Both the position numbers and the translations under genes were made by a program. The notes under the pieces were generated by a model. The model saw only the letters and a list, made by a program, of their open reading frames with translations, made no database searches and was not told the DNA's origin. This document shows positions 1 to 64,000 of a stretch of DNA of 64,000 bases, in pieces. The stretch is from Synechococcus sp. M44_DOE_062 (lineage in GTDB: Bacteria; Cyanobacteriota; Cyanobacteriia; Thermostichales; Thermostichaceae), in contig DVDX01000017.1 of NCBI GenBank assembly GCA_015295985.1, positions 1 to 64,000 of the forward strand. The letters are read 5' to 3'. Numbering within the stretch: the first letter of the stretch is position 1; the number at the start of each line of letters is the position of its first letter.

Positions 1-70
1 TCCTCTCTCCTCCATAAAGCATCTTCTCTATCTTACATAAGATCAACACGACCTAGAAGGGATCCCTGCC

Positions 71-742
71 ATGTTCTACTTGCCGGTCTCGCTGCTGCTG
101 TTCTTGGTGCTGTTGCTGCTGCTGCCCCTGATTTGGTTGGGGTTGGCGGTGGATGTGGTAGCGCTGGCAGTGGGGAAGTTGGGCTTTTCCCGAGATGGGG
201 CGTTGTTGTTGCTCTTGGCAGTGCTTGTGGGCAGCTCGGTCAACATTCCCCTCTATCGAGTGAAATGTGAGGTGACGCTGGTAGAGGACTTAGCCAGCCT
301 GTGGATGCGGCAACTCTGGGGGATCCCTTTGGCGAAAATCCCTCAGGAGACGGTGATTGCCTTGAACGTGGGCGGGGGGCTGATCCCGGTGCTCTTGGCC
401 CTGTACCAATTTGGGCGGGCCGACAGCCTGCTGATCCTGGCGGTAACGGCGTTGGTAACCTTGGTCAGCTACTATGCTTCCCACGTGGTGCCGGGGATCG
501 GCATTCAAATGAACCCCCTAGTTGCCCCGGCTACAGCAGCCTTAGCTGCTCTATTTTGGGCGGGGGATCAGGCACCGGCAGTGGCCTTTGCCGGCGGGGT
601 TTTGGGCACGGTGATCGGGGCAGATCTCCTGCACCTACCGGAAGTCCTGCGGCGCAATTGCTCCGGCATTCTCAGCATTGGTGGGGCTGGGGTTTTCGAT
701 GGCATTGCCCTCTGCGGCCTGTTTGCCCTACTGCTGAGCTAA
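71..742 (+). CDS. DUF1614 family integral membrane protein
   Basis: A 223-residue, very hydrophobic protein of the DUF1614 family, whose biochemical role is not established. A Leu-rich N-terminal segment (about residues 1-34) is followed by a second hydrophobic stretch with the family-typical G-S-S-V-N-I-P-L block near residues 54-61. Several further membrane segments run to the C-terminus. A purine-rich stretch (AGAAGGGA) lies 10-15 bases before the ATG. The gene converges on the caspase-like gene and overlaps its stop by four bases. Family assignment is from sequence pattern; no function is inferred. Confidence 0.8.
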   Translation: MFYLPVSLLLFLVLLLLLPLIWLGLAVDVVALAVGKLGFSRDGALLLLLAVLVGSSVNIPLYRVKCEVTLVEDLASLWMRQLWGIPLAKIPQETVIALNVGGGLIPVLLALYQFGRADSLLILAVTALVTLVSYYASHVVPGIGIQMNPLVAPATAALAALFWAGDQAPAVAFAGGVLGTVIGADLLHLPEVLRRNCSGILSIGGAGVFDGIALCGLFALLLS

Positions 743-2841
743 ACCAGGAGATAGGTGAGGGAAAGTGTGAGGGACTGGCTGGGATCCAGCCAACGCAGGT
801 CGGGATCCCCCTCAGGGGCACGCTGCGTCAACTCCTCCAGGAGCGTTTGCGTCCATTCCAGCGGCCCATTGAGTAACATCGGCGAACGGGCTACCCCCAG
901 CCTGCGGGCCATAGCCTTGAGGGCTGCCAAGCTGGCCGACAGGGGGCGGGTGCTGGCCACAAACAACAGCTCCGTCAGTCCTTGGGCATGACAGGTGAGC
1001 AAGTCAGAGCTCACAGCAGAGCGCAGCTCCCCATCGACTTCCGGCAAGGGTGGCAAAGTTAAACTGCCCTTGGCTTCCAGGCGAAGGGGTGTGGCCAAGT
1101 TGTCCTGAGGCATAGGGGCAAGCAGGTGCAGTTGCCCGGTCGGGTCGATCAGCAACAGGTAGCCGAACAGATCCTGCTCGCTGTTGTTGCGAAGGGTGAG
1201 ATGCAAGGGATCCCCCCGCATAAACCGTTGCATACCCACCTCAGTAGGAGCAGAGGCTACAGGCTGGACAAGGCGTGCCGCCAACGGGGGAGCTTTGGCA
1301 GCTTTACCTTTGACGGCCAACTCCGCCACCACTGCCAAGGAAGAAGAAAACCCATTGAGAGTGGTGCGCAAACGTTTGGCAGCCAGCAGATGAGCAAGAC
1401 GGGGAGCTAACCGCTGGACAGCCATCGCTGCCGCTTCTCCTGCCGGGCCACAGGAATTCAGAAGCAATTCTCGCCCTGGCCAGAACAGGCTGTAGCTGTT
1501 CACTTCCAGGGGTTTGAGCAGGGTATCCGAGCGAAAAGCAGCAGCCATTTCCGGGGTGATGCGGCCCAACAAACAGTCCACCTGTCGCTCGCGGGGGTTG
1601 GCCGTTTCCATCCAGCTATAGCCGGCAATGGCATTGGTGAGATCCACCTTTTCGATGCGGCCCAGGTTCTCTTCTAGGCCAACCGAAAGCTTGAGCGTGC
1701 TGGAGAGGCTGCGCAACTGCTCCCGCAAGGGTGTGCCCACAGGGGGAAACTGTCCTTCCGGGCTGGCCAACTGAGCCTGAGCCAACAGCCCACTTCGAGA
1801 GCGCATCAGCAGCGGCGTCGGTGAAGAGGCGGAAGGATTGGCGGGAATGGGAACCAAGAGGGTGCCCGGCTGCAAACCACACAGCGCCGCCGACGGGATC
1901 CCACCCAACCACACTTGAGCCCGATTCCCCTTCACTTCTTGGACCACCCCACTGACTCCTGCCTGCGCAGGCGCAAGAAAATAGGGGTGAATGTGTCGGG
2001 CAGTGTCTTTGCCTTCCAAGGTAGGGCGTTGGCAGGCAAATAGGCCCAGCTCTCGCTGGCTGGCCACTTGGTTAAAGGCCACCAGCAGACGGGTGGCAGG
2101 CGTAGTTTCCCATAGGTACTGCGTCAGCAGATAGGTGAGTACCCCGGCATAGAATCCCGGCCAAGCGGCTTCCGCTGCCAAGTCTTGGGGAGTGGTGGCC
2201 GAAATCAACAAGCCCTTGGGTGGAGACGGCCAAACCCGCTGCAGTTCCGAGGAGTCTGGGATCGCGGCTGGGGGGCGGGAACGCAGTTGCAAGTTGCCTC
2301 GCACCGACGGTGAGACATGGGTAAAGCCACAGTCCAGAAGGGTGGTGACCTGGGCAGTGCCCAAGCCTTCTACAAGCCGGAAAAAACTGTCCAGCTCCAT
2401 CGCCGCCATCCCCTCAGAGCCAGACAACAGCAGCACCGGCTGCCAGCAGTTGGGCGCGGATCCCAGCCGCCACTGGCCATAGCCGCTGAAGTGTACCACC
2501 ACCGTTTCAGCCGTGTGCCCTTGACCCCCCAAGTGCTCTGCAAAGGCCGATTGGATCCCACTTGATGTGGCTGCCCCATCGGTGAGGGTGAGAATATCTG
2601 CCGGGTCAAAGCCAAAGCGGTACAGGAGCAGCTCCCGCTGCAGCTCCACATCTGTCAAACACCCTTGTAGTGCGGATCCCTCGCCCAGGTAGCGGTTAAT
2701 GCCGATCAAAACAGCCAGCTTGCGAGAGCCAGCCGCCAACGCTTGCCCATATCGCTCAGCGCGACCCCTCAACCAGCCAGGGGACAGGCCAAGACCGGCA
2801 GCAACCAGGATCAGTTTTTGCAGAAAAGACCGCCTTTCCAT
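739..2841 (-). CDS. Tat-exported caspase-fold (orthocaspase-like) protein with DUF4384-type C-terminal domain, catalytic dyad missing
   Basis: A 700-residue protein. It begins with a twin-arginine signal (RRSFLQK at residues 3-9, then a hydrophobic core), so export by Tat is likely. A caspase p20-like domain follows: KLAVLIGINRY at 41-51, HFSGYG at 117-122 and LLDCGFTH at 168-175. Active orthocaspases have His in the S-G-H-G motif and Cys in D-x-C-H-S-G. Here these positions are Tyr121 and Gly172, so peptidase activity is unlikely. The C-terminal third (RGDPLHLTLRN, then YLLLIDPTGQLHLL) resembles DUF4384. Cyanobacteria are known to carry caspase homologues with substituted dyads, so a scaffold or regulatory role is possible. 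Convergent with the DUF1614 gene. Confidence 0.8.
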   Translation of the reverse strand: MERRSFLQKLILVAAGLGLSPGWLRGRAERYGQALAAGSRKLAVLIGINRYLGEGSALQGCLTDVELQRELLLYRFGFDPADILTLTDGAATSSGIQSAFAEHLGGQGHTAETVVVHFSGYGQWRLGSAPNCWQPVLLLSGSEGMAAMELDSFFRLVEGLGTAQVTTLLDCGFTHVSPSVRGNLQLRSRPPAAIPDSSELQRVWPSPPKGLLISATTPQDLAAEAAWPGFYAGVLTYLLTQYLWETTPATRLLVAFNQVASQRELGLFACQRPTLEGKDTARHIHPYFLAPAQAGVSGVVQEVKGNRAQVWLGGIPSAALCGLQPGTLLVPIPANPSASSPTPLLMRSRSGLLAQAQLASPEGQFPPVGTPLREQLRSLSSTLKLSVGLEENLGRIEKVDLTNAIAGYSWMETANPRERQVDCLLGRITPEMAAAFRSDTLLKPLEVNSYSLFWPGRELLLNSCGPAGEAAAMAVQRLAPRLAHLLAAKRLRTTLNGFSSSLAVVAELAVKGKAAKAPPLAARLVQPVASAPTEVGMQRFMRGDPLHLTLRNNSEQDLFGYLLLIDPTGQLHLLAPMPQDNLATPLRLEAKGSLTLPPLPEVDGELRSAVSSDLLTCHAQGLTELLFVASTRPLSASLAALKAMARRLGVARSPMLLNGPLEWTQTLLEELTQRAPEGDPDLRWLDPSQSLTLSLTYLLV

Positions 2842-3119
2842 GTTGACCCTCTGGGTTGACCCGCCAGCCCAACAACTACCCCATCGGCCAGCGAGCCACA
2901 GCTAAACTTTGTACTGGTTTGTACTGGAATCTGTTGCTGCCTATTTCAGGATATCCCCATCCACGCAGCTTTTTCGCGAGATCGGGTGACAGTTTTTGGC
3001 GTTTTCTTTGCATTCCTTATCAATCAAACCTCCGTTACTTCCCATGAGGGATCCCAAAGCAGCGCTCGTCTGTCAGAACAAGGGGGAAAGTGGAAGTAGA
3101 AGCGTAGTGAAGTCAGTAC

Positions 3120-3998
3120 TCAGCGGTTCAGGAAATAGGGCAAGCAAGCCCCACGCTCCGGCCAGTGGAAGCGGACGAAGGGAACCAAAACGAACCCAGC
3201 CATCGCCAGACAGAACAGGCCGAAGTAGAGGTGGAAAACCCCAATTGGATTGGCTGGTTCCACGCTTCCTCCGCCCAGGGATCCCAGTGCTAAAGCCAGG
3301 AGATTGTTCAAAGCATGAGCCAAGACGGGCAGGGTCAGGGAGCGGGTCTGCAGGTAGAACAGGCCCATCACCAAGCCAAACACCGTCAGTCCGACTGGGT
3401 TGGGGTGCAGCAGGCCGAATACTGCAGAAGAAGCCAGTAGTCCTCTGGAGAGGCCCCACTTGAGGCCCCAGCGGTGTAGCAAGATGCCGCGAAACAGCCA
3501 CTCCTCCGTTACGGGGGCCACCACCCCAATCGAGAGCCAGCGCAACCCCTGATACACCTGCGGCCAGGCCATTTCCCCATCCTCTTCCCCCAGTGAGTGC
3601 AGCATCGACTCCGCCAGCTCCGGTGCAGGCAGGGATACCAGGTAGAGCATCAACAGAGTGGTGCCCAGAGAGAGCACCAGCAAAGCCGGCACCACCCGCA
3701 GCAGGGATCCCCAGGGAATAGCAGCCCGCCAGTTGCCCCACAGCCGTCTCATCTGCAGATGGGCCTGCTGCCCCCGTCGCCAGCTCCAGATACAGGTGAG
3801 GACAAAGGTGGAGCAGTAGACCAGGTAGTCCAGCAGTGAATCATCCCATGGGAGATGCAACAGCTGGGCCAAGACGGCGGCTCCCAAACCCACACCCAGG
3901 TTGATCAACAAGAAGGCCAACAGCAGGTGGCGCGCCTTAAGGGCTCCAAATCCAGTCGCACTCGGCTCGGCAGGCCGTAGAGGGGGAGATCCAGACAC
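3120..3998 (-). CDS. CPBP family (CAAX-type) intramembrane metalloprotease
   Basis: A 292-residue polytopic membrane protein. The C-terminal half has the CPBP/Abi signature: E-E-W-L-F-R-G (the EExxxR motif), then FGLLHPN, then PVLAHALNN with the second His motif. These residues form the active site in Rce1-type intramembrane proteases. About eight hydrophobic segments are visible. Cyanobacterial members are numerous and their substrates are mostly unknown. The gene stands alone, transcribed away from the ABC1 kinase gene. Confidence 0.88.
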   Translation of the reverse strand: MSGSPPLRPAEPSATGFGALKARHLLLAFLLINLGVGLGAAVLAQLLHLPWDDSLLDYLVYCSTFVLTCIWSWRRGQQAHLQMRRLWGNWRAAIPWGSLLRVVPALLVLSLGTTLLMLYLVSLPAPELAESMLHSLGEEDGEMAWPQVYQGLRWLSIGVVAPVTEEWLFRGILLHRWGLKWGLSRGLLASSAVFGLLHPNPVGLTVFGLVMGLFYLQTRSLTLPVLAHALNNLLALALGSLGGGSVEPANPIGVFHLYFGLFCLAMAGFVLVPFVRFHWPERGACLPYFLNR

Positions 3999-4208
3999 AA
4001 AGGCAGAGATCGCGGTTTTTCCATTTTAGGTTTGGCAGGGATCCCCCTAGGTGGGCTGCTGTCACCGCCGCTGGGAGAAGGCGAAGATCCTTACTTTAAA
4101 GGTTCGTCCGGCCTTTTCAAACCCAATGAGCAGGCCGGTGGCCGTCTCCAAAGGTCGTCAAGTTAAGCCAGCAAGTTAAGATGTGTTACGGAATCCATTA
4201 GGGCATCT

Positions 4209-6137
4209 ATGGGCGCAACACCGTCAACACCGGCAGTGATAACAGTGGCAACGCAGCATAGCTTGGGTTCTGTGGCTGTGTCCATCCCTCCGGCAGAGCT
4301 GAGGGCGGTTCCTGAGCCAAGCCTGCGTTACGACCCAGAGCAGTTGGCCAAGCAATATCGAGGGCGCTGGGATCTGGTGGTGCGGCGCCTGTTTCAGTTG
4401 ATCACCCCCTTTTTGGGCTTGTTGGCCTGGGTGTTTTGGGATCGCTGGCGGGGAGTAGAACTGAAGAATCGCCCCAAACACGCAGCCCGGCTGCGGGAGA
4501 TCCTCACGGAATTGGGGCCAACAGCCATCAAAATCGGCCAAGCCCTCTCCACCCGTCCTGATCTGGTTTCGCCCCTATTTTTAGAGGAACTGGCCAAACT
4601 GCAGGATGAACTGCCCCCCTTCGAGAATGCCATTGCTTTTGCCCTCATCGAGTCGGAGATCGGCAAACCCATAGACAAAATCTTTCGAGAAATCAGCCCT
4701 GAGCCGATTGCTGCTGCCAGCTTGGGGCAAGTGTACCAAGCCTACTTGCATACCGGGGAGAAAGTCGCCGTCAAGGTGCAGCGGCCCGATTTGATTGGGC
4801 GCATCTCTCTCGACATGTACATTGTCCGCAGCTTGGCGCTGTGGGCCAAAAAAACCTTCCGCCGCATCCGCAGCGACCTGGTGGGCATCGTCGATGAGTT
4901 CGCCGGGCGCCTTTACGAAGAGATGGACTACACCCAAGAAGGCCGCAATGCCGAGCGGTTCCTGGCGCTGTACCGTCACCCCTCCATCTATGCCCCGAAA
5001 ATCTACTGGGAGTACACCCGCACCAAGGTGCTGACGATGGAGTGGATTGATGGCATCAAGCTGACTCAGGTCGACAAAATCACTGCTGCAGGGCTGGATG
5101 GGCGGCACCTGATCGAGATTGGTGTCAATTGCTCCCTTAAGCAGCTCCTGGAAAATGGCTTTTTCCACGCCGACCCCCACCCAGGGAACCTCTTGGCGAT
5201 GCCAGATGGACGGCTGGCCTATATCGATTTCGGCATGATGAGCACCATCGCCCCCCAGCAGCGCTACGGCCTGATCAAGGCGATTGTGCATTTGGTGAAC
5301 CGAGACTTCGCCGGGCTGGCCCAAGACTACGTGGACTTGGAGTTCCTGGATCCAGATACCGACCTGACTCCCATCATCCCTGCTCTGGAAGCTGTCTTTG
5401 CCGAAGCGATGGGCAAATCCGTCTCCGAACTCAATTTCAAGAGCATCACCGATCGACTCTCGGGGGTGATGTACGATTTTCCCTTCCGAGTCCCTGCCTA
5501 CTACGCCCTGATCATCCGCTCTTTGCTCACCCTAGAAGGGATTGCCATTGGCCTGGATCCCAACTTTAAGGTGTTGAGCGTGGCCTATCCCTACGTGGCT
5601 CAGCGGCTGCTCACCGACCCAGCCCCGGAGCTGCGCGTATCCTTGCGGGAGCTGCTGTTTAACCAGGGGCAATTTCGCTGGAATCGCCTGGAGAACCTGC
5701 TGCGCAACGCCGTCAACAGCGAGGATTTTGACCTGCAGGGATCCCTGGAAAAAGCCGCTGATTTTATCTTTTCTGAGCGGGGTACTTTCCTGCGGGAGCG
5801 CTTGGTGGATGTGCTCTTCTCCAGCTCGGGATCCCAGGGTGGCTCAGATGGCTTGGCTCATTTGCAACGTCTGTGGGAACTCCTCAGCAGCAACCCGAGC
5901 TTTCAGCCGCTGCAGCTTTTGCCTATTGTTGCCAAGGTGGCTGCCAAACCGGAAGCTCAACAACTGAGCCGTCAATTGGCCTCCCGCTGGTTGCAACGCT
6001 CGGTAGCCCGCCTCATCCGCGACCTGCTGTTGCCGGATGCAGAAGAGCCCAGTTCACCCTCTTCCCTCAACGGGCGTGGCGGGATCCCTGGGCCAACAAC
6101 CTCTGCTGCTACTGCTCGACTTCCTCTTCCGGCCTAG
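4209..6137 (+). CDS. ABC1/UbiB-family atypical protein kinase
   Basis: A 642-residue member of the ABC1 (ADCK/UbiB/AarF) family. Diagnostic motifs are the KxGQ extension motif (AIKIGQALSTRPD), the Ala-rich loop replacing the P-loop (AAASLGQVYQA), the VAIK-type lysine in KVAVKVQRP, the catalytic HADPHPGNLL and the metal-binding YIDFGMM. The family supports quinone biosynthesis (UbiB) or plastoglobule/thylakoid lipid metabolism in plants; cyanobacteria have several paralogues. The long C-terminal helical tail is typical of them. The ATG at 4209 follows a spacer without a clear SD. No operon partner is evident, so the exact substrate is unknown. Confidence 0.92.
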   Translation: MGATPSTPAVITVATQHSLGSVAVSIPPAELRAVPEPSLRYDPEQLAKQYRGRWDLVVRRLFQLITPFLGLLAWVFWDRWRGVELKNRPKHAARLREILTELGPTAIKIGQALSTRPDLVSPLFLEELAKLQDELPPFENAIAFALIESEIGKPIDKIFREISPEPIAAASLGQVYQAYLHTGEKVAVKVQRPDLIGRISLDMYIVRSLALWAKKTFRRIRSDLVGIVDEFAGRLYEEMDYTQEGRNAERFLALYRHPSIYAPKIYWEYTRTKVLTMEWIDGIKLTQVDKITAAGLDGRHLIEIGVNCSLKQLLENGFFHADPHPGNLLAMPDGRLAYIDFGMMSTIAPQQRYGLIKAIVHLVNRDFAGLAQDYVDLEFLDPDTDLTPIIPALEAVFAEAMGKSVSELNFKSITDRLSGVMYDFPFRVPAYYALIIRSLLTLEGIAIGLDPNFKVLSVAYPYVAQRLLTDPAPELRVSLRELLFNQGQFRWNRLENLLRNAVNSEDFDLQGSLEKAADFIFSERGTFLRERLVDVLFSSSGSQGGSDGLAHLQRLWELLSSNPSFQPLQLLPIVAKVAAKPEAQQLSRQLASRWLQRSVARLIRDLLLPDAEEPSSPSSLNGRGGIPGPTTSAATARLPLPA

Positions 6138-6148
6138 CTCGGGTGCTC

Positions 6149-6532
6149 CTAGGGGGCAGTGTCGCTATTGGGGTTAACAGAGGCCAGAGCCAGCGTAATC
6201 CACTCGGAAAATTCATCGCGGCGGAAAACCTGGGGGCGGGAGCGGGGACCAAAACGCAGCAGGCTGGGCATGCCGTACTCCTTGAGTCGAGACTGTAGCC
6301 AGGTGCCCACACCGGTTTTGCCATCGTTGGGCATTTCGGTTTGGAAGTCACTGTACATCAACAACAACTGGCTGCGAGATTGGAGCACGGCATTCTCTTG
6401 AATTAACTTCGGCAAGGAGAGGTCAGTGGCTGGAACTGCCCCTTTGCTCCCTTTGGCCGATTCACGACGACGGTCGCGCGGGCGTGGGTTGGTACTTTCA
6501 CGGCTTTTACGGGTTTTGGGTTCACTAGGCAT
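6149..6532 (-). CDS. Conserved small basic protein of unknown function
   Basis: A protein of 127 residues, starting MPSEPKTRKSRE. This start is preferred because TAGGAGA lies 7 bases upstream; a 19-codon longer frame has no such site. The first 45 residues are Arg/Lys/Ser-rich and probably disordered. The rest (IQENAVLQSRSQLLLMYSDF to EFSEWITLALASV) looks like a small folded helical domain. I do not recognise the family. It converges on the ABC1 kinase gene, 11 bases from its stop. Confidence 0.6.
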   Translation of the reverse strand: MPSEPKTRKSRESTNPRPRDRRRESAKGSKGAVPATDLSLPKLIQENAVLQSRSQLLLMYSDFQTEMPNDGKTGVGTWLQSRLKEYGMPSLLRFGPRSRPQVFRRDEFSEWITLALASVNPNSDTAP

Positions 6533-6896
6533 AGAATCTCCTAAACGACAGAATGGCTCCCCCACGGGGGCTAAGGCGGGAACTCGCATACCAAAAGCTG
6601 AGCCCGCTGTGAAAGTGGCTCAATGGGTACAGTTCTGGAGCTATCGCTGAGAAGAGTGACACGTGCTCTTGGGTAAGCGAAGAAGAACTGCGCCAAGCCG
6701 GCACGAAAGGCTGGGATCCCTTTAGTGCCACAGCAGTCCGCAGCGGGCCGAGCTCCTGGCAACCCATCCGAGACCTATTCTCGTCTTTCCTGTCGGAGGC
6801 CAGTTTGGCTACCACGAATCCGCAGGGTAAGCAAGCTCGGATGTTACCCCTATATTGACTTAAAAATGGACAGGTGGACAGTCCCTGGCTGAGAAT
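6533..6896. other. Spacer without recognisable gene
   Basis: Between two leftward genes. Overlapping open frames here give low-complexity, poorly conserved-looking peptides. No RNA gene or terminator hairpin was recognised. The region immediately right of 6532 holds the SD for the small basic protein gene. Confidence 0.5.
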
Positions 6897-7616
6897 TTAG
6901 GTCTGCAGATTTTGCCGCCCGTTGCGAATCACCCGCAAGGATTCCACCAACCGCAACTCCAGGTCTTGCAAAACTTGATCCACGTAACGGTGGGCTTCCC
7001 GCTGCAGGCGCTCCGATTCCTGAAGCGTCTGTCGCCGCACTTCCTCACTCTGTTGATAGGTTTGTTGCAGTAACTGCTCCGCCTGAGCTTGGGCCTGTCG
7101 CAGAATGGTCGATTCGTTGAGGAGCTGCTCGGCCCTACGTTGGGCCGCGGCCACAATTTCCTGGGCGTAGCGGTTGGCCTCCGCCAAGATCTGATCCCGC
7201 TGGCGCAGCAATTCCTCCGCTTCCTCTAGAGCTATTGGCAGGTTCAGGCGGATAAAGTCCAACTGCTCCAGAATCTTCTCCTCTTCAATAAGGGTGCGAG
7301 ACCAGAACAGACGAGGGCTGCTGAGAATGGCTGCCTCCAGTTGATCGAGGGCCTCCTGGACGCGCATCAGTGCCAGGGTCTGATCCCCAAACGGTACGCC
7401 AGCACGATTGGAAGCATCGGAGGGCAATTCTCGCATCAGTCCAGAAGAAGGTGGCCGCGCTGAGCGAAAGGGCAAAGCAGGCAGGATAACGCCTACCATA
7501 TCAGGTTCTCGGTTTTCTGAATCTACGCAGTCTCCCCTTCGCTCCAACCCCTCTTTGTCAAAGGGATGTTCTTTCTGATACTCCAAAATGACGACTTTTC
7601 TCCTTACCTGTGGCAA
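6897..7616 (-). CDS. Coiled-coil DivIVA-like protein, probably cell division-associated (Cdv3-like)
   Basis: A 239-residue frame with a long coiled coil. From about residue 85 it reads LDQLEAAILSSPRLFWSRTL, then EEEKILEQLDFIRLNLP, then continuous heptad-rich sequence rich in Ala, Glu and Gln, ending ESLRVIRNGRQNLQT. This layout matches the conserved cyanobacterial DivIVA-like proteins, one of which (Cdv3) is implicated in cell division. The match is from memory of the pattern, so the symbol is withheld. The start is uncertain. The frame opens at a TTG, and a TAAGGAG just inside it points to a later start. An ATG at 7499 begins shortly before the conserved domain. Confidence 0.65.
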   Translation of the reverse strand: MPQVRRKVVILEYQKEHPFDKEGLERRGDCVDSENREPDMVGVILPALPFRSARPPSSGLMRELPSDASNRAGVPFGDQTLALMRVQEALDQLEAAILSSPRLFWSRTLIEEEKILEQLDFIRLNLPIALEEAEELLRQRDQILAEANRYAQEIVAAAQRRAEQLLNESTILRQAQAQAEQLLQQTYQQSEEVRRQTLQESERLQREAHRYVDQVLQDLELRLVESLRVIRNGRQNLQT

Positions 7617-7647
7617 ACTGAGAAAAAAAGTGCAGCCCTAGCCATTC

Positions 7648-7902
7648 ATGCCTCAACCACAGCCTCCCAAAAGACTGGAAGACCAATTTGTGGAGAATGT
7701 CTCCCGTTACCCCACCTACTTCATTACCGTTCTGCTGGGGGGAATCTGGGCTGGCCTCCAGCCTTTTGTTAGCTTGTATCGCAAAAGTCCGACGGCGGCG
7801 GCCATGGTGACGCTGGGATCCCTGCTGTTGCTGCTGTTTGTTTATTTCACCCTGCGAGGCATGACAGGGAATACCTTGTTGCCAGGATGGATGTTAGGTT
7901 AG
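7648..7902 (+). CDS. DUF751 (Ycf33-type) small membrane protein
   Basis: An 84-residue protein with two hydrophobic segments (YFITVLLGGIWAGLQPF and MVTLGSLLLLLFVYFTL). This pattern is that of the DUF751 family, which includes plastid Ycf33. Its function is unresolved; it is confined to cyanobacteria and plastids, suggesting a thylakoid role. Its last 16 bases overlap the ATG of the following PCP_red gene, indicating translational coupling. It is divergent from the coiled-coil gene across a 31-base gap. Confidence 0.82.
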   Translation: MPQPQPPKRLEDQFVENVSRYPTYFITVLLGGIWAGLQPFVSLYRKSPTAAAMVTLGSLLLLLFVYFTLRGMTGNTLLPGWMLG

Positions 7903-8057
7903 CCGTACAGTGGACGCCGGAAGCAGAGGCACGCTTCAAGGAGATCCCTTTTTTTCGCCCCGCCGCCCGCAAGAAAAGTGAAAAGCTTGCCCGAGAATTA
8001 GGGATCCAGCAGATGGTGGCGGTCTCTGGGCAGGCCACGCAACACTTGGGCTCTTGA
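7887..8057 (+). CDS. Small PCP_red-domain protein (protochlorophyllide reductase ChlB C-terminal-like)
   Basis: A 56-residue gene starting ATG GAT GTT inside the end of the DUF751 gene and stopping at TGA 8055-8057. The protein contains W-T-P-E-A-E-A-R-F-K-E-I-P-F-F-R, then KKSEKLARELGIQ. This is the hallmark pattern of the PCP_red domain found at the C-terminus of light-independent protochlorophyllide reductase subunit B and as stand-alone small proteins in phototrophs. A role near chlorophyll metabolism is inferred only from that domain. The overlap with DUF751 implies co-translation. Confidence 0.8.
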   Translation: MDVRLAVQWTPEAEARFKEIPFFRPAARKKSEKLARELGIQQMVAVSGQATQHLGS

Positions 8058-8151
8058 GAGATCCCGGCTGCAAGTCGTAGCAAGGGGATTGAATTTGCCG
8101 CTAGCTTGGTAGAGGTGTTCTCCTCCGTTCCCTCGTTCATTTTTGCAACTC

Positions 8152-9687
8152 ATGGCAGATTGGATCCTGTTGGCGCTGGTGGGTTCTGCAACCTACCTGC
8201 TGCTGCAAAAAAGTGTGGCCCGCCTCTCAAAGGTGCCGTGGCGGATCCTGTGGCTGGTGATGATGCTGCCCCCTTTGGTTTGGGTGCTGGGGCGTCAGGT
8301 GTTCCAGTACGAGGTGCCCCCCTTGCTGATGTTGCTGCTGTTTCTCACCTCTTACTTTACCAGTATGACCTTGGTGAGACGAGGGGGCATTCGACCCCCA
8401 ACCGTAGGCTCTCGGCCTGAGGTGGAAAACGCCTCTACAGAAGCGGATCCCTCGCCGGCTGCAGAACCTGAGCCGGAGGAAGAGGAGGAAGACAGCGCTG
8501 CAGATCCGGTCTCGGTGGCTCTTGCCCACACCCCCATCTCCGAAGTGCCGCGGGAAAAGCTGAGCCATTGCTTCCCCTGGAGCGTCTTTTATTTGCAAAA
8601 TGTGGAGTACCGTCCCCAGGCGATCATCTGCCGGGGCAACTTGCGGGCGGATCCCAGTGAAGCCTATGAGCGGGTGCAGCAGAATGTGGAAACCACCTTC
8701 GGCAAGCGCTTTTTGGTGGTGCTGCAGGAGGGGTTTGCCGGCAAGCCCTTTTTTGCCTTGGTGCCCAACCCGGCGGCGCGGCGCTCCCCGGCGGACAGTC
8801 GAGAATTCCCGCTGCTGGCTCTGGGGTTATTGCTGTTCACCTTCTGGACCACCCTCAGCGCTGGGGCCCAAGCGGCTGGGGTCAGCCCTGACCGGCTGCT
8901 GCATTGGCCCTCTCTGATGAAAGGGTTGCCCTATGCTCTAGGGATCCTTGCCATTTTGGGATCCCATGAGTGGACTCGCTATTGGGTGGCCCGCCGCCAC
9001 CACATCCAAACCTCGCTGCCCTATTTCATCCCGGTGCCTTTTGTTCTGGGAACCTTTGGGGCGTTTATCCAGTTGAAAGAGCCGGTGCCCAACCGCAAGG
9101 TGTTGTTTGACATCGCCGTCGCCGGGCCGCTGGCAGGGAGCCTTGTTGCTTTGGGCATGTTGCTGCTGGGGCTGTTGTTTTCAGCGCCTGCAGATCCTCC
9201 CGCAGTGCCGGAGGGACAGCCGACCCCGATTAGTTTTCATCGCATTGACCCGCGCCTATCGGTGCTGCTGGCAATTCTGGCCCGTATGGTGCTGGGGGAT
9301 CAGTTGCAGCCGGGGCAGGTGATCGATCTGCACCCCCTCGCTTTTGCCGGTTGGCTGGGGCTGGTGGTGATTGCGTTTAACCTGATGCCGGTGGGCCAAC
9401 TGGATGGGGGGCACATTGTCCACGCGGTGTATGGACAGCAGATGGGAGCGAATGTGGGCCGGGTAGCCCGCTGGTTGGTCTTGCTGCTGGCCTTGACGGT
9501 GCAGCCCTGGTTGTTGCTCTGGGCGCTGCTGCTGTTTGTGATTTCCAGTGCTGATGAGCCAGCCCTCAACGATGTGACGGAACTGGACGAGGCCCGAGAT
9601 TTGCTGGGGCTGGGAATGCTCACCCTGCTGGTGCTGATCCTGCTGCCGGTGCCGCCGTTTTTGCAAAATGGGCTGGGCTTGGCCTAG
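8152..9687 (+). CDS. Site-2 protease-like (M50, EGY-type) membrane protein with altered zinc motif
   Basis: A protein of 511 residues from the ATG; a TTG three codons earlier is possible. An N-terminal membrane pair and an acidic linker (EPEPEEEEEDS near residue 110) precede a soluble domain and a multi-spanning M50 domain. The expected zinc site HExxH reads H-E-W-T-R (residues 272-276), followed by ARRHHIQTSLPYFIPVP and FGAFIQLKEPVPNR as in plant and cyanobacterial EGY homologues. The distal ligand motif is present as N-L-M-P-V-G-Q-L-D-G-G-H. With Arg in place of the second His, proteolysis is doubtful. Plant EGY3 is a known protease-dead relative. lysC follows 44 bases downstream. Confidence 0.87.
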   Translation: MADWILLALVGSATYLLLQKSVARLSKVPWRILWLVMMLPPLVWVLGRQVFQYEVPPLLMLLLFLTSYFTSMTLVRRGGIRPPTVGSRPEVENASTEADPSPAAEPEPEEEEEDSAADPVSVALAHTPISEVPREKLSHCFPWSVFYLQNVEYRPQAIICRGNLRADPSEAYERVQQNVETTFGKRFLVVLQEGFAGKPFFALVPNPAARRSPADSREFPLLALGLLLFTFWTTLSAGAQAAGVSPDRLLHWPSLMKGLPYALGILAILGSHEWTRYWVARRHHIQTSLPYFIPVPFVLGTFGAFIQLKEPVPNRKVLFDIAVAGPLAGSLVALGMLLLGLLFSAPADPPAVPEGQPTPISFHRIDPRLSVLLAILARMVLGDQLQPGQVIDLHPLAFAGWLGLVVIAFNLMPVGQLDGGHIVHAVYGQQMGANVGRVARWLVLLLALTVQPWLLLWALLLFVISSADEPALNDVTELDEARDLLGLGMLTLLVLILLPVPPFLQNGLGLA

Positions 9688-9731
9688 ATCCGGGGTAGGA
9701 TCCAAACCGCCCCTGACCTCGTTCTTCCCTC

Positions 9732-11567
9732 ATGGAACGCAGCTTAATCGTTCAAAAGTACGGCGGTACCTCTGTTGGCTCTGTCGAGCGCATCCAAGCC
9801 GTGGCTCAACGGGTGGCCCACACGGTGGAGCGGGGGCATCGGGTGGTGGTGGTGGTCTCGGCGATGGGGGATGAAACCGATCGCCTTGTGGATTTGGGGG
9901 AGCAGATATTGCAGGGATCCCCGACCACGCCGGCTCAGTTGCGGGAATGGGATATGCTCCTTTCCACCGGTGAGCAGGTGAGCATTGCCCTGGTGGCTTT
10001 GGCGCTGCAACGCTTGGGCTGTCCTGCCCTTTCCATGACAGCAGCCCAGGTGGGCATTGTTACCACTCGGGATCACAGCCGGGCCCGCATTTTGCACATC
10101 CACACCGACCGCCTGTGGCAGCACCTGGAGCGGGGAGAGGTGGTGGTGGTGGCTGGGTTCCAGGGGATTACCAGCCTGGCGGAGCTAGAGATCACCACTT
10201 TAGGTCGGGGGGGATCCGACACCACGGCGGTGGCCTTGGCAGTGGCTTTGGGAGCAGAGCTGTGTGAGATCTACACCGATGTGCCGGGGATCTTCACCAC
10301 GGATCCGCGTAAGGTGCCTGAGGCCAGGCTGTTGCCGGAGATCACCAGCGATGAAATGCTGGAGCTGGCCAGTTTGGGGGCGCAGGTACTGCATCCCCGC
10401 TCGGTGGAGATTGCCCGCAACTACGGTGTAAAGCTGCGGGTGCGCTCCAGCTTGGAGCCGTTGCAGGCGGGATCCGAGGGCACTCTCATTCTTTCTCCTC
10501 CTCCCCGTCCTCGTGTTGCCGACAGCAGCATTGAGCTGGGCCTAGCGGTGGATACGGTGGAGCTGGATCGGGATCAGGCCAAGTTGGTGTTGGTGGGGGT
10601 GCCCGACCGGCCTGGTATTGCTGCCCAACTCTTTCAGGGGATCGCGGCGGCAGGGGTGAATGTGGATTTGATTTTGCAGTCCCTCCAGTTCACAGCCGCT
10701 CCTGCCGGCGGGACGGAGTCCTTGCCCCAGCCCACCAATGACATTGCCTTCACGGTCAGCCGGTCGCAGGTGGCCGAGGCTGCAGCCGTTGCCCGGCAGA
10801 TTGGCCAAGAGCTGAAGTGTGCAGCGGTAATTGTGGACGAAGCGGTGGCCAAAGTCAGCATCGCCGGGGTGGGGATGATGGGCCGACCCGGAATTGCGGC
10901 GCACATGTTCCAGGTGCTGGCCGAGGCCGGGATCAATTTGCAGATGATCTCCATGTCGGAGATTAGGGTGAGCTGTGTGGTGGCTGCAGAGCGGGCCGGT
11001 GATGCCGCCTTGGCTCTGGGAGAATCGTTCCAGGTGATCCCCCATTTGCATCGGGCGAAGATGCTGACTGCCCCTCAAGACAGCCACCCGGTACGCGGTG
11101 TTGCCCTGGATTTAAAGCAGTCGCGGCTGGGCATTCGCAAAGTGCCGGATCGTCCGGGAACTGCCGCCCATTTGTTTGGGCGCTTGGCGGCTGCCGGGAT
11201 CATTGTGGACACCATCATCCAAAGCCAGCGGGGCTACCACAACGGGATCCCCAGCACTGACATTGCCTTTACCGTGCCTCAGGATCAGGCGATGGCTGCT
11301 GAGGCCATCTGTCGACAGGTGGCCGAAGAGCTCCAGGCGGCAGGCGTTGACGCGGATCACGACATTGCCAAGGTCAGCATTGTCGGCGCCGACATGGAAA
11401 CCTACCCCGGCGTAGCTGCCCGTCTGTTTACAGCCCTGGCCGAGGCCGGAATCAACATCGAGATGATCGCCACTTCGGAGATCAAGGTGAGCTGTGTAGT
11501 GCGCCGGGATCGAGGGATCCCGGCCTTGCAAGCCATTCACCGCGCTTTCCGGCTGGACTGCCCCTAG
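9732..11567 (+). CDS. lysC: Aspartate kinase with four ACT domains
   Basis: Catalyses ATP-dependent phosphorylation of aspartate, the first step to lysine, threonine and methionine. The N-terminal kinase domain shows VQKYGGTSVGS, FQGITSLAEITTLGRGGSDTTA in pattern, and EIYTDVPGIFTTDPR. It is followed by two ACT pairs (NDIAFTV at about 336-342 and DIAFTVPQ further on; each ends near SEIxVSCVV). The four-ACT, roughly 600-residue form is the standard cyanobacterial enzyme and is usually feedback-inhibited by lysine/threonine. The loop between QSLQF and NDIAFTV is lengthened by a dispersed repeat copy read in frame (PAGGTESLP). Start ATG at 9732. Confidence 0.97.
   Translation: MERSLIVQKYGGTSVGSVERIQAVAQRVAHTVERGHRVVVVVSAMGDETDRLVDLGEQILQGSPTTPAQLREWDMLLSTGEQVSIALVALALQRLGCPALSMTAAQVGIVTTRDHSRARILHIHTDRLWQHLERGEVVVVAGFQGITSLAELEITTLGRGGSDTTAVALAVALGAELCEIYTDVPGIFTTDPRKVPEARLLPEITSDEMLELASLGAQVLHPRSVEIARNYGVKLRVRSSLEPLQAGSEGTLILSPPPRPRVADSSIELGLAVDTVELDRDQAKLVLVGVPDRPGIAAQLFQGIAAAGVNVDLILQSLQFTAAPAGGTESLPQPTNDIAFTVSRSQVAEAAAVARQIGQELKCAAVIVDEAVAKVSIAGVGMMGRPGIAAHMFQVLAEAGINLQMISMSEIRVSCVVAAERAGDAALALGESFQVIPHLHRAKMLTAPQDSHPVRGVALDLKQSRLGIRKVPDRPGTAAHLFGRLAAAGIIVDTIIQSQRGYHNGIPSTDIAFTVPQDQAMAAEAICRQVAEELQAAGVDADHDIAKVSIVGADMETYPGVAARLFTALAEAGINIEMIATSEIKVSCVVRRDRGIPALQAIHRAFRLDCP
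10698..10726 (+). repeat. Short dispersed repeat inside lysC
   Basis: Core GGCGGGACGGAGTCCTTG, shared with copies at 12916, 25046 and 50188. It is translated as part of a loop in the first ACT domain of the aspartate kinase. Confidence 0.75.
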
Positions 11568-11573
11568 CCTGCC

Positions 11574-12629
11574 TTAGGGTTTAGCCGCCAGCAGCAAGGG
11601 AAAATGATGGGCGTTGGGGGCGTGCATCACCTGGATCCCCAGATTGGCGCGGTTGAGGAGATCGGCGTAGGTGGGGATGAACCGGCCCTGGCTATCCAGG
11701 ATGGACTGGTTGAAGTTAAAGCCGTTCAAGTTAAAGGCCATCAGGCCGATGCCAATCGCCGCCGCCCAGATCCCCACCGTGGGCAGGGCCGCCATCCAGA
11801 AGTGGACAGAACGGCTGTTTCTCAAGCCCAGGCCCGGGAACCCCAGCCGACCCAAAAAGGCATAGTGCCCGGCCAGGAAGTTGTAGGTCACTTCCTCTTG
11901 CCCAAGGCGATAGCCGGCATTTGGGGTCTCGTCTTCGGAAGTTTCCCGGATCAGGCTGGAGACCACCAGGGAACCGTGCAGGGCTGCCAGCAGAGCGCCG
12001 CCAAAGACGCCAGCTACCCCCAGCCAGCTAGCAGGGTGCATGAGGATATTGTGTTCCGCCTGGAAAGCCAGCATGAAGTAGAAAGTGCCGGCGATCCCCA
12101 GGGGCAAGCCTTCCGAGAAACTGCCTTGGCCGATGGGGTAGACCAAGAGCACTGCCGTAGCCGCCGCCGCCGGAGCAGAAAAGGCCACCGCAATCCAGGG
12201 GCGCATGCCCAAGCGATAGCTCAGCTCCCATTGCCGGCCCAGGTAGCACCACACCCCGATCAGAAAATGGAGCACGATCAGTTGGTAGGGGCCGCCATTG
12301 TAGAGCCATTCATCCAAGGAAGCGGCTTCCCAAATGGGATAAAAGTGCAGGCCAATGGCCGCTGACGTGGGCACCACTGCTGCCGAGATGAGATTATTCC
12401 CCCCTATCAAGGAGCCGATCACCGGCTCGCGGATCCCGTCTACATCCACCGGCGGAGCAGCAAGGAAAGCAATCACAAAACAAAAGACAGCCGCCAGCAA
12501 CGTCGGGATCATCAACACGCCAAACCAGCCGATGTACAGCCGGTTTTCGGTGCTGGTTATCCATTGACAAAAGCCACTCCAACTCCAGAGCTGCCGTGCA
12601 GCCGAGGAGCGGCGAATTACCGTACTCAT
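11574..12629 (-). CDS. psbA: Atypical (rogue-type) photosystem II D1 protein
   Basis: A 351-residue D1 homologue with full-length collinearity to PsbA. Retained: Tyr164 and His193 (YZ Tyr161/His190), Glu192 (E189), His218 and His276 (Fe/QB ligands H215/H272), His121 (H118), His336 and His341 (H332/H337). Replaced: the P680 ligand H198 is Ser201; D170 is Glu173; E333 is Ala337; D342 is Leu346; QB-site S264 is Gly268. Canonical oxygen-evolving function is therefore very unlikely. Non-canonical D1 forms (rogue/sentinel D1, ChlF super-rogue) are known in cyanobacteria; which group this belongs to needs phylogeny. TAGGAG lies about 9 bases before the ATG. It converges on lysC with 6 bases between. 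Confidence 0.95.
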
Positions 12630-12793
12630 AGGCCAACTCCTAGAAAGACAAAAACATTCTTTGTCGGCTTCCCCGAACGGGGTAACAATCCTCTGGCACC
12701 GACCGCTAAAAGCGTTCTCTCCTTTCAGGCTAGACAGTTTTAGGGATGCCGACAGGGATCCCTAACTTCCGCAACGGGAATGTGAAAAAAATG

Positions 12794-12811
12794 GATTTGT
12801 CGATACAAATC
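12794..12811. promoter_or_regulatory. Perfect inverted repeat upstream of atypical psbA
   Basis: GATTTGT, 4-base spacer CGAT, ACAAATC. It lies about 165 bases upstream of the psbA start in an AT-rich stretch of GC-rich DNA. This is compatible with a dimeric regulator binding site. It has no T-run, so it is not terminator-like. Regulatory role is inference. Confidence 0.4.
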
Positions 12812-12915
12812 GGCACCCACGTGTTGCAATTGGGATATCTTTGAGAGCTTCCCGGTGCAGGCTGGTCACCCACCGTTATGGTCGCTTCAGGCTAGGGTGA
12901 GACGCCCCGACTACT

Positions 12916-12942
12916 GGTCGCGCCAGCGGGACGGAGTCCTTG
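12916..12942 (+). repeat. Short dispersed repeat, intergenic
   Basis: GGTCGCGCC followed by AGCGGGACGGAGTCCTTG. Same family as copies in lysC and at 25046 and 50188. Confidence 0.75.
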
Positions 12943-13232
12943 AAAAGCCTTCTGACCCCCTGCATTATTGCTCCGCAACGCTATTGCTATGCCTACGGCA
13001 CCCTGACGGGAACCGCAACGCTGACGCGAAGATGCGAAGACGCGACCAACGTTTTGGGTGGGGGCACAGTGTCTTAGTTGGAATCGGAATAACCCTAAAG
13101 GCAGCCAAGCTTGAGCAGAGGTTTCTTAAGAATGGGTTTAGGAAAGTGATGTTGTCTGGGATTGCTTTTTCTCCTGCCGGCAAGACCCTATGGGCTCTTC
13201 ATGGGGTTTCCAGAAGTTCGCTTGCGGCATTC

Positions 13233-16200
13233 CTAGGTGGAGAAAAAATCCTGCAAGCACTTTACCTGCAGGGATCCCGACTGCAAAGCGCGAATGGCAG
13301 CCGCGGTGGCTTTGGCCCCTGCCAAGGTGGTTACCAGAGGGATCTTGTAAGCCAGGGCAGTGCGGCGGATTTTTTGGCCATCTTGCTGCGCCTCGACACC
13401 GGAAGGGGTGTTGATAATGAGCTGGATCTGGTGGTTTTTGATGGCGTCGATGACGTGGGGCCGCCCCTCGTGCAGCTTGAGGACTTTATCCACCGGGATC
13501 CCGTGCTCGGCTAAAACCTTTTGGGTTCCTTCGGTGGCCAATAGGCGAAAGCCCAGCTCCACAAACTCGCGGGCTACCGGGATGACCGCCTGTTTATCCC
13601 GGTCGCTGACGCTGATGAACACCGTCCCCTGCAGAGGTAGATTCTGCCCCGCCGCCAGTTGCGCTTTGGCGTAAGCACGGCCAAAGTCTGTGTCAATGCC
13701 CATCACCTCGCCGGTGGAGCGCATCTCTGGCCCCAGCAGCGTGTCGGTGCCGGGAAACTTGTGGAAGGGCAAAACCGCTTCCTTGACGGCAATGTGAGAG
13801 GGGATCACCTCCTGGGTAAAGCCCAGCTCTTCCAGAGTTTTGCCGCTCATCACCTGAGCGGCGTAGTCCGCCAGTGGATGGCCGATAGCCTTGCTGACGA
13901 AGGGTACGGTGCGAGAGGCGCGCGGGTTGGCCTCCAGGATATAAACCTGGCCTTTTTGGACAGCGTATTGCACGTTGATCAACCCCACCACCTTCAGAGC
14001 TTGGGCCAACTTCACCGTCCACTCGCGAATGACCTGCAGCACTTCGGGGCTGAGGGTGCGACTGGGCAGCACACAGGCCGAATCACCGGAGTGGATCCCG
14101 GCCTGCTCGATGTGCTCCAGAATGCCGCCGATGGTTACGGCCCCAGTGCGGTCGGCAATGGCATCCACATCCACCTCCACCGCCTCTTCCAGAAATTGAT
14201 CCACCAGCACCGGACGATCCGGATCCACCGCTACCGCCAGTTGCATGTAGCGCTGTAGGTCTTGGTCGGAATAGACAATCTCCATGGCCCGTCCCCCCAA
14301 GACGTAGCTGGGCCGCACCACCACCGGATAGCCGATGCGGCGGGCAATTTCCAAGCTTTCTTCCACGCTGCGGGCAATGCCATTGGCCGGTTGGCGGATA
14401 TCCAGCTCCCGCAAGATGCGCTCAAAGCGCCCTCGATCTTCGGCAATGTCGATGGAGTCCGGGGAAGTTCCCCAGATGGGAGCCTGAGCTGCTGCCAGCC
14501 CCTGCGCCAGCTTGAGCGGAGTTTGGCCCCCAAATTGCACGATCAGGCCCACCGGCTGCTCGGCATCCACCAAGTTCATCACCTCTTCATGGGTGAGCGG
14601 CTCAAAATAGAGGCGATCGGCGGTGTCGTAGTCGGTGGAAACGGTTTCTGGGTTGGAATTGACCATGATTGCCTCGTAACCCAGGCGGCTGAGGGCAAAG
14701 GCGGCATGGCAGCAGCAGTAGTCGAACTCGATCCCCTGGCCGATGCGGTTGGGGCCACCTCCTAAGATCATCACCTTCTCTTTGCGAGCTGGGAAAATCT
14801 CCGATTCGCTCTCGTAGGTGGAGTACTGGTAGGGGGTAGCAGCCTCAAATTCGGCAGCACAGGTATCCACAGTTTTGTAGGTGGGGATCACCCCTAGGCT
14901 TTTGCGGCGGGCCCGCACCTGATGTTCTGTGGATCCGGTTAGGTGGGCAATTTGTCGGTCGCTGAAGCCCATTTGCTTGAGGTGTCTCAAGTCGTCGGCG
15001 CTCAGGGATCCCAGCTCCCGCCCCTTGAGGGCCTGCTCCACCTCCACCAACTCCTGCAGCTTGTCGATAAACCAGGGATCGATGTGGGTGAGCTGGGCAA
15101 TTTCCTGGGCAGAAAAGCCCATGAGCAAAGCGGTGCGGATGGTGAGCAGGCGGAAGGGGTTGGGGGTGCGCAGGTTGGCCCGCACTTCCTCTGGCTTGGG
15201 GAAAACCTCCGGCTTATCGCTGCCAAAGCCGGGACGGTCGATTTCCAGAGAGCGCAGGGCCTTCTGGATGGATTCTTGAAAAGTGCGGCCAATGGCCATT
15301 GCCTCCCCCACTGATTTCATCTGAGTGGTGAGGACGGGTTCTGCGCCGGGGAACTTTTCAAAAGCAAAGCGGGGGATCTTGGTGACCACATAGTCGATGG
15401 TGGGCTCGAAGCTGGCCGGGGTTTTGCGGGTGATGTCGTTGGGAATCTCCGGCAGCGTGTAGCCTACTGCCAGCTTGGCAGCAATTTTGGCGATGGGAAA
15501 GCCGGTGGCCTTGCTGGCCAAAGCAGAAGAGCGGGAGACCCGCGGGTTCATCTCGATCACCCGCACCTCACCGTTGGCAGGATTGACGGCAAATTGCACG
15601 TTGGATCCCCCGGTCTCTACGCCGATTTCGCGCATGATGGCGATGGCATAGTCCCGCAGCCGCTGGTATTCTTTGTCGGTGAGGGTTTGGGCTGGGGCCA
15701 CGGTGATGGAGTCGCCGGTGTGCACCCCCATTGGGTCGATGTTTTCTATGGAGCAGATGATCACCACGTTATCCGCCAGATCCCGCATCACCTCCAGCTC
15801 AAACTCTTTCCAGCCGATGACCGATTCCTCCACCAAGATCTGGGAAACGGGGCTGGCTTCCAGGCCGGCAGCGCAGATCTCTTCAAACTCCTCCTGGTTG
15901 TAGGCCACCCCACCACCGGTGCCCCCCAAGGTATAGGCTGGGCGGATGATGAGGGGATAGCCAATCTCCTGGGCAATCTGCTTGGCTTCTTCCAGGGTGT
16001 GGGCCAGGCCAGAGCGGGGCACGGCCAAGCCAATCCGCTGCATGGCTTGCTTGAAGAGATCCCGATCCTCGGCTTTTTCAATGGCCTCCCGCTTGGCCCC
16101 AATCAACTCCACCCCGTACTGATCCAGGATCCCTTGCTGGGCCAGTTGCACCGCCACGTTGAGGGCTGTCTGGCCGCCCATGGTGGGTAGCAGAGCGTCG

Positions 16201-16448
16201 GGGCGTTCCCGCTCGATGATTTTGGCCACAAAGTCCGCCGTCACCGGCTCGATGTAGGTGCGCTCCGCCATGCTGGGATCCGTCATGATGGTGGCGGGGT
16301 TGGAGTTGACCAAGACGACCTCATAGCCCTCTTCCCGCAGGGCTTTGCAGGCTTGGGTGCCCGAGTAGTCGAACTCGCAGGCTTGGCCAATGACAATCGG
16401 CCCGGCTCCGATGAGCAAGATCTTGTGAATGTCGGTGCGGCGCGGCAT
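13233..16448 (-). CDS. carB: Carbamoyl-phosphate synthase large subunit
   Basis: A 1071-residue enzyme making carbamoyl phosphate from bicarbonate, ATP and glutamine-derived ammonia for pyrimidine and arginine synthesis. The two homologous ATP-grasp halves are clear: the first starts [22 protein letters not shown], broken here as [11 protein letters not shown] plus [11 protein letters not shown]; the second starts [20 protein letters not shown]. The C-terminal MGS-like allosteric domain ([19 protein letters not shown]) completes it. Length is normal. The partner carA lies about 39 kb away in this window, so the subunits are not in one operon. Start ATG gives MPRRTDIHK, the usual N-terminus. 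Confidence 0.98.
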
Positions 16449-16727
16449 GGGGATCCCCGAGGTGGCAGAGTCAGCCTTCTATTGTAGGAGGTCACCCGCA
16501 GGCCAGGTTGCTCATCGAGATCCCTCTTTTTTGAGTGTTGCGCTTGCAAAGGCCATGCACAGCAGGTAGAGCTGGGATCCCTGGCAGGCAGGATTTCTCT
16601 GAGGACACCGGCAAAAGGGTGGCTTCTTCATCAGTATCAATAGACGGAAAAACTTGAACTTTAGATGATATCAGTGCTATCGCCGCAGTAAAGCCGCCCA
16701 GGGATCTGCCGATCGAGGAGACGCTCT

Positions 16728-16961
16728 ATGGCCACGTTAATTGTTCGCAATGTTGACGAAGCCATTGTCAAAGCTCTTAAACAAAGGGCTAGTCGTCACG
16801 GCGTTAGTGCAGAGGCCGAACACCGCAAAATCTTAGAGCAAGTCTTACTCCAGCCTGCGAAACAGTCCTTTGCCGAAGTGCTCAGATCGATACCTAACGT
16901 TGGCAACGATTCAGACTTTGAGCGGGTGCAAGATAACACTGCCCATGATGTATTTGCTTGA
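16728..16961 (+). CDS. FitA/VapB-type ribbon-helix-helix antitoxin
   Basis: A 77-residue protein. The N-terminus, MATLIVRNVDEAIVKALKQR then ASRHGVSAEAEHRKILEQVL, is the classic FitA-like RHH pattern that binds DNA and, through its tail, the toxin. GGAGACG lies just before the ATG. Its last 17 bases overlap the start of the toxin gene, as in standard toxin-antitoxin operons that autoregulate. Confidence 0.88.
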   Translation: MATLIVRNVDEAIVKALKQRASRHGVSAEAEHRKILEQVLLQPAKQSFAEVLRSIPNVGNDSDFERVQDNTAHDVFA

Positions 16962-17370
16962 CACTGACGTCATCAGTGAGCTGCGCAAACACAGTCAAGC
17001 CAACTCCGGGGTTCAAGAATTTCTTCAAACTGCCATTGAGCAAGAGGCCCGCCTCTACATCAGCGTGATCACGCTGGGCGAACTCCGCCGAGGCGTTGAA
17101 CTTATTCGCCATCGCGGCGATCATCTGCAAGCCAACCTCCTGGAGAGGTGGCTGCAAACGGTTGTCGATGACTATGCCGATCACATTCTTGATTTCACAA
17201 TTACCGAAGCCCAGGTATGGGGAAGCCTGTGCGTACCTCACTCTCAAAATGCGATTGACAAACAACTGGCTGCTACAGCCTTGGTTTATGGACTTACCCT
17301 GGTTACCCGCAATGTCCGCGATTTTGCCGGGACAGGGGTGCCTCTCATTGACCCATTTAGACCCTCATAA
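16945..17370 (+). CDS. PIN-domain toxin (VapC/FitB type) ribonuclease
   Basis: A protein of 141 residues from the first of two adjacent ATGs (16945, 16948). PIN-domain acidic residues are visible: LDTDVISELRK (first Asp pair), ITLGELRRGVE (Glu), and AIDKQLAATALVYG followed by TRNVRDF (C-terminal Asp residues). VapC-type PIN proteins are Mg-dependent RNases that cleave tRNA or rRNA when released from antitoxin. It overlaps the antitoxin gene and ends convergently with mrpB (6-base overlap), so the module abuts the mrp operon. Confidence 0.9.
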   Translation: MMYLLDTDVISELRKHSQANSGVQEFLQTAIEQEARLYISVITLGELRRGVELIRHRGDHLQANLLERWLQTVVDDYADHILDFTITEAQVWGSLCVPHSQNAIDKQLAATALVYGLTLVTRNVRDFAGTGVPLIDPFRPS

Positions 17371-18045
17371 CAAGCCGCGGTAGCGAATAAAGATTAAAAC
17401 TGCCGCCCAGGATCCCAGCGCCACTTTGATCGCCACCAAAATATTGAGAATCGGGATCCAGCCGCCGCTAAACAAAGCCCCCAATTCCCCTCTGGGCAAT
17501 TCCCAGCCGGCCAGAGCCATCACAGCCACCCCGATAAATGTCACCACCGACAGCTTCTCCCACATCGCGGCCCGCCACCGTTTGTAGATGGCCTCCATCC
17601 AGGTAGAAGAGGCAGTGATCGCCACCAAGCCAATGGCCGTCCCTCCCGCCACCCCAGCAGCAAAACCTCCGCCCGGCGTCAAGTGCCCTCGAATGGCCAG
17701 CTCCACCGCAATCAAAGCCGAAATGGTGGCTCCCACTCGTGCCAACACAATTGAGGGAATATCGGTAAATTGAGCTACATTGGCCGTTGGCTGCTCATCC
17801 GCCAGCAGATATTGGGCGCCCAAAATTGCCGTGGAAAACACCACCACTTCAAAGACCGTATCGTAGAGGCGGTTGCGCAGAATGAGACCCGTTACCGCGT
17901 TGGGCACACCGCTTTCGCTGGCCAGAATCTCCACCGCCTCAACTAGGGCTACGCCTGCTGTGCGAACGGGGGAAACGGATCCCGCCTCGCCCACAATGAG
18001 CTGTAGGGCTGCCAGCAGCACCGCTATCCCGTACACCCACTTCAT
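17365..18045 (-). CDS. mrpB: Mrp Na+/H+ antiporter subunit B (MnhB domain)
   Basis: A 226-residue multi-spanning protein. The second half has the MnhB signature AIRGHLTPGGGFAAGVAGGT. The N-terminal part (GLILRNRLYDTVFEVVVFST) resembles the MbhE-like segment fused to MrpB/MrpA in cyanobacteria. It is the last gene of a leftward mrp operon and overlaps the preceding DUF4040 gene by four bases. Mrp complexes exchange cytoplasmic Na+ for H+ and, in cyanobacteria, are linked to salt, alkaline pH and inorganic-carbon adaptation. A dispersed repeat is translated in frame near residues 27-35 (VRTAGVALV). Confidence 0.88.
   Translation of the reverse strand: MKWVYGIAVLLAALQLIVGEAGSVSPVRTAGVALVEAVEILASESGVPNAVTGLILRNRLYDTVFEVVVFSTAILGAQYLLADEQPTANVAQFTDIPSIVLARVGATISALIAVELAIRGHLTPGGGFAAGVAGGTAIGLVAITASSTWMEAIYKRWRAAMWEKLSVVTFIGVAVMALAGWELPRGELGALFSGGWIPILNILVAIKVALGSWAAVLIFIRYRGLL
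17942..17967 (-). repeat. Short dispersed repeat inside mrpB
   Basis: On the minus strand GTTCGCAC then AGCAGGCGTAGCCCTAG, matching the family consensus. Read in frame as VRTAGVAL. Confidence 0.7.
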
Positions 18046-18563
18046 GTCGCCATCACCTCAGTAACCAGAGCTTGCTGCGCCAAAATGGCCTGCAGGCGGG
18101 GTACGCGCGTGACCAAGCGATACTCTGCTGCTTCTCCACCGGGCTCAAGGGCAATGGTGTGTACCTCTCGGCTGCGAAGAGCATTCACCAACGCCTCCGA
18201 ACTTCCATAGGCGGCCACCTCCAAGCGCATGTGATACCGCTGTAGCCCTTGGCGCATCTGCTGTAACAACTGCCGTGCTGCCGAGGTACTGGCCTCCAGC
18301 ACAGGGCTGCCTTCGAGAACGCCCAGGCGCATACTTAGCGAAGAGCGCACCGCAATGGCATAGAGGGTAATGGAAAGCATAGTGCCCACCAGGGCCTCCG
18401 TCAGAGCCACATCCGCCGCCCCAAACAGCGCGTAGATCAAGGCGGCAATTGTCCCCAGGATCCCTCGCATCACCAGGGCGTGATAGGGATTGGTCTGAGT
18501 CACCACCAGGCTCGCCGTCAGGGGCAGGAGCAACGCCATCACCAGCAACAAGGTCTCTTCCAT
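18042..18563 (-). CDS. DUF4040 domain protein (MrpA C-terminal / MbhD-like)
   Basis: A 173-residue protein whose first about 80 residues are membrane-spanning with the DUF4040/MbhD pattern GILGTIAALIYALFGAADVA then TEALVGTMLSITLYAIAVRS. In Bacillus this is part of the giant MrpA. In cyanobacteria the MrpA function is split, and this small unit sits next to mrpB, as here. The C-terminal about 90 residues are soluble and contain no motif I recognise. The gene lies 9 bases after mrpG. Confidence 0.82.
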   Translation of the reverse strand: MEETLLLVMALLLPLTASLVVTQTNPYHALVMRGILGTIAALIYALFGAADVALTEALVGTMLSITLYAIAVRSSLSMRLGVLEGSPVLEASTSAARQLLQQMRQGLQRYHMRLEVAAYGSSEALVNALRSREVHTIALEPGGEAAEYRLVTRVPRLQAILAQQALVTEVMAT

Positions 18564-18572
18564 CCTGCCCTC

Positions 18573-18854
18573 CTACAGAGACTTGCGCTGCGAGCAAAAC
18601 GCCAGCACATAGCCCAGAATGGTGTTCCAAATAGCCAGGGAAATCAGCGCCAACACCAACAGGGGCCATTCCCGTGGGATCCGCAACAACAGCCCCAGCA
18701 TGATGCTCATCGATCCCAGGGTGTCCGACACGGAAAGGCCGTGCAGCTTAAACAAAATCGAGCGATCCCCAAGGAGCGGTGCTGTTCCCCACAGCCAAAA
18801 CAGCACACCAATCCCAAACAACAGATAGCTCAGACCTTCCACCCAGACTTCCAT
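18573..18854 (-). CDS. mrpG: Mrp antiporter subunit G
   Basis: A 93-residue protein with three hydrophobic segments and the MnhG/PhaG pattern LLGDRSILFKLHGLSVSDTLG, split here as LLGDRSILFKLHG plus LSVSDTLG. Length is typical. It lies 19 bases downstream of mrpF in the operon. It is a small accessory subunit of the Mrp complex required for assembly. Confidence 0.88.
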   Translation of the reverse strand: MEVWVEGLSYLLFGIGVLFWLWGTAPLLGDRSILFKLHGLSVSDTLGSMSIMLGLLLRIPREWPLLVLALISLAIWNTILGYVLAFCSQRKSL

Positions 18855-18873
18855 ACCTACCCCCAGGGTCTTT

Positions 18874-19125
18874 CTAAAGCATTTCCAGCCGTTTCAGTAC
18901 ATGAGCCAGGAGCATCAACGCTGCATTGCCCACGGACAAAATCAAAACCCCCACAATCCCGATCATCCAGTCATCTCGCACCACCGACACCACCAAAATT
19001 AGAATGGCCGTCTTTGTGGCCAAGCTGGCAAAGGCGAGCATCGTTTGCCAGATATCTTCCTTTAGCCAAGCGGCATATAAGGGCAAGCACAGCGTTAAGG
19101 TCAGCAGAAACAGCAGTAAGTTCAC
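18874..19125 (-). CDS. mrpF: Mrp antiporter subunit F
   Basis: An 83-residue protein with three predicted membrane helices. The conserved block ASLATKTAILILVVSVVRDD matches the MnhF family. Its start overlaps the mrpE stop by four bases (ATGA-type), indicating translational coupling within the mrp operon. Confidence 0.85.
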   Translation of the reverse strand: MNLLLFLLTLTLCLPLYAAWLKEDIWQTMLAFASLATKTAILILVVSVVRDDWMIGIVGVLILSVGNAALMLLAHVLKRLEML

Positions 19126-19526
19126 GCGTCCTCCCGTGGCTTGAGCACATGCACTTCATAAGTACCTTGGGCATTGCAATTGAGCACAATGGTTTTGGGC
19201 GTGAAGGTAATTAAAAAGATATCCAGAAACACCAGCCCTGCCGAACGGTTGGGCAGGGTGTGTTTATACACAACTTCCTCAACTGTGTGGGGTTTGAGGA
19301 TCATCTCAAAGGCTTCCCAGTAGGCTCTTGGGATGGCCAAAAGAATTTCCTGGAGCACCCGCCCCCAATCCCGCCATTGCACCGGTGCAGAAGCCTGCCG
19401 AGGCAGCAGCAGTGTTGCCGCTACCCCAATGGCCACATTGTCCCAGCTCAGATTGCCCGTCAGCAAGAACCAAATCAAAAGCCGCAGGCCGATTTCCAAT
19501 AGACCCAACTCAGGGTAGCGTCCCAT
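19122..19526 (-). CDS. mrpE: Mrp antiporter subunit E
   Basis: A 134-residue protein, somewhat short for MnhE. Two N-terminal membrane segments are followed by the family pattern IPRAYWEAFEMILKP and an extended C-terminal domain with FLITFTPKTIVLN, the conserved S/TPGT-like strand. It overlaps the end of mrpD by 17 bases. Member of the mrpC-D-E-F-G-A'-B operon order usual in cyanobacteria. Confidence 0.85.
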   Translation of the reverse strand: MGRYPELGLLEIGLRLLIWFLLTGNLSWDNVAIGVAATLLLPRQASAPVQWRDWGRVLQEILLAIPRAYWEAFEMILKPHTVEEVVYKHTLPNRSAGLVFLDIFLITFTPKTIVLNCNAQGTYEVHVLKPREDA

Positions 19527-20993
19527 AGTTCCCCACAGCTAACAGAGCCCAAACCAGCACCAACACCACGCTCAAGCCACCCACCACGGCCTCCAGCCCC
19601 TCGTTCACCAACCCTCCCTTCAAAGGGATCCGCTCCCAAAACCAGCCCAGCGGGATCCCAACCCCCAAGCTCAGCAGGGCTTTGAGAAGATTGTCAGCGC
19701 CAAAGGCTACGCCCGCTGCGGGAAAGGTCGCTGGTAGCCAGCCCCAGAGCAAGCCCCCGCCCCAAAGCACTAGTGCCACTTTATCTTGCCAAGCAGTTGC
19801 AGAGGTGGTTTCCCCCTTCATCGGAGAAACAGGTGCCCGCAGCACTCGCACCCCTAAACAAGTAGTGCCGACGGTAACCCCCACCAGCAGCCACTCGTGC
19901 CAGGGATCCAGAGCAGACAAGCTGAGGGCCTTGGCCACATACCCCAAACTGCCGGGCACTCCCGCCAGGGAAGCCGTCCCCAAGAGCAGCATCGGCCAGC
20001 GCCAGGGATGGGTCACGCTGGTTCCAACGAACAACAAAGGCTTTGCCAACCCATGGGCAAGACCGTACAAACCTGCCCACTGAGGGGCAGCAATCACAAA
20101 TCCCATCTGGGATACCGAGCTCCAGGCAAGAAGATGCTGGGGCGTACTCGCCATCAAGGCCAGTAGGATCCCGAAAACGGCTGAACCGGCGCTCAAGTAG
20201 GGCAACCCCTGGGCCAAGACTGGCGAAGCCTCACTGCAGCGCACCAAGGCCATGGCTCCTGCTTTGGTCGTAAAACCGCTGAGCACCGCCGCGATAATCG
20301 GATCCGCAGTAACATAATGGTGAGGGGCAGCCACAGGCCGGCAACGAAGATTGCCCCCTTGGCCAAAAGACCCACAGCAATCAACGCCAAGGCCGTGGGA
20401 TCGGCCATAGCCAAACTGCTCATCGCCAGGGATCCCGTGCGTACGTAGACCAGGATTGCGCCCATCAGGTAGAAGAGCATGGCCACATTGCTCATGAAGA
20501 GGTAGCGTAGGCCCACCCAGAGCTGGCGTTCGCGCTTCTCCACTGTGGATTGGCCCTCAGCCCGCCGCCCGTAGGTCAGCAGCAAAAACACACCAATGCT
20601 GAGCACCTCAAGAGAAACGTAGACGCTGATCAGGTCGGCACTGATGATGACGGCATTGGCGCTACCGTGGACGATCAGTAACTGCATGGCCAGAAAGCGG
20701 CTGCCCGCAAAGCGTCTATCCAAATACAGCGCCACCCCCAGCCTGACTAGGCCGTGGGCCAAGAGCATCGCTGTTCCATTGGCATCGATCCGCAGCGTCA
20801 CCCCGAAGTGATCCAAAAGCTGTAGCTCCAGGGGTGCGGCGGTTGTGCCGGGCAAGCCCCCCTGCTGCACCGCATAGACCACCGTCAGCGCAGCCATCCC
20901 CAATAAGCTGGGACGGGTTAGGGCCGGCATCAAGTAGGTTGTGAAGGCCAGCAGAAAGGGCAGCGCCACCCATACCAGCGTCAGCTCAGTCAT
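19510..20993 (-). pseudogene. mrpD: mrpD, Mrp antiporter subunit D, with a single-base frameshift
   Basis: An NADH dehydrogenase ND2/ND4/ND5-like proton channel subunit, present in two reading frames. The upstream frame runs to ...KGAIFVAGLWLPLT and then becomes nonsense; the downstream frame takes up at HYVTADPIIAAVLSGFTTKA. Adding one C in the ACC run (about 20319-20322) restores one collinear 494-residue protein, the expected MrpD length. The break falls in the conserved core, between the LWLP motif and the SGxxxKAG motif, so unless it is a sequencing error the subunit is lost. A dispersed repeat is translated near the C-terminus (PAAGVAFG). It starts at ATG 20993, overlapping the mrpC stop. 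Confidence 0.85.
19701..19725 (-). repeat. Short dispersed repeat inside mrpD
   Basis: On the minus strand TTTCCCGC then AGCGGGCGTAGCCTTTG. Same family as copies at 21396 and 27302. Confidence 0.75.
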
Positions 20994-21369
20994 CGGTAAA
21001 AGTGCTCCGCGCCCCTGACGCGAGCGCCTGTTCGATGCTCTCGACTTCGAGGGTGGGATGATTGCGGGAGAGCTTCATCACCCCCACCAACATCAAGGCT
21101 TGTACCGACAGGCCGATGACGATGGCCGTGAGGATGATCCCCTGAGGCACCGGGTCGGCATAGTCCAGCTCGCGCTAGGGTTTGTAGATGGGGGTGAACA
21201 CACCGCTCCGGGCTGCCCAGATCACGAAGAAGGCAATGACCCCGGTGCTCATGACATCCATAGACAGGATCTTCATAATGAGGTTGCGCTTAACCACGAC
21301 TCCCCAAAAGCCAAGGAAGATTGTGAGGATGACGGCGGCATTTAACATAGACACCTCAGCTTGCTGCAC
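20986..21369 (-). pseudogene. mrpC: mrpC, Mrp antiporter subunit C, with an in-frame UAG
   Basis: A NuoK-like three-helix subunit. The first 64 codons (NAAVILTIFLGFWGVVVKRN to FTPIYKP) end at TAG 21175-21177. The same frame then continues with the normal second half of the family, RELDYADPVPQGIILTAIVI, then GLSVQALMLVGVMKLSRNHP, ending at TGA 20986-20988, which overlaps the mrpD start. No frame change is needed: a single nonsense codon separates two well-conserved halves. Either the gene is inactive, the base is an error, or UAG is read through. Initiation may be at ATG 21369 or at the later Met before LNAAV. Confidence 0.87.
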
Positions 21370-21694
21370 TTAAGCTATCCGGTGGCTCAGTCGTCCTAAG
21401 GCTACGCCCGCTACGCGACCAGTATCCAGCTTCCGCAGTCACAGCAGCCAGATACCCTATGGCCGGTTGCGACGCTGCCGGGATCCCCCTCTCCCCAACA
21501 AGGCCGGGATCCCGAAGTAGAAAGAGCTGCAGCTCCAGATGGGCAACTTGACCCGACTTCTTGCCAGCTCTAGGACTTGGTGGGATCCTGGTCATACACT
21601 TCTCATGCCAAGGTCGGAAGTTATGGCTGCTGTCCGCAGTTTAAGTTGTTTTTAATGGCCTTGGCGGAACCGACTTCTGGATGCTGAAGATAAG
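21370..21694. other. Spacer between divergent mrp operon and moeA
   Basis: Contains one dispersed repeat (21396-21420), two GGGATCC-type palindromes and AT-richer sequence before moeA. The mrp promoter should lie here, but no clear -35/-10 pair stands out. No gene recognised. Confidence 0.5.
21396..21420 (-). repeat. Short dispersed repeat, intergenic
   Basis: On the minus strand GGTCGCGT then AGCGGGCGTAGCCTTAG, close to the family consensus. Confidence 0.75.
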
Positions 21695-21724
21695 GTGTTG
21701 GAGAAGAGGGTTGTAAAAGCCGTG

Positions 21725-22942
21725 ATGCTGCCGGTGGCCGAAGCAGAAGCCCTGATTTTGCAGGCGGTTCAGCCGCTGGGCACAGAGTGGGTGGAGCTGG
21801 GATCCGCCCAAGGCCGCGTTCTCAGCCAAACTTTGTATAGCCCCCAAGATTTTCCGGCCCGGCCCACCTCCAGCATGGATGGCTATGCCGTGCGCTATGA
21901 AGATGTGCAAGCGGGGATCCCTTGTGAGTTGCAGGTGGTCGAGACTCTCCCCGCCGGGAAGGCACCCACCCGAGATCTCCAGCCCGGACAAGCGGTGCGT
22001 CTCTACACCGGCTCTATCTTGCCCGGCGGTGCGGACACCGTGGTGATGCAGGAAGACACGCAGCAACCTTCGCCGGGAACCGTCCGCCTCTTGCAGCGTC
22101 CGCAGCGGGGCCAATTTGTTCGGCCCCAAGGAGACTTTGCCCGCCAGGGGGATCCCGTTCTGTTGGCAGGGCAAGCTTTGGGTGGAGCGGAGCTGGCCGT
22201 TTTGGCTGCCATCCGACAGGCGATGGTGCCGGTGTTTCGTCAACCCCGAGTGGCCCTTTTCTCCACAGGGGATGAGTTGGTACCCATCCAGCAGGTGCCG
22301 GGGCCGGGGCAGGTTGTGGATTCCAACCAGTACGGCTTGGCGGCTCTGGTCAAGGCAGCGGGTGGGATCCCGATCCAGTTAGGCATCGTGCCGGATCGGC
22401 CCCAGGTGTTGCAGCAGGTTATCCAGCAGGCCCTGGCCTCTGCCGATGGGGTGATCTCTTCTGGGGGGGTATCGGTGGGGGATTTTGACCTGGTGGAAAA
22501 GGTGCTGGAGGAGTTGGGAGGCGAGATTTTCATCCGCAGCGTGGCCATCAAGCCGGGCAAGCCCCTGACGGTGGCCCGTTTTCCCAATCCCCACGGCCCC
22601 CCCAAGCTCTACTTTGGCCTGCCGGGCAACCCTGCCTCTGCCCTGGTGACCTTCTGGCGCTTTTTGCACCCGGCCCTGCGAAAAATGGGCGGATCCCCGC
22701 CCCCCTACTGGCAGATCCTCTCCGCCTTCAGCGCCGTGGATCTGCATGCCGACGGTCAGCGGGAGCACTATCTCTGGGGACGGCTGCAGATCGAGCCCGC
22801 AGGGATCCAATTTCAGCCCGCCGCCAACCTCAATTCCGGCAATCTCATCAGTCTAGCCGGCTGTAACGCCCTGGCTGTGCTGCCGGTGGGAACAACCCAG
22901 ATCCCTGCCGGTTCGCCCGTTCAGGTGCTGCAACTGCCCTAG
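21725..22942 (+). CDS. moeA: Molybdopterin molybdenumtransferase MoeA
   Basis: Inserts molybdate into adenylylated molybdopterin, the last step of Moco synthesis (needed for nitrate reductase and similar enzymes). About 405 residues. The motifs are SSMDGYAVRYED, GSILPGGADTVVMQEDT, STGDELVPIQQ with DSNQY, ISSGGVSVGDFD and the LPGNPASALVTF block, in the correct order. A GTG ten codons earlier (21695) is an alternative start; the ATG used here has GAGAAGAGGG about 15 bases upstream. Divergent from the mrp operon. Confidence 0.95.
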   Translation: MLPVAEAEALILQAVQPLGTEWVELGSAQGRVLSQTLYSPQDFPARPTSSMDGYAVRYEDVQAGIPCELQVVETLPAGKAPTRDLQPGQAVRLYTGSILPGGADTVVMQEDTQQPSPGTVRLLQRPQRGQFVRPQGDFARQGDPVLLAGQALGGAELAVLAAIRQAMVPVFRQPRVALFSTGDELVPIQQVPGPGQVVDSNQYGLAALVKAAGGIPIQLGIVPDRPQVLQQVIQQALASADGVISSGGVSVGDFDLVEKVLEELGGEIFIRSVAIKPGKPLTVARFPNPHGPPKLYFGLPGNPASALVTFWRFLHPALRKMGGSPPPYWQILSAFSAVDLHADGQREHYLWGRLQIEPAGIQFQPAANLNSGNLISLAGCNALAVLPVGTTQIPAGSPVQVLQLP

Positions 22943-22970
22943 GGATCCCTGGCTCTCCTATCGAGATAAC

Positions 22971-22999
22971 TATAATTTGTGTTAGAACTGTACTACAGT
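22971..22999 (+). promoter_or_regulatory. Promoter -10 (TATAAT) with overlapping palindromic operator for the MarR gene
   Basis: A perfect TATAAT at 22971-22976 is followed at 22987-22999 by ACTGTA-C-TACAGT, a perfect palindrome around one central base. The palindrome would sit at about +4 to +16 of the transcript, a natural place for repression by the encoded MarR-type dimer. The leader to the ATG is then about 110 bases. No convincing -35 is seen. Function is inferred from position. Confidence 0.55.
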
Positions 23000-23092
23000 G
23001 GGCTATCATGGAGCCGAGACTGTCCTTTGGGGTTGAGTTCCCCCAGAACTCTCAGAACTCTGTTCCACCAACGCGAACAGCAATCTTCAACC

Positions 23093-23602
23093 ATGCCTAC
23101 TTCTGCTGACTCTCCCCCTCTTCAAAGCGACGAGGTTCCCAAGCCTGAGGACTCCGCTCCGCTGACACGGACGGTGTTGGCGGCCCGTGAGCCTTTTTTG
23201 GGGCTGTTGCGAGATCTGGCGCGGGCCTACCAAGCTTTTGAAAATTACGCCGGGGTTCACATTCGGCAAATGGGGCTGACCGCCCCCCAATTCGATGTGT
23301 TGGTAACCCTCGGCAATACCCCTGGGATGACCATGAATGTCCTGGCCCAAAAAACGCTGGTGACCAAAGGGACACTAACCGGCATTGTGGATCGCCTAGA
23401 ACAAAAAGGGCTGGTGCGCCGGGAAGTGCCTCCGGAAAACCGGCGCTGCTTTAAGGTCGTGCTGACAGAGACGGGGGAAAAACTGTTTGAGGAAATTTTC
23501 CCGGCCCACATCGCCTACTTGAAAGAGCGCTTCCAAAAGCTGGATCCCTCGGAAATGGCGCAGATCCAGGCTTGCCTTAAAAAACTGCAGGCTATTTTCT
23601 AG
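23093..23602 (+). CDS. MarR-family winged-helix transcriptional regulator
   Basis: A 169-residue protein starting MPTSADSPPLQSDE. A GTG at 22979 would add 38 residues but lies inside the promoter/operator, so the later ATG is preferred. The wHTH domain reads LTAPQFDVLVTLGNTPGMTM, then NVLAQKTLVTKGTLTGIVDR, then LEQKGLVRREVPPENRRC with the wing, as in MarR. It likely binds the palindrome just upstream and regulates itself. The ligand is unknown. It converges on the ABC permease gene to its right. Confidence 0.9.
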   Translation: MPTSADSPPLQSDEVPKPEDSAPLTRTVLAAREPFLGLLRDLARAYQAFENYAGVHIRQMGLTAPQFDVLVTLGNTPGMTMNVLAQKTLVTKGTLTGIVDRLEQKGLVRREVPPENRRCFKVVLTETGEKLFEEIFPAHIAYLKERFQKLDPSEMAQIQACLKKLQAIF

Positions 23603-23680
23603 CGCTTTCAGATTCCCCTCTCCGATCCGGCTGATCAGCGACCCCCAAGCCGCAGTGCCGGAAGCAACCTCTAGCCCGGT

Positions 23681-24646
23681 TCAAACGGCTGCCCCAGAGC
23701 TGCCGGCAGTGGCCTTCACCGCCTGCTGAATCCAGCGCCGCAGCCGAGGTGGGATCCCGCGCAAGCCGTACTCCCACCATTCCCCAGAAGTGAGCACCAA
23801 CACCAAAATCATCAGCACGAAAGGAGCCACCGTAAAAACTTGGGTGGGTACAGCGCGGATGGTAGTCTGGGCAACCCCGGCAAAGGACTGCAAAATACCG
23901 AACAGGTAGGCCCCCAGGGCTACCCGCAAGGGGTTCCAGCCGCCGAAGATGACGATGGCCAAAGCAATCCAGCCATACCCTGCTGTATGTCGGTGGCTCC
24001 AGCCAGCCTTGAAATCCAAAGAAAAGGCAGCTCCCGCCAAGCCCAATAGGGATCCCCCCACCAGGGTGTAGACATAGCGCCAGAAAATGACATCGGTGCC
24101 GCGGGCAAAGGCTGCCGCCGGCTGTTCTCCCATAGCCCGCAACATCAGGCCGGGCCGAGTGCAATAAAAAAAGAACCAAGTTCCCCCGATGAGTGCATAG
24201 CTGGCGTACAGCAACAAATCCCCTCGAAACAGGAGTGGCCCCAGCAGCGGCACCTCTCTCAAGAAGGGGATCGGCAGGCTGGGCACCGTTGGCCCTGGGA
24301 TCCGCACGAACGGATTGCCCAAAAAGGAAGACAAATCCGCCCCCAACAGGGCCAAGACAAAACCAATGGCAATAATTTGGGATCCCTTCAGGGTCAGCGA
24401 GCCGAAGGCCACGATCCCAGCAAACAGCGCTCCCACAGCGGCGGCAGCCAAAAAGCCCAACACTAGGCTTCCCGTCAGCTTGGCTACGGCGAACCCAACC
24501 ATAGCGGCCAGCATGATCGTCCCCTCTGCGGAGAGGTTGATCACCCCCGCCCGCTCGGTAATGGTTTCCCCTATGCAGGCAAAGACCAACGGTGTGGCGG
24601 TGGCAATGGCAGTGGAGAGAATGGCGACCAGTTGGGCAGCGTTCAT
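23681..24646 (-). CDS. ABC transporter permease, nucleoside/simple-sugar (BMP-associated) type
   Basis: A 321-residue permease with about eight or nine membrane segments. Its start AIATATPLVFACIGETITER, then AGVINLSAEGTIMLAA, is characteristic of the second permease of nucleoside (YufQ/NupQ-like) or basic membrane protein-linked uptake systems. The substrate-binding protein, ATPase and first permease are not in this window, so the gene is either an isolated member or the system is dispersed. The ATG is followed by NAAQLVAILS; the 89-base upstream gap carries a short tandem TTTAATGTA-like repeat. Confidence 0.88.
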   Translation of the reverse strand: MNAAQLVAILSTAIATATPLVFACIGETITERAGVINLSAEGTIMLAAMVGFAVAKLTGSLVLGFLAAAAVGALFAGIVAFGSLTLKGSQIIAIGFVLALLGADLSSFLGNPFVRIPGPTVPSLPIPFLREVPLLGPLLFRGDLLLYASYALIGGTWFFFYCTRPGLMLRAMGEQPAAAFARGTDVIFWRYVYTLVGGSLLGLAGAAFSLDFKAGWSHRHTAGYGWIALAIVIFGGWNPLRVALGAYLFGILQSFAGVAQTTIRAVPTQVFTVAPFVLMILVLVLTSGEWWEYGLRGIPPRLRRWIQQAVKATAGSSGAAV

Positions 24647-24735
24647 GAGGGGCCTGTCGAGAACTCGGGTTGAGTTAATGTATTTAATGTATTTGCAGTT
24701 GCTGCGCGAATGCGCCTGTTGATCTGGGCATCGCC

Positions 24736-25011
24736 TCAGCCCAACACCCAGAGCATGAAAGCCACCCCCAAAGTGACGGCGCCGAACAGAGCATAGCTGA
24801 TCTGGCGCAGCGGCCTCAGTTGCATGGCATGGAGAGCTTTGAGCCAGTCTAACCCCAAGGATTCCACGAAGCGATCCAACACCGCTTGCATCGGATAGGC
24901 ATAAACCGACCCCTGCTCCTTAAAGTTCACCAGCACGACCAGCAGCGTAGCGTAGCCCCAGAGGCCGCCCCAGAGCACAGCGCTCAACCCGATTAAAATT
25001 GGCTCGAGCAT
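24736..25011 (-). CDS. Small two-helix membrane protein of unknown function
   Basis: A 91-residue protein starting MLEPILIGLSAVLWGG. This start is supported by AGGAAAG five bases upstream; a longer frame runs back through a dispersed repeat and is not believed. One N-terminal hydrophobic segment (residues 5-28) and one C-terminal segment (about 70-90) flank a soluble part with VYAYPMQAVLDRFVESLGLDW. I do not recognise a named family. Confidence 0.65.
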   Translation of the reverse strand: MLEPILIGLSAVLWGGLWGYATLLVVLVNFKEQGSVYAYPMQAVLDRFVESLGLDWLKALHAMQLRPLRQISYALFGAVTLGVAFMLWVLG

Positions 25012-25045
25012 TGACTTTCCTTTGCCTCCTATGGGCGTGCCCACC

Positions 25046-25073
25046 GTCGGCGATGGCGGGACGGAGTCCTTTG
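25046..25073 (+). repeat. Short dispersed repeat, intergenic
   Basis: GTCGGCGATGGC then GGGACGGAGTCCTTTG, in the spacer upstream of the small two-helix protein. Confidence 0.75.
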
Positions 25074-25255
25074 AGCTTGGGGACTCGGATCTCATTATTC
25101 CGGCTCTTTTCCCGTTGAGGCTGCCCTCCCTTAGGCAATATCCTAGAAAGGATCCCAGCTCGCTTTCAGGGGTCAAAGGGATTGGTTTTGTGCCCGTCCA
25201 GGCTAGAAGATGACAAACTGGGAGTACCCGCTCAAAGTTATCTTGTCAACTTCCC

Positions 25256-25783
25256 ATGAGTTCTCGCTACCTGCTGCCCCCCGCCGAACCCAAATCCGTC
25301 GGTACCGCCTACATCCTCTGGGCGCTGGGCATATTCGGGATCTGTGGGGTTCATCGCCTTTACCTGGGCAAGACTGGCACAGGCGTTCTCTGGCTGTTCA
25401 CCTTTGGCCTGTTGGGCATCGGGCAGTTGATCGACCTGTTTTTGATCCCAGGCATGGTGGAAAATCACAACTTCAAACTGGCCGTCCTGCAGGGATCCCA
25501 GCCCTCCCCACCGCCCGCCAAAGCGGTTTCAGCGCCTTCTCAGCCCTTGAAAGGTCAAGCTCTGATGCGGGAGATTCTGCGGCTGGCCCAACAACGGCAA
25601 GGGATCCTCACCCTTTCGGAAATCGCTATCGACTTGCCTGCCGATTTTGATGAGATTGAAAAGGCATTGCAAGAGCTGAGCCGCCGTGGCCTGGCTGTCC
25701 CCGAGAACAACTTGGTTACCGGAGCGGTGGAGTACCACTTCGCTCACCTGCTGCGCCGCTCCCCGGATCAACGTTCGATCTGA
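25256..25783 (+). CDS. TM2 domain-containing membrane protein
   Basis: A 175-residue protein. Residues 14-66 form a TM2 domain: AYILWALGIFGICGVHRLYL, then GKTGTGVLWLFTFGLLGIGQ, then LIDLFLIPGMVE, with the conserved G-x-H-R-F/L-Y-L-G turn between two helices. After a Pro-rich linker, the C-terminal about 75 residues (LMREILRLAQQRQGILTLSE onward) look like a small winged-helix-type cytoplasmic domain (helix-turn pattern IEKALQELSRRGLAVPEN). This TM2 plus C-terminal module layout recurs in cyanobacteria; its function is unknown. Confidence 0.88.
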   Translation: MSSRYLLPPAEPKSVGTAYILWALGIFGICGVHRLYLGKTGTGVLWLFTFGLLGIGQLIDLFLIPGMVENHNFKLAVLQGSQPSPPPAKAVSAPSQPLKGQALMREILRLAQQRQGILTLSEIAIDLPADFDEIEKALQELSRRGLAVPENNLVTGAVEYHFAHLLRRSPDQRSI

Positions 25784-25803
25784 ATGCCCTCCCGGCCAAA
25801 CCT

Positions 25804-26586
25804 CTACTGGGATCCCAGGATCCCTCGATCCTTGGCTGCCCGAACTGCCCGGCGAAAGGTCAGTAAGCCCAGGCCGAAGTAGAAAACGCCGCTGGTCAGA
25901 GCGATGAGCAGCCGCACGGGATCCAAGCCCGCCTCCCGCACCATCACATCTCGCAGCAGCCCAGCTCCTGCTGTCATGGACAGACTTTGCCCTAGCCACC
26001 TCAGGGATCCCGGCCATTCTTCCGTGGGAGCAGCCAACAGAAAAAGCAAGCCGAATTGGCTGATAATTAAAAGCTGCTGAATTCGCTTCCAAATCAGAGC
26101 GGCGGATCCCAGCAGAAAGGAAAAACCGTAGGCCCCCAGCACCACGCTCACCAAAGGCAACACCAGAGCAGGGGGAAACCGCAACCGGCTGCCCGTCAGC
26201 AGCAAAATAACGCCCAGAATAACGACAACAATAGAAAGGCGCAACACCAAGCTGGCACAAGCCCGTGCCAAGAAGAGAGTGGCTGCCGAAAATGGCGAGA
26301 GCAACACCTGCTCCAAGGTGCCTGTCTGGGCTTCCACCTGCAGGTTGAGAGCGATGTCGTTCACCACAAAAATGACCAGCGTCCAGAGCACATAGCCGAT
26401 CACCACCGCATCCAACCGTTCGCCAAATTGGGAGGCAGGCCCTGCCACATATTGGGCGCCGGCAAAGAGGGCATAGAAGAAGAACGTGGTGATCAGGATC
26501 CCGCCCAGGGCCTCCGCCGGATAGCGGATGTACTGGATCCAGGCCCGCTTCAGCTCTGCCCAAAACAGGTGCATCACCGGCATCAT
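25804..26586 (-). CDS. ABC-2 type transporter permease
   Basis: A 260-residue permease with six hydrophobic segments and the ABC-2 pattern near its end (GLGLLTFRRAVRAAKDRG). FWAELKRAWIQYIRYPAEAL at the N-terminus is typical of exporters of drugs, lipids or polysaccharides. It lies 19 bases downstream of the ATPase gene with which it would form a transporter. That ATPase is broken, so this permease may lack its partner. Substrate unknown. Confidence 0.88.
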   Translation of the reverse strand: MMPVMHLFWAELKRAWIQYIRYPAEALGGILITTFFFYALFAGAQYVAGPASQFGERLDAVVIGYVLWTLVIFVVNDIALNLQVEAQTGTLEQVLLSPFSAATLFLARACASLVLRLSIVVVILGVILLLTGSRLRFPPALVLPLVSVVLGAYGFSFLLGSAALIWKRIQQLLIISQFGLLFLLAAPTEEWPGSLRWLGQSLSMTAGAGLLRDVMVREAGLDPVRLLIALTSGVFYFGLGLLTFRRAVRAAKDRGILGSQ

Positions 26587-27301
26587 CCTTGCCCCTCCCC
26601 CCTTTTCAATACAATAATTTGAGGAAAATATGGGTGAGATCGGCTTCCTCCCGCTTGAGGCTAAGCAAGGGCAAAGGCTTCAAGATCTCCAGCACCTGAT
26701 AGAGCGTCTCTGGCGGGCCGCTGAAACGCACCTGATGGGATCCGAGAATCTCCACCCCTTGGCGGGCCAGTTGTTCAAACCTCCAGGGATCCAGCCCCTG
26801 TTCCAGCTCGATCCGGTAAGTACCGACGGCGCCGGCAAAGTGCCGGATCAACTCTCCCGTGGGGGCTTGGGCGATGATCACCCCTTGTCGAATAACGGCT
26901 ACCGGATCCGAGAGCGCTTCCGCAATATCCAGTTGATGGGTGGTGAGCAAGATGGCTCGACCCGAAGCGACAATTTGGCGGATCAGGGATTTCACCGCTT
27001 GCGCCGATTCCACATCCAACCCCAGGGTGGGCTCATCCAGCAGCAACAGGGCCGGTTGATGCAGGAGGGCGACGGCAATGGCCACCTTCTGCTGCATGCC
27101 CCGCGAAAGGGTTTGCACGGCCACATCCCGTTTCTCCCGCAGGCCAAAGGTCTCCAGCAGCTCTAACCCCCGTTGCCGAGCGGTTCTGGGGGATAGCCCC
27201 CGCAGCACACCGAAGTACTCCAGGTTCTGTAGGGGGGTCATCCGCCAGTAGAGGTTGCGATTGCCTTCCAGCACTGCCCCCACCTGGGCCAGGGCCCCCG
27301 G

Positions 27302-27325
27302 AAAGGCTACGCCCGCTGCGCGAAC
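27302..27325 (-). repeat. Short dispersed repeat inside ABC ATPase pseudogene (copy 1)
   Basis: On the minus strand GTTCGCGC then AGCGGGCGTAGCCTTT, a consensus copy read in frame as VRAAGVAF. Confidence 0.8.
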
Positions 27326-27394
27326 GGTATGGGGATCCCGTCCGAGAACGCGCACCGTGCCTGCATCGGGTTAGATCAGCCCGGCAATGAGCTT

Positions 27395-27424
27395 GTTCGC
27401 CTCTGGCGGCGCGGAGCGCTATGG
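27395..27424 (+). repeat. Short dispersed repeat inside ABC ATPase pseudogene (copy 2)
   Basis: GTTCGCCTCTGGCGG then CGCGGAGCGCTATGG. Nearly identical to the mfd copy at 30128 but with one extra T, which accounts for the frameshift just after Walker A. Confidence 0.8.
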
Positions 27425-27679
27425 TGGTGGTCTTGCCGGCCCCGTTGGGCCCCAGAAAAGCCAGGATCTCCCCCGCCGCAATCGTCAGGGACACATCCAC
27501 CACCGCCCGCACCTCCTTGCTCCCCTGCCGGTAAGTCTTCTGCAGGTGGTGGGCTTCTAGAACTTTCATGACGCAAGCACGATGCAAAAAGGAATGCAAA
27601 AGTTTAAACAGAGGAAGGTCGGCCATCCCAGTTTCTCACAGCGGAGCATGGGCCTGTCCCGAAAGGGATCCGGCAGGGT

Positions 27680-30600
27680 CTAGGAGGTTGCTGGGATCCC
27701 GGCCTCCGTTCGGCTTAAGGCCAAGCTCATCTTGTCCAACCACTGCAAAAGGCTCTCCAGTTGCTGCGCTGCCGGTACCATCCCCAGACCCCGCACCGTC
27801 ACCTTGCCCGGTTGGTAAACAAAGCGAGGCTGCAGGTGAGTGGGCAGGGCCTCTTTCAGGCGATTCCAAGCAGGCTCCTCCATGGGGGTTTCCAAAAGCA
27901 CATGCTCCTTGACCGGTTTGATGCGGGAAAAGCCCAAGGTTCGGGCCAGCACCTTCAGCTCCATCACCCGCAGCAGCTCCTGGGTAGGCTTGGGCAGGGG
28001 GCCAAAGCGGTCTTGCCATTCCTGGGCAATTTGCAACAGCTCGACCCGAGAGCCGGCAGCGGCCAGTTGTCGATAAGCCTGCATCTTCTGATCTTCGTCG
28101 GGGATATAGCTTTGCGGGATCATAGCGGTAACATTGAGGTCGATTTGCGTGTCCTCCACCTGCGGGATCTCCTGGCCGCGGATCTCTCGAATAGCCTCTT
28201 GCAGCATCTCCAGGTAAAGATCGAAGCCCACCGCATTGACTTGCCCCGATTGCTGGGTGCCCAACAGGTTGCCAATGCCGCGAATTTCCATATCCCGCAT
28301 CGCCAACTGATAGCCGGATCCCAGTTGGGTAAATTCCTGAATGGCCTGGAGACGTTTGCGGGCGTCCTCGCTGAGGATCCCATCTTCTCGATAAAACAAC
28401 CAGGCATGCGCTTGGATCCCGGCCCGGCCCACCCGGCCCCGCAGTTGGTACAACTGAGCCAATCCAAACTCCTGGGCATTTTCAATCAAGATGGTGTTCA
28501 CTCTGGGGATATCCAAACCTGATTCGATGATGGTGGTGCAGACCAAAATATCGGTTTCGCCATTGTTAAAGGCCAGCATGGTGGATTCCAGCTCTCCTTC
28601 CGGCATTTGCCCGTGAGCAATGGCAATGCGGGCGCCGGGCACCCATTCCCGCAATTTGGCGCTGGCTTCTTCGATCCCCTCGATGCGGTTGACCACATAA
28701 AACACTTGCCCACCGCGATCCAACTCCTGGCGGATGGCTGTGCGGACAACCTCAGGATTGTAGGGGGAAAGGTGAGTTTTAATGGGCCGACGGGAAGGCG
28801 GGGGAGTTTGGATCAGGCTCATTTCCCGCAGACCCGACAAGGCCATATACAGGGTGCGGGGGATGGGGGTGGCGGTGAGTGTCAGCACATCCACCTGGGT
28901 TTTCAGCAGCTTAATCTTCTCTTTTTGGTTGACGCCAAATCGCTGCTCTTCGTCAATCACCAAAAGGCCCAAATCGCGGAATTGCACATCTTTGCCCAAA
29001 AGCTGGTGGGTGCCCACCACAACATCCAGTTCGCCGCTTTTGAGACGAGATAAGATTTCTTTTTTCTCCTCCGAGGTGCGGAAGCGGTTGAGCAGCCCCA
29101 CTTGAATGGGATAGGGAGCAAAGCGCTCTTTTAAGGTGTGATAATGCTGCTGGGTGAGAATGGTGGTCGGCGCCAAAAGAGCCACTTGCTTGCCGGCGGT
29201 TACGGCCTTGAAAATGGCGCGGATGGCCACTTCCGTTTTGCCAAAACCCACGTCCCCACACAGCAACCGATCCATAGGTCGTGGAGATTCCATATCCCGC
29301 TTGATCTCCTGGACGGCGCGGAGTTGATCTGGCGTCAGGGGATAGGGAAAAGAATCCTCCAGCTCCTGTTGCCAAGGAGAATCAGGCGGGAAGGCATAGC
29401 CCCTCTGTTCGGCGCGCTTGGCATAGAGTTGCAGCAGGTCAAAGGCTACTTTTTGCAGGCTCTTTTTGACTTTTTGCTTGGCCTTTTCCCAAGTGCTGCC
29501 GGACATTTTGTGCAGGGCAGGAGGCCCATCCCCGCTGGCCCGGTAGCGGGAGAGGGAGTTGACTTGGTCGGCAGCCACCCGCAACAGGCCATCGCTGTAT
29601 TGAATGACCAGATACTCGCGGGTTTCGCCGCCGATGGTAAGGCTTTCCAGCCGCAGAAACTGGCCGATGCCGTGGGCCTTGTGAACGACAAAATCCCCCG
29701 GCTTGAGCAGGTTGGGATCCACCTGGCGGGAGCTGGCTTGGCGGCGCTTGCGCACATAGGTGGGGGTGGCCAGGCTGTGTTGGCCGAAAAACTCGCGGTC
29801 GGTGAGCACCACCCACCCCAAGGTGGGCAGGAGAAACCCCTCCAGATCGGCCAAGCCGGAGTACTTCAGGGCCACCGGGGTGTAAGACTGTAGCTGCCGC
29901 TCCAGAGCCGGGAAGTCTTTGGGGTTGGGCACATACTGGGCGGGGCAGTCGTGTTCTTGCAGCAGAGCCACGGTGCGGGAGGGTTGGGCAGAGAGGATCC
30001 ACACCTGCAACTGTTGCTTGCGGTACTCGCGCAGGGTTTTGGCCAGGGATCCAAACTGGTGGGGGATGGCGGGAACGGCCCGGCTTTTCAGGTCGATGGC
30101 GGCGGATTCTCCCGGAGTGGGAGCAGCGTTCGCCTCGGCGGCGCGGATCGCTATGGCGCGGGCCAACAGGCGGGGGAAGGGATCCCAGTCGGAGGCATGG
30201 AGATCGAAAGGGCGGTGAAAGGGCTGCAAAGCCGGTTCCGCAACCTGGGCCAGTTGCCACTGCTCTTGGGCGTGATAGAACCACTGCTGGCTGTGGGCCT
30301 GGCACTGCTCTGGCTCGTCGATCAGGATGAGGGTGGTGGGATCCAGATAGCTGAGCAAATTGGCGGGAGGCGTGTAGAGCAGGCCGAGAAAACGGCGCAA
30401 GCCCTCCGAGGGAGTGGACGACTGCTCCAACTGCTGCCGCAGGCTTTGGGAGAGCTGATCGGCTTTTTCCTGCAAAGCTGGCCTCAAGATAGGTTCATAG
30501 CCGGTGGGGGTAAGCCAGACGTAGGGGATCCCATCTTGGGAGCGCTGGCTCACCGGGTCAAACTCCCGCAGCCTCTCCAGCTCGTTGCCAAACCACTCCA

Positions 30601-31183
30601 GCCGCACGGGCCATTCGCAGGCCACCGGGAAAACGTCGAGAATATCGCCCCGTCGGCTCCACTGCCCCTCACTTTCCACCAAATTCACCCGCTGGTAGCC
30701 CAGACGGGTCAACTGCTGCCCCAACTGCTGGGGAGACATCTCCAGGCCGGGTTCCAGCTTGAGACAAAAGGCCCGGAACACCTCCGGGGGGGGAAGGTGG
30801 GGTTGTAGGGCCCGCTCCGTGGCTACGATGGCAAGCCCGGTTTTGCCCTGAAGGCAATCGGCCAGCACCTGAAACTGGCCCCACACCAGCTCCGGTTCCA
30901 GGTCAAAAGGTTCGTAGGGGGAAGCCTCTGAAGTGGGGTAAAGCTGTACGCTCTCCCAACCCATGCCCTCCAACTGCGCCGTCCAACGGCCCGCCTCCTC
31001 CAAGGTAGCCGTGACCACCAACAGAGAGCGGCCTTCCTGCTGGGCCAAAGCCGAGGCGATCAACCCCTTCGGGATCCGCCCTGCCCCTTCCAGATCGGCC
31101 CGTCGCTGTGATCTCAACCGGGCGGCCAACTCTTGAATCAAGCTGGATTGGGTTAGAAAGCGCACCAGCGGGATAAACGACAT
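27680..31183 (-). CDS. mfd: Transcription-repair coupling factor Mfd
   Basis: An ATP-dependent translocase that removes RNA polymerase stalled at DNA lesions and recruits UvrA. About 1167 residues from the ATG giving [12 protein letters not shown] (a purine-rich GGTGGAAG precedes it); an upstream in-frame extension of 60 residues is unlikely. Visible parts are the UvrB-like N-terminal domains, the RNAP-interaction domain ([20 protein letters not shown]), helicase motifs ([50 protein letters not shown]) and the TRCF C-terminal domain. A dispersed repeat is translated in frame around [13 protein letters not shown] in the N-terminal region without breaking the gene. Confidence 0.97.
30128..30156 (+). 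repeat. Short dispersed repeat inside mfd
   Basis: GTTCGCCTCGGCGG then CGCGGATCGCTATGG. A length multiple that keeps the mfd frame open; compare 27395-27424. Confidence 0.8.
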
Positions 31184-31669
31184 CTTCCACCCCACACTGC
31201 AAACTGGGATCCCCAACAAGCAGGGATCCCAATTCTGGCAGGCTCCGGGGACAATCAGCAGCCGTCTGCCAGCCCTGTAAGCCGGAAGTCCTCCTTTGCT
31301 GGGAATTGATCCTCGGCCTACTAGGGCAACAGTTTTGTTGTTTAAAGACGAGGAAAACCACAACCCTACTTGACAGCCTGCCAGGCTTTGGCCACTGGGT
31401 TCATAGTGGGCTTTTTCCCTTGTAGTCTAAATCACAAAAAAAGAGTTATGCTTCCAGAATCCTAAAATTAACCTTTAGAGTCAGACGGTCTGTCGATTGT
31501 CTTAGCCAAGATTCGATGTTAGAAGAAACAAAAAGCAGGGCTTTCCCGACCTCATCTAATGTCTGCTAGTGAGCAAGATGTTTTTCATATAGAGATGTAG
31601 CTGTATCAACTGCAGCAGATGTTGTCGGAAAAGGCTGTAGGGGTCAATTCAACTGAGCTTGGTGCAAAC
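31184..31669. other. Divergent mfd-cydA spacer
   Basis: AT-richer than its surroundings between 31430 and 31620. The cydA promoter should lie here; no confident -35/-10 pair was chosen. Bases 31592-31637 align without gaps to 36378-36423 (see findings). Two in-frame extensions into the spacer exist, one for mfd and one for cydA (ATG 31619), both judged less likely than the starts given. Confidence 0.45.
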
Positions 31670-33109
31670 ATGTTTCTGGATACCGTTGCCCTTTCTCGTC
31701 TACAGTTTGCCCTCACGGCCATTTTTCACATGTTGTGGCCGGTTTTAACAACGGGGATGGCCATTTACCTTGTTGTTATTGAGGGACTTTGGCTAAAAAC
31801 CCGCAACCTAGATTACTACCGTCACGCCCGTTTTTGGTCAAAACTCTATGTGTTGAACTTTGGTATTGGCGTGGCCTCAGGCTTGCCGATGGCCTTTCAG
31901 TTTGGCATGAACTGGGCGCCCTTCTCCGAAGCAGTGGGAGATTTTTTTGGCACCATCCTGGGGTTTGAAGGCACGATGGCCTTTATGCTGGAGGCCAGCT
32001 TTCTGGGGATCATGCTGTTCGGCTGGGATCGCGTGCCGCCGGTGATTCACTGGATCTCGACGATCCTGGTGGCTTTCGGTGCCAATCTATCCACTTTTTG
32101 GATCCTGACGGCCAACTCTTGGCTGCAGACACCGGCAGGTGGTGTGTTCGTGGATGGGAAATTTGTGGTGCGGGACTACCTGCAAGCAATCGTCAACCCT
32201 TTCATGGTCAATAGCTTTCTGCACATGTTTTTTGCCACCCTGGAAACCTCTTTGTTTGTCATTGGTGGCATCAGCGCCTGGTACATCCTCAATTGGCGGC
32301 ACAGCGAGTTTTTCTCCCGCTCCCTCAAAGTGGTCTTGGCGATGGCCCTAGTGGTTGCCCCCCTGCAGGTGTATATCGGCCATTTGAGCGCGGAGCAAGT
32401 GTATCGCCATCAGCCGGCCAAACTGGCAGCTATGGAGGCCCAGTGGGAGACGATCCCCGCCGGTGAGCGGGCGGACTGGAGCCTTTTGGCCTTGCCCAAC
32501 GACCATGAAGAGCGCAACGAGTGGGAGGTGAAGATCCCCGGCGCGCTGGGCTATCTGCTGGAGTTTAAGCCCAAGCTGGATCAACCCATTCAAGGGCTCA
32601 AAAGCTGGGATCCCCAGAATCGTCCCCATATGGTCGGCTTGATCTACTACTCCTTTAGAACAATGGTGGCCATTGGTCTCTTTCTGGCCGGGCTTATGGG
32701 AGTCACCCTTGTCCAATGGCTGAGGGGCAAGCTGTCGGCGGAAGCCCTTTCCCAGCAGAAATGGCTGATGAGAGCATGGGTCTTCGCAGGGCCCTTGGGA
32801 TACATCGCCGTCGAGACCGGTTGGATTGTTCGTTGTGTGGGTCGGCAGCCCTGGATTGTGTATGGACAACTGCGCACGGTGGACTCGGTTTCACCGCTGC
32901 CGGCAGGAGAAGTGCTGTTTTCTCTGCTTGGCCTAACCGCGTTGTACACCGTGTTTTTCGTGGCCGCCCTTTACTTTGGCAGCCGCATCATCCGCAAAGG
33001 GCCAAACCTGGAGTTGCCCGCCCCTGCCACAGCAACGCAGCCGGTGCCGGTGATTGTAATTGAGCCTGCCCGCCACGAGCCGGATCGCCGTCCTGCAGAA
33101 GCTCGATAG
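31670..33109 (+). CDS. cydA: Cytochrome bd-type quinol oxidase subunit I
   Basis: A terminal oxidase subunit carrying hemes b and d. 479 residues from ATG 31670; an ATG 17 codons earlier is possible. LSRLQFALTAIFHMLWP places the heme ligand His at residue 20. FGFEGTMAFMLEASFLGIML-type sequence carries the conserved Glu, and GRQPWIVYGQLRT is the family hallmark. The Q-loop is short, as in the cyanide-insensitive (CIO) subgroup common in cyanobacteria. Followed by cydB after about 240 bases. It allows respiration at low oxygen and relieves over-reduction of the quinone pool. Confidence 0.96.
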   Translation: MFLDTVALSRLQFALTAIFHMLWPVLTTGMAIYLVVIEGLWLKTRNLDYYRHARFWSKLYVLNFGIGVASGLPMAFQFGMNWAPFSEAVGDFFGTILGFEGTMAFMLEASFLGIMLFGWDRVPPVIHWISTILVAFGANLSTFWILTANSWLQTPAGGVFVDGKFVVRDYLQAIVNPFMVNSFLHMFFATLETSLFVIGGISAWYILNWRHSEFFSRSLKVVLAMALVVAPLQVYIGHLSAEQVYRHQPAKLAAMEAQWETIPAGERADWSLLALPNDHEERNEWEVKIPGALGYLLEFKPKLDQPIQGLKSWDPQNRPHMVGLIYYSFRTMVAIGLFLAGLMGVTLVQWLRGKLSAEALSQQKWLMRAWVFAGPLGYIAVETGWIVRCVGRQPWIVYGQLRTVDSVSPLPAGEVLFSLLGLTALYTVFFVAALYFGSRIIRKGPNLELPAPATATQPVPVIVIEPARHEPDRRPAEAR

Positions 33110-33346
33110 CAATGGTGCGGCTGGCTATCTCAACCAGCCATTCCCAGTCGTAACAAAACCCAGGCGACGTAACAGGTTCATTCCCGGTAGCCGTGAAACC
33201 GGTCGTTGCGTTGGTTCCCAACTCCTCTTTTCCCCTGGGAAAGAGGACAGGGGCGAGGGTGGTCATGTCAGCAGCTCGGTGGGTTTGGGTTGGGCAATCG
33301 GGAACCGCCCTCAAGTGGTTTGAAACAGCCAATGGCGGAGAGAACA

Positions 33347-34396
33347 ATGATGGAATCTTTTGAGCCTTTGCAACGGTTTTTGCCGCAAGTCTGGTTTTTT
33401 ATCCTGGGCCTATTCCTCTTTCTCTACGTTCTGCTGGACGGGTTTGACCTGGGAGTCGGCATCTTGTCCCTGACGGCCTCCAGCGAGACCCGGCGCAGCA
33501 TCCTCATGACCAGCCTGGGCAATGTTTGGGATGCCAACGAGACGTGGCTGGTGTTGATGGGGGGATCCCTATTTGGATCCTTCCCCCTCGCCTATGCCAC
33601 CATTCTCAATGCCCTCTACATACCCTTGGTGATCATGGTGGTGGGCCTGATCTTGCGGGCCGTTTCCTTCGAGTTTCGGGAGAACGCCGACAACAAGCTG
33701 GTATGGAACATCGCCTTCGGGGCAGGCAGCTTTTTGGCGGCCTTGGGTCAAGGGTTTGCCTTGGGCAGTGTCTTTGAAGGGATCCGAGTGGACGAGGCCG
33801 GCCACTTTGCCGGCAGCCCCTGGGATTGGCTGACCTGGCGCTCCCTGCTGGTAGCTCTTACCCTCATCCAGGGGTATGTCTTGATCGGCTCGGCCTACTT
33901 GATTGTGAAAACCACTGGAGAACTCCAGAAAACCTATTACAGGACAGCAACCATCGCCACATGGACCACCCTGATTGGGGCGCTGTTTATCACCATCAGC
34001 ACTCCCATCATGTCCGAGCAGGCACGCACTCAGCTCTTCTCGCCCCCTCTTTTCTACATCTTTGCCGCCATTCCGGCGCTGGGGCTTTTGTTTGTGGCCT
34101 TGTTGCTGCGCAGTCTGCGCCGGCGCGAAGAAAATAGCGTTTTGGTTTACACCTTTCTCATTTTTGCGCTTTCTTTTATCGGCTTGGGGTTCATGGTTTT
34201 CCCCAACATTATTCCCCCCAGCGTTACCATCTACGAAGCGGCGGCTTCCCCCAGCTCGCTGGTGTTCATGCTCACCTTTATCGGCTTTCTAATCCCAGTT
34301 ATCTTGTCCTACAACATCTACAACTATGTTGTGTTCCGGGGCAAAATCGTGGTGCAAGAGGTAGCTGAAGAGGCCAAAGTTCCAGAGGCAGTTTAA
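33347..34396 (+). CDS. cydB: Cytochrome bd-type quinol oxidase subunit II
   Basis: Partner of CydA; 349 residues. Start at the first of two adjacent ATGs, with GGCGGAG 7-10 bases upstream; a longer open frame without SD is discounted. The family motifs are VLLDGFDLGVGILSL near the N-terminus and NVWDANETWLVLMGGSLFGS, then FPLAYATILNALYIPL. About eight to nine membrane helices. The gene ends just before a strong terminator, so cydAB form one transcription unit. Confidence 0.96.
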   Translation: MMESFEPLQRFLPQVWFFILGLFLFLYVLLDGFDLGVGILSLTASSETRRSILMTSLGNVWDANETWLVLMGGSLFGSFPLAYATILNALYIPLVIMVVGLILRAVSFEFRENADNKLVWNIAFGAGSFLAALGQGFALGSVFEGIRVDEAGHFAGSPWDWLTWRSLLVALTLIQGYVLIGSAYLIVKTTGELQKTYYRTATIATWTTLIGALFITISTPIMSEQARTQLFSPPLFYIFAAIPALGLLFVALLLRSLRRREENSVLVYTFLIFALSFIGLGFMVFPNIIPPSVTIYEAAASPSSLVFMLTFIGFLIPVILSYNIYNYVVFRGKIVVQEVAEEAKVPEAV

Positions 34397-34419
34397 GCTG
34401 GCCCAAGACCGAAGAACGA

Positions 34420-34452
34420 CCCCGCCCGGTATGCCAGGCGGGGCAATTTTTT
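34420..34452 (+). terminator. Rho-independent terminator after cydB
   Basis: Stem CCCCGCC / GGCGGGG (34420-34426 with 34437-34443), a 10-base loop, then CAA and six T (34447-34452). It lies 24 bases after the cydB stop and faces a convergent gene. Confidence 0.85.
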
Positions 34453-34484
34453 AGGCGCAATCGAATGCCTATAGAGATCGGCTC

Positions 34485-36083
34485 TCACTCTCTCTTGAGC
34501 CATTGCCGGATCTGCTCGGCAGCCACATCGCGACCTCCCAACCCAAAGGCCAAAGCCACCGCCACGGCAATCGCCCCTAGAATGAGACCAAAAGCCAACA
34601 CCACGATGTCAGGGGCCACGCCCATCTGTTGCAAGGCCATTGCCCCAACAAAAACCAAGATAGCCGCCCGCGCTGCCTGTGCCAGCACCCCTGAGGAAGG
34701 GCTACCCAAGCTTTTGATCATAGAGTGGACCAGATTGGCTAAATAAAGGCCGATCCCGAACACCACTGCGCCGATGAGCACCCGACCGGAAATCAGCAAC
34801 AGCCCCTGCACAATGTCAGTCAGGGCTGCAAACTGCAGCAACTCCACTGCCGGCACTGCTCCAAACAAGACCACACCAACCCAGACCACCAAGCCGGCGA
34901 TCTCAGAGGGAGTGCGACGCTTGGCAGTGGGATCTCCTTCAGGCTCAGGAGCAGCAGGTAGGGGCAACCCCAGCCCCGTCACCAGACGGTCAAAACCCAC
35001 CGCCTGCAGCAACTGGGCAACCAAGCTGGCCAAAAATTGCCCCAGCAAGTAAAAGACGGCCAGGATCAAAGCGGATCCCGCGATCAAGGGAATGGCCCGC
35101 AACACCTGCTCCAGCATCGCCACTGCCGGATCGGAGATGGCCCGAATTTCCAGAGCGTTTAGAGCCGCAATGACCGCCGGGATCAACACCAAAACATACA
35201 CCACCGTCCCGACGATCTGGGCCAACTGGGGAACGCCAAAGCGTGCCCCCAACCGGTTTGCCCCCGCTGCCACCAGCAGATTGGAGAGGATCCCACGCAC
35301 GATGCGGGCCAGAAACCAGCCCACCACACCGATGATCAGCGCCCCCAGGATGCGCGGCACCATCGACAGCAACTGATCCACCAGGTTTTGCACTGGCTGC
35401 AAAGGCCCCTGCAGGTTCAGCGTATCCAGGATGATCGGCAAAAAGAACAGCAGAACCAACCAGTAAAGGGCATCCCCCAAAGTTTCATTCAGCAGAAAAG
35501 GGGGAGCCCCCGTGCCTTCCTCTTGGCTGGTCGAGGTTCCTTCTGCGACTGACTCACCGGCAGCGCCTTCCTGTTGCAGAGGCCGGGCTAACTGCTCATC
35601 GAGGTTAAAACGCCGCAGCCCCTGGATGACTGCCAGCCGAGCAACTGTAGCCACCACCCAGCCCACAGTCAGCAGCACCAGCGCCCCACCCACCCGTGGC
35701 AGATAAACGAAGATTTCCCCCAAAAATCTGTTGAGCGGATCGGAAACAGCCTGAAGCTGCAGAGCATTCAGTACTGCCACCAACACGAAGGCAAGGATGA
35801 TCCAGTAGACGGCGGCGGCCACCCAGCGCTCTGTTTGTGGCGGCTTCTCGCCGGGCCTTTGGCCCAAAACCCAAGCAGCCAAGCGATTGTCCAGTTGTGT
35901 CCTCTTGAGAAGTCCTCTGACGCCGAAGGCTACTGCCGTGGCCACTATCCAACCCAGAATTAAGATGGCAATCGCCGCAAGCAGATTGGGCATAAAGTCG
36001 ATAAGCCTAGACCAAAGACTGACAACGAAAGAGATGGCCTCATCTCGAATGGTGTTTCCAGAGGTGTCCATAGTAATCCTCAC
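34485..36083 (-). CDS. Mechanosensitive-channel-like protein with repeated conserved TM helices
   Basis: A 532-residue membrane protein composed of repeated units of the 'conserved TM helix' type found in MscS-related proteins. Each has a pattern like PRVGGALVLLTVGWVVATVA, PRILGALIIGVVGWFLARIV, and further copies, alternating with AISDPAVAMLEQVLRAIPL-type amphipathic linkers. A canonical MscS beta domain is not evident, so gating activity is uncertain. It is convergent with cydB across the terminator. A TATAAT-poor, AT-rich region with a hairpin lies upstream. Confidence 0.8.
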   Translation of the reverse strand: MRITMDTSGNTIRDEAISFVVSLWSRLIDFMPNLLAAIAILILGWIVATAVAFGVRGLLKRTQLDNRLAAWVLGQRPGEKPPQTERWVAAAVYWIILAFVLVAVLNALQLQAVSDPLNRFLGEIFVYLPRVGGALVLLTVGWVVATVARLAVIQGLRRFNLDEQLARPLQQEGAAGESVAEGTSTSQEEGTGAPPFLLNETLGDALYWLVLLFFLPIILDTLNLQGPLQPVQNLVDQLLSMVPRILGALIIGVVGWFLARIVRGILSNLLVAAGANRLGARFGVPQLAQIVGTVVYVLVLIPAVIAALNALEIRAISDPAVAMLEQVLRAIPLIAGSALILAVFYLLGQFLASLVAQLLQAVGFDRLVTGLGLPLPAAPEPEGDPTAKRRTPSEIAGLVVWVGVVLFGAVPAVELLQFAALTDIVQGLLLISGRVLIGAVVFGIGLYLANLVHSMIKSLGSPSSGVLAQAARAAILVFVGAMALQQMGVAPDIVVLAFGLILGAIAVAVALAFGLGGRDVAAEQIRQWLKRE

Positions 36084-36619
36084 AGCTTGAAAATGCTCAG
36101 GATGGACAAGATAACAAGTGTAGGTTAGCCTGAAGTGTTTTTTCAGGCAAGCTGGCCAAAGGGGAGGTGCGATATGAAAAATAGATATTGAAGCAGAAAT
36201 GTTGGATCTCGAAATAAAACTTTACATCCTATTAATCCAAGAACTTCAGTCGTGAGTCGAAGCTCCAATCGGTTATCAAACGCCAAGAATCGAACTCAAG
36301 GTGTTGATACCGCAGATTATAGCTTTTCCCCACTGGTCAGGAGCTCTCTAGATTAAGTTGATATCTCCGTTGCACAGGAGATACGTCTGCATCGGCTGCA
36401 GTTAATGTTGCCGGAAGGAGCTGGTTCGGGCAGTTTGCATCTACAAAATGAGAGCATTTTGATGATCTATAAAAGAGTCCAATGGGCAATCGGTACCCAG
36501 TTAATGGGTTGTATCCCCTGCAGCCTTGATATTCTTAACCGATTGGCTTGCTTGTTGTCTGGCCCAAGGTGTATCCCGAAAAACGTTTGCTGTCCTTCAA
36601 GTCATGTATTGATGGGCTT
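36084..36619. other. AT-rich spacer with a stem-loop
   Basis: About 540 bases between two leftward genes. A perfect 7-bp stem GCCTGAA / TTCAGGC with a T-rich loop lies at 36128-36148. A 72-codon open frame near 36405 has no SD and no recognisable domain. Bases 36378-36423 resemble the cydA leader. A tRNA was considered near 36285 and not supported. Confidence 0.5.
36128..36148. other. Perfect stem-loop upstream of the MscS-like gene
   Basis: GCCTGAA, loop GTGTTTT, TTCAGGC. It could act as a terminator of the upstream leftward unit or as a leader hairpin, since it is 45 bases upstream of the next leftward gene start. Confidence 0.45.
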
Positions 36620-37153
36620 CTAAATCGGTTTCTTCCAATACACCAGCGCATCTTCTCCGTTGTAATACCCCTTGCGACGTCCCAGTCGTTGAAACCCTGC
36701 CGATTCATACAGGCGGATTGCCGCTTGATTGGAAGCCTTTACCTCCAGAGTAGCCCAGCGGCAACCTGCTGCTCTCGCTTGGTGCAGCAGTTCTTCCAGA
36801 ATCCGCCGGCCCAAACCCTGTCGCCGGTGTTCGGGATCCACCGCCAGAGAGATGATATGCGCTTCTTCTTCAATACGCCAGAGAATGCCGAAGCCCACCA
36901 GCTCTTTTATCGTCTGCGTCGGCGAAGTGGGGTCTCGAGGGGGAATGGAAACCTTCATTCGGCCCAAGCCCCAGGAAGTGCCAGCGGCAGCGGGTTCCGC
37001 CACTACTCCAATCACCGTGCTTGTGGGTCGTTCCAGCTCTACTCGATACCCTTGTTCCCCCCAGTATCCCCCATAGCACCGCCGATCCAGCTCCAGCAGT
37101 TGGGGTAGGGCAGTGATGTCCAGCACCTGCAGCCGATAACTCGTACTGCTCAT
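36620..37153 (-). CDS. rimI: Ribosomal-protein-alanine N-acetyltransferase (GNAT)
   Basis: A 177-residue GNAT acetyltransferase. The acetyl-CoA loop is ISLAVDPEHRRQGLGRRILE, followed by LEVKASNQAAIRLYESAGFQ and RRKGYYNGEDALVYWKKP, the RimI C-terminal pattern. RimI acetylates the N-terminal Ala of ribosomal protein S18; other RimI-like substrates are possible. It lies 6 bases downstream of the 149-residue unknown protein gene, which itself overlaps purK, so the three probably form one leftward operon. Confidence 0.85.
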   Translation of the reverse strand: MSSTSYRLQVLDITALPQLLELDRRCYGGYWGEQGYRVELERPTSTVIGVVAEPAAAGTSWGLGRMKVSIPPRDPTSPTQTIKELVGFGILWRIEEEAHIISLAVDPEHRRQGLGRRILEELLHQARAAGCRWATLEVKASNQAAIRLYESAGFQRLGRRKGYYNGEDALVYWKKPI

Positions 37154-37159
37154 AGTGGC

Positions 37160-37609
37160 CTAGTCCCGCAATTCGCAGAATTCCGCCAACAACAACTGCC
37201 CCAAGGGATCGTCATCGGGAGCGGCATAGGGCAAGGCTCTGCGGCTGATGCTCAGGATCTGGCCTCCCGACTGGGGATGGTGCTCCGCACCGCTTTCGCG
37301 AACGGGCTTGAGTTCGTAGTCGATCCCTTCGGTGAAGCCGGCTTCCCGTAGGTAGTCTTGGGCGGCTTTGAGGATCCCTTCTCGCAGTTGCGCTTTAACG
37401 GCAGGGGCCATGAGGTGACGAACAAACCACTGGGCGCTGGCGGGATCCACCTCGGCCAGGTATTGGAGAGCAGGAGTCAACACGGCAGGGCGCTCTTGAG
37501 GGGACAAGCCGTTCACCTGCTGGGCTACCGCAGGCACATCCCGCCGTTGCATTGCCTGGATTAGGGCTTGAATGGCCGGAGAGAAAGAGGGATCCCGTGC
37601 TTGGCTCAT
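37160..37609 (-). CDS. Conserved protein of unknown function between purK and rimI
   Basis: A 149-residue protein starting MSQARDPSFSPAIQALIQAM. This ATG overlaps the purK stop (ATGA), which fixes the start. It is a soluble, mostly helical N-terminal part (AQQVNGLSPQERPAVLTPAL) followed by YLREAGFTEGIDYELKPVRE and a C-terminal GQLLLAEFCELRD. No signal peptide or membrane segment. I do not recognise the family. Translational coupling to purK is likely. Confidence 0.65.
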   Translation of the reverse strand: MSQARDPSFSPAIQALIQAMQRRDVPAVAQQVNGLSPQERPAVLTPALQYLAEVDPASAQWFVRHLMAPAVKAQLREGILKAAQDYLREAGFTEGIDYELKPVRESGAEHHPQSGGQILSISRRALPYAAPDDDPLGQLLLAEFCELRD

Positions 37610-38790
37610 GGCTGGGGGTACCAGAGGGATTCGAGAGTGCGAACAATGGCCTCTGCCTGCTGCAGGGAAGAAGCGGTCGGCAGACAGACGGTCACATGGC
37701 CCAGTTTCCGCCCCGGGCGAGCAGGGGTTTTGTGGTACCAATGCACCGCTGCCTGAGGGATCCCGGCCAAGCGCTGCCGCTTTTCTGCGTAATCGCCGGT
37801 GGAATGCTCATAGCCCAAGAGGTTCACCATCACCGCCCCCGCACACTTGAGGGAGGGATCCCCCAAGGGCAAGCCAAGGATGGCCCGCAGATGCTGCTCG
37901 AACTGTGAGGTGTGGCAGGCTTCCAGGGTGTAGTGGCCGGAATTGTGTACCCGTGGCGAGATTTCGTTAATCCAGATCCCGGCCTTGGGGTGGGGTGGCG
38001 GCACCCAGAACAGCTCGATGCCAAACACGCCAACTGCACCCAATTTTTCCATCAGATCGGCTGCTAAGCGCCGGATCTCAGCCTCGGTGGCCGGAGAGAT
38101 GCGGGCAGGCACCAGAACATGGCGGCAGACTTGCTCGATCTGCACAGTTTCCACCACTGGGTAAACCCGGATCTCGCCCTTCAGCCCCCGTGCCACCATC
38201 ACCGCCAGCTCCCGCTCAAACGGGATCCATTCCTCCAGCAATAGCGGGATCCCCTTGGATTGACCAAGGGCCTGCTGCAAAGCCGCTCGGTCGTGCAAGA
38301 TGCGGGTGCCCTGCCCATCGTAGCCCTGTCGCCGTCGCTTGAGCACCACCGGAAAGCCCAACCCGGTCAGGTCTGCCGAATCCAACACCGCCTCCAGCGG
38401 GAAAAAAGCGGGTACCGGCAACCCCAACCGCGCCAGGAACTGCCGTTGGTGCAACTTGTCCAGCAGCGGCTCCAGGGTGCTGAGGCTGGGACGAAAGTGG
38501 GATCCCTCCGGATCCAGTTTTTTCAGCTCCGGCAGAGGGATAAACTCGTTTTCAAAGGTGACCACCGGGCAGCGCTCCAACAACTGGGCTGTGGCCTGGG
38601 TGTCGGCTACGGATCCCCAAACCACTCCATCGGCCACCGCCACCGCCGGATCGGTGGGATCAGCAGCCTGCACGATCAGCGGGATCCCCATCTGATGAGC
38701 TGCCAGAGCCAACATCTGCGCCAACTGCCCGCCGCCAATCACTCCCACCGGTTGGGAGCTCTGGGTTTCTGGGGATACCTGGGGTTCCAC
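37606..38790 (-). CDS. purK: N5-carboxyaminoimidazole ribonucleotide synthase
   Basis: An ATP-grasp enzyme of purine synthesis converting AIR, bicarbonate and ATP to N5-CAIR. VGVIGGGQLAQMLALAAHQM opens the N-terminal domain. ATP-grasp motifs include PVVLKRRRQGYDGQGTRIL, LLEEWIPFERELAVMVAR, and INEISPRVHNSGHYTLEACH, then TSQFEQHLRAILGLPLG. The start is uncertain. A GTG at 38790, fourteen codons before the Rossmann motif, is used here; a TATAAC lies just upstream of it. Further upstream the frame overlaps the opposite-strand small gene. Confidence 0.93.
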   Translation of the reverse strand: MEPQVSPETQSSQPVGVIGGGQLAQMLALAAHQMGIPLIVQAADPTDPAVAVADGVVWGSVADTQATAQLLERCPVVTFENEFIPLPELKKLDPEGSHFRPSLSTLEPLLDKLHQRQFLARLGLPVPAFFPLEAVLDSADLTGLGFPVVLKRRRQGYDGQGTRILHDRAALQQALGQSKGIPLLLEEWIPFERELAVMVARGLKGEIRVYPVVETVQIEQVCRHVLVPARISPATEAEIRRLAADLMEKLGAVGVFGIELFWVPPPHPKAGIWINEISPRVHNSGHYTLEACHTSQFEQHLRAILGLPLGDPSLKCAGAVMVNLLGYEHSTGDYAEKRQRLAGIPQAAVHWYHKTPARPGRKLGHVTVCLPTASSLQQAEAIVRTLESLWYPQP

Positions 38791-38890
38791 AGCCGTACCG
38801 TTATACTGAGTAGTGGGTCGCTGTCCATCGCTTCTTGGATCCAGAACCCCATTATGGGATCCCTTGCCCTCTAGCGCTAGGAGAAAAACG

Positions 38891-39085
38891 GTGGAACCCT
38901 CCCAACCCTCTGAGCTGAGAGCTCTCATTGACCGGGCCTTGGCGGACAAAGTCTTAACTCGCGCTGAACAACAGCAGATCCTCAATGCCGTCATAGCCGA
39001 TCAGGAAATTTCCCCAGAAGAGCACGAGCTGCTGGAATCGATTGTGGAGCGCCTGAACAGCGGCGAGATCCGCGCTGTCGATTGA
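38891..39085 (+). CDS. Small helical protein of unknown function
   Basis: A 64-residue protein from GTG 38891, chosen because TAGGAG lies 8 bases upstream. The sequence LTRAEQQQILNAVIADQEIS then PEEHELLESIVERLNSGEIR suggests a compact helical bundle with an acidic middle. Such short proteins are widespread in cyanobacteria, but I cannot name this one. Divergent from purK with about 100 bases between starts. Confidence 0.6.
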   Translation: MEPSQPSELRALIDRALADKVLTRAEQQQILNAVIADQEISPEEHELLESIVERLNSGEIRAVD

Positions 39086-39235
39086 ACCCTGTCTTGAGAC
39101 TGAGATACTTCCCAAGGTTTTGGAGAATTAGATCCCAGTCTGTCCTCCGACTCCCGGTATTCAGTCTGTGTTCTTGGGTCAATCCCAGTGGGTGGATCGC
39201 CTAGAATAATCCACAACCCACCTCTTTCTGCTGCC

Positions 39236-39649
39236 ATGAGTTCTCGCTCTTCAGACTGGTTCACGCGGGCTCGCCACATTTTTTACGGCACGGCCACTGC
39301 TCTGGTGGAAATCCTGCAAGACCCAGAAAAGCGCACCGAAAACCTCAACCGCCTCTCAATGGACTTGAGCCAACTGGCGGCGGAGCTGGAGCAAAAAGGA
39401 GAGTTGATCGAGCAGGAGGCAATTCGTTACGTTGAGAGTCTGAGGGATCCAGGCGCCAACGCTCCCTCGGCAAGTCCTGATGCGGGAGCGCCTGTCGAGA
39501 ACAATCCACCGACAACCGTTTCCTCGCCCAATAAGCCGGCTATCTCCAGAGAAGAGATGGCCGAGCTGATGGAGCTGATCCATCAGATTGAGTCCTTGCG
39601 CCTGGATTTGGAGCGGTTGCGCACGGAGCCTCCCTCTGCCTCGTCCTGA
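39236..39649 (+). CDS. Conserved cyanobacterial protein, coiled-coil, unknown function
   Basis: A 137-residue protein starting MSSRSSDWFTRARHIFYGTA. The N-terminal part (ALVEILQDPEKRTENLNRLS, then MDLSQLAAELEQKGELIEQE) is helical. A disordered Pro/Ala/Ser linker (about residues 75-100) leads to a short C-terminal coiled coil (MAELMELIHQIESLRLDLER). It lies 5 bases before the trmD GTG start, so the two are probably co-transcribed. Family not named with confidence. Confidence 0.65.
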   Translation: MSSRSSDWFTRARHIFYGTATALVEILQDPEKRTENLNRLSMDLSQLAAELEQKGELIEQEAIRYVESLRDPGANAPSASPDAGAPVENNPPTTVSSPNKPAISREEMAELMELIHQIESLRLDLERLRTEPPSASS

Positions 39650-39654
39650 GTCCT

Positions 39655-40410
39655 GTGCGGTTTGATATACTTACCCTTTTCCCAGAATTTTTTGAAACGC
39701 CGCTGCGCATTGGGCTGGTGGGCAAAGCCCTACAGCAGGGGATCGCCGAAGTCCACTGCACCAACCCACGCGACTTCGCCACCGACAAGCACCGCCGTGT
39801 TGACGATGAACCCTACGGGGGTGGGGTGGGCATGGTGCTCAAGCCAGAGCCCTTCTTCGCTGCCGTCGCCTCCCTGCCCCGGTTGGATCCCTGCGAGATC
39901 ATTCTGCTGACCCCCCAGGGGCAACCGCTGAACCAGGCGCTGCTGCAGGAGCTGGCCCAAAAGGCGCAACTGATCCTGCTGTGTGGCCAGTACGAAGGCT
40001 TTGACGAGCGCATCCGCCAATACCTGGCCACCCGTGAAGTGTCACTGGGAGACTTTGTCCTGACGGGGGGAGAGATTCCGGCGCTGGCCCTGATCAACGG
40101 CGTGGTGCGGCTCTTGCCGGGCACCGTGGGCAAGGTAGACTCATTAAAGAGCGAAAGCTTCCAGGCGGGGCTGCTGGACTATCCTCAGTACACCCGCCCG
40201 GCAGAGTTTCAGGGGCACAAGGTGCCGCCGGTGCTCCTCTCTGGCGACCATCAAGCTATTGCCCGTTGGCGTCTGCAGCAGCAGCTGGTGCGAACCTGGC
40301 AAAGGCGGCCAGACCTGTTGGCCAAGCGCCCCTTGACCGCCGAAGAGCAACAGTTGTTGGCAGAGGGGTTGGCGGAGCAGCACCCTGGCGTGAACGATGT
40401 GGAGAAATGA
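39655..40410 (+). CDS. trmD: tRNA (guanine37-N1)-methyltransferase
   Basis: Methylates G37 of tRNAs with SAM, preventing +1 frameshifting. 251 residues from a GTG: MRFDILTLFPEFFETPLRIG. The trefoil-knot SAM-binding site appears as ILLCGQYEGFDERI and FVLTGGEIPALALIN, with DYPQYTRPAEFQGHKVP in the C-terminal domain. Length is typical. It overlaps the next small gene only marginally or not at all, depending on that gene's start. Confidence 0.97.
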   Translation: MRFDILTLFPEFFETPLRIGLVGKALQQGIAEVHCTNPRDFATDKHRRVDDEPYGGGVGMVLKPEPFFAAVASLPRLDPCEIILLTPQGQPLNQALLQELAQKAQLILLCGQYEGFDERIRQYLATREVSLGDFVLTGGEIPALALINGVVRLLPGTVGKVDSLKSESFQAGLLDYPQYTRPAEFQGHKVPPVLLSGDHQAIARWRLQQQLVRTWQRRPDLLAKRPLTAEEQQLLAEGLAEQHPGVNDVEK

Positions 40411-40414
40411 AATC

Positions 40415-40801
40415 ATGCTCGGCAATCTTCTCAACCGTCTCCTGAATCCATTGAATCCATTGCTTGTCTCCTGGCGTGGGATCCCCTCGCCCCCAGCACT
40501 GCTTCTGGTGGGGATGGCTTTGAGCTCGGTTCTGAGCGGCTCTGGGGTGGCCCTGGCCCAAAGTGGAAGTGTCAACGATGCCGTTCGCCGCGACAGCAAT
40601 CCCTCTCTGTTCGATGGCACCAGTATTAACGTCAACGATCTCTTCCGGGCTGCCGACTTCCTCTCCCGCCAAAGTGCCGCCTCCCGTTGGGACGGCAAGG
40701 CCAGCGTCGATGCTGCTGTGGAGCAATTCAACCAATCCCGCCGCCGTTCCTTGCTGCTTTCTCCCGCTTCCTTGACACCTGAGCCCACCCCTACCCCCTA
40801 A
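40415..40801 (+). CDS. Small secreted protein of unknown function
   Basis: A 128-residue protein starting MLGNLLNRLLNPLNPLLVSW; a GTG 6 codons earlier would overlap trmD. A hydrophobic segment (LLLVGMALSSVLSGSGVALA) ending A-L-A-Q resembles a cleavable signal peptide, leaving a mature part SGSVNDAVRRDSNPSLFDGT, then SINVNDLFRAADFLSRQSAA and a Pro/Thr tail. Probably periplasmic or thylakoid-lumenal. The family is not recognised. Confidence 0.6.
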   Translation: MLGNLLNRLLNPLNPLLVSWRGIPSPPALLLVGMALSSVLSGSGVALAQSGSVNDAVRRDSNPSLFDGTSINVNDLFRAADFLSRQSAASRWDGKASVDAAVEQFNQSRRRSLLLSPASLTPEPTPTP

Positions 40802-40919
40802 GTTGGATCCTATTCCCAACAAGTTCCCAACAAATCTGTTAAGATCGCAAAGCCGATCCTGTGCCCGCCGAAATGCGGCACTTTGTTTTCGGGATCCATC
40901 AGGCTAGGAGAACACCGCC

Positions 40920-41192
40920 GTGGTTAAGAGCACCCCTTCCAGCAAAACCGATACGGAGCAGCGTTTGGATCCTGCCAGCCGGGGCCACTCCAAAGACAGT
41001 TCTACCGAACTCAAAGGGATCCCAGGCTTTATCCAGGAGACCCGCACAGAACTGGGCAAGATCGTTTGGCCAAGCCGCCGGCAATTGATCGGCGAGTCGG
41101 TAGGGGTCTTACTGATTGTGCTGGCTTTTGCTTCCTTCATCTACCTGGTCGATCAACTGTTTGCTTGGATAGCCACCCAACTGTTCTCGTGA
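40920..41192 (+). CDS. secE: Preprotein translocase subunit SecE
   Basis: A 90-residue protein from GTG 40920, with an upstream TAGGAG. The C-terminal half has the SecE signature FIQETRTELGKIVWPSRRQL followed by one membrane helix, the single-span form typical of cyanobacteria. It stabilises SecY in the translocon. It precedes nusG by 78 bases in the conserved secE-nusG-rplK-rplA-rplJ-rplL block. Confidence 0.95.
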   Translation: MVKSTPSSKTDTEQRLDPASRGHSKDSSTELKGIPGFIQETRTELGKIVWPSRRQLIGESVGVLLIVLAFASFIYLVDQLFAWIATQLFS

Positions 41193-41270
41193 TGTTCTAT
41201 CCTGGAGGGCCCCTCCCTTGGGGCCCAAGAGAGTCATGTTTAAGGATGGCTACAGGGAGGATGTGAGGTG

Positions 41271-41936
41271 ATGATCCCAGAGCAGCAGCGAAAACGTCGG
41301 GGGGGCCGTGTGGAGCACTTTGAGCCTGCAGACACGATCCCGGAACTAGAGGAGGGGGAAGGTCAAGAGCGTCGTAACCTGCGCTGGTACGCTGTGCAGG
41401 TGGCCTCGGGCTGCGAGAACAAAGTGAAGAGCACCCTGATGCAACGGGCGGCTGCTTTGGATGTGGCGGATCAAATTGTCGAGGTGGTGATCCCGAAGCG
41501 GACGGGCTTCAAGCTGGATCGAACTGGCAAGCGCCAGGAGCAAGAGGAGAAGATTTTTCCCGGCTATGTCCTGGTGCGCATGGACATGAACGACGACACT
41601 TGGATGGTGGTGAAAACAACCCCCAACGTGATCAACTTTGTCGGCACCGAAGAAAAACGGGCCTACGGTCGCGGTCGGGGGCATGTTACGCCGCGTCCCC
41701 TCAGCCAAAGCGAAGTGCAGCGTATCTTCAGCAGCGTCGAGGTGGAGGAAGTGCCCCTCAAGATCGACATGGCACCTGGGGATCGCATCGAGGTGCTGTC
41801 CGGCCCCTTCCAAGGTTTCTACGGCGAGGTGGTGGAAGTCAGCCCAGAACGGGGCAAGCTCAAAGCTCTGATCTCAATTTTCGGGCGCGACACCCCGGTA
41901 GAATTAGAGTTTGGTCAAGTGCGAAAAGAGGTGTAA
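41271..41936 (+). CDS. nusG: Transcription termination/antitermination protein NusG
   Basis: About 221 residues. After a charged N-terminal extension, the NGN domain reads WYAVQVASGCENKVKSTLMQ, then EKIFPGYVLVRMDMNDDTWM and VINFVGTEE. The KOW domain is DRIEVLSGPFQGFYGEVVEV. It binds RNA polymerase, modulates pausing and couples transcription to translation. A GTG directly before the ATG is an alternative start; GGGAGG lies 11-16 bases upstream. rplK follows 9 bases after the stop. Confidence 0.96.
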   Translation: MIPEQQRKRRGGRVEHFEPADTIPELEEGEGQERRNLRWYAVQVASGCENKVKSTLMQRAAALDVADQIVEVVIPKRTGFKLDRTGKRQEQEEKIFPGYVLVRMDMNDDTWMVVKTTPNVINFVGTEEKRAYGRGRGHVTPRPLSQSEVQRIFSSVEVEEVPLKIDMAPGDRIEVLSGPFQGFYGEVVEVSPERGKLKALISIFGRDTPVELEFGQVRKEV

Positions 41937-41945
41937 CCGCGTTTC

Positions 41946-42371
41946 ATGGCTAAGAAGTTGGTGGCCGTGGTCAAGTTGGCCATTCAGGCGGGCAAGGCCA
42001 CCCCCGCTCCCCCCATTGGCCCGGCCCTGGGTCAGCACGGGGTCAACATCATGGCCTTTTGCAAGGAATACAACGCCAAGACGGCAGATCAAGCCGGAAT
42101 GGTGGTTCCTGTGGAGATCTCCATCTTCGAGGATCGCAGCTTTACCTTCGTCCTCAAGACGCCACCGGCTTCGGTGTTGATCAAGAAGGCTCTGGGCATT
42201 GAGTCGGGCTCCAGCGAGCCCCACAAAACCAAGGTGGGATCCCTGACTCGAGCTCAACTGCGACAGATCGCCGAGCAGAAGCTGCCGGATTTGAATGCCC
42301 ACGATGTGGAGGCGGCCATGAAAATTATCGCCGGAACTGCCCGCAGCATGGGGGTGACGGTGGTAGATTGA
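41946..42371 (+). CDS. rplK: 50S ribosomal protein L11
   Basis: A 141-residue L11: [20 protein letters not shown], then [20 protein letters not shown] at the N-terminus and the rRNA-binding C-terminal domain with [20 protein letters not shown] and [15 protein letters not shown]. It forms the GTPase-associated centre with L10 and L7/L12, which are encoded just downstream. Confidence 0.98.
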
Positions 42372-42470
42372 GGGATCCCTTGCCCTGTCCGAGGTGTTCA
42401 CCGTCTTGAAGTTGTTTCAGCAAACCACTGTGGGGGAGAGAAGTTCTCGTCAGTACCCCGAGGAGAAACG

Positions 42471-43181
42471 ATGGCTCGAAAACTTTCCAAACGTATGCAG
42501 GCTTTGCGGGAGAAGGTGAAGCCCATTGCCTATGCTCCCGAAGCCGCTTTAGCCCTGATGAAGGAGACGGCCACCGCCAAATTTGAGGAGGCGGCAGAGG
42601 TTCACATCCGCCTGGGGATCGATCCCAAGTACGCCGACCAACAACTGCGCACCACCGTGGTCTTGCCCAGGGGCACCGGCCAAGAAATCCGAGTGGCGGT
42701 GGTTGCCCGCGGCGAGAAAGTGGTGGAGGCCCAAAATGCAGGGGCGGATCGGGTTGGATATGAAGACCTGATCGAGGAAATCAGCAAGGGCATGATGGAT
42801 TTTGACCTTCTGATCGCCACCCCCGATGTGATGCCCCAAGTGGCTAAGCTGGGGCGGCTGTTGGGGCCGCGCGGCCTCATGCCTTCTCCCAAGGGGGGAA
42901 CGGTGACCATGGATCTGGCCCAGGCGATCAAAGAGTTTAAAGCCGGCAAGCTGGAGTATCGGGCAGATCGCACCGGCATTGTGCATTTGATCTTCGGCAA
43001 GTGCAAGTTCCCCGTCGAAGCTCTGCTGGAGAACCTAAAAGCGGTGCAGGAGTCCATCGATCGCAACCGTCCTTCTGGAGCCAAGGGCAAGTATTGGCGA
43101 ACCCTACACGTTTCTGCTACAATGGGTCCCTCGATTGAGGTTGATATCAATGCCCTGCGGGAGCTGAAGTTGGCAACTTAA
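42471..43181 (+). CDS. rplA: 50S ribosomal protein L1
   Basis: A 236-residue L1. GAGGAGAAAC precedes the ATG. Conserved blocks are [49 protein letters not shown] then PKGGTVT, and the C-terminal [20 protein letters not shown]. It binds the 23S rRNA stalk and may repress its own operon by binding the mRNA leader, as known in other bacteria. Confidence 0.98.
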
Positions 43182-43477
43182 GCCTTGCTTCGGCGCTGTA
43201 GCGGGTTGGAAGAGTTTAAGTGGGTGAGTTTGGAGGAGGATCCCGACAGAGCGTCTTTCCCCAGTCGAATAGCAAGCCGAAGACAGCAGGTGCCCACAGG
43301 CTTAATCTCCTGCCGAGGTTTGAGCGAAGTTCAAAGGGATCCCTTCTTGGATCGCTTTTGAAGGTGCGCTTATCTCAATGCGTCTCGGCTATGGCTGGGA
43401 CGCATTCTGTTTGGTAGAACCCAGATTCACCACCTGTTCAGCCCTGGGTGACCATTGACAACAAAGGAGGTGAGTGC
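43182..43477 (+). promoter_or_regulatory. rplA-rplJ intergenic leader (L10 leader region)
   Basis: Nearly 300 bases lacking a gene precede rplJ, the usual position of the L10-L12 autoregulatory leader. It contains a perfect 8-bp inverted repeat, AATGCGTC / GACGCATT (43377-43384 and 43399-43406), with a 14-base loop, and a strong SD, GGAGGTGA, just before the rplJ ATG. Binding of L10(L12)4 to this RNA is inferred from other bacteria. Confidence 0.55.
43377..43406 (+). promoter_or_regulatory. Stem-loop in the rplJ leader
   Basis: Stem AATGCGTC / GACGCATT, perfect over 8 bp. There is no T-run after it, so it is more likely a protein-binding or attenuator helper hairpin than a simple terminator. 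Confidence 0.6.
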
Positions 43478-44041
43478 ATGGGCAAGCAACCTGTAGCAAG
43501 GAAAGCGGAGATCGTCGATGAAGTCCGATCCCTGCTGCAGGCCAGCCAAATGGTGCTGGTGATCGACTACAAGGGGCTGACCGTTTCGGAGATGAACCAA
43601 CTGCGGGCAGAGCTGCGCAAATCGGATTCGGTTTGCATGGTTGTTAAGAATACCCTGATGCGGCGGGCCATCGCCGACCAAAAGGCTTGGGCAGGGATTG
43701 CTCCCTTCTTGGCAGGGCCGACGGCCTTTATCTTGATTCGGGGCGACATTTCGGCAGCCCTGAAAGCGTATCAGGATTTTGCCAAGCAAACCAAGAAAAC
43801 CGAGTTCCGCGGGGCCGGCATTGAGGGGCTATCCCTGACCCTTGAGCAGGCTAAGGCCATCGCCGAGCTGCCACCCAAAGAGGTGCTCATGGCCCAAGTG
43901 GCAGGCAGTCTCAAGTCGGTGGCCACCGGCTTGGCGGTCGGGCTCAATGCTGTGCCCACACAAGTGGCGCGCGGTATCCACGAGATCCCAGCCTCTCTGG
44001 GGCGGGCCATCCGGGCCATTGCCGACAAAGAGGCTGCATAA
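43478..44041 (+). CDS. rplJ: 50S ribosomal protein L10
   Basis: A 187-residue L10. The ATG giving MGKQPVARKAEIVDEVRS is chosen for its GGAGGTGA SD; an upstream ATG adds ten unlikely residues. Conserved stretches are MVLVIDYKGLTVSEMNQLRA and VKNTLMRRAI, with the C-terminal helix that carries L7/L12 dimers. It lies 63 bases before rplL. Confidence 0.97.
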   Translation: MGKQPVARKAEIVDEVRSLLQASQMVLVIDYKGLTVSEMNQLRAELRKSDSVCMVVKNTLMRRAIADQKAWAGIAPFLAGPTAFILIRGDISAALKAYQDFAKQTKKTEFRGAGIEGLSLTLEQAKAIAELPPKEVLMAQVAGSLKSVATGLAVGLNAVPTQVARGIHEIPASLGRAIRAIADKEAA

Positions 44042-44104
44042 AGGGCTCCAGTTATCAGCCCAAACCTGTGTCATCCATTCCATTAACCCTAAGGAGAAAC
44101 CATC

Positions 44105-44515
44105 ATGCCTTCAGAGCGCGTTGCAACGATTTTGGAAGAGTTGAAAGCCTTGAGCTTGCTGGAAGCTTCCGAGCTGGTGAAAGCCATCGAAGAAACCTTT
44201 GGCGTCAGTGCAGCAGCTCCAGCCGGTGGCATGGTCATGGCAGCTCCCGTGGCAGCGGCGGCGGCAGCTCCGGCGGCAGCTCCTGAGCCGGTGGAAGAGC
44301 AAACTGCCTTTGATGTCATCCTCGAGGCTGTGCCAGCCGACAAGAAGATCGCCATCCTCAAGGTGGTGCGCGAGTTGACCGGCTTGGGTCTGAAGGATGC
44401 CAAAGATCTTGTCGAGGCGGCTCCCAAACCTGTCAAGGAGGGGGTTCCCAAGGAAGAAGCCAACGACATCAAGAAGAAGCTGGAAGAAGCCGGCGCTACC
44501 GTCAAGATCAAGTAG
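44105..44515 (+). CDS. rplL: 50S ribosomal protein L7/L12
   Basis: A 136-residue stalk protein. An N-terminal dimerisation domain ([20 protein letters not shown]) and an Ala/Pro hinge ([17 protein letters not shown]) precede the C-terminal domain that contacts factors ([39 protein letters not shown]). AAGGAGAAAC lies 6-8 bases before the ATG. It ends the ribosomal block, ahead of a terminator-like hairpin. Confidence 0.98.
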
Positions 44516-44580
44516 TTCAAGTTACGGGGAAAGCGCTTCTTTCTGGTCTGACGAGAAATCCAATCGAGACACTCAAACCC

Positions 44581-44610
44581 AAGAGGGGAGCTGCTTCGGC
44601 TCCTCTTCTT
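44581..44610 (+). terminator. Probable terminator after rplL
   Basis: AAGAGGGGAGC, a short TGCTTCG loop, then GCTCCTCTTCTT. A GC-rich stem with a two-base bulge running into a pyrimidine-rich tail. It lies about 65 bases after the rplL stop. Confidence 0.65.
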
Positions 44611-44642
44611 GGTCTGCCTAACCCATCTCCATTGGCGTGAGT

Positions 44643-45671
44643 TCAGGATCCCTGTCCACTGCGGCGTCGCACTTCCACCTCTCCGTGAGCTTTTAAAAGG
44701 GCAGCCAGCTTGCGACGCATGACAATGCCGGGTTTATCCGTAAACATGTGCTGCTCCGCCTTGATATCGAGGGGAACATCGTAGTCGGTGCTTTCCAAAA
44801 CCCATTGATCCTCAAGGGTTACCTGTCGATCGAAGGCGATGATACTCTCAGCACTCACCTCTGCTTCTGAATCGTTGCGCAAACAGAATTGCACCACCTG
44901 CGAGGTTTGGTCATCGATGGGGGTAGCCCCTGTGAAAATGATGTGGATGAGGCCGTTGGGGTAGGTGATCTTGAGCTTGCGACTGAAGGGCATAAACCAA
45001 GTGTTCTCTAGGATACGCACGGTGCGATCCTCCGACATCCGCAAGTTTTGCTTCTGCAGGTTGCTATTGAACACCGGCAAAACAGAAGTGGCCCGAAGGC
45101 CGTATTCCAGTTCCTCAAGGCTGTCCAGATCGGGGGGTACAGGCTCGGAGATCACCCCAAAGCTCTGGTGATGAACAAAGTGGGGATGGGCATTGTCAAA
45201 GGAGTTTTCCATCAGGCGTAGGCCAGCGCATTTCCAGACCTCGTAGAACTGATGAATTTGGCGAAACCGGGGATCCGCCACCTCTGAAATCTCGGGAATA
45301 TCGGTCAAGGGATCCCCCAATGCCACCCAAACATAGCCATAGCGCTCTTGGCAGCGAAACCCCTCCACCTTGTAGGTGCGGGGGATAAAGTTGTCTGTAA
45401 GTTGGGGCACCTTCACACAGGTGCCAGAGCCGTCAAATTCCCAGCCGTGATAGGGGCAACGGATATGGCCGTTGCAGACAACCCCCTTGGAAAGTTGGGC
45501 CGAGCGATGGCAGCAACGATCCAAGACGGCGCAGGGCTGCCCTGCCTCATTGAGCCAAAGCACCAGAGGAGTCTTCAGCAGCGTGAAAGCTTGTGGGCCG
45601 GTTTCCAGGGCCGACATCGGGATCACGGGGTACCAAAACCGCCTTAGGACAGGTTGCTGGGTAACAAGCAT
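44643..45671 (-). CDS. Rieske-type mononuclear iron oxygenase
   Basis: A 342-residue protein starting MLVTQQPVLRRFWYPVIPMS, with GGAGGGGG directly upstream. The Rieske [2Fe-2S] motifs are C53-x-H55 (RCCHRSAQL) and C72-x2-H75 (RCPYHGWEF). The mononuclear iron triad lies in ENSFDNAHPHFVHHQSFG. The architecture matches cyanobacterial relatives of the ring-hydroxylating / PaO-Tic55 families; the substrate cannot be told from sequence. Transcribed alone, convergent with the ribosomal block and divergent from the TonB-like gene. Confidence 0.88.
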   Translation of the reverse strand: MLVTQQPVLRRFWYPVIPMSALETGPQAFTLLKTPLVLWLNEAGQPCAVLDRCCHRSAQLSKGVVCNGHIRCPYHGWEFDGSGTCVKVPQLTDNFIPRTYKVEGFRCQERYGYVWVALGDPLTDIPEISEVADPRFRQIHQFYEVWKCAGLRLMENSFDNAHPHFVHHQSFGVISEPVPPDLDSLEELEYGLRATSVLPVFNSNLQKQNLRMSEDRTVRILENTWFMPFSRKLKITYPNGLIHIIFTGATPIDDQTSQVVQFCLRNDSEAEVSAESIIAFDRQVTLEDQWVLESTDYDVPLDIKAEQHMFTDKPGIVMRRKLAALLKAHGEVEVRRRSGQGS

Positions 45672-45903
45672 GAACCCCCTCCACAAATCTTGTTCGGAGA
45701 GTCATAAGCCAGCTCTTCGTGAGCCCAGGCGGCTCAAAGGCACCGTTCCCCGAAAAAGATAGGCGTTGAAATGGCAGAAGTCCGTATAAGCCAACACAGC
45801 TTTGCCTTGGCCGTGTTTGTGCATCGATAGCTACCCCTCTGCCCGGGGATGGGCTATTGATTGTTGTCAGTGGGCTTCTGTTGGCATGTGGCTGTGAGGA
45901 AAG

Positions 45904-47262
45904 GTGCAAAACGAACTGAACCCTAACCGCGATTTCTGTCACGCAGGAATCCCGGCCCAACCTGCCGCAGAGCCCGACTCCCTCAAAGCAAAGCCGGCTG
46001 CTGAGAGCCGGCCAAACTGCCTGACAGATCCAGAGCCCCGCATCAGCCGTTCTCAAGAAAAGCGACAGCAGGAACACCGATCCTTACCTTGGCGCCTGGG
46101 GCTGGCCAATGTGCTCTCGGCAGGGTTGCATCTCATTGCAATAAGCTGGATGGGTTGGCAGCCTGGGATCCCGCAAGAGAAGGAGATTCTCCCCTTTCAG
46201 TGGGTGGAGGTGGCAGACAAGCCGCCCCCAGAGCCGCAGTGGATTGCGCCTGTTTCTGCCCGTGAGTCCGGTGCCTCTGAGCCCTGGGATCATGTACCTG
46301 TGCGGCAGTCGCAAGTGGCCAGCCCAAGTGAAGTTGTGGAAGTCACTTCTGCGGCAGCACAGCCTTTGGTCGCCTCAGCCGCAGGGAGTCCTGTCCCTGA
46401 GATCCTTTCTCCGCCGACAAGGGAGCTTGAGGTGCCCCAGCCCGCCCGGAACTCTGCCTCTCCTCAGCAGCAGCCAGAGGCCAGGTTAGAAAATCTGTCA
46501 GCGGGTTTAGCAGCTCTGGAGCAGGCAGTTGCCGATTACAATTGGGCGGAGGCGCTACATCTGACGGAAGAATGGCTGGATCGCTGGCCTCTCTCCTCTC
46601 TGCAGCGCCAACAACTGCGGGACTATCGTCAGCATCTGCAAAGCCTACTGCCTACCTCCTCGGCAGCAAAGGTGGAGACCAAATCGGCTCAGATCTCCCC
46701 TGCTCAATCCCTCAAGCCTCAACCCGAAAGAGCAGCAAGTTCTCCTGAGGTTTTGCCACAACCCTACCTGTCGGCTCCAGCGGATCCGCATCCAATTTTG
46801 CCCTCTCCAGAACCCATCGCAGCCCTGTCGGAAGAGCCTTCTCCCACTTTGCCCCCGACTTTTCCTACCGGATCCCACAGCTCCAACTTCGGTCGCACCA
46901 GTGGGATAGAGTCCTCTCAGGCAGGCCCACCCAGCCTAAATGCCACCGCCGATCCGGATTGGGGAGACTACTTGGCTCAATTTCAAGAAAGGGTTCGCCA
47001 ACACTGGATGGTACGGCGGGCATCCGGATCCTACGTAACGGTGGTGCAGGTGCGTCTGGATCGACAGGGATCCCTCCAGGAACTGCGCCTGCAAACCCCC
47101 TCAGAAGATCCCCTATTGGATGCAGCCGTGCTCAGTGCCATCCAGCGCTCAGCTCCCTTTCCGCCTCTGCCCGAAAGCTATGTTGGCGAAGAACTGATGC
47201 TGGAAATTGACGTGCTGAGCGGATCCTTGCAGGCTGGGTCAGCCCAGAATCCGAGAAACTAG
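45904..47262 (+). CDS. TonB C-terminal-domain protein (TonB-like energy transducer)
   Basis: A 452-residue protein from GTG 45904, preceded by AGGAAAG. An N-terminal cytoplasmic extension (about 60 residues), one membrane helix (LGLANVLSAGLHLIAISWMG), a long Pro/Ser/Glu-rich periplasmic spacer with a small helical segment (LAALEQAVADYNWAEALHLT), and a C-terminal TonB fold (VVQVRLDRQGSLQELRLQTP, then LLDAAVLSAIQRSAPFPPLP). No ExbB/ExbD or outer-membrane receptor gene is nearby, so it may serve envelope functions or unlinked receptors. Confidence 0.85.
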   Translation: MQNELNPNRDFCHAGIPAQPAAEPDSLKAKPAAESRPNCLTDPEPRISRSQEKRQQEHRSLPWRLGLANVLSAGLHLIAISWMGWQPGIPQEKEILPFQWVEVADKPPPEPQWIAPVSARESGASEPWDHVPVRQSQVASPSEVVEVTSAAAQPLVASAAGSPVPEILSPPTRELEVPQPARNSASPQQQPEARLENLSAGLAALEQAVADYNWAEALHLTEEWLDRWPLSSLQRQQLRDYRQHLQSLLPTSSAAKVETKSAQISPAQSLKPQPERAASSPEVLPQPYLSAPADPHPILPSPEPIAALSEEPSPTLPPTFPTGSHSSNFGRTSGIESSQAGPPSLNATADPDWGDYLAQFQERVRQHWMVRRASGSYVTVVQVRLDRQGSLQELRLQTPSEDPLLDAAVLSAIQRSAPFPPLPESYVGEELMLEIDVLSGSLQAGSAQNPRN

Positions 47263-47346
47263 CTCGGATCCTCAGGCAGGGCTACAAGCCCTTCTCAGAG
47301 AAGTTCGGATTTCAATTCCAGGTTGGTTCCGAGTGTCCGCAATGGC

Positions 47347-47532
47347 CTAGGCCATGGACTTACGGCGGTTCCGCCGGACGGCTACCGCTTTGCGCTTGCG
47401 CTTTTCCAGGTTGGTTTCAAAGTGCCGATGGTTGCGCAAGTCGCGCAAAATGCCCGCCTTAGAAACCTGACGCTTGAAGCGACGCAGCGCAGATTCGATC
47501 CCTTCGTTTTCGCCAATCGTCACTTGGGTCAT
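47347..47532 (-). CDS. rpsU: 30S ribosomal protein S21
   Basis: A 61-residue S21: [20 protein letters not shown], then [20 protein letters not shown] with a basic tail [20 protein letters not shown]. The start at MTQV is the family norm; GGAGGAGA lies about 10 bases upstream. It is a small subunit protein near the mRNA 3' end of 16S rRNA, involved in initiation. Confidence 0.95.
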
Positions 47533-47631
47533 AGGAAAGACATCTCCTCCGTCAATCAAATGGGTTTGGTTACAACAGGGATCCCTATCCTAAACGATCC
47601 TTGCACCACTGCTTGCTGCCACAGTTCGGAT

Positions 47632-48915
47632 TCACTGCGCCCGGCTGCCAAAGTTGAGCCCCGAAACCACCCCACCTTCCCTCAAATTCACAACAAATGA
47701 GGCGGTTGTCCCGGTGGGGGGCGGGGGAGAGGGTGCTGGAGTTGGGCTGGGGGCACTGCCGATCACCGATTGCACAAAGCCGGCGAAGCTGGACACCCGC
47801 GTATACACCCCGTAGAAATTGGGCTGGGCACAGCCTTTGCCAAAACTGGTGATCCCGGCCAGGGCAAAACCTCTGCCGCTGGGCACAATCAAAGGCCCAC
47901 CGCTATCGGCCTGACACGTATCGACTCCCCCCTGAGGAAAGCCGGCGCAGAGCATGGTATCTAAAATGGTGCCATTGTAGGACTGGGGCGCGTTGCACAC
48001 CGCATTGGAGACGATGGGGACGGTGGCCTGCTGCAAATCTCGGGGAAAGCCGCCGGGTTCCTCGTCCAGGGCACGGGGGAAGGTAGCTCCCCAGCCGAGG
48101 ATGGTGGCGGCAGTGCCGGGGGCCGTCAGGTTGGTTTGGTTGGGCTGCACCAGTGGCAGGGTGGCCAGAGCCACTGGCCGAGAAAGGCGTACCAGGGCAA
48201 TGTCACTCCCCCCAAGTTGCCCCACCTGGGGGTTATAGCCGGGGTTGAGGACAATTTGCGCGGCACGAATGCGTTGACCGGCGCCGATTTGTAGGCGGTT
48301 GGTACCCAACAGCAGATCCAGATCTTGGGGATTTACCACCTGCCGGCCTTGATTGTCGAAAAAGCAGTGGGCAGCAGTGAGCACCCACTCCGGTGCAATC
48401 AGGGATCCGCCGCAAAACTGCGCTTGAAAAGGATCCGGCTCAGCCGCGTTCAGCAAGGCCACCATCCAGGGAAAGGCCCCTTCGGGAGCAGGTCTGCCGC
48501 CCACAATCCGCTCCAGCCCCAAGCCGGAGCGCGGCGTGGTGAACACTCGCCCTGGGGGCAAAAGGGCAGTGACGCGGTAGGTGCCAGGGGGCAAGTTGGA
48601 GAAGCGAAAGTTGCCACCGCCATCACTGACGGTGCTGGGCTCCCCCGGGTCAAGGCGGCCATTGCCGTTTAAGTCCAAAAACGTGGTGGTGCCCGGCAGC
48701 CCCGGCTCTCCCGGATCCCGCAGCCCATTGCCGTTGAGATCGTCGAAATGGGATCCCTCAATTCGTCCTGTGGGGGGGGCTGAGACTGGGGGAAGCGGGC
48801 GACTGGAACCCCCGCCGCCGCAGGCGCTTATGCTCAGGGCCAGACACAGCCCCAGCGGAATAGACCAAGAGCGAGCCAAGCCCAAGGAGGAATGGGATCG
48901 CGAGAGATGAGGCAT
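47632..48915 (-). CDS. Trypsin-like serine protease lipoprotein with N-terminal SdrD B-like domain
   Basis: A 427-residue protein starting [21 protein letters not shown] precedes the ATG. A hydrophobic signal ending LSISAC-G gives a lipobox, so it is probably membrane-anchored. Residues about 50-115 ([35 protein letters not shown]) have the calcium-binding-like Asn-Gly pattern of SdrD B-like/Cna B folds. The chymotrypsin-fold domain carries the triad: TAAHCFF (His), SDIALVRLS (Asp) and [12 protein letters not shown] (Ser). A Pro-rich stretch and a short C-terminal [18 protein letters not shown] repeat end it. Confidence 0.92.
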
Positions 48916-49116
48916 GGTCAGATTCTCCAAAGCCAGCCGGTTATGCCAGCCAAGGATATCCTACCGGCAAAGCCTGAAGATTGCGGAACCGGGAACGCTT
49001 CCCCCCGCGCCCGGCTCTTCCGATTTGCCCCAAGACCCAACGTGGCGATGCGCACTTTAGCCTCTTGCCGCCTGCGCAACTGGGCAGTAAAACCAGGGTG
49101 GGAGGGTGTGTGGCAG

Positions 49117-49739
49117 ATGAATATCGCGGTCTTGGGGTTCAAAGGGGGCGTGGGCAAAACCACTACAGCGGTGCATTTGGCCCTTTACCTTCAGCAGAAA
49201 CAAGGGGCAGCCCATTCGGGTGGGTCCGGGTGGCCCTGTTGATCGACGCCGATCCCAATCGCTCCGCCTCTCGCTGGGCAGAACGGGGGCCATCCTTTCC
49301 TATCAAGGTATTGACCGGGGATCCCACCACTCCCACGCCCACGGGCTTTCAACACACGGTGATCGACACCCCTGCCCGTCCCACCTCGGAACAGTTACAC
49401 GCTCTGGCGCAGCGGTGTGAGCTGCTGCTTTTGCCCTGCTCCCCAGATGCCTTGGCCCTAGATGCCCTGATGCTGACCGCCAAGGCCCTAGACCGGTTGG
49501 GGGCAAAGCACTACAAGGTCTTGCTGACGCTGGTTCCCCCCTGGCCCAACCGAGATGGAGCGGAGGCCCGCAGCTTTCTCAAACAAGTTGGGATCCCTCT
49601 CTGCCACCATTCCATTCGCCGCACGGTGGCCTTTCAGCGGGCTGCCCTGGAGGGGGTCTGTGTTCACGAGATCCCAGAGCCGAGAGCCAGACAAGCTTGG
49701 TCAGACTACGTTGCTGTGGGGGAGGAAATCTCGTCATGA
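49117..49739 (+). pseudogene. ParA-family ATPase with a frameshift after Walker A
   Basis: A partition-type ATPase. MNIAVLGFKGGVGKTTTAVH and LALYLQQK are in one frame, which stops at TGA soon after. VALLIDADPNRSASRWAERG and the rest to the C-terminus (HTVIDTPARPTSEQL; LLLPCSPDALALDA) are in another. The shift lies between about 49195 and 49235. Restoring one base gives 207 residues, normal for orphan ParA proteins. The overlapping partner gene indicates a two-gene par module. Disruption may be real or a sequence error. Confidence 0.8.
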
Positions 49740-50029
49740 GCAAGTTTGAGCGCCTTCTCGACCGGCAGCCAGAGGGGATCCCGGCTCGACCCGCCCCGAA
49801 AAAGCTGAGCGCCCAAGCCTACAAGATTCCAGAACCCAAGCTGACCCTCGAGCAAGCGGAAGCAGGCGCCAAGCCCAACAGCTCTGAGTACGTCAAATTG
49901 ACAGCCTACATCCCCAAAGAGACCCACCGAGCCGTGAAGCGCATCCTGTTGGAATCGGATCAAGATCTCTCAGAGCTGATTGAGGCGCTTCTCAACCAGT
50001 GGCTGCGCTCGCAGTTGGGAAAGGTCTGA
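49736..50029 (+). CDS. Small ParA-partner protein, ribbon-helix-helix-like
   Basis: A 97-residue protein starting MSKFERLLDRQPEGIPARPA; the ATG overlaps the parA stop (ATGA) and follows GGGGAGGAAA. The C-terminal half, YVKLTAYIPKETHRAVKRIL then LESDQDLSELIEALLNQWLR, has the strand-helix-helix pattern of RHH DNA-binding proteins, common as ParB-like partners of orphan ParA ATPases. It could bind a centromere-like site or repress the module. No iteron-like direct repeats were recognised nearby. Confidence 0.75.
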   Translation: MSKFERLLDRQPEGIPARPAPKKLSAQAYKIPEPKLTLEQAEAGAKPNSSEYVKLTAYIPKETHRAVKRILLESDQDLSELIEALLNQWLRSQLGKV

Positions 50030-50187
50030 AACCGAAAATCCGGGGAAGAAGAGCATTGCCAGACCCCGCAGCCACTCAGGGATCCCGCTGTCGGGGATCG
50101 CAGGGAGCCCACAGATTCCAGATAAGAACCAGATGAGAGTAAGATGAAGGGGCGCGAGGCAGGGATCCCCGAACGCAAGGTGGGGCC

Positions 50188-50214
50188 GTTCGCGATAGCG
50201 GGACGGAGTCTTTG
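50188..50214 (+). repeat. Short dispersed repeat upstream of dxr
   Basis: GTTCGCGAT then AGCGGGACGGAGTCTTTG, 70 bases before the dxr ATG. Confidence 0.75.
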
Positions 50215-50283
50215 GGCACGCTGCGGGAGGGGAAGTCTGCGTTGGGAGGATGTCAAGCTCTTTCAGGTGCAAAGGGATCCTTT

Positions 50284-51462
50284 ATGCAAGCCATTACCTT
50301 GCTCGGCTCCACCGGCTCGATTGGCACCCAAACTCTGGACTTGGTCGCCCAGTATCCGGAGCGTTTTCAGGTTGTTGGCCTGAGCAGCTACAGCAACGTC
50401 GCCCTCTTAGCCGAGCAGGTACGGCGGTTTCGGCCCCAGGTGGTTGCCATTGGCCGGGAGGAGCTGCTGCCGGAGCTGCGGTCGCTGCTGAGCGGGATCC
50501 GACCGCTGCCGGAGTTGGTGGCCGGAACGGAGGGGCTGTGTCAAGTGGCGGCTCATGCGGCGGCCCAGCGGGTGGTGACGGGGATCGTCGGCTGCGCTGG
50601 TTTATTGCCAACCCTGGCGGCCATCCGCGCCGGCAAGGACATTGCCCTGGCCAACAAAGAGACCTTGGTGGCGGGGGGCCCGGTGGTGCTGCCCTTGGTG
50701 CGGCAGTATGGGGTGAACCTGATCCCCGTCGATTCTGAGCATTCGGCCATTTTCCAATGTTTGCAGGGGGTGCCCGCGGGATCCCTGCGAAGAATCTTGT
50801 TGACTGCCTCAGGCGGGGCCTTTCGGGATTGGCCTGCCGAAAAACTGGATCAGGTCACCTTGGCCGACGCCCTCAAGCATCCTAACTGGGTGATGGGGCG
50901 CAAAATCACCATCGACTCGGCCACCCTGATGAACAAGGGCCTGGAGGTGATCGAGGCTCACTGGCTGTTTGGCCTGGACTACGACCACATCGACATCCTC
51001 ATCCACCCGCAGAGCATCGTCCACTCCCTGATTGAGCTGGCCGATACCTCTGTTCTGGCCCAGTTGGGCTGGCCGGACATGCACCTGCCCATCCTCTACG
51101 GCCTCAGTTGGCCAGAACGCCTGGCCACTCCCTGGGATCCCCTTGATTTGGTCAAGCTGGGATCCCTCACGTTTAAGGCCCCGGATCACCGCAAGTATCC
51201 TTGCATGGAGTTGGCCTATGCCGCCGGGCGGAGGGGGGGAACGCTGCCAGCAGTGTTGAATGCAGCCAATGAAGCGGCGGTGGTCCTGTTTTTGCAGGAG
51301 CGCATCCGTTTTTTGGATATTCCCCGTCTCTTGGAGCGGGTTTGCGAGCGGCATCAGGTCATCACCGATCCCAGCCTGGAGGACATTTTGCAGGCCGATG
51401 CCTGGGCACGGCAGGAAACAGTGCAATTGGCCCAGCAAGCTCCGGCTCAGGTTCTGGTTTGA
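50284..51462 (+). CDS. dxr: 1-deoxy-D-xylulose 5-phosphate reductoisomerase
   Basis: The second enzyme of the MEP isoprenoid pathway, converting DXP to MEP with NADPH. 392 residues starting [20 protein letters not shown]; the longer frame upstream runs through a dispersed repeat and is discounted. Family blocks are [34 protein letters not shown], and [20 protein letters not shown], then [20 protein letters not shown]. Length is normal. An ABC exporter gene follows after 59 bases. Confidence 0.97.
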
Positions 51463-51521
51463 TCCCTACCGGGGGGATCCGGCTGAGCGCTAGAGTGGGA
51501 GAGGATGCAGGGAGCAAGTGA

Positions 51522-53291
51522 GTGACCGGATTGGGATCCCATCTCCGACAATTGGCCCGTTATCTGCACCCCTATCGACGACAGGTGGGGTTGGGCATTG
51601 GATCCCTGCTCTTGGTCAATGGCCTGGGGGTGTTCCTGCCCTGGTATGTCAAGCTGGTCATCGATGACCTAAGCCAGAACCTGGCCACTTTGTCGGCCCG
51701 GCGCATTGCCCTTTACGCCCTGACGGTGCTGGTCGTCTCCAGCCTGATGATGGGCATCCGCATTGCCTCGCGGGTGTGGATGTTTGGGGTGGGGCGGCAG
51801 GTGGAGTTTCACCTCAAGCAAGCCATCTTCGAGCATTTGCTCACCCTACAGCCTTCCTACTTTGCCCAGCAGACCATCGGGGATATTCTCACCCGCATCA
51901 CCAGCGATGTGGAAAACATCCGCCGCCTGTTGGGGTTTGCCCTGCTCAGTTTGGCCAACACGATCTTTGCCTATGCCACCACCTTACCTGCCATGTTTGG
52001 CATTGAGCCCCGCCTCAGCGCGCTGGCCCTATCGGTGTTTCCGGTGATGTTGGTCTTGGTCAAGCTGAGCAGTGCCCGCCTGCAGCAGGAGCAGCTCCAA
52101 GTGCAGCAGGAGTTGGCAGATCTCAGCGATCTCATCCAAGAAGACCTGAACGGCATTACCCTGATCAAGGTGTACGGTCAGGAACAGCATGAGCAGCGGG
52201 AGTTTCGCCGCCAGAACCAGCGGCTGCTGCAGGCCAATTTGCGCTTGGCCCTCACCCGCAACTTGCTTTTCCCCTCGTTGGTGGCGCTGGTCAGCCTCAG
52301 TTTGTTGCTGCTGCTGGCAGTGGGAGGGCCGCAGATTGCAGCGGGGACGCTGACCATCGGGGATTTTTCGGCTCTTACCCTCTATGTGGAACGGTTGGTG
52401 TTTCCCACCGCTCTGCTGGGTTTTACCATCACGGCCTACCAGCGGGGGCAGGTCAGCTTGGAGCGGATCGAGGCTCTGTTGGGGGTAGAGCCCACCCTTC
52501 GGGATGCTCCCGACGCTCTGCCGTTGCCCCTGGAGAAGGTGCAGGGCCGCCTCGAGGCCAGGGGGCTCACGTTTGCCTTTGCCGGTTCTGCGGCAGCTCC
52601 GGCTCTAGAAGATTTGCACTTTTGCATAGAACCGGGCCAGATGGTAGCGGTGGTGGGGCCGATTGGGGCGGGCAAGTCTACCCTGGCCAATGCCCTTCCT
52701 CGGCTGCTGGAGATCCAGCCGGGGCAACTGTTTTTGGATGGGTGGGATATCACCCGTCTGCAACTGGGATCCCTGCGGCGGGCCATAGCTTATGTGCCCC
52801 AGGAGAGCTTCCTGTTCAGCGCCACGGTTCGGGATAACATCCGCTACGGCAAGCCGGATGCCGAAGATTGGGAGGTGGAATGGGCTGCCAAAGCTGCCCA
52901 CATCCACGCCGAGATCCTCAGCTTCCCCAAGGGCTACGACACCCTGGTGGGGGAGCGGGGCATCACCCTCTCCGGTGGCCAGCGACAGCGGGTGGCCCTG
53001 GCTCGGGCTTTGCTGGTGGATGCTCCCATCTTGATCCTGGATGACTCTCTCTCCAGCGTGGACAATCAGACGGCCCAGGCCATTCTTCGCCATCTGCGCC
53101 AGGCCACGGCCCAGAAAACAGTGATTTTCATCACCCATCGCCTCACGGCTGCGGTGGAGGCGGATCAGATTTGGGTGATGGACAAGGGCCGCCTTGTGCA
53201 GAAGGGATCCCATGCCGAATTGCTGGCAGACGAGAAGGGCCTCTATGCTTCCCTGTGGGCTAAGCAGAAGCTGGAGGAAGCGCTGGCCTAG
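51522..53291 (+). CDS. ABC transporter, fused permease and ATPase (MsbA/MDR type exporter)
   Basis: A 589-residue half-transporter from GTG 51522. Six membrane helices (residues about 20-310) are followed by a nucleotide-binding domain with Walker A (VVGPIGAGKSTLANALPRLL), the Q-loop (AIAYVPQESFLFSATVRDNI), signature (LSGGQRQRVALARALLVDAP), Walker B (ILILDDSLSSVD) and the H-loop (VIFITHRLTAAV). It probably works as a homodimer exporting lipids or drugs. Substrate not predictable. Lies between dxr and murE. Confidence 0.95.
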   Translation: MTGLGSHLRQLARYLHPYRRQVGLGIGSLLLVNGLGVFLPWYVKLVIDDLSQNLATLSARRIALYALTVLVVSSLMMGIRIASRVWMFGVGRQVEFHLKQAIFEHLLTLQPSYFAQQTIGDILTRITSDVENIRRLLGFALLSLANTIFAYATTLPAMFGIEPRLSALALSVFPVMLVLVKLSSARLQQEQLQVQQELADLSDLIQEDLNGITLIKVYGQEQHEQREFRRQNQRLLQANLRLALTRNLLFPSLVALVSLSLLLLLAVGGPQIAAGTLTIGDFSALTLYVERLVFPTALLGFTITAYQRGQVSLERIEALLGVEPTLRDAPDALPLPLEKVQGRLEARGLTFAFAGSAAAPALEDLHFCIEPGQMVAVVGPIGAGKSTLANALPRLLEIQPGQLFLDGWDITRLQLGSLRRAIAYVPQESFLFSATVRDNIRYGKPDAEDWEVEWAAKAAHIHAEILSFPKGYDTLVGERGITLSGGQRQRVALARALLVDAPILILDDSLSSVDNQTAQAILRHLRQATAQKTVIFITHRLTAAVEADQIWVMDKGRLVQKGSHAELLADEKGLYASLWAKQKLEEALA

Positions 53292-53385
53292 TTGCCTTGC
53301 CCCTGGCTCGCATCTCGCTTGCCCTCTGGCCGGGAAGGGGGTTCAGCGGCTACCGTAAGCTGCAAAGCAGGAAGGAGTGGTGGAC

Positions 53386-54957
53386 ATGGAGACGGTTGGG
53401 ATCGTTCCCGCTAGCGGCGCGGAGCACTTTCTGCAGGAATTGCTCCACCAAGCCGGGATCCAGCCGCAACTGGCCCAGGGATCCCTGGAGGGGGTGCGGG
53501 TCTGGGGGCTATGTGCTGACTCGCGCCAAGTGCAGGCCGGGGATCTCTTCTTGGGGATGCCGGGATCCCGCGTAGATGGAGGTGGCTTCGTAGCCCAAGC
53601 CTTGGCGGCAGGAGCAGTGGCTGCCCTGGTCTCCCAGGAGGCGTGGGAGAGCTTGTCTGCTCAAGAGTTGCTGTGGCAGCGGCCTATCCTGCTTGTGCCG
53701 CGCCAGGCTCTCCCCAAGGCCGTGGCCCAAGTGGCGGCAGCCTTCTATGGTTTTCCCGCCCGTCAACTGACCTTGGTGGGAGTAACGGGCACCAACGGCA
53801 AAACCACCACCACCCATCTCATTGAACATTTGATGCAGGCTGCCGGTCGCTCTACCGCTTTGCTGGGCACTCTGTATAATCGCTGGCCCGGCCACAGCGA
53901 AGTGGCCTCCCACACCACCCTTTTTCCCCTGGAACTGCAGCGCAGCCTCAGGGAAGCCCAGAGAGCCGGGGCGGAGGTGGCGGTGATGGAGGTGAGCTCC
54001 CATGCCCTGGCTCAAGATCGGGTGTGGGGGTGTTCCTTTGCCGCTGCCGTCTGGACCAACCTCACCCAGGATCACCTGGACTTTCACCACACCCTGGAGA
54101 ACTACTGGCAGGCCAAGGCCACCCTCTTCCGACAGGAATACCTCCAAGGGCGGGCGGTGATCAATGCCGACGATGCTGGGGGACAGCGGCTTCTGCAAGC
54201 CATCCAACCCTCTCTGGAGCCCTGGGCTTATTCTCTGCAGCCCCTGCAGGGGATCCCCGGCCTCTGGCCCGACCCAGTTCAACTGCACCCCACTGGCCTG
54301 AGCGCAACTCTGCACACCCCTGTGGGCACGTTTGCCGTGGAGGCCCCTCTGGTGGGATCCTTCAACCTTTCCAACTTGCTGGCGGCGGTAGGGGTAGCCC
54401 TGCATTCAGGGATAGCGGTGGAGACCATCCAATCCGCTTTGCCCCACTTTCCAGGGGTGCCGGGGCGGGTGGAGCGAGTGACCCTGCCGGGGCAGGATAT
54501 CGCAGTCATTGTGGACTATGCCCACACCCCCGACGGACTGGAAAACCTGCTTAAGGCCCTACGCTCCCAGGTGCAGGGGCAGCTTATCTGTGTCTTTGGC
54601 TGTGGAGGGGATCGGGATCGGGGCAAACGACCGCAGATGGGCCGCATTGCCGCCACCTGGGCAGATCAGGTGATTGTTACTTCCGACAACCCCCGCACCG
54701 AAGATCCCCAGCAGATCCTGCGGGATATTGTGGCCGGGATCCCTGGATCCCCTAGAGCGGTGGAGGTGGATCGGCGGCAGGCCATTCGTCTGGCCATCCT
54801 CGAAGCCCGGCCAGGGGATACGGTGGTCATTGCTGGCAAAGGCCATGAGGACTACCAGATCCTGGGCACCCAGAAAGTGCATTTCGACGACCGGGAAGAA
54901 GCCCGCGCTGCCCTGGCCCTACGCCTAAACCAACTCCCCCTGAGGGGCCGGGGGTGA
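53386..54957 (+). CDS. murE: UDP-N-acetylmuramoyl-L-alanyl-D-glutamate--2,6-diaminopimelate ligase
   Basis: Adds meso-diaminopimelate to the peptidoglycan precursor. 523 residues from the ATG, which has GGAAGGAG 9-16 bases upstream; GTGs three and two codons earlier are alternatives. The ATP site is LVGVTGTNGKTTTTHLIEHL. The DNPR motif that selects meso-DAP is present (VTSDNPRTEDPQQI), as are FVEAPLV-like and VIVDYAHTPDGLENLL blocks. The N-terminus IVPASGAEHFLQ coincides with a dispersed repeat copy, so part of the N-terminus may derive from it. carA converges 6 bases after the stop. Confidence 0.96.
   Translation: METVGIVPASGAEHFLQELLHQAGIQPQLAQGSLEGVRVWGLCADSRQVQAGDLFLGMPGSRVDGGGFVAQALAAGAVAALVSQEAWESLSAQELLWQRPILLVPRQALPKAVAQVAAAFYGFPARQLTLVGVTGTNGKTTTTHLIEHLMQAAGRSTALLGTLYNRWPGHSEVASHTTLFPLELQRSLREAQRAGAEVAVMEVSSHALAQDRVWGCSFAAAVWTNLTQDHLDFHHTLENYWQAKATLFRQEYLQGRAVINADDAGGQRLLQAIQPSLEPWAYSLQPLQGIPGLWPDPVQLHPTGLSATLHTPVGTFAVEAPLVGSFNLSNLLAAVGVALHSGIAVETIQSALPHFPGVPGRVERVTLPGQDIAVIVDYAHTPDGLENLLKALRSQVQGQLICVFGCGGDRDRGKRPQMGRIAATWADQVIVTSDNPRTEDPQQILRDIVAGIPGSPRAVEVDRRQAIRLAILEARPGDTVVIAGKGHEDYQILGTQKVHFDDREEARAALALRLNQLPLRGRG
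53404..53430 (+). repeat. Short dispersed repeat at the murE N-terminus
   Basis: GTTCCCGCT then AGCGGCGCGGAGCACTTT, a diverged member translated as VPASGAEHF. Confidence 0.6.
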
Positions 54958-54963
54958 GGACAG

Positions 54964-56154
54964 CTACCTCTGGGAGCGGTGCTGCAGCATTAGCTCCACA
55001 AACTCTCGGAAAAGGTGATCGGCATCATGAGGGCCAGGGCTGGCTTCCGGGTGATACTGCACGGAAAACAGGGGCAGGTGACGGTGGCGGATCCCGGCCA
55101 CGGTGCGGTCATTCAAGTTGAGGTAGGTGATTACCACCCCATCGGCAGGGATCGAAGCGGCATCCACCGCAAACCCGTGGTTTTGGCTGGTGATCTCCAC
55201 TTGCTTGTCCAGACCGCAGGGATGGTTCAGGCCCCGGTGGCCAAACTTCAGCTTGTAGGTGGATCCCCCCAGGGCCAAGCTAAGAATCTGGTGGCCTAGG
55301 CAGATCCCAAACAAAGGCTTCCCGGTTTGCAGCAGCGCTTGGGTGGTGCGGATAGCCGTCGTCTCTGCCGCCGGATCCCCTGGCCCATTGGAGAGGAAGA
55401 TCCCATCGGGGTTGTAACTCAAAATCTGCTCCGGGCTGGCATTGGCCGGCAACACCATCACCCGACAGCCATAGCGGGTAAGGCGGCGCAGAATGTTGCG
55501 CTTAACGCCGAAATCCAAGGCCGCCACCCGTAGGGGCGGCTCCGGCACTGGGATCCCTTGGCTGCGCCCATAGTCCCAGTCGGCGGGGGTAGGTTCCAGC
55601 CACTCGTAGGGTTCGGGAGTGGTAACTTCTGCCACCAGGCTCAACCCCTGCATGGAAGGCGCCAGGTGCACCCGCTCCAACAAAACCTGGGGATCCAAAA
55701 TTTCCGTGGAAAGGGCCCCGTTCATCACCCCCTGGGAGCGCAGCCGCCGCGCCAAAGCCCGCGTATCCACCCCGGCAATAGCTGGGATCCCATGCTGTTG
55801 CAGATAGTGGGGGAGGGTGGAAGTGGCCCGCCAAGAGCTGACCAGGCGAGACACATTGCGGGCAATCACCCCTGCTACTTGGGGCCGAGCCGATTCTTCA
55901 TCCAGCTCATTCACTCCGGTATTTCCCAGCTCAGGGCAGGTGAAAGTGACCATCTGCCCCCGGTAGCTGGGATCGGTGATCACCTCCTGGTAGCCGGTCA
56001 TGCCCGTGTTGAACACCACCTCGCCCACTGCCGTGCCCGGCGCCCCAAAAGACCAACCGGCAAAGGAAGCGCCATCCGCCAGCACCAGCAAAGCAGGCTG
56101 ACGAGCCTGCCAAGGGAAAGTTTTTTCCTGAGGGATCAGGGAAGGAGAAGCCAT
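54964..56154 (-). CDS. carA: Carbamoyl-phosphate synthase small (glutaminase) subunit
   Basis: A 396-residue protein that hydrolyses glutamine and feeds ammonia to CarB. The N-terminal CarA domain reads [20 protein letters not shown], then [20 protein letters not shown], then [19 protein letters not shown]. The class I glutaminase has the nucleophile in [20 protein letters not shown] and the His/Glu pair in [18 protein letters not shown]. Length is normal. It starts at ATG 56154, 61 bases downstream of the leftward pseudopilin gene. Confidence 0.97.
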
Positions 56155-56215
56155 GCTCCACCCAAAAACATCGGCTTGACCATCCTACCCTCTTTCAAGA
56201 AGGTTGCAAGGCTAG

Positions 56216-56758
56216 CTAGTCTTCTGCATCTGTTCCACCTGCACAAGCCGGGTCGTTGTCCTTGCGGATAGTGCCTATCAAGGTGCTCACCACCACGCAG
56301 CGGTTCTCTCCCTGGGAGTAGGTGCTGCTGACCACAAAGCGACCCAGTTGACGGGCGCGGCCATCGGATTCAAAAACTGCCTGCCCACCACTGAAGTTGT
56401 TGGCCGCAGTTACAAAATTGTTTAGGCGCACTCGCTGACAGGGGGTGGGTTCATCGCAGAGGCCCTGCTCATCCTGAATGACCAGAGTTGGCACGTTCGG
56501 GTCTGAATTGTCCACCCCCACCACCCAAGCTCGGCCCAGGAGAGAGGCTCTGGCATTGGTGCGGGCAGTGCGCAAGGCTCGCTCCACCCTGTTCTGCGCA
56601 TCCTCTAGCTGGATCCGGGCCCAGATATTGATCCCAGAGGGAACGGCCAGCACAGCCAAGATGCCGATGATGACGATAACCGCCAAGACTTCTATCAGCG
56701 TAAAGCCCTTCGTCTGGGCAGGTGCAATCCGTCTAAATTCGCTCACCGAGGCCAACAT
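56216..56758 (-). CDS. GspH/FimT-like prepilin (HpsD-like)
   Basis: About 180 residues from the ATG giving MLASVSEFRR. A type III-style prepilin motif, KGFTLIEVLAVIVIIGILAV, with cleavage after Gly and the conserved Glu at +5, is followed by a globular C-terminal domain (VVGVDNSDPNVPTLVIQDEQ; two Cys pairs). It is the last of three prepilin genes downstream of an HpsA-like gene. That order resembles hps loci, where pseudopilins act in polysaccharide secretion linked to type IV pili and gliding. Confidence 0.8.
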   Translation of the reverse strand: MLASVSEFRRIAPAQTKGFTLIEVLAVIVIIGILAVLAVPSGINIWARIQLEDAQNRVERALRTARTNARASLLGRAWVVGVDNSDPNVPTLVIQDEQGLCDEPTPCQRVRLNNFVTAANNFSGGQAVFESDGRARQLGRFVVSSTYSQGENRCVVVSTLIGTIRKDNDPACAGGTDAED

Positions 56759-56797
56759 AGGTAGGAATCCCCCTCCGGGCAAGTTAGATGGGCTTGA

Positions 56798-57889
56798 CTA
56801 GGCTTGACGATTAAACACACCACGGGCCAACACCTGAGTTTGCATCGCCGTCAAATACCGCGACACCTGCTCCGCATCAACGCTGGTGGCATCTTGGATG
56901 TAGCGCCGGAACAAACCAGGATTGGAGCGCTCCATAGCGGTTGCCGTGATGGTGACAATCACATCTTGGGGAAGACTTGCGGCGTCACTGCGCCGGACGC
57001 AAACATGGAAGCCCACGTCGTTTTCATTGTTTCCTAGGCCGGAAAAAGTGACACCACTAGGCTTTCCCCCTCCAAAGGCGTAGCCTTGCGGGCAATTCGG
57101 CGCAACCTGCGGACTTCCCTGCCGGCTGCTGAAGATGTTGGAGACCAGAGTTACCAGTCGATTACCTTGATTGCCTGCTTCAGCAATGGGATCTTGGCGA
57201 GCCATAGCTTGCTCAGAGGGCCAAACCAGAAAGCCCTCCCGGTAGGGATCCGGATCCTCGACAAAAAATTGGCTGCGCTCAGTGCATGCGTCATTAAGAG
57301 GTTGCAACTCAAACCTAGCAATGCGCGCGTTGCCCTCCCAGGGGGTGCTGCCGTCTGGGTTACCGGCGTTGTTGTAGTTGCGCCGCAGGTAGTACACAAC
57401 CAAGGTGTAGATGTTGCGGCGGCTGCGAATGTTTTCCCAATCAGATTGGGAAATGCCTGAAGGTCTTTCCTTCAAAGTTACTCGGCCTTCTCGGACTTGT
57501 TGCAACGTCGGAGGGCCTTGATAGCAATCGCGTGGGATTGGGTTCAGCTTCCAAAAGGCGACAACCGGAACGGCACCCTCGGGGCGGTGAATCCAGCCGG
57601 GTGTGTAAAGCTTTTGAATGAGATCTGGCGTTCCGTCTCCGTTGGGCTGTTCTGCATCGTTGTAGATGTAGAGCGCCTCCGCCAGATCTTGCTGGATATA
57701 CTGCATAGCCTGGGTCAGCTCTGCCTGCACCTGGGTGCGCCCTGTCTCTTCCCGATCCACCCGCATGGTTTCAATGACGATCATGCCGGTGGCCAACAGA
57801 AAGATCGAAGCTACCACCAGCGAGACCAAAAGCTCGATAAGGGTAAACCCCGCATTCTTGTAAACCCTGTGGCGAAAAACCTTGAACAT
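56798..57889 (-). CDS. PilW-like prepilin (HpsC-like)
   Basis: A 363-residue protein with the N-terminal prepilin motif NAGFTLIELLVSLVVASIFL at residues 12-31 and a large C-terminal domain. RVDREETGRTQVQAELTQAM and QYIQQDLAEALYIYND match the PilW/HpsC pattern. It lies between HpsB-like and HpsD-like genes on the same strand. A partial dispersed-repeat-like sequence (AAAGGCGTAGCC) occurs near 57075. It is a probable minor pseudopilin processed by PilD. Confidence 0.82.
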   Translation of the reverse strand: MFKVFRHRVYKNAGFTLIELLVSLVVASIFLLATGMIVIETMRVDREETGRTQVQAELTQAMQYIQQDLAEALYIYNDAEQPNGDGTPDLIQKLYTPGWIHRPEGAVPVVAFWKLNPIPRDCYQGPPTLQQVREGRVTLKERPSGISQSDWENIRSRRNIYTLVVYYLRRNYNNAGNPDGSTPWEGNARIARFELQPLNDACTERSQFFVEDPDPYREGFLVWPSEQAMARQDPIAEAGNQGNRLVTLVSNIFSSRQGSPQVAPNCPQGYAFGGGKPSGVTFSGLGNNENDVGFHVCVRRSDAASLPQDVIVTITATAMERSNPGLFRRYIQDATSVDAEQVSRYLTAMQTQVLARGVFNRQA

Positions 57890-57939
57890 AGGAAAACACC
57901 ACCTTTTTGTGAGCCTGCAGGAGGAGCTTACCCATCACT

Positions 57940-58695
57940 TCAAGTCGAGGTAGGGCTTGGGCTGGGCAGCGGGAAGGCATTGCAGTTGTTGGTCGGTGTT
58001 CCACCCCTGGCTTGAACATCGGCCAAAACGGCGCGGCAAACATCCCCTAAATTGGCGGCTAGGTTAATCTCTACAATCGAGCTGGCCATGGGAAACAGCC
58101 AAACATCGGCATTGGCCAAGTTCTGGTTGGCAGAGACCGTCTCGGTTCGCAGCCCAGGAAGAGCCTGCCGAGTGGTTGGGTTAAAGGAAAAGCGGTGGTA
58201 CACCCTCACCCCCAAAAAGAAAGAGCAGGGAACCCCTGGGATGACGGTGTTGTTGCGCCGGTCAATGCATTCCCCGCCCCTATCCCGAAAGGTTTGGATG
58301 AGGTAGATTTCGGGGTTTCGCCCTGGTACTTGAACTTCAGCCAAACGAATGGAGTAGTTGGGGCCAGGGTTGTCCATGTCGGCAGGGGGCGGGGTGTTGC
58401 GCAAGGGGCTTGCCCCAATCCTGGGCAGACGGGCCAACTGAGCTGGGTTCTGGAAAGCGCCTGGGTTGGCGGCCAGTTCCAGGTCAACCAGGGTGCGGAT
58501 GCGATCCACCTCGGCCCGGGCCAGTTGATTGGCCACTTCTATCCGCTCGGTCATGGCCCGCCGATAGGCAATCAGGGTGAGGGCAGGGGCAAGAGCGGCC
58601 ATGGCCAAAGCCACAATGACCACCGAGGCCAAGACCTCAATGAGAGTAAAGCCTTCTGCCTCCAATTGCTGCCGCAAAAGCCGCCACTTTTTCAT
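57940..58695 (-). CDS. PilV-like prepilin (HpsB-like)
   Basis: A 251-residue protein starting MKKWRLLRQQLEAEGFTLIE; GGAGGAGAT directly precedes this ATG, so a six-codon longer start is rejected. Cleavage is expected after EG, leaving FTLIEVLASVVIVALAMAAL. The C-terminal domain has RLAEVQVPGRNPEIYLIQTF and paired Cys. It lies 65 bases downstream of the HpsA-like gene and is probably co-transcribed. Confidence 0.85.
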   Translation of the reverse strand: MKKWRLLRQQLEAEGFTLIEVLASVVIVALAMAALAPALTLIAYRRAMTERIEVANQLARAEVDRIRTLVDLELAANPGAFQNPAQLARLPRIGASPLRNTPPPADMDNPGPNYSIRLAEVQVPGRNPEIYLIQTFRDRGGECIDRRNNTVIPGVPCSFFLGVRVYHRFSFNPTTRQALPGLRTETVSANQNLANADVWLFPMASSIVEINLAANLGDVCRAVLADVQARGGTPTNNCNAFPLPSPSPTST

Positions 58696-58760
58696 ATCTC
58701 CTCCAGCACTCACCCAGATCTGCCCTACCTAGAATCTACCCCTGGCTTGGGAAGTCAATA

Positions 58761-61700
58761 TCAGTTGAACTCATTACAGCCTCCAATCCGAGCGGCGGCC
58801 TGCAGAGGCACGTCTGACTGAGCCTGCAACCCGCAGCGCAACCGCCGCACATACGGATCCTGAGGATCCAGCTCCCGCAAGAACTCGGTGCGGGCATTGG
58901 AGGGGAATTGGAAGCGGGCCGACACCGAGCTGGGACGGCGGGCAATTTGCAGACCCACATCGTAGCCAAAGCGGCGATTGGGCGGGAAGTAGTAGTCGTA
59001 GCCGCGCACAAAGGTTGGATCTTCCACCAAGTTGGGCGGCTCAAAGCTCTGCTGCAGGAAGGGGCCGGTGGCGTAGGTGCTGTAGTTGAGCTGGATCATC
59101 GAGCCGCTGAAGAAGAGGTTGGTATTTCTCCACAGCTCGTTGAGGCGCAGGAAGTTGTGCATGCCGCCGGCAGTTTGACCCAACCGCGAGGGCAAGGTGC
59201 CACTGATGGCAATGGCATTCACCCGCGTTTCCCTGGCCGGCTGGAGCTGCCGGTTTTGGCTGCCATCGTCGCTGCGACGGCGTTGGTTCGGGTCAGTGGA
59301 GGCCAGCTCTTGGAAGCGGGGAATGGGAATGGGCCGACGGGTCACCTCGTCCAGGATCACCCCCAGCACGGGGTTATTGCCCGCAAAGCCGGTGGTGGGT
59401 TGATTGATGTTGAGGGTGTACGGCTCCACATCCACCCAGACCAAGCCACCGTCGTCGCCGCCGTTGCGGTCGATTTGAACTTGGATGGTGTTGCCATTGG
59501 GCTTGACGTAGAAGCACAGGCCGTTGCGGATGTCTTCACGATCATCATTCCCTTTGCTGTCGATTTTGCTGTCGATGTAGTAGCCGTCCGCGTATCTGGA
59601 GTTGGGGGCGTAGCCCTGAGCCGTAGCAGTCTTGTTGACGCGGGCGTAGGGGTTGAGGGCCATTTGCGGCTGAATTTCTAACTGAACGGGGCTGCCGGGA
59701 GGCTCAGAAACCAGATCCAGCCCGAATAGCGGATCCCGATCTAGAATCTCGTCCGGATCCGGCTGCCTGTTGCCGTTTTTGTCTTCAAAGCGCAAAGTGC
59801 TGGGACGGCTGGCACCGGTGTAGGCGGTGTACTTAAAGCGGTCGTTGAAATTGGGTCGAAACACCCCCGGCACCCAGAAGCCGCCGTCGGTGGAAGTGAC
59901 CTTTTCTTCTGAGTCACAGCGAACAGTTCCATTGGGATTGAGCAATCGCCGCCGCAGTTGCTTTGCCCAGTCGTCGCTGCCTACGCCGGGAGTTCCCGCA
60001 ATCGGAGAAGCACCACTCTCGGCAGGGCGGATGCCCGGCTCTTTGCTGGGGTTGGCGATCTCGCTGAAGAGCAGATTGCCCCTCAGTCCGGCGCGGGCAG
60101 CATAGGCCGGCTCGCCAAACATCCAATTGAAGGCCGCCTGCAAGGCCTCGGCAGGGCTAGGCCACTTGGGCGGCTTGGGCACCCCGGCTTTCACCTCCAG
60201 CACCGGAGAAAGCTCCGGCTGCAGAGCAATGGTTACGCCTTCGGCAGGAGCGGCAGCCACTGTGTTTACGCTGAGGGTCTCCGGCTCCGGATCCGCTTGG
60301 ATTTCCCAGACAGGGCGCAGATCCACTGTGTTGGGCTTGGCTGCCATCCATTCGCCCAGAGGGCTCTCGGAAGGCGCTTCTGGGGCAAAAGTGCTGGGCC
60401 CGCAAGGCCTGCCTTGACAGGTTAAAGATCGTGTCTCCGTTTTGGTGGCCTGGCAGGTGGGGCTGCTGGTATTGTCAATGCGGGTGCCCGTCCGGGTTTG
60501 GGTAAACGTTCTGGTTGTGCCACAGGCAATCTGGTCGATGACCTCATCGCAACTGGCCGGCGACCAAGGTCCCCAGTTGTAGTTGCAAGTTTGCGGGCAG
60601 GTAACCGTTTGGGTTTGCTGCCTGGTGGTGGTTCCGCAGATCGAGGTGCAGGTCTCAGTGCGGGTTTGGGTTATCGTCTGGCCACCGTTGGCCACCGTGC
60701 ACTGAGGAGTCCAGCCTGTATCGGTGCAGGTAGCATCCGGAGGTTGGCAGGTGATGGTTTGGGTTTGGGTTTCGGTGAAGGGGCTTTGGCTGGTACAAAG
60801 CGGCGTTACCAGGCGGCTGCGGGTTTGGGTAATGGTGGCTCTGCTGCACTGCTGCTGCTGGGTACACGAAGGCGACCAATTCGACCAAGACCCGTAGCTG
60901 TACTGAGGGGAACAGGTAATCTCTCGGGTTTGCGGCGGCGGCGGGGTGCCAGGGCAACCGGCAGGCAAGGTGGCCGTTTTGGTTTGAGTGATGTTGGTGG
61001 CCACACAGATGTCGCTCCGACATGGAGGATTCCAGTCTGTCCAGATGGGATCGCAGTTGAGGGTGACTTTGCAGTACCGCTGGTTGTCTTCCAGAGGTAT
61101 AGTCGGATCCGGCTGGCAAGGCTTGTTGACCGGCATCAGCGGCTTCAGGTATCGCAGGTCGTAGTCTTCCCACTCGCTGTCATCGCGGGTGGCAAAGCGC
61201 AGCCGAGCATTGCCGGTATTTTCGTAAGTTTGGATCTCTATCAAGTAGGGCGAGGACTTGTTTGGATCCGCGCACTCCAGATCCAATCGCAGGGCAACCT
61301 CGTTGCTGCCGCTATCCTGCCAGGCTTCGGCCCCTGCCGCGTTTGGCCCTAGGCTGAGGTTAGTGCCCCTCCAAACGGCATCGAGTCTAAAGGTGGCATC
61401 GGAGCCGTCCCGCCGCCGAATGATCAGCCGCACGCCATCGTCGCCCTCGAAAATGCGGTAGGTCTGCAGGCCCGGCCAACGGGGATACAGCTCCCCTACC
61501 CAGCGCACCACGAAGAAGTCGTTGCCGTTGTTGTTGCCATTCGGCCCTCCCCCACTTCTACGCCGCCAGCAGGAACGCCAGAAGTTGATGAAGTGACTCG
61601 GGAAGTTGAGGTCATCTGCATCGGTCGGCTGATTGTTGCCATCGGGCTCCCCACAACTGGGCATCCAAAACCAATCGCCGCGATCCCGCCGATCAGGGCT

Positions 61701-64000
61701 GCCAGGTGGCACCGACAGGCGGCAGGATGGCTGCGGGATGTCAGACAAAGAGTCGTTGCAGTCGGGGAGATTGTTATACAGCCGCCGCTTGAAAGGCGAG
61801 TTGGAGTTTATATCTGGGCTGTTGCCAAAAAAGTACTGGAAGCCTCCCCACCAGGGGTAACCACTGCCGCTGCGGGCAAAGGGGGCTAGGTTGCTCGGAT
61901 TATTGATGGCATCTCGCACGCAGGCCCAGCGTTGGTCTTTGCTACTACCATCTGTTGAATTACAGGAGGGGGCACTGCTGGTATAGGCGTTGTCGAACTG
62001 ACCAATGGCGTCAGGCACTCCTTGCGCCGGGAACACCGGATCCGGCCAGCGCACCGCCCGCAGGTAGGGCAGGTTGGCATTTTGGGCGTCTGGAGGCAGG
62101 GGACCTACGGCTCCGCTGGCGGCAAACCCTGTATTGCGGTTGTACTGGTTCTGCGGGCTGGTCAGCCAGCCATTGTAGTACTCGGCCAGCAACCCAGAGA
62201 ACCCAGGGCCGCGGGGATTCGGGCAAGGCCCAGGCGGAGCCACCAGCACCCAGCGAGAAGTATCCAGCACCGGGTTGCCCAAAGCGGAGATGCGGGTGCC
62301 AAAGTTGGCATAGCCCACATCGGGTGCCCGCAAGGGCCGCACTGCCGGCGCGCCACCGCCTGCTGTTCTATCGTCATTATTGGGATCCGAATCGGCGTTG
62401 TCGAAACGAGCCAGAATGGTGTCGCGGGCAAACACATCCGGCCAACCCGGCTGGTTGAGGTTGTCGCCCAGGTTCTGGGCACCGTTCGTGTTGTCAAAGC
62501 GCAGAACGCCAGCACCGCTGTTATTGGGATTCGGAGCGGGCCAGTTGTTGCCCCGGATCACCAGCGCTTGGTTGAGGAAGGAAGTGTTGGCTCCTAGGTT
62601 ATTTCCACTGCAGCCGTAGTAGTCGCTGCGGCGAGGTGCTGAGGCTCGTCCACCTGCGTAGTTTTGTCCAGGTGCATAGCTGGTGCCGCCGCCATTGAGG
62701 GTGCCATCCTGCACAAAGCCATCGTCAAGGCTGCCGTCGCAGAAATCGGCAGAGAGGATGTTCACCGAGTCGCCCAACACGTCGCTGGGCCGCCAGAGAT
62801 CGTCCGCCGCCCGGGCAAAGCGCCGGTCTTCATCGGCCCGCATCCGCCCGTAGAAGTTGCTGTAGAGGCCATCTGCACCGAAGTTAAGGAGAGTTCTGAA
62901 CTCCTCCAGCCGCTGCCCGTTCTTCGTTTGGTGCAGGTTAAAGTCCCCTTGGATATAGACGGGGTTATCGGAAACAAAGGAGAGGCCAAAGATCGCGTCA
63001 TCAGGGTTGAACCCACCCCGGGCCAGCACCGCCCCGTTGCGCAGCCGGAAGCCATAGGGCCGCCGATCCGGATCGGCGTAGTAGTCCACCGGCTTGGGGC
63101 TAAGACCTTGCTCGGAAACAGGGGGATCCCAGACCGTTTGGCCGTTGGCTGTGCCTCGATTCGGCTGACCGGCGTTCATAATACCGGCGCTGCCTAAGTT
63201 GCCGCGGGCTTTCCCGGCCCGCCAGTTGGCCAGGTAACCGGCAAAAGAGCCCAAGGGTGGGCGGGCAATGGCATCTTCCCGCACGGCATCTTCCCGGAAG
63301 GCGTAGAAAATACCCCCTTCTCGACCCTCGCCAATGCCGGCAGGCAGCCAAGTATCCCCGTTGATGAACCCGTTGGCCTGTCCGTTGACATTGTTGGTCA
63401 GTAGGGCCAGGTCAATGTTAAGCGCCCGCACCGCCATCGCCTCGCGGCCATCGTAAAAGACGGAATCTTTGAAGGGCACGCGATGGCACTGGTTGCCGAT
63501 CCGAATTAGCTCAACCTGGTTGCTGTTGGGGCCAGCAGCGGTGCAATTAGCCTGGGCGTGGGGCAAAGCCCAGTTGCCAATTCCAGAGCGGGGCTGCAAA
63601 GCAACCTCTTTTAGGTTGGCTATAGCCTCATATCTAACTGCACCTGAAAGGAAGGAGTAAGCGTTGCGCCGCTCGCGCTCTAGAGAATCCGTCTGGTCGA
63701 AAGTAGTGGTCGGGAAGATGTAGCGCAACGGCAGATAGAACCGGTTGGCCGCCTCTCGGTTCCCAGCTCGGCTTGCTTGAATGTCCTTCCAGAGGGTTTG
63801 AGCCGTTGGATCCCCGGCATTGGCAGCCGCCTCAATGCGCAGAATGTTGTCCGCCAGCATGCCCACCATGCAGCCTGCCGTTTGCAGGGTGGTTTGGTCG
63901 GCCAGGCTCAGATTTGTCGGGTTATCAATCACCCGCCGCAGCTCCGAGAAGTTGCCAAAAGCCGTAATAAACGGATCCGGGTGAATGCGGCCTGCCTCTT
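58761..64000 (-). CDS. HpsA-like giant surface/secretion protein, 5' end beyond the window
   Basis: At least 1746 codons, open to the right edge, so the N-terminus is missing. Start of visible part: EAGRIHPDPFITAFGNFSEL. The regions RRNAYSFLSGAVRYEA, VRALNIDLALLTNN, PVYIQGDFNLHQTKNGQR and the C-terminal FLRLNELWRNTNLFFSGSMI match the HpsA family known from hormogonium polysaccharide loci. Two insertions stand out. One is a PA14-like region (FSGLLAEYYNGW near 62190 to YRIFEGDDGVRLIIRR near 61440). The other is a Cys/Thr-rich tandem segment (60400-61060) with W-x-x-W-x-x-x-C motifs like thrombospondin type 1 repeats. Followed by three prepilin genes. Confidence 0.85.
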   Translation of the reverse strand, partial: EAGRIHPDPFITAFGNFSELRRVIDNPTNLSLADQTTLQTAGCMVGMLADNILRIEAAANAGDPTAQTLWKDIQASRAGNREAANRFYLPLRYIFPTTTFDQTDSLERERRNAYSFLSGAVRYEAIANLKEVALQPRSGIGNWALPHAQANCTAAGPNSNQVELIRIGNQCHRVPFKDSVFYDGREAMAVRALNIDLALLTNNVNGQANGFINGDTWLPAGIGEGREGGIFYAFREDAVREDAIARPPLGSFAGYLANWRAGKARGNLGSAGIMNAGQPNRGTANGQTVWDPPVSEQGLSPKPVDYYADPDRRPYGFRLRNGAVLARGGFNPDDAIFGLSFVSDNPVYIQGDFNLHQTKNGQRLEEFRTLLNFGADGLYSNFYGRMRADEDRRFARAADDLWRPSDVLGDSVNILSADFCDGSLDDGFVQDGTLNGGGTSYAPGQNYAGGRASAPRRSDYYGCSGNNLGANTSFLNQALVIRGNNWPAPNPNNSGAGVLRFDNTNGAQNLGDNLNQPGWPDVFARDTILARFDNADSDPNNDDRTAGGGAPAVRPLRAPDVGYANFGTRISALGNPVLDTSRWVLVAPPGPCPNPRGPGFSGLLAEYYNGWLTSPQNQYNRNTGFAASGAVGPLPPDAQNANLPYLRAVRWPDPVFPAQGVPDAIGQFDNAYTSSAPSCNSTDGSSKDQRWACVRDAINNPSNLAPFARSGSGYPWWGGFQYFFGNSPDINSNSPFKRRLYNNLPDCNDSLSDIPQPSCRLSVPPGSPDRRDRGDWFWMPSCGEPDGNNQPTDADDLNFPSHFINFWRSCWRRRSGGGPNGNNNGNDFFVVRWVGELYPRWPGLQTYRIFEGDDGVRLIIRRRDGSDATFRLDAVWRGTNLSLGPNAAGAEAWQDSGSNEVALRLDLECADPNKSSPYLIEIQTYENTGNARLRFATRDDSEWEDYDLRYLKPLMPVNKPCQPDPTIPLEDNQRYCKVTLNCDPIWTDWNPPCRSDICVATNITQTKTATLPAGCPGTPPPPQTREITCSPQYSYGSWSNWSPSCTQQQQCSRATITQTRSRLVTPLCTSQSPFTETQTQTITCQPPDATCTDTGWTPQCTVANGGQTITQTRTETCTSICGTTTRQQTQTVTCPQTCNYNWGPWSPASCDEVIDQIACGTTRTFTQTRTGTRIDNTSSPTCQATKTETRSLTCQGRPCGPSTFAPEAPSESPLGEWMAAKPNTVDLRPVWEIQADPEPETLSVNTVAAAPAEGVTIALQPELSPVLEVKAGVPKPPKWPSPAEALQAAFNWMFGEPAYAARAGLRGNLLFSEIANPSKEPGIRPAESGASPIAGTPGVGSDDWAKQLRRRLLNPNGTVRCDSEEKVTSTDGGFWVPGVFRPNFNDRFKYTAYTGASRPSTLRFEDKNGNRQPDPDEILDRDPLFGLDLVSEPPGSPVQLEIQPQMALNPYARVNKTATAQGYAPNSRYADGYYIDSKIDSKGNDDREDIRNGLCFYVKPNGNTIQVQIDRNGGDDGGLVWVDVEPYTLNINQPTTGFAGNNPVLGVILDEVTRRPIPIPRFQELASTDPNQRRRSDDGSQNRQLQPARETRVNAIAISGTLPSRLGQTAGGMHNFLRLNELWRNTNLFFSGSMIQLNYSTYATGPFLQQSFEPPNLVEDPTFVRGYDYYFPPNRRFGYDVGLQIARRPSSVSARFQFPSNARTEFLRELDPQDPYVRRLRCGLQAQSDVPLQAAARIGGCNEFN

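Follow-up and report, generated by a model that had tools for sequence, protein, structure and literature searches.

The window, the whole 64,000-nucleotide stretch of DNA analysed here, carries a gene for a pseudo-orthocaspase, a known kind of protein in cyanobacteria, and its sequence suggests that the product is most likely a non-proteolytic, exported binding protein that would keep a pocket for basic side chains. The fold, the missing catalytic dyad, the twin-arginine (RR) pair of a putative signal, purifying selection and the retention of acid columns that form the P1 pocket of related Arg/Lys-specific enzymes are all supported by the data. We are confident that the protein is catalytically dead and functional, while its putative mode of binding, through a pocket for basic side chains, we consider evenly balanced on the residues retained; for the statement as a whole, that of an exported, dead and pocket-binding pseudo-orthocaspase, we estimate a probability of about 0.6.

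The counts given below refer to 110 aligned rows, comprising the window protein, 29 loci that were the best matches of a 59-genome search, and 80 named loci, the top 80 among 548 confirmed ones. Neither set is a random sample, some genomes contribute more than one row, and L032 and L111, whose contigs are as long as those of L007 and L013 respectively, are taken to be the same genes as these, such that two genes were probably counted twice. Locus L009 (G006:C154) was left out of alignment A1 because two separate ORFs, of 485 and 297 aa, make up its orthocaspase gene, which reflects either a real break or an assembly error. The features of the gene are as follows.

739..2841, minus strand: pseudo-orthocaspase gene with Tat-type signal, 700 aa (ATG at 2841, stop codon 739–741)
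2734..2841, minus strand: twin-arginine-type signal, residues 1–36 (MERRSFLQK ... A-L-A), with RR in 110/110 rows; type and end at A36 assigned by eye
1966..2724, minus strand: caspase-fold domain, residues 40–292 (Pfam C14; VIA-align to Arabidopsis metacaspase 4)
2650..2652, minus strand: Asp64, which we take to be the TbMC2 Asp95 column; 110/110 rows
2479..2481, minus strand: Tyr121, in the catalytic His column (intact-dyad relatives and PDB profile alignment)
2332..2334, minus strand: Asp170, which we take to be the TbMC2 Asp211 column, two before the catalytic Cys; 110/110 rows, in line with the Asp in the DSC motif of Yca1
2329..2331, minus strand: Cys171, one residue ahead of the catalytic column; Cys in 15/110 rows and in 9/9 rows of the window's order
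2326..2328, minus strand: Gly172, in the catalytic Cys column (intact-dyad relatives and PDB profile alignment)
2170..2172, minus strand: Glu224, an acid in the column that holds the QTSADA Asp of metacaspases; Glu in 88/90 dyad-less rows, Asp in 20/20 intact rows
742..1965, minus strand: C-terminal region, residues 293–700, from the structure model, with a DUF4384-like part at about 543–632 (DUF4384 sub-threshold in the window protein)

Residues 40–259 match the Pfam profile Peptidase_C14 over profile positions 1–207 of 233 (E 1.2e-8; 35.4 bits, the cut-off being 21.4). The full-length protein was also modelled (pLDDT 85.6, pTM 0.88), and by VIA-align this structure model matches Arabidopsis metacaspase 4 (6w8r) over residues 40–292 (Z 25.3, rmsd 3.0, 232 aligned); model and match together place the domain in the caspase-hemoglobinase fold. 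The profile and model matches thus bear out the caspase fold claimed by an earlier, sequence-only reading of this DNA. No NCBIfam family matched the window protein at E <= 1. A search of the window's genome (90 contigs, completeness 100) with PF00656 gave a single match, the window gene itself, and therefore no intact-dyad paralogue was found there. Arabidopsis metacaspases 4 and 9 and yeast Yca1 share the caspase fold, and their active-site and acid columns align with those of the window protein. These three are active proteases, and to our knowledge they have neither a Tat signal nor the C-terminal module of the window protein.

The motif HFSGYGQ of the window protein contains Tyr121 and the motif LLDCGF contains Cys171 and Gly172; in relatives that share this layout and have an intact dyad, the matching columns hold HFSGHGS and LDSCHSGG. 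When the profile of a 65-row alignment (A2) was run against PDB sequences, the catalytic residues of yeast Yca1 (4f6o, with 4f6p as the C276A mutant) fell in columns 121 (His) and 172 (Cys), the Asp of its DSC motif, two before the Cys, at D170, and the Asp of QTSADA in column 224. The His-Cys dyad of an active orthocaspase is therefore replaced by Tyr121 and Gly172, as had been proposed from the sequence, and the window gene falls under the definition of pseudo-orthocaspases in PMC6426788, that of a p20 domain with a substituted dyad. Structure prediction, which had been suggested as a means of placing Tyr121, Cys171 and Gly172, yielded the model that matches metacaspase 4, and this match together with the alignments puts Tyr121 and Gly172 at the dyad positions; the earlier description of Cys171 as off by one residue also held, column 171 preceding the catalytic Cys in the PDB profile alignment. 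The protein would be expected to have no peptidase activity, since neither dyad residue is present, and its reading as a pseudo-protease is backed by alignment, model and literature alike.

A peptidase that remained active with a shifted nucleophile, Cys171 paired with a nearby His, would suit the retention of Cys171, there always followed by Gly172, in 9/9 rows of the window's order, and two genus mates (L005, L006) do combine His at 121 with Cys171. However, column 171 holds the residue ahead of the catalytic Cys, and three intact-dyad proteins (L058, L066, L074) have a Cys in each of columns 171 and 172, which argues that column 171 is not catalytic. Nor is a partner apparent, as the window protein lacks His at 121, His117 is replaced by Gln in three genus mates (L003, L004, L007), and His175 is not conserved, being Tyr in three genus mates. 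His103 is conserved in 108/110 rows, but these include 20/20 intact-dyad rows, and we therefore take this residue, which lies in helix 93–105 of the model, to be structural. Given the register of the alignment, and with no suitable His apart from His103, we judge a shifted dyad to be extremely improbable.

Relatives of the window protein were found in 53/59 genomes at E <= 1e-5, its own included, the closest (in genome G004) being 94% identical, and among 388 genomes of the class with completeness >= 90 the family profile matched 286, again counting the window's own, at E <= 1e-20. The survey of the family for the same substitutions, also proposed earlier, found Tyr-Gly in 23 of the 110 rows, while 90 rows lack the His-Cys dyad and 20 retain it (80 of the rows being the best 80 of 548). 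The remaining forms are Tyr-Ser in 44 rows, Leu-Ser in 5, His-Gly, Leu-Gly and Phe-Ser in 4 each, Cys-Ser in 3, and Lys-Ser, Phe-Gly and Tyr-Cys in one each. Tyr occupies position 121 in 68/90 dyad-less rows, and position 172 holds Ser in 57/90 and Gly in 32/90 of them, with entropies at the 40th and 32nd percentile, respectively, of positions 40–259. Drift at these two positions is thus limited, given how common Tyr and Ser/Gly are there; they are more variable than their invariant neighbours, but not free. His at 121 occurs in two of five genus mates (L005, L006), its codon CAT being one base from the Tyr codon TAT. Locus L024 (G008) also reads Tyr-Gly. The single Tyr-Cys form, L072 (TVLDTCYTYS), lies within the dyad-less clade and has Cys in the nucleophile column and Tyr in the His column. 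Intact-dyad cyanobacterial orthocaspases, for which L012, L016 and L054 serve as examples, align with the window protein over nearly their full length, including the RR signal, C14 and the C-terminal region; L054, which combines all three with an intact dyad, comes from a record titled Gloeobacterales (MAG ES-bin-313).

Ten residues are identical in 110/110 rows (L58, G60, D64, S119, G120, G122, D170, R187, G233, W244), and column 224 is acidic throughout, the two dyad-less rows in which it is not Glu (L027, L028) both being His-Gly forms. We equate D64 and D170 with Asp95 and Asp211 of TbMC2 via the motifs GC-x-x-D and D-x-C, the TbMC2 numbering being presumed. Asp95 and Asp211 are the pocket acids of TbMC2, and the conservation of both in pseudo-forms has already been reported (PMC6426788); the accessible part of that paper contains no mention of the Asp-to-Glu change at 224. 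A tree of 105 rows was built with a quick method from which columns 121, 171, 172 and 224 and rows L032, L111, L086, L090 and L106 were left out, and was rooted at the midpoint for drawing, with warnings for joined long branches (L020, L031) and for rows of odd composition. All 20 intact-dyad rows fall on one side of a single branch with support 100. The fewest changes required on this tree are 12 at position 121, 9 at 172 and 2 at 224, and because column 224 changes so rarely it marks the clade and does not count as separate evidence that it co-evolved with the dyad.

The Tat signal proposed in the sequence-only reading is favoured by the RR pair, which is unchanged in every row (80 of them the best 80 of 548), and by a TatC match of 218.6 bits in the window's genome, which thus encodes the TatC component of a Tat translocase; by eye, the MERRSFLQK start, a hydrophobic stretch and A-L-A at 34–36 are of Tat type. 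However, the Pfam TAT_signal profile passes in 3/65 rows of A2 and fails for the window protein. The protein would fold in the cytoplasm and then probably be exported by the Tat route to the periplasm or thylakoid lumen. The DUF4384-type domain of the earlier reading is likewise sub-threshold in the window protein itself (residues 543–599, 14.2 bits against 27, E 0.048; 15.4 bits for the C-terminal part alone), but DUF4384 matches 52/58 rows of the C-terminal region at E <= 1 and 53/65 rows of A2 at E <= 0.01, and kinship with DUF4384 is likely because of the latter. DUF4384 is present in some pseudo-forms (PMC8283722, PMC7475262). Modelled alone, residues 293–700 gave pLDDT 88.7 and pTM 0.89, and no Foldseek match in the PDB was found for this module at E <= 0.001. 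Among the folds listed for residues 293–378 there are weak barrel-like matches, to SIR2/HerA and to F1-type ATPases, the best with Z 8.9 over 77 residues; they were set aside as near the level of a common arrangement.

A DUF1614 gene at 71–742 converges on the pseudo-orthocaspase gene, the two ORFs sharing 4 bases, and this neighbour is kept in 5/5 genus-mate stretches. Upstream of the pseudo-orthocaspase gene lie a gene for an Rce1-like protease (3120–3998, minus strand) and one for an ABC1 kinase (4209–6137, plus strand). Between positions 1 and 4300 there are 2 promoter-like sites (0.9 expected) and 3 terminator-like sites (4.4 expected). Elsewhere in the window, positions 43259–43418 match the ribosomal protein L10 leader (RF00557, 70.6 bits), an expected regulatory RNA.

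Among the named loci, the best 80 of 548, 45 of the 62 that are dyad-less have an ATP sulfurylase gene on the same strand, less than 700 bases upstream; of the other dyad-less loci in this set, one has the gene at 1949 bases, 14 are testable and lack it, and two have less than 1.5 kb of upstream sequence. In the same set, no ATP sulfurylase neighbour was found at any of the 18 loci with an intact dyad (13 are testable), and these orthocaspases thus differ from the dyad-less proteins in this respect as well as in having His-Cys and Asp at 224. The identity of the ATP sulfurylase was set in L033 by NCBIfam NF003166 and TIGR00339, and the 46 tblastn matches to it are 70–100% identical, one of them spanning fewer than 150 of 331 query residues. 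Fisher's test on the testable loci gives p 3e-7, which overstates the evidence because the loci share ancestry. In 19 of these best 80 of 548 loci a gene for MnmA (tRNA 2-thiouridine synthase), identified in L033 (L033:560–1612), lies further upstream on the same strand. The window's lineage is without the ATP sulfurylase link: neither the window nor any of seven stretches of 18 kb (L112–L118) gave a tblastn match, and the genome's own ATP sulfurylase gene is on contig C66, not C64. ATP-sulfurylase has already been mentioned in cyanobacterial metacaspase operons (PMC3501461), and sulfate adenylyltransferase adjoins one Nodularia gene (PMC4933709); the portions of these two papers that were available do not tie it to the dyad-less clade.

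A broader history, which we put forward as a doubtful proposal, is that the pseudo-orthocaspases form one old clade in which the dyad was lost once, with Asp changing to Glu at the pocket acid on the p10 side, and whose members evolved into exported receptors that bind basic peptides or termini, tied to sulfate assimilation in most lineages through a transcription unit with ATP sulfurylase. The single loss presupposes that an intact dyad was the ancestral state.

The Tyr-Gly family is already in print, apparently with a close orthologue included. The available text of PMC6426788, which defines pseudo-orthocaspases and suggests a role in photosynthesis, lists Tyr-Gly in its Table 1 for Synechococcus JA-2-3B'a (WP_011432265.1), PCC 6312, Synechocystis 6803, 6714 and 7509; these proteins share phylum and dyad substitution with the window protein, which comes from another genome. 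The same paper lists Synechococcus PCC 7336 as Tyr-Ser, discusses a Tat-like N-terminus for a Tyr-Ser form and states that most unicellular cyanobacteria have no orthocaspases other than pseudo-orthocaspases; JA-2-3B'a is described as having pseudo-forms only (PMC8283722). By description, the window protein resembles SyOC (sll0148) of Synechocystis PCC 6803, both being Tyr-Gly forms and each the sole orthocaspase of its genome, with a knockout phenotype known for SyOC, and also, among eukaryotes, the Trypanosoma brucei Tyr-Ser pseudo-metacaspase TbMC4 (PMC6426788), which has lost the dyad and is still functional. The main text of a spatial proteomics paper (PMC12341915), in the part available, contains neither 'caspase' nor 'peptidase C14'.

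Whole-gene dN/dS against five genus mates is 0.117–0.156 (Nei-Gojobori), and the window protein is maintained under purifying selection; for the same five mates dN/dS is 0.070–0.228 in the caspase domain and 0.140–0.159 in the C-terminal region, all of these values being rough because synonymous divergence reaches 1.1, and in the caspase domain 1.6. The similar constraint on the C-terminal region, together with the repeated changes of the dyad positions on the tree, would suit a caspase domain that is a structural relic with an idle former active site, function residing in the C-terminal module. However, the caspase domain has the lower value in four of the five comparisons (0.070–0.119), the exception being that against L004 (0.228 against 0.143), and all 110 rows retain an acid at each of positions 64, 170 and 224; we therefore consider a relic unlikely. 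A different kind of function, regulation of a pro-death pathway or of the stress response independently of peptide binding, is suggested by work on SyOC, the deletion of which raises tolerance to H2O2 and for which the authors propose a pro-death pathway (PMC7889975). The knockout grew as wild type without stress, though, and SyOC is the protein of another species, and we doubt that this accounts for the window protein. The lost dyad fits the earlier view that the protein is no death protease, but for SyOC a pro-death pathway has been proposed. We favour a non-proteolytic exported protein that may still bind basic side chains or peptides through its pocket, as the retention of the acids suggests, and that may have a binding, scaffold or regulatory role in the response to stress at the envelope or thylakoid, a further contact perhaps coming from the C-terminal module. 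This reading is favoured by the contrast between the varying dyad columns and their neighbours S119, G120, G122 and D170, invariant in 110/110 rows, and by the altered H2O2 tolerance of the SyOC deletion (PMC7889975); against it, D64 and D170 may be kept for folding.

The observation made on the window is correct but not new, both it and its reading being in print for the family, and the window gene is an ordinary member to which the details of pocket and gene neighbours are modest additions. The kept pocket acids, the Asp-to-Glu marker and the ATP sulfurylase neighbour, which among the best 80 of 548 loci is seen only beside dyad-less genes, provide testable handles on the role of pseudo-orthocaspases.

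Follow-up and report, generated by a model that had tools for sequence, protein, structure and literature searches.

An HpsA-like protein of a Thermostichaceae-type Synechococcus carries a split PA14 domain and TSR-like repeats and is a candidate pilus-tip adhesin

The hpsA locus

The window, by which we mean the whole 64,000-nt stretch of DNA analysed here, ends inside a large minus-strand open reading frame that occupies 58761–66104 of the same contig and encodes 2,447 residues from an ATG at 66104; an alternative GTG start at 66140 would give 2,459 residues. The window holds the 3′ part of this gene (58761–64000, minus strand; residues 703–2447), and the 5′ part lies beyond it. The full-length protein scores 502.4 bits (E = 2.9e-150) against the NCBIfam HpsA model NF038301, above the curated cutoff of 400, and is HpsA by this measure, whereas the window-encoded part alone scores 276 bits and falls below the cutoff. 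A sequence-only reading of the window had proposed an HpsA-like protein at this place; the open reading frame and the family name both stand, but the strand is minus and the frame runs beyond the end of the window to 66104.

Two blocks of the protein are shared with HpsA proteins of other cyanobacterial families. The N-terminal block comprises residues 1–1282, of which residues 703–1282 fall within the window (62259–64000, minus strand), and is 33–45% identical to HpsA of other families over the longest matches. The C-terminal block (58764–59525, minus strand; residues 2194–2447) is 38–52% identical to other HpsA proteins in most of the matches listed.

Downstream of hpsA, on the same strand, lie genes for an HpsB-like pilin of the GspI/PilV type (57940–58713; NF038303, E = 1.7e-11), which adjoins hpsA in relatives, an HpsC-like pilin of the GspJ/PilW type (56798–57889; NF038304, E = 4.4e-28) and a GspH-like pilin (56216–56782; N_methyl, E = 1.3e-6; GspH, E = 0.0025). 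The two partners by which an HpsA operon is recognized, HpsB and HpsC, are therefore both present, though neither reaches its NCBIfam cutoff. The order of the genes is the same in all five genus relatives, and hpsA-hpsB-hpsC-gspH is recognizable in most other families examined. The N_methyl model detects five clear pilin genes in the genome, three of them in the hpsA operon, and does not detect HpsA itself. The N-terminus of HpsA (RERGFVLPVAILIVLVLSLVTVGLL) is hydrophobic and PilX-like and lacks Glu5; the PilX_N model aligns in register at the N-terminus of four orthologues with E values of 0.12–0.32, which are below significance. PilY1 was detected in none of six genomes.

The tip complex of type IV pili is made up of four minor pilins, of types H, I, J and K (FimU, PilV, PilW and PilX). 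The composition of the hpsA operon would fit this set with HpsA in the place of K/X. As in the pairing of PilX/GspK tip pilins with PilY1, we see a four-gene minor pilin set, a large subunit without Glu5 and an adhesin-like part; here, in contrast, the adhesin-like modules are built into the pilin-like protein.

A long stretch between the conserved blocks

Approximately 911 residues separate the two conserved blocks, whereas the same interval spans ~7–165 residues in most other cyanobacterial HpsA proteins, as judged from match coordinates. HpsA of filamentous cyanobacteria (NF038301; Nostoc punctiforme Npun_F0066) shares both blocks and likewise has hpsB and hpsC downstream, most loci also with a gene for a GspH-like pilin, but the protein studied here has in addition this long insert with its PA14 and TSR-like modules. 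Most other HpsA proteins lack both segments, which therefore are not part of a universal HpsA core, the outcome that the sequence-only reading had named as a refutation of its own proposal.

The insert is present in all five genus relatives, whose proteins have 2,413–2,505 residues. In all but the closest relative, the core is mostly 70–95% identical and the insert mostly 40–75% identical; judged from these alignments, the insert evolves faster than the HpsA core, as expected of a ligand-facing part. GC content is even along the gene (0.57–0.62) and lends no support to a recent import of the insert. Its last portion, residues 1909–2193 (59526–60380, minus strand), holds no recognized domain. 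In a metagenome-assembled relative (G007), the hpsA homologue is spread over several open frames through apparent frameshifts.

Five divergent HpsA proteins from other families have unrelated stretches of 480–1,556 residues at the same place, some of them with Pro-Thr linkers. The idea that these five inserts are ice-binding or Calx-beta domains found no support in Pfam, where the best matches reach E = 0.05–0.08 and none passes its cut-off. The occurrence of unrelated large stretches between the HpsA blocks in other families hints that modules may be exchanged here more generally.

A PA14 domain split by an insertion

The part of the insert next to the N-terminal block is related to PA14 domains. 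The earlier reading had placed a PA14-like segment at 61100–62210, and we find it almost exactly there, at 61137–62207 on the minus strand. The first part of the domain (62013–62207; GLLAEYYNGW ... RAVRWPDP) is assigned from alignments, including a weak one to GLSAEYY of 6qe7. It is separated from the main part (61137–61562; DFFVVRWVGELYP...DDGVRL...YLIEIQTYENTGNARLRF) by a Trp/Cys-containing insertion of ~150 residues (61563–62012), delimited by alignment, which is missing in one relative (G006), is shorter in G007, varies in length and matched no known family.

A profile built from six genus sequences and searched against the PDB gave two significant matches, both to RsgI structures (6qe7, E = 8.3e-8; 6qdi, E = 1.2e-6). 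In hhalign, the main part matched a set of eight PA14 domains from cyanobacteria, including one confirmed in Pfam at 3e-35, with a probability of 98% (P = 2e-13) and with the Asp-Asp pair aligned. Pfam PA14 (PF07691) returned no match in the HpsA protein, and the best relative reached 17 bits against a gathering score of 24, probably because ~150 residues split the domain. G006, which belongs to another genus of the same family, has an uninterrupted PA14 domain at the same place, directly after the HpsA block. The AlphaFold model of the domain has a mean pLDDT of 40, with values of 50–68 across most of its C-terminal half; the top 14 Foldseek matches to this model are all PA14/Flo5 (Flo/Epa-type) lectins, followed by both RsgI structures. 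We regard PA14 homology, as originally guessed, as well supported, although a model of such low confidence would be insufficient by itself.

Asp1555-Asp1556 (61437–61442) align with the Asp-Asp pair of PA14 lectins, in which the DcisD motif binds calcium and sugar (PMC8092209). In our alignment, this pair and the PA14 strand motifs are retained in five of six genus members. The motif is altered in three of eight sequences, namely G002 (GDGG), G006 (DN) and G007 (GA); sugar binding need not, then, be a general property.

The PA14 dyads of RsgI share the sequence profile of the PA14 core with HpsA, but they form a tandem sensor on a clostridial anti-sigma factor, whereas HpsA has a single, insertion-split PA14 domain in a pilin-like protein. 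The MpPA14 lectin of a Marinomonas adhesin and the yeast Flo5/Epa adhesins resemble HpsA in its predicted PA14 fold, its Asp-Asp motif and its proposed adhesin context. They are type I-secreted or wall-anchored and thus differ from HpsA in their anchoring, and sugar binding by HpsA is putative. Many filamentous cyanobacteria encode other PA14 proteins; in several of these, a sugar-dehydrogenase-like sequence comes after tandem PA14 and Calx-beta-like repeats.

Four cysteine-rich repeats with a predicted TSR-like fold

Adjoining the PA14 domain is a segment of 252 residues (60381–61136, minus strand; residues 1657–1908) that nearly coincides with the Cys/Thr/Gln-rich segment marked earlier at 60400–61060. 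It contains 22 cysteines, as many as the other 2,195 residues of the protein (8.7% versus 1.0%; Fisher p = 2e-11). A unit of ~50 residues, W-x-x-W-[ST]-P-x-C ... TQT[RK] ... TC, occurs in four full copies on the minus strand, at 60903–61055 (unit 1, E = 7.4e-18), 60738–60899 (unit 2, E = 1.5e-18), 60588–60728 (unit 3, E = 2.3e-13) and 60411–60584 (unit 4, E = 1.9e-16); these E values (1e-13 to 1e-18) come from a unit profile, A10, whose training set included the query protein itself. The segment also holds four copies of [TN]QT[RK] and four of [WYF]xP(A)xC, and 10,000 shuffled versions of it never reached either count.

Among 390 Cyanobacteriia, the repeats were found only in the cyanobacterial family to which this genome belongs, in 7 genomes; beyond these seven, the two or three matches to the repeat are weak, most of them running across stop codons, and a search of plasmids gave no relative of the segment. 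Repeat number varies, and in G001 and G003 at least one repeat is absent or altered. Apart from short runs, the repeats show no tandem duplication at the DNA level and hence are not recent copies.

AlphaFold predicts the segment with a pLDDT of 82, from an alignment of three sequences only, in which the rows other than the query come from two loci. The top 13 Foldseek matches to this predicted model are all thrombospondin type 1 repeats (TSRs) of properdin (E = 1.5e-4 to 0.018), in keeping with the original guess of a TSP1 fold. Over 60 aligned columns, one properdin chain matches with an rmsd of 4.9 and 27% identity; TM-scores over whole chains are low, which differing angles between the units would explain. 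Like properdin TSRs, the repeats are tandem units of ~50–60 residues, in the model with a W-x-x-W strand followed by two long strands. They differ in having mostly four to five cysteines per unit rather than six, one Arg/Lys (in TQT[RK]) rather than an Arg ladder and no sequence match at the Pfam level. W-x-x-W is present in three of the four units, the TSR pattern of six conserved cysteines with a Trp/Arg ladder in each unit is not kept, and G007 has Phe/Tyr in place of Trp.

By sequence, the evidence for a relationship to TSP1 is weak. Nothing in the HpsA protein reaches the gathering score of Pfam TSP_1 (PF00090; 21.6 bits), and a unit from G005 scores 11.8 bits. For two units the sole Pfam matches are TSP1 models, at E = 0.14–0.3. 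Shuffled units give chance matches to other families down to E = 0.005, with no TSP1 model among ten shuffles; the matches are therefore suggestive solely through the families that they name. A TSP_1 search of eight genomes left hpsA unmatched and gave weak matches elsewhere only. Against the PDB, the segment profile yielded a single chance match (E = 1), and the unit profile matched no chain at E < 10. In the HMM comparison proposed at the outset, PDB and profile-profile searches recover PA14, but neither PA14 nor TSP1 passes its Pfam cut-off in the HpsA protein. Given the weak sequence evidence for TSP1, we describe the repeats as TSR-like in fold without assigning them to TSP_1.

The same observations leave a good chance, if somewhat short of even, that the repeats are a separate cysteine-rich type, only superficially TSR-like through convergence or because AlphaFold forces the fold on W-x-x-W. 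The missing Pfam and PDB matches, the cysteine count, the Phe/Tyr substitutions in G007 and the low whole-chain TM-scores would all suit such an origin; a high pLDDT obtained from only three sequences, and a list of Foldseek matches headed by 13 TSRs, argue against it. Because this alternative concerns where the stalk came from, it is compatible with the function that we propose below.

Discussion

On balance, and by a modest degree, we favor the interpretation that HpsA is a subunit of the type IV pilus tip whose PA14 lectin, borne on a TSR-like stalk, grips sugars of the mat. HpsA would be a giant PilX/GspK-like subunit, seated at the pilus tip together with HpsB, HpsC and the GspH-like pilin; its display on the pilus is suggested by the operon and the pilin-like N-terminus. 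The PA14 head and the adjoining stalk of four TSR-like, putatively disulfide-rich repeats would project from the HpsA body, and the head could bind vicinal diols of exopolysaccharide through a calcium ion held by Asp1555-Asp1556. Extension of the pilus, a grip on sugar and retraction would then move the cell or anchor it in the mat. That the host lives in hot-spring mats is presumed from its kinship with relatives. According to a review (PMC12288463), the core minor pilins assemble into a complex at the pilus tip, and the polysaccharide HPS is likely the surface to which pili attach.

The same tip-subunit proposal can be taken further, with cyanobacterial HpsA as a giant K/X-type tip pilin that replaces PilY1 and in whose middle slot adhesive modules are exchanged; in this hot-spring lineage the slot would be occupied by a lectin on a stalk of true thrombospondin-type repeats. 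We regard this extended version as rather doubtful. Thrombospondin-type repeats are a module best known from animals.

We also consider it unlikely that HpsA and HpsB-D build a pseudopilus for polysaccharide secretion in which the inserts hold or guide polysaccharide during export. The family name and annotation and the link of hps genes to polysaccharide through mutants speak for secretion, and a PA14 lectin might retain such cargo; however, whether HPS exits via PilQ or a Wza-type exporter is unclear, cells are not driven forward by secreting it (both from a 2025 review, PMC12288463), and the genome seems to hold one minor pilin set, which the ordinary pilus would need. It is similarly improbable that the extra stretch is a mere spacer, serving to make the subunit longer or to withstand heat and proteases, its PA14 fold no longer sugar-binding: the altered Asp-Asp motif in three of eight sequences, the variable repeat number and the insertion that breaks up PA14 would agree with this, but the PA14 strand motifs and the Asp-Asp pair are kept in five of six genus members, and a plain spacer has no need of a lectin fold.

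In this small genome, what is apparently the sole minor pilin operon codes for a subunit bearing a recognizable lectin, and the proposed function can thus be tested with one gene and one purified domain. The protein is a molecular candidate for the grip of hot-spring mat Synechococcus on polysaccharide, and its repeats may represent a TSR-like fold in a bacterium.

Directly upstream of hpsA and in the same direction, beyond the window at 66246–66842 in contig coordinates, lies a gene for a LuxR/NarL-type response regulator. It is kept in all five genus relatives (85–94% identity) and in G006 (70%), and it may control the hpsA operon.
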